DNA from: a virus
Reading direction: 5' to 3' (one strand)
DNA length: 20,916 bases
IMG/VR virus record: IMGVR_UViG_3300033142_000712
Span: 16,144 to 37,059 of that record
The stretch's first letter is position 1, and each line of letters begins with the position of its first letter. The notes beneath the pieces are model-generated. The model ran no database searches, was not told where the DNA came from, and saw only the letters and a program-made list of their open reading frames with translations. This document shows, one piece after another, positions 1-20,916 of the stretch. A program made the translations under genes and the position numbers.

Positions 1-98
1 CATTTAACTTTCTTTTTAAAGCTATGCCTTTGATAACATCGCTGGCCTTTGAACTGACCAGACTTATACGTCTTTGTGCATCTGTATAGATAACTCAA
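1..98 (-). CDS. Possible partial gene running off the left edge, unknown function
   Basis: An open leftward frame can start at TTG (98-96), which overlaps the TGA of the gene before it (TTGA). The same TTGA overlap and TTG start are used by the ligase gene at 8360. An AGGG lies about 6 bases upstream. The 32 visible codons are rich in Lys and Arg with two Cys (YRCTK, GQRCYQ). Two alternatives remain: the next gene may start at the ATG at 3-1, leaving 4-94 non-coding, or the in-frame continuation after the TGA at 97-95, also open to the edge, may matter. The sequence left of the window is needed to decide. Confidence 0.3.
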   Translation of the reverse strand, partial: MSYLYRCTKTYKSGQFKGQRCYQRHSFKKKVK

Positions 99-370
99 CT
101 TAACCCTAAATCTTTTTCTGCTCTAGAAATAACATCGCCCATATCAGTTTGTCTTGGGTCATTACCTTCATCGAGAGTTACACAGCAATCAGCATAAGCC
201 CATCCAATACCTTCAAGAACTTCATACTTTTTAGTGCGTTCATTTGGTAGCTTGGCGATCTCGTTACCTAATACATTAAGCATGTCACCCATGATTAACT
301 TGTTAACGTTCTTTTCTCTGTTGGTTGCCATACCTTTTAATACAGAAATTGCTTTTTTTATCTTATCCAC
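95..370 (-). CDS. Hypothetical phage protein, 91 aa, GTG start
   Basis: Function not recognised. The product is a soluble, mostly helical, charged small protein with no visible signal or membrane segment. I chose the GTG at 370-368 because a GAGGTG ribosome-binding sequence (380-375) lies just before it and because it gives an 8-base overlap (GTGGATAA) with the tiny gene upstream. This overlap length recurs at three other gene junctions in the window. An in-frame ATG at 382-380 adds four residues but has no Shine-Dalgarno sequence. It is the last complete gene of the leftward operon. Confidence 0.7.
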   Translation of the reverse strand: MDKIKKAISVLKGMATNREKNVNKLIMGDMLNVLGNEIAKLPNERTKKYEVLEGIGWAYADCCVTLDEGNDPRQTDMGDVISRAEKDLGLS

Positions 371-449
371 ATTGCACCTCATTCATAGCCGGCTGGTGGT
401 ACTCACCCCATTTAAAACCTACCGTTGTGACTGGTTCACCGACTATCAT
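363..449 (-). CDS. Tiny hypothetical protein, 28 aa
   Basis: This reading frame fills the gap between the outer-membrane-like gene (stop at 453) and the next leftward gene. It starts three bases after the upstream stop and its TAA overlaps the downstream GTG start by 8 bases (GTGGATAA). It has no clear Shine-Dalgarno, so translation would rely on reinitiation after the upstream gene. The peptide reads MIVGEPVTTVGF and then a WGEYHQ segment, and ends in a CG dipeptide. It has no membrane span and no family I recognise. The fit of both junctions to the operon's pattern is the main support; length alone would not suffice. Confidence 0.5.
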   Translation of the reverse strand: MIVGEPVTTVGFKWGEYHQPAMNEVQCG

Positions 450-452
450 TAA

Positions 453-998
453 TTAAATATGGAATGTAATACCAATCCATAACTGTTCACGTTCTGCTTC
501 GCCAGAGCCTGTCATTCTAGTAAATACAGGGTCATCATTTTCGTCAATGCCAGTTTGCTTTGTAGACGTAAACATATGATTAACATCATATCGAATATAC
601 TTAACACTCAATGTTTTGTTACCAGATAGTTTAGTCGATAACCCAACAAACATACCTTCACCATTATCTGTTGACGATGCTACAGGCCAATTTTCAACTG
701 GTGCACGACGAGCATTATCAGGTACAGATATTACGCCTAAAGATACTTTTACAATACCAACTTTTGCAAACGCACCAACAGAGCCACCTAATCCAGCATT
801 ATTAAAAAAGGCTTCGTAACCTAATCCAATATCACCATCTGTGCTTTGTCCAAATGCTAAATTAGCATATCCTTTTGATTGTTCACCAGCGTTACTTGTA
901 ATGTCTTGGGTAGATACCCCATAGATACTAATAAAAGTATCCGCCATTACACTCGTGCTCATCAATAGAGCGATTAATACAAACATCATTTTCTTCAT
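453..998 (-). CDS. Secreted outer-membrane beta-barrel-like protein, 181 aa
   Basis: Residues 1-19 form a classical signal peptide: Lys-Lys, then a hydrophobic core (MMFVLIALLM), then a cut site predicted after VMA (A19/D20). The mature part of about 162 residues is rich in Gly, Ser and alternating hydrophobic residues (GLGYEAFF, VGIVKVSLGVI, LSVKYIRYDV), and it ends with a strand-like LWIGITFHI. This is the pattern of a small Gram-negative outer-membrane barrel, similar in style to Lom/OmpX-type proteins, but I see no family signature. AGGAGA lies 7 bases before the ATG. An early phage envelope protein could alter the cell surface, for example against superinfection; this is inference. Confidence 0.75.
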   Translation of the reverse strand: MKKMMFVLIALLMSTSVMADTFISIYGVSTQDITSNAGEQSKGYANLAFGQSTDGDIGLGYEAFFNNAGLGGSVGAFAKVGIVKVSLGVISVPDNARRAPVENWPVASSTDNGEGMFVGLSTKLSGNKTLSVKYIRYDVNHMFTSTKQTGIDENDDPVFTRMTGSGEAEREQLWIGITFHI

Positions 999-1014
999 CT
1001 TCTTTCTCCTTCGG

Positions 1015-1122
1015 TTAACTAAAAAGTTTATATACTACAAAACCCATTACTACTACATAAACAATGATGGCGCTTAATATACACCAATCCCATTTCATAA
1101 TACTTTTGATTATATTTATCAT
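1015..1122 (-). CDS. Small single-span membrane peptide, 35 aa
   Basis: The ATG at 1122-1120 overlaps the TGA of the upstream gene by 4 bases (ATGA), the coupling used throughout this operon. The frame ends with TAA at 1017-1015, just before the Shine-Dalgarno of the outer-membrane-like gene. The N-terminus is polar and basic (MINIIKSIMKWDW). It is followed by one hydrophobic segment of about 18 residues (ILSAIIVYVVVMGFVV) and a short YKLFS tail, so it is likely an inner-membrane peptide. It removes what would otherwise be a 120-base gap. Function unknown. Confidence 0.6.
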   Translation of the reverse strand: MINIIKSIMKWDWCILSAIIVYVVVMGFVVYKLFS

Positions 1123-1319
1123 GCTCTTTCTATCCCCGGTAATTTTTTACCACAATTGTTTTTACATGCTTTTTCTTTTGAACAATACTCTTGTAAAGAG
1201 TTATAAGAATTTAATAAATCTTCAATCGCATCAATTCTATCAACTTCATTAAAAAGCTCTATGCTATTAAGTCTGCCTACTTTATTGATTACGTCACACT
1301 TCAATTCATCTTCATTCAT
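1119..1319 (-). CDS. Hypothetical small acidic protein with C-terminal Cys cluster, 66 aa
   Basis: Function not recognised. The N-terminal two thirds is acidic and helical (MNEDELKCDV, NEVDRIDAIEDLL). The C-terminal part carries Cys in YCSKEKACKNNCGKK, a spacing that could bind a metal ion or form a disulfide. It is coupled at both ends by ATGA overlaps: its start overlaps the YopX-like gene stop, and its stop overlaps the membrane-peptide start. Confidence 0.7.
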   Translation of the reverse strand: MNEDELKCDVINKVGRLNSIELFNEVDRIDAIEDLLNSYNSLQEYCSKEKACKNNCGKKLPGIERA

Positions 1320-1708
1320 AACCGTATTAACCCCTCAACCATTTCAGGATTTTCATAAACGTTACCAATGATTTCTATTTTTGTTTCGCACAAATCTTCA
1401 GTTCCATTCCCATAGCAATCAGTTTTAAATCCTGCATCTTCAAACCAGACGTCACCTTTATGACTCATAGTTTCATACCATAAAATATCGCCTTCAAAAA
1501 TCTTCTTGCCATTAATGTCTTTCATGCCAGTGTACAACATAGGAATGAATTGTTTTTCTTTATCGTAAATAACACTTAATGATGTGCTACCTCCATTAAC
1601 ATTAATAAATCTGCCATCAGTCAATACCGTTAATTGGTCTTTAACCATTTGCTCTGAATAGAACATTTTCTTTTGTGAGACGTGCCAGCCTCTAATTTCA
1701 ATTTCCAT
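1316..1708 (-). CDS. YopX-like phage protein, 130 aa
   Basis: It resembles the YopX family of phage and prophage proteins. The N-terminus has the family's REIxFRxW-like opening (MEIEIRGWHV), and the centre has the hallmark MLYTGMKDINGKKIFEGDIL (residues about 72-91; family form YTGLKDKNGKEIYEGDI). A beta-rich C-terminal half follows. The family's molecular role is unknown. I prefer the ATG at 1708, six bases after AGGTG (1719-1715). A GTG at 1717 lies inside that Shine-Dalgarno and an ATG at 1711 is too close to it. The 5' end overlaps the upstream membrane-protein gene. Confidence 0.8.
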   Translation of the reverse strand: MEIEIRGWHVSQKKMFYSEQMVKDQLTVLTDGRFINVNGGSTSLSVIYDKEKQFIPMLYTGMKDINGKKIFEGDILWYETMSHKGDVWFEDAGFKTDCYGNGTEDLCETKIEIIGNVYENPEMVEGLIRL

Positions 1709-1883
1709 CATCTTCACCTATTGTATTTATTATTGCTAATCTTATAGCTTCTTTTCTTTTGACGTTTTCTTCAACTAATTTTCTTTCGCAGTAACCAAGA
1801 ATAAAACCAATCACAAAACAAAATATCACAGTACACGGATATTTCCAGTCTTGATAGTTATTCCAAAAATCACGCCATTCCAT
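1698..1883 (-). CDS. Small membrane-anchored protein, 61 aa
   Basis: One hydrophobic segment (residues about 16-31, CTVIFCFVIGFILGYC) follows an aromatic, polar N-terminus (MEWRDFWNNYQDW). A charged helical tail follows (ERKLVEENVKRKE). The layout suggests a single-span inner-membrane protein with its long tail in the cytoplasm. AAGG lies about 8 bases before the ATG. It overlaps the TSCPD gene by 14 bases and the YopX-like gene by about 11. No family recognised. Confidence 0.7.
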   Translation of the reverse strand: MEWRDFWNNYQDWKYPCTVIFCFVIGFILGYCERKLVEENVKRKEAIRLAIINTIGEDDGN

Positions 1884-2229
1884 TCTTTGCCTTGATTATA
1901 TGTTCTTCAAGTATTAAACCTATCCTTGCGATTATGCTTGGACACATTGTATTTGTGCCGGGTATCATATGCATTGTAATAGGACTATAAACATCTTGTA
2001 ATTCTTTAGATAGCGCAAGTGGGTCATACCCATTTTGAAGTAGCGCAGATGATAACCTTGTTACTAATTGAATCATTTCAAAATGGTCAGGGTCATCTAA
2101 GCGTACAAAGATTTCAAACACCTTTCCATTCTTATCAGAATTAATTGTGGTATAAAACGTATGGTCTTGGGTATCACTCTTATATGTAATGCCCGGGCTT
2201 ATACGATCAAATTGGTCTGCTAACATCAT
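1870..2229 (-). CDS. TSCPD-domain protein (ribonucleotide reductase C-terminal-like), 119 aa
   Basis: The core (residues about 12-85) reads like the TSCPD domain found near the C-terminus of class II (B12-dependent) ribonucleotide reductases and as stand-alone phage proteins. It has a tyrosine strand (ITYKSDT), a TFYTTINSDKNGKVFEIFVR segment, and a helix around LVTRLSSALLQNGYDP. The C-terminus PSIIARIGLILEEHI also fits. In the large enzymes the domain is thought to help bind nucleic acid or nucleotides; the role of the orphan form is not established. No catalytic reductase domain is seen in the window. The ATG at 2229 overlaps the upstream TGA (ATGA); a second ATG follows at 2226. Confidence 0.7.
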   Translation of the reverse strand: MMLADQFDRISPGITYKSDTQDHTFYTTINSDKNGKVFEIFVRLDDPDHFEMIQLVTRLSSALLQNGYDPLALSKELQDVYSPITMHMIPGTNTMCPSIIARIGLILEEHIIKAKNGMA

Positions 2230-2453
2230 AACCCCTTAGATTCAAGACAAGCTTCTATCAAGTCAACAATCTTACGTTCAAGAGCAACGTCTTTCTTGTT
2301 AGCCTTTTTGCTATGGTTTTCTTTATACTCATTTAATGCATTAAGCATAAGAGTATTTATTTTAACTCCGGTAAAACCATAAGTCTCAATATACCAATCA
2401 TCTAGCTCTTTTGGTAGATATAACTGACGTCTATTTGTGTTATCGTTTGCCAT
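2226..2453 (-). CDS. Ribbon-helix-helix-like candidate DNA-binding protein, 75 aa
   Basis: After a short polar lead (MANDNTN), the sequence RRQLYLPKELDDW looks like the beta-strand and first helix of a ribbon-helix-helix fold. KINTLMLNALNEY could be the second helix, and a basic tail (HSKKANKK) follows. RHH proteins bind operators as dimers. As the second gene behind the leftward promoter, it could regulate the divergent region at 2642-2892; that is inference. I chose the ATG at 2453, which forms TAATG with the upstream stop and has AAAAAGG 8-12 bases upstream. An ATG at 2483 would add ten residues but has no Shine-Dalgarno. Confidence 0.55.
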   Translation of the reverse strand: MANDNTNRRQLYLPKELDDWYIETYGFTGVKINTLMLNALNEYKENHSKKANKKDVALERKIVDLIEACLESKGL

Positions 2454-2641
2454 TAAATAAGACCTTTTTCTTCTGCCAACCATTCGTGAATAAAAATAGT
2501 TTCTGGGTCATTCTCTTCACCAGAATAATCGTCAATTTGTGACCTTGGAATCCATACAACGTTATCATTCAAATCTAATACTTGCAATGCTAACTCTGTA
2601 TGTGCTGTAACTTCTACGTTTACTTCAATCAGGCTGCTCAT
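2453..2641 (-). CDS. Hypothetical phage protein with WIPRSQI motif, 62 aa
   Basis: First gene of the leftward operon, with AAAGGA about 8 bases before its ATG and a consensus promoter 40-70 bases upstream. It begins with beta-strand-like sequence (SLIEVNVEVTAHTE), then VWIPRSQIDDYSG and ends IFIHEWLAEEKGLI. The combination of W-I-P-[KR]-S-Q-I with a terminal E/PEWLAEEKGL is familiar from small phage proteins of unknown role, probably a compact beta fold. First position implies early, strong expression. Confidence 0.7.
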   Translation of the reverse strand: MSSLIEVNVEVTAHTELALQVLDLNDNVVWIPRSQIDDYSGEENDPETIFIHEWLAEEKGLI

Positions 2642-2682
2642 CTAATATTCCTTTCGGTTGTGTGTTGTAATTCTCTGGAGCA

Positions 2683-2711
2683 AATATAACACTGTATAAC
2701 ATTAAAGTCAA
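2683..2711 (-). promoter_or_regulatory. Leftward sigma70 promoter
   Basis: On the minus strand TTGACT (2711-2706) and TATATT (2688-2683) are separated by 17 bases. This fits host sigma70 consensus at 5 of 6 positions in each box. It would start transcription near 2677, giving a leader of about 36 bases to the gene at 2641. The plus-strand heptamer TATAACA occurs at 2685-2691 and 2695-2701, exactly one helical turn apart and overlapping the -10 box, which suggests an operator. Confidence 0.75.
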
Positions 2712-2761
2712 TTTAGGTTTTTCGTTGGTGCTATGTGCTATTCCTTATATATAGGGGGATT

Positions 2762-2790
2762 TTGACCAGCCATACAGTATATTGTAATAT
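2762..2790 (+). promoter_or_regulatory. Rightward sigma70 promoter P1
   Basis: TTGACC (2762-2767) and TAATAT (2785-2790) are spaced by 17 bases. It faces away from the leftward promoter, so the two -35 boxes lie about 50 bases apart. The -10 box sits inside an inverted repeat (2784-2810), suggesting repression or activation at this site. It would drive the operon beginning at 2893. Confidence 0.7.
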
Positions 2791-2810
2791 GCTTATATAC
2801 GTCATATTAC
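2784..2810. promoter_or_regulatory. Inverted-repeat operator candidate over P1 -10 region
   Basis: GTAATATG (2784-2791) and CATATTAC (2803-2810) are perfect inverted 8-mers around an 11-base spacer. A second, overlapping inverted repeat is GTATAT (2777-2782) with ATATAC (2795-2800). Both cover the -10 box and start site of P1. They could be bound by the RHH-like product of 2226-2453 or another regulator. AT-rich DNA makes such palindromes easier to find by chance, so this is only a candidate. Confidence 0.45.
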
Positions 2811-2813
2811 CTA

Positions 2814-2841
2814 TTGCATCGTACAAGAATGCTGGTATAAT
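2814..2841 (+). promoter_or_regulatory. Rightward extended -10 promoter P2
   Basis: TATAAT (2836-2841) is perfect and preceded by TG one base upstream (TGGTATAAT), the extended -10 form. A weak -35 (TTGCAT, 2814-2819) lies 16 bases upstream. The start near 2848 gives a leader of about 45 bases to the ATG at 2893. The same TGnTATAAT core recurs at 3979, 6776 and 10166. Confidence 0.7.
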
Positions 2842-2892
2842 AGAGCCATGATTCAAGAAATTATATTTCTATAATCCACAAGGAAAACGAAA

Positions 2893-3183
2893 ATGAATAA
2901 TGAATACAATGGTCATAGTTTTATCGCAAAAGATGTAAAAGGTAAACTTTCAAAATCAGAATTCAAAGGTTTGGATATTTGGTTTTCGTATGCTGAACCA
3001 ATAGCTATTTCTAATGGTGAAAGAGTTATTGTAAACTCTGAGCTATTCTCCCCAACGACAGCAAGACATATTTCTTATGTCAAAAAAATACACACTGAAA
3101 TCGATAATTTACCATTTAATGAGTTTAATGATAAACTCAAAAAAATTCTTGATGGTAAATCAGAGGGGCGGTGGTATGATTAG
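2893..3183 (+). CDS. Hypothetical phage protein, 96 aa, TTARH motif
   Basis: First gene of the rightward operon, with AAGGAAAA before the ATG. It contains an aromatic, beta-rich stretch (LDIWFSYAEPIAI) followed by LFSPTTARHISYVKKI. The order 'FxYxxPIA ... S.TT.RH' resembles a widespread family of small phage and plasmid proteins of unknown role; I cannot name it with confidence. It ends RWYD, with its TAG overlapping the next start by 8 bases. Confidence 0.7.
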   Translation: MNNEYNGHSFIAKDVKGKLSKSEFKGLDIWFSYAEPIAISNGERVIVNSELFSPTTARHISYVKKIHTEIDNLPFNEFNDKLKKILDGKSEGRWYD

Positions 3184-3595
3184 TCAAAGTTTTTTACTTG
3201 CTGGTAATGCAACATTCACTGTATCCAATCCAGACGGTGACCATTACACATTCAAAGTAAAGAAAACGAAACATAAAAATGCTAATGGGAAATATAGATT
3301 TTTTATAAGCATTCTTACTGGGCCGGATTTCTATACATACTTAGGAATGGTTGTCTCTCCACATGACGGATGTGGTCAGGTAACTTTAACCCAAAAATCA
3401 AAATACATAATAACCTCGATTCCATTTAGAGTTGCTAATTGGGCTATCCAGCACGTATTTGCAAATGTACCAGAACCAAAAGGTTATAAGATTATCAACG
3501 CTGGTAGATGTGGCAAGTGTGGTAGGAAGCTTACTACGCCAGAATCAATTGAATCAGGTCTCGGACCGATATGTAGAGGTAAACGTGATGAGTAA
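3176..3595 (+). CDS. DUF6011-like zinc-finger phage protein, 139 aa
   Basis: The C-terminal 30 residues carry a zinc-ribbon-like motif, GRCGKCGRKLTTPESI followed by GLGPICRGK. This matches the DUF6011 type (CxxCgrxL...SixxGxGPxC). The N-terminal 100 residues are beta-rich (NATFTVSNPDG, FFISILTGPDFYTYLG). The ATG at 3176 has GAGGGG seven bases before it and makes the 8-base overlap typical of this operon. An upstream in-frame ATG at 3077 would bury the start deep in the previous gene. The domain's function is unknown. Confidence 0.75.
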   Translation: MISQSFLLAGNATFTVSNPDGDHYTFKVKKTKHKNANGKYRFFISILTGPDFYTYLGMVVSPHDGCGQVTLTQKSKYIITSIPFRVANWAIQHVFANVPEPKGYKIINAGRCGKCGRKLTTPESIESGLGPICRGKRDE

Positions 3596-3893
3596 AGAAG
3601 TAATGGCATTGATTGGCTGTACTGTAAATGACCCATCTTTAGAATATGCAAAAGCTGACGTCATAGCAGAGATTGCTACTAGTGGAACGGATGCTGATGG
3701 TTTCAAAGATAATGAAACATTAGGATTAGCGAGAGATAAATATGGCTCACACTTTTTATATAGAGGTAGCAAAGATTCAAGTTTATCCGATAAGCATATG
3801 TCTGTTTATTTTAGCGATGATTGTGATAACATACCAGAGCTATTGCGAGAGCTTGCTCTTGAGATTGAAAAAGAGTATATGTCTAATGTTTAA
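3588..3893 (+). CDS. Hypothetical phage protein, 101 aa
   Basis: The start at 3588 has AGAGGT seven bases upstream and overlaps the previous gene by 8 bases. Longer frames beginning at 3432 would overlap that gene by 160 bases. The product is acidic and soluble, with a beta-rich middle (GSHFLYRGSKDS, MSVYFSDDCDN) and an acidic helical end (ELLRELALEIEKEY). I recognise no family. Confidence 0.7.
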   Translation: MSKEVMALIGCTVNDPSLEYAKADVIAEIATSGTDADGFKDNETLGLARDKYGSHFLYRGSKDSSLSDKHMSVYFSDDCDNIPELLRELALEIEKEYMSNV

Positions 3894-3963
3894 CTCGGCA
3901 ATGGTCACTCTTGGTGCAAATATAATTGTGTTTTTGATTTATTACGCAATAACTACTCTATAA
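3886..3963 (+). CDS. Tiny membrane peptide, 25 aa
   Basis: A short frame overlaps the previous stop by 8 bases (ATGTTTAA), exactly as the two preceding junctions do, and ends just before the next promoter. The peptide is almost entirely one hydrophobic segment, with LGANIIVFLIYYA as its core. The Shine-Dalgarno is poor (AAAAGAG about 10 bases away), so coupling would be needed. The call rests on the overlap pattern and the membrane character. Confidence 0.45.
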   Translation: MFNSAMVTLGANIIVFLIYYAITTL

Positions 3964-3978
3964 ATCTAACCTTACTTA

Positions 3979-3987
3979 TGTTATAAT
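3979..3987 (+). promoter_or_regulatory. Extended -10 promoter before the DUF3846-like gene
   Basis: TG (3979-3980), T, TATAAT (3982-3987) is a perfect extended -10 element. No good -35 is seen at 16-18 bases upstream. The start near 3994 gives a 40-base leader to the ATG at 4034. It belongs to a set of four TGnTATAAT sites in this window. Confidence 0.6.
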
Positions 3988-4033
3988 AGACTAACAAGAA
4001 ACATACTTTTAACGAAAATAACAGGTGAAACAA

Positions 4034-4381
4034 ATGACAAAATTAATCAAAGCAATAACGGTAGACCCATATCTAAAAATGATTACTGAATCAGAAATTG
4101 AAAATTCGCTGGAAGGGTTTCAACATGCAATTGGCGATCATTTCATAGAGCTTGTTCGACTTGATGACAACCAATTAATGTACGTTGATAGTGAAGGTTT
4201 ATTCCGTGAGAATCAACAGTTCTTTGTATATAACAAAAAATTCCCATTTGCAGGTAAAGCAATAATATTTGGTGATAACGGTGAAGGTGGCTCAATAGAT
4301 ACAAAATACATTGCTACTGACGTTGCCAAGAAAGTTGATTTCCATTCTGTAGAAGAAATTCAACGAATGAGATTAGGCTAA
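4034..4381 (+). CDS. DUF3846-like phage protein, 115 aa
   Basis: It matches the general layout of DUF3846: a first strand ending in VDP (IKAITVDPYL), an alpha-helical segment, then IGDHFIELVRLDDNQLMYVDSEG. This compares with the family's vGGyiEvv.l.dd..lv.nedg. A residue pair EN follows, then a strand in FAGKAIIFGDNGEG (family G....d..G). The family is common in phages and its role is unknown. The ATG at 4034 is preceded by AGGTG with seven bases between; the GTG at 4025 is inside that Shine-Dalgarno and is rejected. Confidence 0.7.
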   Translation: MTKLIKAITVDPYLKMITESEIENSLEGFQHAIGDHFIELVRLDDNQLMYVDSEGLFRENQQFFVYNKKFPFAGKAIIFGDNGEGGSIDTKYIATDVAKKVDFHSVEEIQRMRLG

Positions 4382-4605
4382 TGAGCAGAATAGAAGCTTT
4401 TCCTCGTCCTACAAGAACATATAAAACTTATATGAAAGCTAAAAAGATTATTACTAGTCTTGAAGACGGTAATTATAAGTGGTCTATAATATGTACGGAA
4501 GAGGGTAGATATTTCCCTCATATCTTTTTATCAACAAAAAACACACACCTATCGCATTTCTATTTTATAGAAAAAGGTTGCTGCGTAACAATGGAGTCAA
4601 GCTAA
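4381..4605 (+). CDS. Hypothetical basic phage protein, 74 aa
   Basis: Function not recognised. The start overlaps the previous stop (TAATG at 4381). The N-terminus is basic (RPTRTYKTYMKAKK), and the rest is rich in aromatic residues and predicted strands (YKWSIICTEEGRYFPHIFLS). There are three Cys residues (one in SIICTE, two in GCCVT) without an obvious metal-site spacing. Confidence 0.6.
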   Translation: MSRIEAFPRPTRTYKTYMKAKKIITSLEDGNYKWSIICTEEGRYFPHIFLSTKNTHLSHFYFIEKGCCVTMESS

Positions 4606-4856
4606 TGGAAAATACGGAAGAGTTTGAAACTGCATTACAAAATGTTTGGCAAGCAATAGGTAGTGACGTATTAGAAATGTGTGATAATAATACAGCTAGT
4701 AAATCAGAAGTTATTGAAATGGTTTTAGACGCAAACAGAATAAACAACTTTGGAAATTTAACGCCAGAATTATTGTCTGAATGGAACAGCTTAGATTTAT
4801 GTGACAAGATTTCAGTTGCGAAAAAATCTTTCAACCATAGCTTTTACGGATATTAA
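4605..4856 (+). CDS. Hypothetical phage protein, 83 aa
   Basis: Function not recognised. The ATG at 4605 forms TAATG with the preceding stop and has GGAG eight bases upstream, so I prefer it to the in-frame ATG at 4578. The protein is acidic and helical (MENTEEFETALQNVW, SKSEVIEMVLDANRI) and ends with an aromatic SFYGY. It has no membrane segment. Confidence 0.65.
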   Translation: MENTEEFETALQNVWQAIGSDVLEMCDNNTASKSEVIEMVLDANRINNFGNLTPELLSEWNSLDLCDKISVAKKSFNHSFYGY

Positions 4857-5054
4857 ATGATAATGAGTAAAAGGTTTGGAACCGCAACTATCATACATGA
4901 AGGTATACATTATTTCGCAAATGGTTTCAAATATTTTGAACATAATGTAAGTTCAAGCGTTGCGCACAGAGTTGGTAATGCGTGGATAAAAGATACAATT
5001 AAAATAACCATCAATTTAGCAAATGAATTGATTGATTACGCTGACAGGCATTAG
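4857..5054 (+). CDS. Hypothetical phage protein, 65 aa
   Basis: Function not recognised. The ATG immediately follows the previous TAA. A second ATG at 4863 (MSKRFG) could also be used, and the Shine-Dalgarno is weak for both. The product is small, contains several His residues (IIHEGIHYF, FEHNV) and ends with a helix (ITINLANELIDYADRH). The HEGIH stretch resembles HExxH only superficially, because it lacks the family context of a metalloprotease. Confidence 0.6.
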   Translation: MIMSKRFGTATIIHEGIHYFANGFKYFEHNVSSSVAHRVGNAWIKDTIKITINLANELIDYADRH

Positions 5055-5063
5055 GAGAATGAA

Positions 5064-5297
5064 ATGAAAATATTAGTTTTTATATCTGTATTTCTTATTA
5101 TCGTTACAGCTTGTGGACAAAGAATATATGATCGTTGGCAGGTAAAATGTGATAGTGGATTTGAAACGCCAGTATCCCACTGGACATATATAGATGATGG
5201 CGCTATACATTGGAGAGTTAATAAAAAGGGGCAATCGTTTGTAAGAAAAATGTTGCCCGGCGAAGTCTGTACAGACAAAAGGATAAAAATGAAATGA
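5064..5297 (+). CDS. Small phage lipoprotein, 77 aa
   Basis: The N-terminus is a lipoprotein signal: MK, a hydrophobic core (ILVFISVFLIIV) and the lipobox VTAC with lipid-modified Cys at residue 17. The mature 61 residues hold two more Cys and two Trp. The residue after the Cys is Gly, not Asp, which would favour outer-membrane sorting in enterobacteria. AGGAGA lies five bases before the ATG. Small phage lipoproteins such as T5 Llp block the receptor against superinfection; that role here is only analogy. Confidence 0.75.
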   Translation: MKILVFISVFLIIVTACGQRIYDRWQVKCDSGFETPVSHWTYIDDGAIHWRVNKKGQSFVRKMLPGEVCTDKRIKMK

Positions 5298-5548
5298 GCA
5301 TGAATAATAATGAGCGTGCAAAAGATGAGTATAGGCTTGTTACCGATGGTAAGAAGCTGTATAGATTGCATCCAAATTTTGATATTCCTGATGGCGTAAA
5401 AGAAGTTTTTACTCATCATGGCTCTAAGGTATATCAAAGCAATGGTAAGTTGATGCCAATGTTCCAAGCAGTACAACGTATTCAACCAAGAGTTAATCTA
5501 AGAAAAAGTGTTATTGCCGTAAGACAAGCTCTAGGGATTAAGATTTAA
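5294..5548 (+). CDS. Hypothetical phage protein, 84 aa
   Basis: Function not recognised. The start overlaps the lipoprotein stop (ATGA); a second ATG lies at 5300. The N-terminal part is charged, and the middle (DEYRLVTDGKKLYRLHPNF, then VFTHHGSKVYQSNG) is probably beta. The C-terminal helix is basic (VNLRKSVIAVRQALG), which would suit nucleic-acid or protein contact. It has no Cys. Confidence 0.65.
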   Translation: MSMNNNERAKDEYRLVTDGKKLYRLHPNFDIPDGVKEVFTHHGSKVYQSNGKLMPMFQAVQRIQPRVNLRKSVIAVRQALGIKI

Positions 5549-5730
5549 TGATAGTCAAGCTAGATTTACAAGCACTTGATAATCTTCGTGGACAATCAAT
5601 CACAAGATTAAAAGAAGCAACAGGTGAGATTATTACTGAGTTTACTTGCGATGATTGTGATTCAAGATTTACGTGCTGTTATGTATTTGATATTTATAAC
5701 ACTGATGGCGATTGTTTAGCAATGAAATAA
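5548..5730 (+). CDS. Hypothetical Cys-containing protein, 60 aa
   Basis: The start overlaps the previous stop (TAATG). After a helical N-terminus (LDLQALDNLRGQSITRLKE) there is a CDDCDSRFTCCYVFD segment in which CxxC and CC could form a small metal site, with one more Cys near the end (DGDCLAMK). No family recognised. Confidence 0.6.
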   Translation: MIVKLDLQALDNLRGQSITRLKEATGEIITEFTCDDCDSRFTCCYVFDIYNTDGDCLAMK

Positions 5731-5739
5731 AGGTACGTT

Positions 5740-6174
5740 ATGACTGTAAAAAATATAGTAACCAATGAGAAAAAGCTATCCCTTGTGAGCCTTTATGTAG
5801 ACAGCTATACAGAGGTTTTAGGGATTGCCAGTGACCTAGTAGATACAGCTATTTTTTACTCTAAGATGCCCATAGGCTGTGTCGGTTTAGCATGTAATCA
5901 AATTGGAATACTTAAAAGAATTATTGTTATACGGTTTGAAGGTAGCTGGTTGGTTATGATTAATCCAGTTATTGAGGAAGCGTGGGCAGGTAAGTTCAAC
6001 GCAAAAGAAGGTTGCTTGTCACGTCCCGGTAAGTCAGTTAGCATGAGAAGATACAAGAAAATAAGAGTTACTTATACTGACGTTACAGGTGACAGAATAA
6101 ACAAAAAATTTACGAAGTTTAATGCGAGAGTTATACAACACGAAGTTGACCATCTTGATGGTAAGTATATATAG
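5740..6174 (+). CDS. def: Peptide deformylase
   Basis: The enzyme removes the formyl group from the N-terminal Met of new proteins. All three family motifs are present: GLACNQ (49-54, family GxGxAAxQ), EGCLS (90-94, with Cys92 a metal ligand) and QHEVDHLDG (133-141, with the two His as metal ligands and Glu as catalyst). At 144 residues it is shorter than most bacterial enzymes (about 170), missing the C-terminal helix as phage forms often do. The Ala-to-Cys change in motif 1 is mild. Phage deformylases are known, especially in marine phages. Here it may support rapid phage protein maturation when the host enzyme is limiting. Confidence 0.9.
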   Translation: MTVKNIVTNEKKLSLVSLYVDSYTEVLGIASDLVDTAIFYSKMPIGCVGLACNQIGILKRIIVIRFEGSWLVMINPVIEEAWAGKFNAKEGCLSRPGKSVSMRRYKKIRVTYTDVTGDRINKKFTKFNARVIQHEVDHLDGKYI

Positions 6175-6176
6175 CT

Positions 6177-6200
6177 CTATACAGGAATCCGATTCGTGGT
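6177..6200. repeat. Near-copy of 24 bases of the RadD-like helicase gene
   Basis: Positions 6177-6200 match 12892-12915 at 20 of 24 bases. All four differences are transitions (6188, 6193, 6197 and 6199). The downstream copy encodes LYRNPTRD in the SF2 helicase. The copy here is in the gap after the deformylase gene and reads LYRNPIRG in an open frame that continues to a TAA near 6219, but it has no start codon. It may be a remnant of a lost gene or chance. GAATC-C-GATTC at 6185-6195 is also a small palindrome. Confidence 0.35.
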
Positions 6201-6220
6201 TTCAAAGTTGATATTAACTA

Positions 6221-6448
6221 ATGTCTGATTACGCAATAATAAAAACAAATAAAACTAATAAAAAACAATTTTATTTAATGGCAAACGCTGCTGGAACAAA
6301 AACATTTAAAGAAGATTTTAGAGGTGCGTGGACTCATAAAGACCACAGAATTGCTTCTAACATGCTAGATTTATGCGTTGCTAAACATGGAGATACAAAT
6401 GAGTTTGATTACGTTATTGATGATTTTAGTGAAGTTGGAGATTGGTAA
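6221..6448 (+). CDS. Hypothetical phage protein, 75 aa
   Basis: Function not recognised. The ATG lacks a good Shine-Dalgarno and follows a 46-base gap. The protein is compact and mixed alpha/beta: YAIIKTNKTNKKQFYLMANA, a WTHKDHRIAS turn, and an acidic end (FDYVIDDFSEVGDW). It abuts the next gene with no gap. Confidence 0.6.
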   Translation: MSDYAIIKTNKTNKKQFYLMANAAGTKTFKEDFRGAWTHKDHRIASNMLDLCVAKHGDTNEFDYVIDDFSEVGDW

Positions 6449-6742
6449 ATGAGTGCAAAAGAAGTTCTAAGAAAGTTTAATATACCGTCTTTAGAAGAAG
6501 TAGAACTAAATGACCAAGTTTTACTTTCTGAGTTTTTAAAAACTGGCAATCAAACATTTCTGGTTGGCGTCCTACTTAGAGCGTTAAAGAAAAATATAAA
6601 AATGACTGAAATTGTAAAAAGTGTATCAGAAATTAATGATAATCTAATAGCTGTGCTAAAAAAGCACGAGGCAAAAATAGAAGAAATGGAATCAAGGCTA
6701 AAAGATATATACACTGTCAATAGTGATGATATGAAACATTGA
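6449..6742 (+). CDS. Hypothetical coiled-coil protein, 97 aa
   Basis: Function not recognised. The ATG follows the previous TAA directly, with GGAG about 9 bases upstream. The N-terminal 45 residues are helical (LRKFNIPSLEEVELNDQVLL). Residues about 58-88 have a heptad-like pattern (VSEINDNLIAVLKKHEAKIE and EEMESRLKDIY), suggesting a short coiled coil and self-association. Confidence 0.65.
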   Translation: MSAKEVLRKFNIPSLEEVELNDQVLLSEFLKTGNQTFLVGVLLRALKKNIKMTEIVKSVSEINDNLIAVLKKHEAKIEEMESRLKDIYTVNSDDMKH

Positions 6743-6775
6743 CGTAAACATGAGCAAGAAAGCGATATTTAGATG

Positions 6776-6784
6776 TGTTATAAT
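6776..6784 (+). promoter_or_regulatory. Extended -10 promoter before the helicase
   Basis: TG (6776-6777), T, TATAAT (6779-6784) is a perfect extended -10, in the context GTGTTATAAT shared with the site at 10164. No convincing -35 is seen. The start near 6791 gives a 20-base leader to the GTG at 6812 that contains AGGAG. It marks the start of the replication block. Confidence 0.65.
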
Positions 6785-6811
6785 ATACACTCATAAACAG
6801 GAGATATACAG

Positions 6812-8116
6812 GTGGAAGAACAAGCAAAACCCGCAGTTGAAGAATTAATCCCATTATCATTGAGACAGCAAGATTCAATTGATTTTTTGGTTGATGCCGT
6901 CTTGGATAAAAAGAAATGTGTTGGATTCATTGCACCCGGTGGCTGTGGTAAAACATTTTCTTTAAAGCATTTTGCCAAAGACCCACGGCTTTCTGGTATT
7001 GATATTACTTTTACAGCAACTACAAATAAAGCTGCTGCTGTAATGAAAAAAGAAGGGGTGAAGGGAGCTAAGACCTTACACGCTGCAATCTCAAAGCATG
7101 TATCAACTCCTATGTATACAAACATGGCAGCAATGTTTAAATTAAGAGATAAAGAGCCTGACGCAGTTCAGACTTTTTATAATGATGTTGCAGATTTCTT
7201 AAAGGAAATAGAAGTAAAGCAAGAAGATTTCTTTAAGTATAAAAATGAGCGAGAGCTTATTGCTGAAAATCGCATTGATGCATTTGATGATAGAATTTTT
7301 TCTCATTATGTAACAGAAGATTACAAAGGTGGCGTATGCTCAATTGATGAGTCATCTATGCTACCAACCAAATCCCAATACAAAAAAGATGAAGGCAAAG
7401 ACGGTTTTCTTAAAATGAAAACTATTGGCCTTGATTCTGTATTAAAAGTATTTGATACAGTAATACTCGTTGGTGATGATTCTCAACTACCACCTATCAA
7501 TGGTACATCATCGTTTGAAGATATTGAAAAAACAACTCTTACAGAAAACTTCCGCTCAGATAAAGGTTTGTTAAGATTGTTAGAATATGCAAGGGAAGGA
7601 AAAAACCTAGCTAATTTCATTCCAGAGAAAGGTGAAAATGTACGGATTGTTGCATCAGTAGGCTCAGAGTATTTCGTAAGAGAACAGTTAATTGAAAACA
7701 GTGTTACACATATTGTTTACAGAAACAAAACTCGTAAAGAAATAACCAAGCAAATAAGAGTTGGATTAACGTCTGACCCAGAATTAAATGAGCCTATTGT
7801 ATATAAAGGTGCAAACATTGACGAACCTAATGATTCTATATCTAAGAATGAAACGGGATTCTTTAATGGTATGATGGGTGAATGGGAGAACCATTCTCAA
7901 GTTGTACAAGGTAGAAATTTTGATGAGTATGGAACAGGTTTCACGTACTTACAGTATGCTTATGCTATAACAGCACATACTTCTCAAGGTTCGTCATTTG
8001 ATTATGTTGTAGTTCATGTTGATGATATTCCTCATTTCATAGATGCAGAAACAAAAAGAAAATGGATTTATACTGCGGTTAGCAGAGCAAGAAAAGGTAT
8101 TGTAGTAGTTTATTAA
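6812..8116 (+). CDS. SF1B DNA helicase, Dda/RecD-like
   Basis: An ATP-driven 5'-3' helicase expected to unwind DNA at phage forks or during recombination. Motifs in order: Walker A APGGCGKT (41-48), TATTNKAA (68-75), TLHAAI (88-93), motif II SIDESS (177-182, DEss type), motif III LVGDDSQLPP (219-228), ENFRSD (245-250), a UvrD/RecD-type C-terminal motif AITAHTSQGSSFD (near 385-400), and VSRARKG (423-429). The 434-residue length is close to T4 Dda. The start is GTG at 6812, 8 bases after AGGAG (6799-6803), with a fresh promoter just upstream. A fusion to a nuclease is not seen. Confidence 0.9.
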   Translation: MEEQAKPAVEELIPLSLRQQDSIDFLVDAVLDKKKCVGFIAPGGCGKTFSLKHFAKDPRLSGIDITFTATTNKAAAVMKKEGVKGAKTLHAAISKHVSTPMYTNMAAMFKLRDKEPDAVQTFYNDVADFLKEIEVKQEDFFKYKNERELIAENRIDAFDDRIFSHYVTEDYKGGVCSIDESSMLPTKSQYKKDEGKDGFLKMKTIGLDSVLKVFDTVILVGDDSQLPPINGTSSFEDIEKTTLTENFRSDKGLLRLLEYAREGKNLANFIPEKGENVRIVASVGSEYFVREQLIENSVTHIVYRNKTRKEITKQIRVGLTSDPELNEPIVYKGANIDEPNDSISKNETGFFNGMMGEWENHSQVVQGRNFDEYGTGFTYLQYAYAITAHTSQGSSFDYVVVHVDDIPHFIDAETKRKWIYTAVSRARKGIVVVY

Positions 8117-8144
8117 TCAACTAGTAATTAAATGAGGGTTTGAC

Positions 8145-8363
8145 ATGTCGAAAGAATTTGACCAAGATGAATTGGTGTTACAAGAATTAAAAAATCAAAA
8201 CATAGAAGGTTTAACGCCAAGAGGTAGACTTGCTATCCGTGAAATGACAGAAGAGATATATAATCCGGGAGCAATAATATTTGTCTTGTTAAGTTTGAAT
8301 TCAAGAATTAGAGAGCTTGAGAAACAACTATCGCAAGTTAAATTTAATGGAGAAATGCATTGA
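8145..8363 (+). CDS. Hypothetical small phage protein, 72 aa
   Basis: Function not recognised. GAGGG precedes the ATG. It is acidic and mostly helical: LVLQELKNQNIEGLTPRGR, then MTEEIYNPGAIIFVLLSLN and a short coiled-coil-like end (SRIRELEKQLSQV). Its TGA overlaps the TTG start of the ligase and its tail contains the ligase Shine-Dalgarno, so the two are translationally coupled. Confidence 0.65.
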   Translation: MSKEFDQDELVLQELKNQNIEGLTPRGRLAIREMTEEIYNPGAIIFVLLSLNSRIRELEKQLSQVKFNGEMH

Positions 8364-9427
8364 AAACACTTTACGCAATTGATAATAAAGGTCAAATCAG
8401 AGTTTGGTCTGTTGAAGAACTAGACGATGGCATCCTAATGATGCATGGGGTCATGGGCGGAGCTATGCAAGAAAAACATGAGCCTATTTATGAAGGTCTT
8501 GCAACTCGAACTATTGAAGAACAAATTCATAGTAGAGCAGAATCTCGTATAAACAAAAAGATTGATGCTGGTTATTGCAGAACTCTTGAAGAAGCGAATA
8601 GCAAACCACGTACTAATTCATTAGGTTTTCAAAAACCAATGCTTGCTGCTAAGTTTGTAGATTGCAAAAAGATAGATTACTACGACTTATTTGTACAGTA
8701 TAAGTATGATGGTAATAGAATGTTAGTCCGTAATGAAAATGGTACTAATATTGCATATACTCGCAATGGTAAAGTTATTGATACTATACCTGAAATCATA
8801 GAAGGTATGATTATACCAGAAGGCGTCACAATTGATGGTGAGATTTATTGTCATGGTGAAAGCTTGCAAACTATTGTTTCATGGGTTAAGCGCAGACAAG
8901 AAAATTCTTTGAAATTAAGATACCATGCTTATGATGTAATGATAGATCGTAATTATGGATTAAGATTGGAAATGCTTAAAGATATGGAGCTTGGCGAGTT
9001 TGCAGAAGTAGTGCCGACTTATAAGTATATTCCTGAGCCTAATAATTATATAACTGATGCATTAAACGATGCAATAAAATTAGGCTACGAAGGTTTAATA
9101 TTAAGGCAGAATGATTTTGGTTATGAAACTGGCAAGCGTAGTAAGTCTTTAATTAAGGTAAAACAATTCTTAGATGACGAGTTTGAAATAACTGGTATGC
9201 ATTTATCTAAAGATGGTTTGCCTATGATTAACTTCAAAACTGATAGAGGTACTTTTGGAAAAGCAACTGCACCGGGTTCAATGGAAGAGAAACATGCCCA
9301 TTGGGAAAACGTAGAAAATGTTGTTGGCAAATGGGTTCATTTAGAGTATAGTCAGTGGACTAAAGATGATAAACCTTTTCACCCTACAGCAACCGCAATT
9401 CTTGATACTAAAGATGAACTTAAATAA
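8360..9427 (+). CDS. ATP-dependent DNA ligase with WGR-like N-terminal domain
   Basis: It seals nicks by way of an enzyme-AMP intermediate. Residues 1-85 look like the WGR-type lead found in some phage ligases (YAIDNKGQIRVWSVEE, HGVMGG, ATRTIEEQ). The nucleotidyltransferase domain follows: motif I YKYDGNR with the adenylated Lys at 115, motif III DGEIYCHG, motif IV EGLILR, motif V KSLIKVKQF. A C-terminal OB domain ends HPTATAILD. All key residues are present. The start is TTG at 8360, with GGAG seven bases upstream and a TTGA overlap. It would join Okazaki fragments with the replicase encoded downstream. Confidence 0.92.
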   Translation: MKTLYAIDNKGQIRVWSVEELDDGILMMHGVMGGAMQEKHEPIYEGLATRTIEEQIHSRAESRINKKIDAGYCRTLEEANSKPRTNSLGFQKPMLAAKFVDCKKIDYYDLFVQYKYDGNRMLVRNENGTNIAYTRNGKVIDTIPEIIEGMIIPEGVTIDGEIYCHGESLQTIVSWVKRRQENSLKLRYHAYDVMIDRNYGLRLEMLKDMELGEFAEVVPTYKYIPEPNNYITDALNDAIKLGYEGLILRQNDFGYETGKRSKSLIKVKQFLDDEFEITGMHLSKDGLPMINFKTDRGTFGKATAPGSMEEKHAHWENVENVVGKWVHLEYSQWTKDDKPFHPTATAILDTKDELK

Positions 9428-9440
9428 AAGGTAAAATATT

Positions 9441-9836
9441 ATGACTAAAAAACTTATAGCACAAGACGTGCTTGATTATGAAAAGGCAGTTTCAGATTTA
9501 GCAACAGCAAAAAAGACTGAGATTGATTTACGGAATAAAATCATTGGTGCTTTCAGATACGATAATGTTGAAGGAACTCATCACAAAACTGTTGATGGTC
9601 TTGATATCGATATTGTTATCAAACTTGGTCTTGGTAGAAAAATTGACCAACCTGCGCTTGAAGCAATTTGGGATGAATTGAATGAAGAACAACAAAGCAT
9701 CATCAAATGGAAAGCAGAAATCATTGTAACGAATTTTAAAGAACTTGTTGAAGAAGATGGAATTGGTGAGTTGTTAAATTTGATTACTGAAAAACCTTCA
9801 CAACCGACTGTTAAGCTCAAATTTGAGACTGAATAA
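9441..9836 (+). CDS. Conserved phage protein of unknown function, 131 aa
   Basis: The N-terminus is a helical segment (LDYEKAVSDLATAKKTEIDLRN). The middle has VEGTHHKTVDGLDIDI and KLGLGRKIDQPALEAIWDEL, followed by IIKWKAEIIVTNFKEL and a terminal KPSQPTVKLKFE. This order (EGTHHKT, IKWKxEI, KPxxPTVKL) is familiar from small phage proteins near recombination genes, but I know no assigned role. AAAGG lies about 9 bases before the ATG. Its place between the ligase and Sak4-like genes suggests a link with DNA handling. Confidence 0.75.
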   Translation: MTKKLIAQDVLDYEKAVSDLATAKKTEIDLRNKIIGAFRYDNVEGTHHKTVDGLDIDIVIKLGLGRKIDQPALEAIWDELNEEQQSIIKWKAEIIVTNFKELVEEDGIGELLNLITEKPSQPTVKLKFETE

Positions 9837-9849
9837 GGAACTCTAGTAA

Positions 9850-10161
9850 ATGGCTGATATAGTGATAGATAAGAGCTTAAATGTGCATCTGGGGCTACCA
9901 GAGGACTACCAGTTAGACAAGGGTGAAGCCTTTAAGCTATGGCAGTATTTTATGACCATGCTTGAAGACAAAAGACCAATCGGTAATTTGTTAGTATCAT
10001 ATTACATAGATTTTCACGGTGATGTGGTAAACAATCCAAAATCAAAACAGGATGAAATTGTACGAGATATAATACTTAATATGGATAAGAAAGACCAGTT
10101 TGAGATAATGACGGAAATGGCGGCATATCCAGACGGTTACAAAGTTGACAACGAAGAGTAA
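9850..10161 (+). CDS. Hypothetical phage protein, 103 aa
   Basis: Function not recognised. AAGGA lies ten bases before the ATG. The protein is acidic and soluble. It begins VIDKSLNVHLGLPEDYQ, has a helical middle (AFKLWQYFMTMLEDKRP, IGNLLVSYYIDF) and ends in an acidic stretch (DNEE). The -35 box of the next promoter is inside its last codons. Confidence 0.65.
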   Translation: MADIVIDKSLNVHLGLPEDYQLDKGEAFKLWQYFMTMLEDKRPIGNLLVSYYIDFHGDVVNNPKSKQDEIVRDIILNMDKKDQFEIMTEMAAYPDGYKVDNEE

Positions 10162-10174
10162 AGTGTGTTATAAT
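10145..10174 (+). promoter_or_regulatory. Strong promoter before the Sak4-like gene
   Basis: TTGACA (10145-10150) and TATAAT (10169-10174) both match sigma70 consensus exactly, with an 18-base spacer, and a TG at 10166-10167 adds the extended -10. It starts near 10181, 20 bases before the ATG at 10201. It is the best promoter in the window. Confidence 0.8.
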
Positions 10175-10200
10175 AAAATTTAATCAGGAGAATAAAGACA

Positions 10201-11001
10201 ATGGCTATAAAATTAACAACAACGAGTCAAAGCTCACGCTTTGTAAAAGCACTAGGTTATGGTGATGCCGGTGTAGGTAAAACTGTTTTATGTTCTACAG
10301 CGCCTAATCCAATTATCATATCAGCAGAAAGTGGTTTATTATCACTTGCGCATTTAGATATTCCAGTTATTGAAGTGAAAACTTTGGAAGATGTAAATGA
10401 TGCATATCGTTTCTGTACTGAATCAGAAGACGCAAAACATTTTGAAACTGTATGTTTAGATTCTATTACTGAAATTGCAGAAGTAATGCTTAACAAGTAT
10501 AAGAAAGAAGATAAAGACCCACGCAAATCTTATGGCTTGTTAGCTGAAAATATGTCAGAACTTGTTCGTGCTTTTAGAGATTTAGAAAATCGACATGTTT
10601 ACTTCTCTGCTAAGATGACACGGATTGAAGATGAACATACTGGCATATCTACATTCCGACCAATGATGCCGGGTAAAACTTTGGTTAATGGTTTGCCATT
10701 CTTCTTTGATGAAGTTCTTGCATTACATATTGGCAAAGAAGAAGATGGTACTCCATTCCGTTATATACAAACTGAACCTGATATGCAATACATAGCAAAA
10801 GATCGTTCAGGAAATCTTGATACAATTGAGCGCCCAGATTTAACTCATCTATTTGATAAAGTATTAGGTGAAGCAAACCCACGCTTATCAGAAAATCAAA
10901 TGACAAATAAAAATGCTGGTGCAGCTACAGCTAAACAAGAAGAAGACCAGAAATCTGAATCAGAAGAAACCGAAGTAGCAAAATCTGATAAAGAAGATTA
11001 A
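10201..11001 (+). CDS. Sak4-like RecA-fold ATPase (single-strand annealing/recombination)
   Basis: It belongs to the phage AAA_24/Sak4 group, RecA-core ATPases that assist strand annealing or exchange with a single-strand-binding partner. Walker A is GDAGVGKT (21-28); the Walker B-like strand is VCLDS (84-88). The core runs to about residue 230 (DLTHLFDKVLGEANP), then a low-complexity acidic tail (KQEEDQKSESEETEVA) that may contact partners. AGGAG precedes the ATG. It has its own strong promoter. The DUF669 gene next to it is the usual neighbour of this group, which supports the call. Confidence 0.85.
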   Translation: MAIKLTTTSQSSRFVKALGYGDAGVGKTVLCSTAPNPIIISAESGLLSLAHLDIPVIEVKTLEDVNDAYRFCTESEDAKHFETVCLDSITEIAEVMLNKYKKEDKDPRKSYGLLAENMSELVRAFRDLENRHVYFSAKMTRIEDEHTGISTFRPMMPGKTLVNGLPFFFDEVLALHIGKEEDGTPFRYIQTEPDMQYIAKDRSGNLDTIERPDLTHLFDKVLGEANPRLSENQMTNKNAGAATAKQEEDQKSESEETEVAKSDKED

Positions 11002-11009
11002 TTCTACCC

Positions 11010-11062
11010 TGCCGCATTTAGGACTACATACCAGTGTCCTATCTGCATCTACGGCATTTTTT
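11010..11062 (+). terminator. Terminator-like structure after the Sak4-like gene
   Basis: The 5-bp stem TGCCG (11010-11014) with CGGCA (11052-11056) closes an inner hairpin TAGGAC (11019-11024) with GTCCTA (11036-11041). It is followed at once by six T (11057-11062). Two extra pairs, CA (11015-11016) with TG (11044-11045), bridge the stems; CATCTA is bulged on the 3' side. The imperfect stem makes it weaker than a classical intrinsic terminator, but the position just after the stop codon fits. Confidence 0.5.
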
Positions 11063-11070
11063 AAAATAAC

Positions 11071-11079
11071 TGGTATGAT
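11071..11079 (+). promoter_or_regulatory. Possible extended -10 promoter for the DUF669 gene
   Basis: TG (11071-11072), G, TATGAT (11074-11079) is an extended -10 element with one mismatch, placed 9 bases after the T run of the preceding terminator. The -35 is poor. A weaker alternative for this gene is TTGCTA (11178-11183) with TATATG 17 bases on (11201-11206). Either would give the gene at 11274 its own transcript. Confidence 0.4.
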
Positions 11080-11184
11080 CGCATATGTTGTGTCTGGGTA
11101 TTCCTTGTAAATATCCACACCTACATGACAGTATGCGACGGTTAATGCACGCTAAGTATAGTCCTAGTTAGTGATGTTGCTAGG
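11079..11184 (+). ncRNA. Candidate structured RNA or replication-origin element (unclassified)
   Basis: This lies in the 272-base gene-free stretch at 11002-11273. A long imperfect hairpin pairs TCGCAT (11079-11084) with ATGCGA (11133-11138), ATGT (11085-11088) with ACAT (11123-11126), GTGT (11090-11093) with ACAC (11117-11120), and GGGTAT (11096-11101) with ATATCC (11111-11116), for 20 base pairs in all. Downstream, CCTAG (11163-11167) pairs with CTAGG (11180-11184), and its loop TTAGTG (11168-11173) can pair with CGCTAA (11150-11155), giving an H-type pseudoknot. It could be a regulatory leader, a small RNA or an origin. It matches no RNA family I know. If transcription begins near 11086, the outermost stem would be lost. 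Confidence 0.45.
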
Positions 11185-11236
11185 CACAAATTCTAATAGT
11201 ATATGGGAGCTATTCAAAATCCCTAAAATTAAGATG

Positions 11237-11249
11237 GTAGCGTAGCTAC
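11237..11249 (+). promoter_or_regulatory. Small hairpin upstream of the DUF669 ribosome-binding site
   Basis: GTAGC (11237-11241) and GCTAC (11245-11249) pair around a GTA loop, 13 bases before the GAGG Shine-Dalgarno (11263-11266). It could shape the leader of the single-strand-binding gene. It is short, so this is a modest candidate. Confidence 0.3.
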
Positions 11250-11273
11250 ATAAAATGAAAGTGAGGTAGTAAA

Positions 11274-11777
11274 ATGGCAGAACTAAACTTTAATGGTGCT
11301 GGACAAGATGCGATGGACGACTTTTCAGTTGTTCCTCCTGATACATACAATGTCCAAATCGTAAAATCTGAAGTTGTTCCAACCAAAAAGAAAGATGGAA
11401 CATTGTTAAAAACTCAGTTCAAAGTTATCGATGGTAAGTTTAAAGGTCGTATCATTTTTGGACAGTATAATTTAACAAATCCAAACCCGCAAGCAGTAGA
11501 AATTTCTAAGAAACAAATGAAAACTCTCTGTGACGCAATTGGCAAACCTGATGGTGTAAAAGATTCTAATGAGTTGCATAACGTTCCATTGCAAATCAAA
11601 GTGTCTGTTAAAGCAGCAGAAGGCAATTATGCCGAGCAAAATGAAATCAAGTTTTATAGCAAGTATGACGGTCCAAAGACTGAAACAGCATCTAGTGAAG
11701 GTTCTAGTGCTGCTAATCCTGCTAATCCTGCTTCTGCTGAAGTTAAAGCTGAAGGCGGAGCTCCTTGGGCTAAATAA
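11274..11777 (+). CDS. DUF669-type single-strand-DNA-binding protein
   Basis: It matches DUF669: a PPDTYNVQIVKSEV strand pair, KDGTLLKTQFKVIDGKFKGR (about 41-60), IIFGQYNL, and a helix with ISKKQMKTLCDAIG, then a further strand region ending NEIKFYSKY. These phage proteins have an OB-type fold and are considered single-strand-DNA-binding proteins that pair with Sak4-like ATPases. A flexible Ala/Ser/Pro linker (ANPANPASAE) leads to the end GGAPWAK, a short tail typical of the group and a possible partner-docking site. GAGG lies 7 bases before the ATG. It has a structured leader and probably its own transcript, as expected for a protein needed in many copies. Confidence 0.82.
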   Translation: MAELNFNGAGQDAMDDFSVVPPDTYNVQIVKSEVVPTKKKDGTLLKTQFKVIDGKFKGRIIFGQYNLTNPNPQAVEISKKQMKTLCDAIGKPDGVKDSNELHNVPLQIKVSVKAAEGNYAEQNEIKFYSKYDGPKTETASSEGSSAANPANPASAEVKAEGGAPWAK

Positions 11778-11797
11778 AACTTAGTTTCTTTATCGTA

Positions 11798-11823
11798 AAT
11801 ATCCCCTAGAGATAGGGGATATT
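11798..11823 (+). terminator. Perfect 11-bp hairpin with GAGA tetraloop
   Basis: AATATCCCCTA (11798-11808) pairs perfectly with TAGGGGATATT (11813-11823) around GAGA (11809-11812), a GNRA loop. It lies 20 bases after the DUF669 stop and is followed by CTTT and then directly by the AGGA Shine-Dalgarno of the next gene. The T run is weak, so it may be a leaky terminator, a 3' stabiliser of the DUF669 mRNA or an RNase III cut site. Any of these would give high DUF669 and lower nuclease expression. Confidence 0.65.
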
Positions 11824-11837
11824 CTTTAGGAATATAT

Positions 11838-12701
11838 ATGGCAAATTTAGAAGAGTATTTCGCAAAAAATCCAACAACAATAAAAGATTTAATTGATGAC
11901 ATTGGTAAGTTTAAAGGTTTACCTCGCCCATATTTAGGCATGTCACAACTAGGTGAAGAGTGCTGGCGTAAGTTATGGTATTATTTTAGATGGTGTGCTT
12001 ATCAAGAATATGATGGTAGAGTACAAAGAATTTTTAATACTGGTCATAAAGCGGAAGCTGATATGATTAGAGATTTAGAAAGTATCGGAGTTAAGACTTG
12101 GGATACTTTAGATGCTCAAGCAGGATTTACTGCCGTGAGTGGTCATTGTCAAGGTCATGGTGATGGAGTTGCAAATAATATACCCGGAGCAGAAAAGACA
12201 GACCATTTATTAGAGTTCAAAACTAGCTCAGATAAATATTTTAAAGAGTTAGAAAAGAAAGGTTTAATGGCTAGTAAACCTACTCATCATGCGCAAATGG
12301 TTTTATACATGCATAAGAGTGAACCTAAACTTACTCGTGGTTTATACATGGTTTATAACAAAAACACATCTGCATATTATACTGAACGAGTAAAAGCAGA
12401 TAGCACATATGCAAAAGATTTACTAAGAAAAGCAGAAGATATAATCACGTCTGAAACTGTGAATGCATTCTCAAAAATTGGCAATGGCTCACCTTCATTC
12501 TTTAAATGTAGATTTTGCGATTATTCTGATTTATGTCATAATGATGCAATGCCTGTAAAAACCTGTAGAACTTGTACAAGCGTAAGTTTGCTTGATGATG
12601 GCAAATGGGGCTGCGGGATTCAGAATGATAAGATTTTAGATAACAAAGCACAAGCTGACGCTTGCCCAAATTATAACATGCTAGGTTGTTTTAATGGATA
12701 A
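11838..12701 (+). CDS. Cas4/RecB-like PD-(D/E)XK exonuclease with Fe-S cluster
   Basis: It is probably a DNA exonuclease that makes single strands for the Sak4/DUF669 system. The nuclease core is seen as His70 (NTGHKAE), GHGDG (106-110, Asp109), EFK (126-128) and the QMVLYM helix (Gln153 region). Cys42 (GEECWRK) with C224, C227 and C233 (CRFCDYSDLC) give the four-Cys arrangement of Cas4/AddB Fe-S nucleases. A second C-terminal Cys group (C243, C246, C259, C276) may hold zinc and is less usual. No cas genes or CRISPR repeats are nearby, so this is a phage recombination nuclease. AGGA precedes the ATG. Confidence 0.85.
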   Translation: MANLEEYFAKNPTTIKDLIDDIGKFKGLPRPYLGMSQLGEECWRKLWYYFRWCAYQEYDGRVQRIFNTGHKAEADMIRDLESIGVKTWDTLDAQAGFTAVSGHCQGHGDGVANNIPGAEKTDHLLEFKTSSDKYFKELEKKGLMASKPTHHAQMVLYMHKSEPKLTRGLYMVYNKNTSAYYTERVKADSTYAKDLLRKAEDIITSETVNAFSKIGNGSPSFFKCRFCDYSDLCHNDAMPVKTCRTCTSVSLLDDGKWGCGIQNDKILDNKAQADACPNYNMLGCFNG

Positions 12702-14346
12702 AGATTTAATGATTGTTGAGAAGCCGATTGAAGGTGAATTTATACCTGCCGGTTTTGAAGATAGATGGTATCAAGAAGAAGCAACTGTCGCTGCTCTTGA
12801 AGCTATTGAAGATAAAAACCGTCATCCTATAATCGCAGTTCCTACTGGTGGCGGCAAAACTCATATTATAGGAAAGATAATAAATCGCTACCTATACAGG
12901 AACCCGACTCGCGATATCGTAGTTCTAAGTCATGTAAAAGAAATCCTTGAGCAAGATTATGATGCTATTATAGAATATACAAATGAACCAGTCGGGCTTT
13001 ATTCTGCTATGCTTAATTCAAAAGAAATAGCAAGAGTAACTATCGCAGGAATTCAATCAGTATATAAAAGAGCAATAGAATTTGGTGACGTAGGTCTTAT
13101 CATTATTGATGAATGTCATTTAGTTACTGATGATAATGACGGAATGTATAGAACTTTTCTTGCTGAGTTTAATTGTAATTTTATTGGTTTGACAGCAACA
13201 CCATTTAGACCTCGTGGATATTTACATCTTGTTAAGAATGCTTTGTTTACAGATATATGTTACGATTTAACTTCATCTGCAAACTTTAGACGTCTTATTG
13301 ATGAAGGTTTTCTTTGCAAACTTTACTCTAAAGCTACACACCTTAAAATGGACGTCTCAGATATTAAAACTCAAGCTGGAGATTTTAATACTAAACAGAT
13401 GGTTAAGAAATTTAATACGGAAGAAGTAACAGAGATAGCTTTAGACGAAACTATTAAGATAGGAAACAATTATAAGAAATGGTTAATATTTGCCATATCA
13501 ATTGAGCACGCTGAGGCCATTAGGGACTATCTAAATGACGCAGGAATCAATACTGGTATAGTTCATTCAAAGATGAAAGAAACTGGCGAAGATAGGGATG
13601 AAATGCTTGACAGGTTTAGGACTCCATTTTATCGAGCTATGGTAAATGTAAATGTTCTAACAACAGGACTAGACATAAAGGAAATTGATTTAATAGTGAT
13701 GCTCAGACCTACTCAAAGCCCTGTTATCTATGCTCAGTCAGTAGGCAGGGGGTTGAGGGTGGCAGATGGTAAAGACCATTGCTTAGTCTTAGACTTTGCC
13801 GGAAATGTTGCTAGACACGGCCCTGTTGATGATATTCATATAAGACAGAAAGGCGAGAAAAAGAGTGGTGACCCAGTAACGAAAGAATGCCCTGCATGTA
13901 TGGCTATATGCCATCCAATATTAAAGATATGTGAAGCTTGTGGCCACGTATTTGAATTCAAAGTTAAGATAGCTCAAACAGCGTCAGAATTAGATATTCT
14001 AAAGAAGACAAAGAAAGGTTGGGTTAACGTTAACCTAATAACAATAAACAAACATAAGAAAATACATAAACCTGATTCTATAAGAATTGATTATATATGC
14101 GGACTTAGAAGATTCTCACAATGGGCTGCTATTAAATCTAATTCTGGGTATATGGCACGATCTGCAAAATATGTGTTATCAAAGTTTTATGACTTTCCCG
14201 AAGATTTTGAATTTACAGTTGAAAATATATTAGAAGTTAGAGACGATTTTAAAGTACCAAAAAGAATATACGTAGACCAAACTGAAAATTATCCTCAAGT
14301 TGAAGATATAGATTTTATAGGAGTAGAAAATGAAACCGAAGATTGA
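12694..14346 (+). CDS. SF2 DNA helicase, RadD/DEAD-like
   Basis: An ATP-dependent helicase or translocase of the type-III-restriction/RadD group. Motifs: Q-like RWYQEEA (24-30), Walker A PTGGGKTH (50-57), Ia IVVLSH (75-80), II DECH (139-142), III LTATPFR (166-172), IV/V region with IVHSKM (289-294) and TTGLDI (323-328), VI QSVGRGLR (348-355). A four-Cys zinc site follows (C399, C402, C413, C416, with C406 nearby), as in RadD. The last 120 residues look specific. RadD promotes strand exchange and branch migration, so a role in phage recombination or repair fits. It overlaps the nuclease gene by 8 bases, implying joint production. Confidence 0.88.
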   Translation: MDKDLMIVEKPIEGEFIPAGFEDRWYQEEATVAALEAIEDKNRHPIIAVPTGGGKTHIIGKIINRYLYRNPTRDIVVLSHVKEILEQDYDAIIEYTNEPVGLYSAMLNSKEIARVTIAGIQSVYKRAIEFGDVGLIIIDECHLVTDDNDGMYRTFLAEFNCNFIGLTATPFRPRGYLHLVKNALFTDICYDLTSSANFRRLIDEGFLCKLYSKATHLKMDVSDIKTQAGDFNTKQMVKKFNTEEVTEIALDETIKIGNNYKKWLIFAISIEHAEAIRDYLNDAGINTGIVHSKMKETGEDRDEMLDRFRTPFYRAMVNVNVLTTGLDIKEIDLIVMLRPTQSPVIYAQSVGRGLRVADGKDHCLVLDFAGNVARHGPVDDIHIRQKGEKKSGDPVTKECPACMAICHPILKICEACGHVFEFKVKIAQTASELDILKKTKKGWVNVNLITINKHKKIHKPDSIRIDYICGLRRFSQWAAIKSNSGYMARSAKYVLSKFYDFPEDFEFTVENILEVRDDFKVPKRIYVDQTENYPQVEDIDFIGVENETED

Positions 14347-14857
14347 AGTTAACGCAAATCAGATGCAATCAATTCAAGATTTGTTTAAGATTGGAATGTC
14401 TCGCGACATACCACAATTATTAAATATGAACGGTGGGTTTCAAATTAATGTTGGTGTCGGCACTTATAAAATTTTACATAATGCAGAGTCTATTGACTAT
14501 CCAGAATGGGACGCTAGAACAGACCATTTGCCTTATGAGTCTAGTTCAGTTGACGTTATTCATTGCTATCATTTTCTTGAACATATGGCAGACCCAGTAA
14601 GAGTTTTGTTAGAGTTTCAAAGAGTGTTAAAGGTTGGAGGCTACGTTAATATAGTTGTTCCATATTATAACTCACATTTACAAGCTAAATGTTTAGACCA
14701 TAAATCAATGTTTAATGAATCAACGTGGGATAACCTTTTCAACCAATATTCATATGATAACGGTTCTGGGGAATGGAGGTTAGAAGTACACACTACTTTT
14801 ATAATGGGCGTTGAAGAAAAGAATCTTGCGCTACTAACTCAATTGGTGAAGGTATGA
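14330..14857 (+). CDS. SAM-dependent methyltransferase-like protein (class I, type 11)
   Basis: It has a Rossmann-type methyltransferase shape: a motif I region INVGVGTYKIL (41-51), an acidic loop IDYPEWDAR, then LPYESSSVDVIHCYHFLEHM, where the FLEHM-type motif follows the strand. The helix with LLEFQRVLKVGGYVNIVVP (about 95-113) is the classic motif VI region. At 175 residues it is a minimal domain with no recognition domain, so its substrate is not visible. Similar proteins are common in phages. GGAG lies six bases before the ATG. The gene overlaps the helicase by 17 bases and the FAD-like gene by 4. Confidence 0.75.
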   Translation: MKPKIEVNANQMQSIQDLFKIGMSRDIPQLLNMNGGFQINVGVGTYKILHNAESIDYPEWDARTDHLPYESSSVDVIHCYHFLEHMADPVRVLLEFQRVLKVGGYVNIVVPYYNSHLQAKCLDHKSMFNESTWDNLFNQYSYDNGSGEWRLEVHTTFIMGVEEKNLALLTQLVKV

Positions 14858-15762
14858 AAATATTTGGAGGAGGTCTATCAGGTTTAATTGCAGGTATCGC
14901 TAATCCTAGAGCACAAATTTATGAACGCAGTAAATTTTCTGATGTCAAAGGTCATCAAGCGTTACTTAGATTTAGAACAATGGCAGTTAGCGATATGACT
15001 GGTATTAAGTTTAAGAAAGTAAAAGTAATTAAGTCTATTTGGTTTGAAGGTAAAGAATGCCAGCCATCGCCAAGATTAGTTGCTATGTATTCCAGAAAGA
15101 ATACAGGGCATTATGAGAACCGCTCTATAATGGATATAGACACAGTTGAGCGATATGTTGCTCCAGATAATTTCCATGAGTTGCTTGTTAAAGAATGCGA
15201 AGATAGAATATTTTATGAGTATGAAGTTGATGAAGCAAGTTATAAAACTGATGAAGATATAATCTCTACGCTACCATTATCTTTCAATGCAAAAATGCTA
15301 GGTTACAATTTTGATACCAGTAAGAATAAAAATATCATCTATGTAACAAGAATTACAATTCACGCTTGTGATATGTATACTACAGTTTATTATCCTGATG
15401 AAATGTTATCGGTTTATAGAGCATCTATTACAGGTCAAACTTTAATAATTGAGGGTAAAAGACTAATAGAAGATGATGATATAGTGACTGTATTCAACTC
15501 TCTTGGCCTTACTTTTGCATCATATGACATTGTATTAGATAACCATATTCAGCCAATGGGGAAGCTGTCAGGGGTTAATGACAGTGAGCGCAGAATGATG
15601 ATATATCAAATGAGCCATGACCATGCCGTATTCAGTCTTGGTAGATTTGCTTTACATAAAAACATTTTACTTGATGACGTGGCTAAAGATATTAGAGTTA
15701 TAAAATCTATGATGGCTGACGATTCTTATGGCATATCTACTATGGGAAGGGATTCATTATGA
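14854..15762 (+). CDS. FAD/NAD-binding Rossmann protein, UDP-galactopyranose-mutase-like
   Basis: The N-terminus has a dinucleotide-binding motif, FGGGLSGLIAG (4-14), and the middle has DIISTLPLS (135-143), the 'ST.P' motif of FAD-dependent amine oxidases and UDP-galactopyranose mutases. The C-terminal VFSLGRFALHKNILLDDV (259-276) resembles the conserved GRF.xWK region of phage mutase-like proteins. It is 302 residues, shorter than bacterial mutases (about 370-390). No capsule or sugar genes are near; instead it is locked into the replicase operon. A role in making or altering a nucleotide or glycan is possible but not shown. Confidence 0.65.
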   Translation: MKIFGGGLSGLIAGIANPRAQIYERSKFSDVKGHQALLRFRTMAVSDMTGIKFKKVKVIKSIWFEGKECQPSPRLVAMYSRKNTGHYENRSIMDIDTVERYVAPDNFHELLVKECEDRIFYEYEVDEASYKTDEDIISTLPLSFNAKMLGYNFDTSKNKNIIYVTRITIHACDMYTTVYYPDEMLSVYRASITGQTLIIEGKRLIEDDDIVTVFNSLGLTFASYDIVLDNHIQPMGKLSGVNDSERRMMIYQMSHDHAVFSLGRFALHKNILLDDVAKDIRVIKSMMADDSYGISTMGRDSL

Positions 15763-16199
15763 TAGTAGTTGTAGATTTAGAAAATACGATATCTGATGCT
15801 AGACATCGCATGTGGCTTTTAGAATATAATAAAGTTCCAGAAAAATATAAAAATAAAGAATACATTAAACAGTTTCAAGAAAGTTTTGTTGATGATGATA
15901 TAAACGTTAATGTAAAAATGTTTATTGATTCATTATCTAAGAAAGGTCACACAATCGTTATTCTTACTGCCAAACATGAAAGATATCGCAACATGGTAGC
16001 TGAGTGGTTAAGGAAATATGAAGTTAAGTTTGACGTTTTAATAATGAAGCAATCTGCAAGTGAAGAAGATTTAGAATTTAAAAGAAAATATATTGCACTT
16101 AACAGAGACGTTATTAGTTTTGCTCTTGATGACGTTGGTAGTATATGTGCAGTGTTTGGGGAATACGGCGTACCATGTTTGAGGATTGAACAAAAATGA
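15759..16199 (+). CDS. HAD-superfamily phosphatase-like protein, 146 aa
   Basis: It resembles the phage HAD group near polynucleotide 3'-phosphatases and nucleotidases. Motif I is VVDLENTISDARHRMW (4-19). The nucleophile Asp6 is present, but the usual second Asp is Glu8, and Gly is Asn (ENT for DGT). Motif II is VILTAK (Thr70), motif III is a Lys in FKRK (108-111) and motif IV is LDD (123-125). Activity is likely but altered by the Glu. Its ATGA overlaps link it to the FAD-like gene before and the exonuclease gene after. Substrate unknown; a 3'-phosphate end or a nucleotide is plausible. Confidence 0.75.
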   Translation: MIVVVDLENTISDARHRMWLLEYNKVPEKYKNKEYIKQFQESFVDDDINVNVKMFIDSLSKKGHTIVILTAKHERYRNMVAEWLRKYEVKFDVLIMKQSASEEDLEFKRKYIALNRDVISFALDDVGSICAVFGEYGVPCLRIEQK

Positions 16200-16741
16200 A
16201 AATAATTATAACTGATACTGAAACCACCGGTTTAACTAAACCTATACCAACTGATTCTCAATTTCAACCATTCTTAACAGAAATATATGCGTGTAAGATT
16301 GATGAAAATTTTCAGTTCATTGAAGAGTTTGAAACTCTTATAAAACCACCAATTCCAATATCTGCTGAGATAACTAAAATTACCGGCATATCTGATGAAA
16401 CATTGATTGGAGCGCCATCTTTTGCAGATGTATACCCTAGTCTATATGACTTCTTTCGAGGTACTGATATAGTAGTTGGTCAGAATATTAGTTTCGATAT
16501 AAGTGTAATCCATTATGAATTACTTCGTCATGATTGGGATAAGAAATTTTGCTACCCAAAAAGACAAGTATGTACAATTGAGGCAAGTTATCATTATGAA
16601 AACAAAAGATTAAACCTTGCAAAACTTCACGAGTATTTATTTGGTGAAGGTTTTGAAGATGCTCATAGAGCAAAATCTGATGTAATGGCAACTATAAGAT
16701 GTTTTATTGAATTAGTTAAGCGTGGAGATATTGTACTATAA
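16196..16741 (+). CDS. DnaQ-like 3'-5' exonuclease (DEDDh), proofreading subunit candidate
   Basis: Exo I has TDTETTG (6-12, Asp7 and Glu9). Exo II has QNISFD (96-101, Asp101). Exo III has HRAKSD (157-162, His157 and Asp162). All four acidic and His residues of the DEDDh class are present. At 181 residues it is a bare exonuclease domain, without the C-terminal tail that binds PolIII alpha in E. coli DnaQ. The gene overlaps the DnaE-family gene by one base (TAATG), so it very probably proofreads for that polymerase. Confidence 0.88.
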   Translation: MKIIITDTETTGLTKPIPTDSQFQPFLTEIYACKIDENFQFIEEFETLIKPPIPISAEITKITGISDETLIGAPSFADVYPSLYDFFRGTDIVVGQNISFDISVIHYELLRHDWDKKFCYPKRQVCTIEASYHYENKRLNLAKLHEYLFGEGFEDAHRAKSDVMATIRCFIELVKRGDIVL

Positions 16742-19557
16742 TGTATCATTTAACATTAAAATCGGAATATAGTTTTGGACAAACTTTTAGTTTCTTAAAA
16801 GAAATTCACGATGATTATTCTCATAATAATGTAATTGGTATTGCAGATACAAACACACTTGGTTTTTATAAACTTTATGAAATGTGTAAGAAGTCTGGTA
16901 AGAAAGCGATATATGGTTTGAGGGTATCTGTAGTAAAAAATGCATTAGAGAAAGTAAAACCTAGAGGTCAATTTGGTAAAGAATATATAATCATAGCGAA
17001 GAATTATTCTGGATTGCAAGAGATTTTTATGCTTTACAAAATACAATCAAGTGAATCTAATTTTTACTATAGAGGTAATATAAGCGTTACTGATATAGAT
17101 AATCTTAGTCAGAATGTATTCGTCATTTCTACAGACCCAATAGCTAACCGTCTAGATTATATTGGTGTAAACCATATGACAAGGCCAAAAGTATTAGCTT
17201 ACGATTACCCAAAATTATACATTGAAAATAATTATTTCTTAAAGAATGAAATGAGAAAAATCTACGAATTAATGGCAGGTAACAAAACAGATAATAAAAC
17301 GTTCCCACAACACGTTCTATACAGGGATGAGATTCGTGATTTTGGAACTGAATGCGTTGATAATCTTCAAGTGATTGTTGACGGATGTGAAGTTATAGAA
17401 CTTAAAAAAGCAGAAAATATTAGATATAAAGGTAAAGGTAATATCATAGATTTATGCAAAGAAGGTGCTGTTAGAAAAGATATAGATTTAAACGACCCAA
17501 TATACAAAGCAAGATTTGATAGAGAGATAAAGCTTTTAGCAGATAAAGACTACGGTGATTATTTATTAGTTGTTGCAGACTTAATAAAAGAATCTAAGAA
17601 ATTCTGTTTAGTTGGTGGAGGTCGTGGCTCAAGTGCTGGCTCATTAGTTTGTTATTTACTTGATATTACTGAGGTTGACCCTTTAGTACATGGATTGATA
17701 TTTGAGCGTTTTGTTGATATTAATAGATATGACCCGCCAGATGTTGATACAGATTTTCCAGACAAAGCAAGAAAGAAGGTTGTAAAATATCTTGAGAAAA
17801 CTTACGGAATAGATAATGTAAAAACTATTTCAACTATTTCAAAATATAAACCTAAAGTTACTATTGGCGAATTTGCTAAACATATGGAAATTCCAAAGTT
17901 TGAAACAGAAGCAGTAAAAGATGTAATCATTGAGAGGGCCGGTGGGGATGCAAGGGCATCATTCTGTTTAGAAGATACTTTGTTAGGAACGGATGTAGGC
18001 AAAGAGTTCATAGCAAAATATCCTCAAATGATTAATGTAAAATATGCAGAAGGTCATTCTAAACAGAAAGGTAAACATGCTGCCGGAGTAATTGTATGCA
18101 ATGAACCAATTGTAGAATATTGCGGAATAGATATGAGAGACGGAACTGCAATGCTTGATAAGAAAGATGCAGAGAAACTTAATCTATTAAAGATTGATGT
18201 ACTTGGACTAAGAACGTTATCAGTATTACAAGATTGTGCTAAAGCTATAGGAATGGATTATAGAGAATATTACAAGCTACCTTTAGATGACGAGAAAGCT
18301 TATAAAGTATTCAAGAATAAAAGACTTAACGGTATCTTTCAGTTTGAAGGTGAGGCAATGAAATCTATTAATGATTCTGCGCCTATGGAAAAATTTACTG
18401 ATATAGTTGCTGCTGGTGCATTAGGAAGGCCGGGAGCATTATCATCAGGTGGTACATCAAGATACGTCCAGCTAAGAAATGGAACTAGAGAGCCATTATA
18501 TTATTGCCCTGAACATAAGAAGCTAACAGAAGAAACATACGGTATTGTTATCTATCAAGAACAAATGATGTGGATATGCAAAAACGTTGCTGGCATGACT
18601 TGGGAAGATGTATCTGATTTGAGAAAAGCAGCGTCTAAATCTTTAGGCGAAGAGTTTTTTGATAAGTATAGAATTAAGTTCGTTGAAGGTGCATGTTCAC
18701 TTTCTGGTTATGATGAAGAAACAGCTAACAAAGCTTGGCTTGATATAAGTTCTATGGGGTCATATGCCTTTAACAAGTCTCATAGTGTGGTGTATGGTCA
18801 AATAAGTTACTGGTGTGCTTACATGAAGGCTCACCATCCGATAGAGTTTATAGCATCGATTCTTAACAATGCAAAAGATGATGATAGTTCATTAAAGATA
18901 CTTCGTGAATTTTATGAATCAGAAAATTTAATATTCAAACCAGTTGACCCTTGGAAATCAAAAACTAATTGGGAGATTGTTGACGGAACATTGCTAGGTG
19001 GTCTTACTAATATAAAAGGTATTGGAACTTCGAAAGCTTTGAATATTATAAGTATGAGAAATGGCAAGAAACCATTCACGCCAGCCATGAAAAATCATAT
19101 GAACTCTCCTAAAACCCCATTTGACATACTATATCCAGCTAAACACCACTGGGGGGAGCTATACAGAAACCCTATAAAATACGGGTTAAATTCTATTGAC
19201 TATATAAAAGATGTGGAATCGCCAAGAGATTATGCTATAATAGGTAAAATGATTCATGTGGATGATGTCGATGTTAATGATGTACAATCTATTGCTAAAA
19301 GGGGTGGTGAGGTATTGGACGGCCCAAATATGAAAGTTCATGTTAGACTAGAAGATGATACTGGCGTTATGATGTGTATTGTAAACAGATTTGTATATGA
19401 GCAATTATCACAAGATTTTCTTAGAGAGAAAGTTGGAGATACTTGGTTTTGCGTTATTGGCAAAGTAATGGCAGGTGCTAAAATATTATTTGTAAAAGAA
19501 GTGGCTAACCTGAATAGAGATATAGGGTTGAATGATTCCGAGGAGCAAAGAGAATGA
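16741..19557 (+). CDS. dnaE: DNA polymerase III alpha subunit, DnaE family
   Basis: The phage replicase. The N-terminal PHP-like domain has lost its metal ligands: HLTLKSEYS stands where HxHxxxS is usual, and IADTNTLG where TDHgn is usual. The palm is intact: VGGGRGSSAGSLV (291-303), PDVDTDF (333-339, catalytic Asp336 and Asp338), KHAAGV (445-450), KIDVLGL (484-490, Asp486), and the fingers segment FNKSHSVVYG. An OB domain near the C-terminus is followed by a short acidic tail. At 938 residues it is shorter than E. coli DnaE (1160) and lacks much of the C-terminal tail region. I see no clear clamp-binding motif. It is made together with the separate DnaQ-like exonuclease. Confidence 0.95.
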   Translation: MYHLTLKSEYSFGQTFSFLKEIHDDYSHNNVIGIADTNTLGFYKLYEMCKKSGKKAIYGLRVSVVKNALEKVKPRGQFGKEYIIIAKNYSGLQEIFMLYKIQSSESNFYYRGNISVTDIDNLSQNVFVISTDPIANRLDYIGVNHMTRPKVLAYDYPKLYIENNYFLKNEMRKIYELMAGNKTDNKTFPQHVLYRDEIRDFGTECVDNLQVIVDGCEVIELKKAENIRYKGKGNIIDLCKEGAVRKDIDLNDPIYKARFDREIKLLADKDYGDYLLVVADLIKESKKFCLVGGGRGSSAGSLVCYLLDITEVDPLVHGLIFERFVDINRYDPPDVDTDFPDKARKKVVKYLEKTYGIDNVKTISTISKYKPKVTIGEFAKHMEIPKFETEAVKDVIIERAGGDARASFCLEDTLLGTDVGKEFIAKYPQMINVKYAEGHSKQKGKHAAGVIVCNEPIVEYCGIDMRDGTAMLDKKDAEKLNLLKIDVLGLRTLSVLQDCAKAIGMDYREYYKLPLDDEKAYKVFKNKRLNGIFQFEGEAMKSINDSAPMEKFTDIVAAGALGRPGALSSGGTSRYVQLRNGTREPLYYCPEHKKLTEETYGIVIYQEQMMWICKNVAGMTWEDVSDLRKAASKSLGEEFFDKYRIKFVEGACSLSGYDEETANKAWLDISSMGSYAFNKSHSVVYGQISYWCAYMKAHHPIEFIASILNNAKDDDSSLKILREFYESENLIFKPVDPWKSKTNWEIVDGTLLGGLTNIKGIGTSKALNIISMRNGKKPFTPAMKNHMNSPKTPFDILYPAKHHWGELYRNPIKYGLNSIDYIKDVESPRDYAIIGKMIHVDDVDVNDVQSIAKRGGEVLDGPNMKVHVRLEDDTGVMMCIVNRFVYEQLSQDFLREKVGDTWFCVIGKVMAGAKILFVKEVANLNRDIGLNDSEEQRE

Positions 19558-19838
19558 AGCTTCCAGTAAATTATGATGAGCTTAGTATTACTGATAGACG
19601 GCTTGTTAGAGAAGAGTACATAAAAATGCAAGATGGTAGATGTCAATATTGCCAACAACCATTAAAATTTCCTATTCCAGAAAAAGCAAAAAGAAATAGG
19701 CCGATAAATAAAAATCTGTTTCCTAAAGGATTTTTCAAATGGCCTATACATTTACACCATGACCACAATACGGGAATGACAATAGGCGCAGTTCATAACT
19801 ATTGTAATGCTGTTCTATGGGAATATCATAACCAATAA
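19554..19838 (+). CDS. HNH endonuclease, recombination endonuclease VII-like, 94 aa
   Basis: It has a CQYC zinc pair (residues about 31-34) and the core LHHDHNTGMTIGAVHNYCN (68-86), with the HHDH and CN positions of the beta-beta-alpha-metal fold. Where many endonuclease VII-like proteins have CxxCN, this has HNYCN, so a His may replace one Cys in the zinc site. It could resolve branched DNA or nick phage DNA. AGGAG lies 8 bases before the ATG. The ATGA overlap with the polymerase suggests it is a fixed part of the operon rather than a free homing gene. Confidence 0.75.
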   Translation: MKLPVNYDELSITDRRLVREEYIKMQDGRCQYCQQPLKFPIPEKAKRNRPINKNLFPKGFFKWPIHLHHDHNTGMTIGAVHNYCNAVLWEYHNQ

Positions 19839-19850
19839 GGATTTAAAAGA

Positions 19851-20279
19851 ATGAGATTTGTTACAGTAAGCGGTATAGATAAGTCTGGAAAAACTTCTAT
19901 CATAGATGCATATATGAAAAGAACTAAATATAGAAATTATCTGGTTGATCGTGACCCAAGTAATTATATGGCTCTTAGTGATATTCAAGATAGAATACAG
20001 TCTATGGAACAAGTTGATGACTATATTGGATTTATGGAAGATTTTAAAAAAGGGGTTGACTTAGCGGTATTGCTAACTTGTGAACCTCAAGCATTAGAGA
20101 AAAGATTTAAATTAAATCACGAACCAGATTTGGTTGGAGATTTATCGTTTTTGGAACATCAAGCTATGATTAAACATTATTTTCATAGAGTAAAGTATCC
20201 AAATTCATTAGAAATTGATACTACCAATAAAACGGTAGAACAATGTGTAAATTTAATTGTAAATAAATTAGGAGAATAA
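19851..20279 (+). CDS. P-loop (deoxy)nucleoside monophosphate kinase, thymidylate-kinase-like
   Basis: Walker A is SGIDKSGKTS (7-16), as in thymidylate kinases. DRDPSNYMAL (33-42) matches a phage form of the nucleotide-binding loop, and a strand in VDLAVLLTCEP (69-79) follows. At 142 residues it is much shorter than cellular kinases (about 210) and has little room for a full LID; some phage dNMP kinases are compact too. GGA lies 10-12 bases before the ATG. The downstream ThyX gene makes dTMP, so phosphorylation of dTMP or a modified dNMP is the natural guess. Confidence 0.7.
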   Translation: MRFVTVSGIDKSGKTSIIDAYMKRTKYRNYLVDRDPSNYMALSDIQDRIQSMEQVDDYIGFMEDFKKGVDLAVLLTCEPQALEKRFKLNHEPDLVGDLSFLEHQAMIKHYFHRVKYPNSLEIDTTNKTVEQCVNLIVNKLGE

Positions 20280-20280
20280 A

Positions 20281-20916
20281 ATGCCACAGAATGATAATCT
20301 TGAAGAAAGACCATTACTCGTAAATCTGAAAATTGGTCAAGAACCACAAACTGCATTTTTAAATGCTTTAGATGCGGTTAACGTCAGAATGCTTGACTGT
20401 CCAAGTGATGCAGAGCTTATGAGTTATATACCTGAGTTCGCTTCGGGAACTTGGGAAGATAAACCAAAAACTAATTTTACTGTAGTTGAGCGAGCAAAAG
20501 TAGTTGATGATTTATTTGCTGGTTATATCTTGCCTACTGCATTAGAAACAATCAAAATGACGTTCATTATTGAAGGTATTGATTTGGTTGATGTATGTCA
20601 CTTAATTCGCCATAGAACTTTGTCATTTTCTGCACAAGGTACAGGTGACAGGGATATGCGCAATGATGCTGTATTAGTAAAACCTTCTATACAAGGTAAC
20701 GATAAATATCAGTCAAGATTTGCAAAACTTATGACTGACGCTAAACAGTTATATGCAGATGTGACTGACGATCCTGATATGCCTATTCTTGATGCTCGTA
20801 CGTTTATGCCAAGATGTACTTCTAATTACTACTATGTATCTGGTGATTTAAAAGCTATCATAGCATTTGTAGGTCAACGTAAAGATGAATCAATTGAACC
20901 TGAAACAATGAACATC
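20281..20916 (+). CDS. thyX: Flavin-dependent thymidylate synthase ThyX, 5' part
   Basis: The open frame continues past the right edge (212 codons visible). It has a ThyX-type RHR signature, LIRHRTLSFSAQGTGDRD. Measured against RHRxxSxNxxSxR, Arg110, His111, Arg112 and Ser115 fit, but positions 8, 11 and 13 are Ser, Gly and Gly. The preceding FIIEGIDLVDVCHLIRH helix and the later ARTFMPRCTSNYYYV fit the fold. ThyX makes dTMP from dUMP with FAD and folate. AGGAGA precedes the ATG. It follows the kinase, forming a nucleotide-supply pair. A related base-modifying synthase cannot be excluded. Confidence 0.8.
   Translation, partial: MPQNDNLEERPLLVNLKIGQEPQTAFLNALDAVNVRMLDCPSDAELMSYIPEFASGTWEDKPKTNFTVVERAKVVDDLFAGYILPTALETIKMTFIIEGIDLVDVCHLIRHRTLSFSAQGTGDRDMRNDAVLVKPSIQGNDKYQSRFAKLMTDAKQLYADVTDDPDMPILDARTFMPRCTSNYYYVSGDLKAIIAFVGQRKDESIEPETMNI

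Follow-up and report, generated by a model that had tools for sequence, protein, structure and literature searches.

What does a phage genome keep between two genes when the surrounding DNA is densely packed with them? The question is raised by the window analysed here, a stretch of 20,916 nucleotides of the virus record IMGVR_UViG_3300033142_000712 (positions 16,144 to 37,059), in which the gene of a Sak4-like AAA ATPase (10201-11001, PF13479; sak4) and a DUF669 gene (11274-11777, PF05037; ssb) are separated by a gap. DUF669 proteins encoded beside sak4 were shown to be single-strand-binding proteins (SSBs) (PMC5928155). According to the ORF boundaries the gap spans exactly 11002-11273, and both flanking ORFs are intact. 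Neither a tRNA nor an Rfam family was found in it.

A preliminary description, made from the letters of this DNA, listed for this gene-free region a terminator-like fold, an extended -10, a 60-base hairpin, a possible pseudoknot, a small hairpin and a Shine-Dalgarno sequence, and all of them are present. Comparison with related phages regroups them: judged by this comparison, the gap is a lineage-specific structured RNA of ~175 bases, here called element A, followed by a leader of ssb, called element B. Conservation extends to the 60-base hairpin and a 9-base pairing but not to the six-T fold or the extended -10, while the small hairpin falls into the separate leader and not into the structured RNA. 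The most constrained part of the gap, a 22-base strand at 11143-11164 located 3' of the 60-base hairpin, was absent from that list.

Directly upstream of sak4 the + strand carries a consensus sigma-70 promoter (10145-10174, TTGACA-18-TATAAT, 12/12 match), and promoter-like sequence is found at the equivalent position in two relatives, L001 and L003. By its sequence this promoter is most likely the start of the transcript. Elsewhere in the window the phage encodes a peptide deformylase (5740-6174, PF01327, E 1.7e-32), and a small ORF with Cys/His motifs typical of HNH proteins (19554-19838, CQYC...HLHHDHNTG, read by eye only) lies directly 3' of a DNA polymerase III alpha-like gene.

A conserved structured RNA downstream of sak4

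An IMG/VR search with the Sak4-like and DUF669 proteins revealed the relatives L001 and L003, whose Sak4 proteins are 80% and 79% identical to that of the window. L050 and L051 were found by a subsequent alignment-based search; their DUF669 proteins are about 58-61% (L050) and 55% (L051) identical. Two of these viral contigs, L001 (about 1012-1223) and L050 (about 668-829), contain homologues of element A at the same sak4-ssb junction and on the same strand. Homology to these two under the model R1, together with the consensus fold, delimits element A in the window to about 11010-11184 on the + strand, where all of its parts described below are located as well.

Taken alone, the window sequence folds with modest stability (z -2.36; 4/200 shuffles), and it is the comparison with the two homologues that is decisive. 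The three-sequence alignment A8 (window, L001, L050), on which all pair counts were taken, folds with a consensus energy of -28.3 kcal/mol; the average of 500 column shuffles was -6.6 (sd 2.5), and not one shuffle was as low (z -8.8). The reverse strand gives a less stable consensus (-22.0, z -6.8). Three helices, P1, P-alpha and P-beta, pair in register in all three sequences, with 95.8% of the cells paired compared with 22-46% when the partners are slid against each other, and together they comprise eight double-compensated pairs. On this comparative evidence element A is a real conserved structured RNA: two related viruses have retained its shape but not its sequence. A lack of conservation and covariation in related phages would have counted against the structure proposed in the preliminary description; the opposite was found.

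No Rfam 15 family matches, in agreement with the earlier statement that no named RNA family fits. In the window no family reached the gathering threshold, and neither the window region nor L050 gave a match at E<=10; L001 gave two weak and unrelated ones, U54 and a plant-virus pseudoknot (E 4.5 and 9.5). An HDV-like topology was considered and rejected: between P-alpha and P-beta there is no strand that could serve as its P1, and no Rfam match was obtained.

Parts of the fold

P1 is formed by GACTA (11022-11026) and TAGTC (11159-11163). The repeat in the window comprises eight bases, of which the outer three pairs are not conserved, so that these five pairs define the helix best. One of its pairs is double-compensated (C-G to U-A in L050), and G-U variants and one mismatch occur. 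A local hairpin that uses a P1 strand competes with P1, and the two folds may therefore alternate.

P-alpha immediately follows the 5' strand of P1 and is a perfect 9-base inverted repeat of CATACCAGT (11027-11035) and ACTGGTATG (11069-11077). All nine pairs are kept in all three sequences, two of them by double compensation. This is the pairing behind the possible pseudoknot of the first description, and as a conserved pseudoknot-like pairing it belongs to element A. Its 3' strand overlaps the extended -10, TGGTATGAT at 11071-11079.

P-beta is the 60-base hairpin (11079-11138), for which about 20 base pairs had been claimed and about 21 are found. It is conserved as a part of element A: the outer seven pairs form in all three sequences, five of them double-compensated, and a bulged G (11131 in the window) stands in the same CAGTnT context in each.

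The invariant strand TAATRCACGCTAAGTATARTCC (11143-11164, 22 bases) contains the 3' strand of P1. Over 11143-11165, 21-22 of 23 positions are identical among the three phages, while four-fold codon sites between the phages carrying element A are near-saturated at 33-52% identity. A possible hairpin of four pairs with the seven-base loop ACGCTAA (11149-11155) can be drawn inside this strand. Directly 3' of P1 the hairpin P-gamma (11164-11183) keeps its position in all three phages with differing sequences (CCTAG/CTAGG, CCTAT/ATAGG and CCTGCCTC/GAGGTAGG).

A further pairing, S1, is proposed between TGCCG (11010-11014), the base of the terminator-like fold, and CGGCA (11052-11056) inside the P-alpha loop. 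Complementarity with other letters exists at the same position in L001 (TACAAT/ATTGTA) and L050 (ATACCGAC/GTCGGTAT), each case being weak individually against shuffled loops (p 0.14, 0.30 and 0.02). Joining the 5' flank to the loop in this way, S1 and P-alpha would make an H-type pseudoknot, which these complementarities suggest.

Distribution of the RNA

Three members are known so far. A search of 579 kb with model R1 found these three loci at 128.4-153.6 bits (window 153.6, L001 144.4, L050 128.4) and a next best locus with E=2.7; R1 was trained on the same three members, so that their own scores are not independent evidence, as the compensatory changes and the shuffles are. The distance from element A to the start codon of ssb is similar in all three phages, about 81-95 bases, and it is held even in L050, whose ssb leader is unrelated in sequence.

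L003 encodes equally similar proteins and lacks element A; it has a small ORF in its place and keeps the ssb leader. Since so close a relative does without it, element A is dispensable in some phages. L051 has just a short spacer between sak4 and ssb, and in the cultured Queuovirinae PaMx25, 9g and FritzHoffmann the two genes abut or overlap.

The invariant strand occurs as a single copy in each phage record, and when 2.9 million viral contigs were scanned for its pattern, only these phages and coding look-alikes turned up. The look-alikes were obtained with exact and gapped DNA patterns and rejected, nearly all of them sharing a reading frame; one match of the exact or gapped DNA pattern, in L042, lies inside an HNH ORF and was judged to be chance. 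Likewise attributed to chance were two matches in a pattern scan of bacterial genomes, where the structure is absent (the pattern used would also miss L050), and a single weak match (E=0.009, many broken pairs) that the model gave in one of 274 genomes, all from a single bacterial class. Among cultured phages and plasmids blastn detected no homologue.

HNH genes are found between sak4 and the DUF669 gene of other phages, in L006 (about 4612-5144, read from the sequence) and in L180, the Rhizobium phage RHph_X2_25 (1834-2472, annotated). By analogy with segG before gene 32 in T4, the sak4-DUF669 junction seems to be a homing target.

The ssb leader

Element B, at about 11195-11273 on the + strand, is recognized by its identity to L003 and L001. 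The leader is 84% identical to L003 (window 11176-11273) and 80% to L001 (11181-11271), compared with 43-52% at four-fold sites. It contains two hairpins, GGGA/TCCC and GTAGC-GTA-GCTAC (the latter at 11237-11249), and the Shine-Dalgarno sequence GAGGT (11263-11267, + strand); the small hairpin and the Shine-Dalgarno of the first description are both here.

H-type pseudoknots were found in the leaders of L003 (6943-7026, GGGA/TCCC with the core TATTCA/TGAATA) and L050 (826-909, GTAGC/GCTAC with ATTCAG/CTGAAT), in each case with 0/400 shuffles. Under the same rules none was found in the leaders of the window and L001. An A/U-rich stretch over the ribosome-binding site is clear from the sequence in L050, the leader of the window being the one with the two hairpins.

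What element A may do

We predict, with a confidence that falls a little short of even, that element A acts in cis within the sak4-ssb messenger and controls ssb. Transcription from the promoter at 10145-10174 would yield sak4, element A and ssb on one messenger. A phage or host factor would bind element A via the invariant strand, and the element would then set the output of ssb, in that translation is blocked or freed or the messenger is processed between sak4 and ssb. This reading is favoured because element A sits at a fixed place ahead of ssb, keeps a similar distance to the start codon and is under strong constraint as an RNA. It is further supported by the same junction and strand in three of three phages, by the single copy in each phage, by the lower z score of the + strand (-8.8 versus -6.8 for the reverse) and by a promoter that is seen only upstream of sak4. 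Counting against it are L003, which lacks element A, and the more distant L051, PaMx25 and 9g, in which sak4 and ssb nearly abut, as well as the small number of three members and a fold more complex than that of the T4 operator. As L003 has the ssb leader only, control of ssb cannot depend on element A everywhere.

A related proposal, possible and put forward with reserve, is that TAATRCACGCTAAGTATARTCC together with P1, P-alpha and P-beta defines a new pseudoknotted phage RNA family that may act as a dedicated device in the recombination module. The device could be a protein-binding operator, a riboswitch-like sensor or a trans-acting counter-defence RNA, and our reserve applies to these options jointly with the family.

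The absence from L003 also means that expression of ssb does not generally depend on element A, and therefore an independent trans-acting phage RNA stays a serious rival, although we regard it as rather unlikely. Such an RNA would be cut from the sak4-ssb messenger and reach a host or phage target via the invariant strand, for example as a decoy or antisense RNA. A compact fold in which an invariant sequence is unpaired or lies in a loop would suit it, and so would the presence or absence at a junction which holds other accessory inserts (the small ORF of L003; HNH genes in L006 and RHph_X2_25) and the persistence of the ssb leader in L003 without element A. Against this stand the position, always the same junction and nowhere else, and the invariant strand itself, which has no complement of at least 10 bases within the 37-kb phage record.

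The six-T fold and the extended -10 would be accounted for if an intrinsic terminator or an attenuator separated sak4 from ssb and the remainder of the gap held a new transcription start, but this is improbable. In the window TGCCG and CGGCA are indeed followed by T6 (11057-11062), and L050 has a strong alternative hairpin before TATTATTT; a simple terminator scanner did not list the TGCCG...CGGCA-T6 fold. L001 lacks the T tract, and in L050 it is weak. Both phages read CAGTATGAC in place of the extended -10, which is lost there because the site is merely one strand of the 9-base P-alpha helix. P-beta and the invariant strand are left unexplained. With a -10 confined to the window, a T tract that is not conserved and a conserved promoter upstream of sak4, the suggested self-contained transcription unit for the single-strand-binding gene is not upheld.

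More doubtful still is the reading of element A as what degeneration has left of a mobile RNA, for instance a group I intron. P3, P7, P8, P9 and the J8/7-P7 segment of such introns may have their counterparts in S1, P1, P-beta, P-gamma and the strand AAGUAUARUCC; the helix order is similar, P1 reads GACUA/UAGUC in the window, and homing endonuclease genes occur at the same junction in relatives. However, with seven bases between the 5' strands of S1 and P1 there is no room for P4-P6, and the equivalent of the guanosine-site pair is G-C, G-C and, in L050, C-C. Apart from the two unrelated weak matches of L001, Rfam gave nothing at E<=10 for the window or L050. No gene is split, and the pattern is one of active conservation, not of decay.

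Very improbable is a role at the DNA level, as a replication origin or as a promoter for a phage polymerase. The position of the gap within the replication module, the words TAATAC and TATA seen in L001 and L050 and the faint resemblance of TAATACACGCTAAGTATAG to a T7-type promoter would fit. However, no sign change of GC skew occurs near 11 kb, the site has a single copy, the compensatory changes, accompanied by G-U pairs on one strand, speak against a DNA-level reading and fit a + strand RNA better, and a T7-type polymerase (PF00940) was not found in the phage records, which may be fragments, although the T7 positive control was detected. The origin suggested earlier for this gap is therefore not supported. 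GC skew is positive throughout 3.5-20 kb and changes sign around 2.5-3 kb. The sign change at 2500-3500 of the window coincides with a switch of gene direction, which makes this region by sequence a better candidate than 11 kb for an origin or a divergent control region.

Comparison with known systems

The P3-P9 domain of group I introns would share with element A a similar helix order and a similar strand on the P7 side. Candidate structured RNAs derived from metagenomes are alike in being intergenic, found by covariation and unassigned in function (PMC2864571, PMC8040213). Compared with those deposited in Rfam, to which this comparison extends, element A has no Rfam 15 match, and its three members are all located at one phage junction. 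The present study adds a covariation-supported structured RNA without Rfam counterpart, located in uncultivated phages between the annealase gene and the SSB gene. Should it turn out to act in trans, it would count as a new RNA effector of phages.

The closest parallel to the cis-acting control of ssb that we favour is gene 32 of T4, which encodes the phage SSB: a pseudoknot in its leader serves as operator, and the A/U-rich stretch behind it, which covers the ribosome-binding site, is less structured (PMC535899). The T4 operator comprises about 28 bases, whereas element A has about 175 bases, several helices and an invariant strand; the leader of the window has no clear H-type pseudoknot; and by any test made here gp32 and the DUF669 SSB are not homologous. 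The likeness, on our side one of predicted structure, is that in T4 and RB69 as well as here a phage SSB gene of a recombination module is closely preceded by a structured RNA, with a pseudoknot that in our case is proposed. In the leaders of L050 and L003 an H-type pseudoknot precedes a ribosome-binding region rich in A, and in both systems the junction draws homing endonucleases (segG in T4, HNH in the relatives described here). If element A does control ssb, SSBs of the DUF669 type would be set by a structured leader like T4 gp32, and two unrelated SSB families would have converged on this solution.
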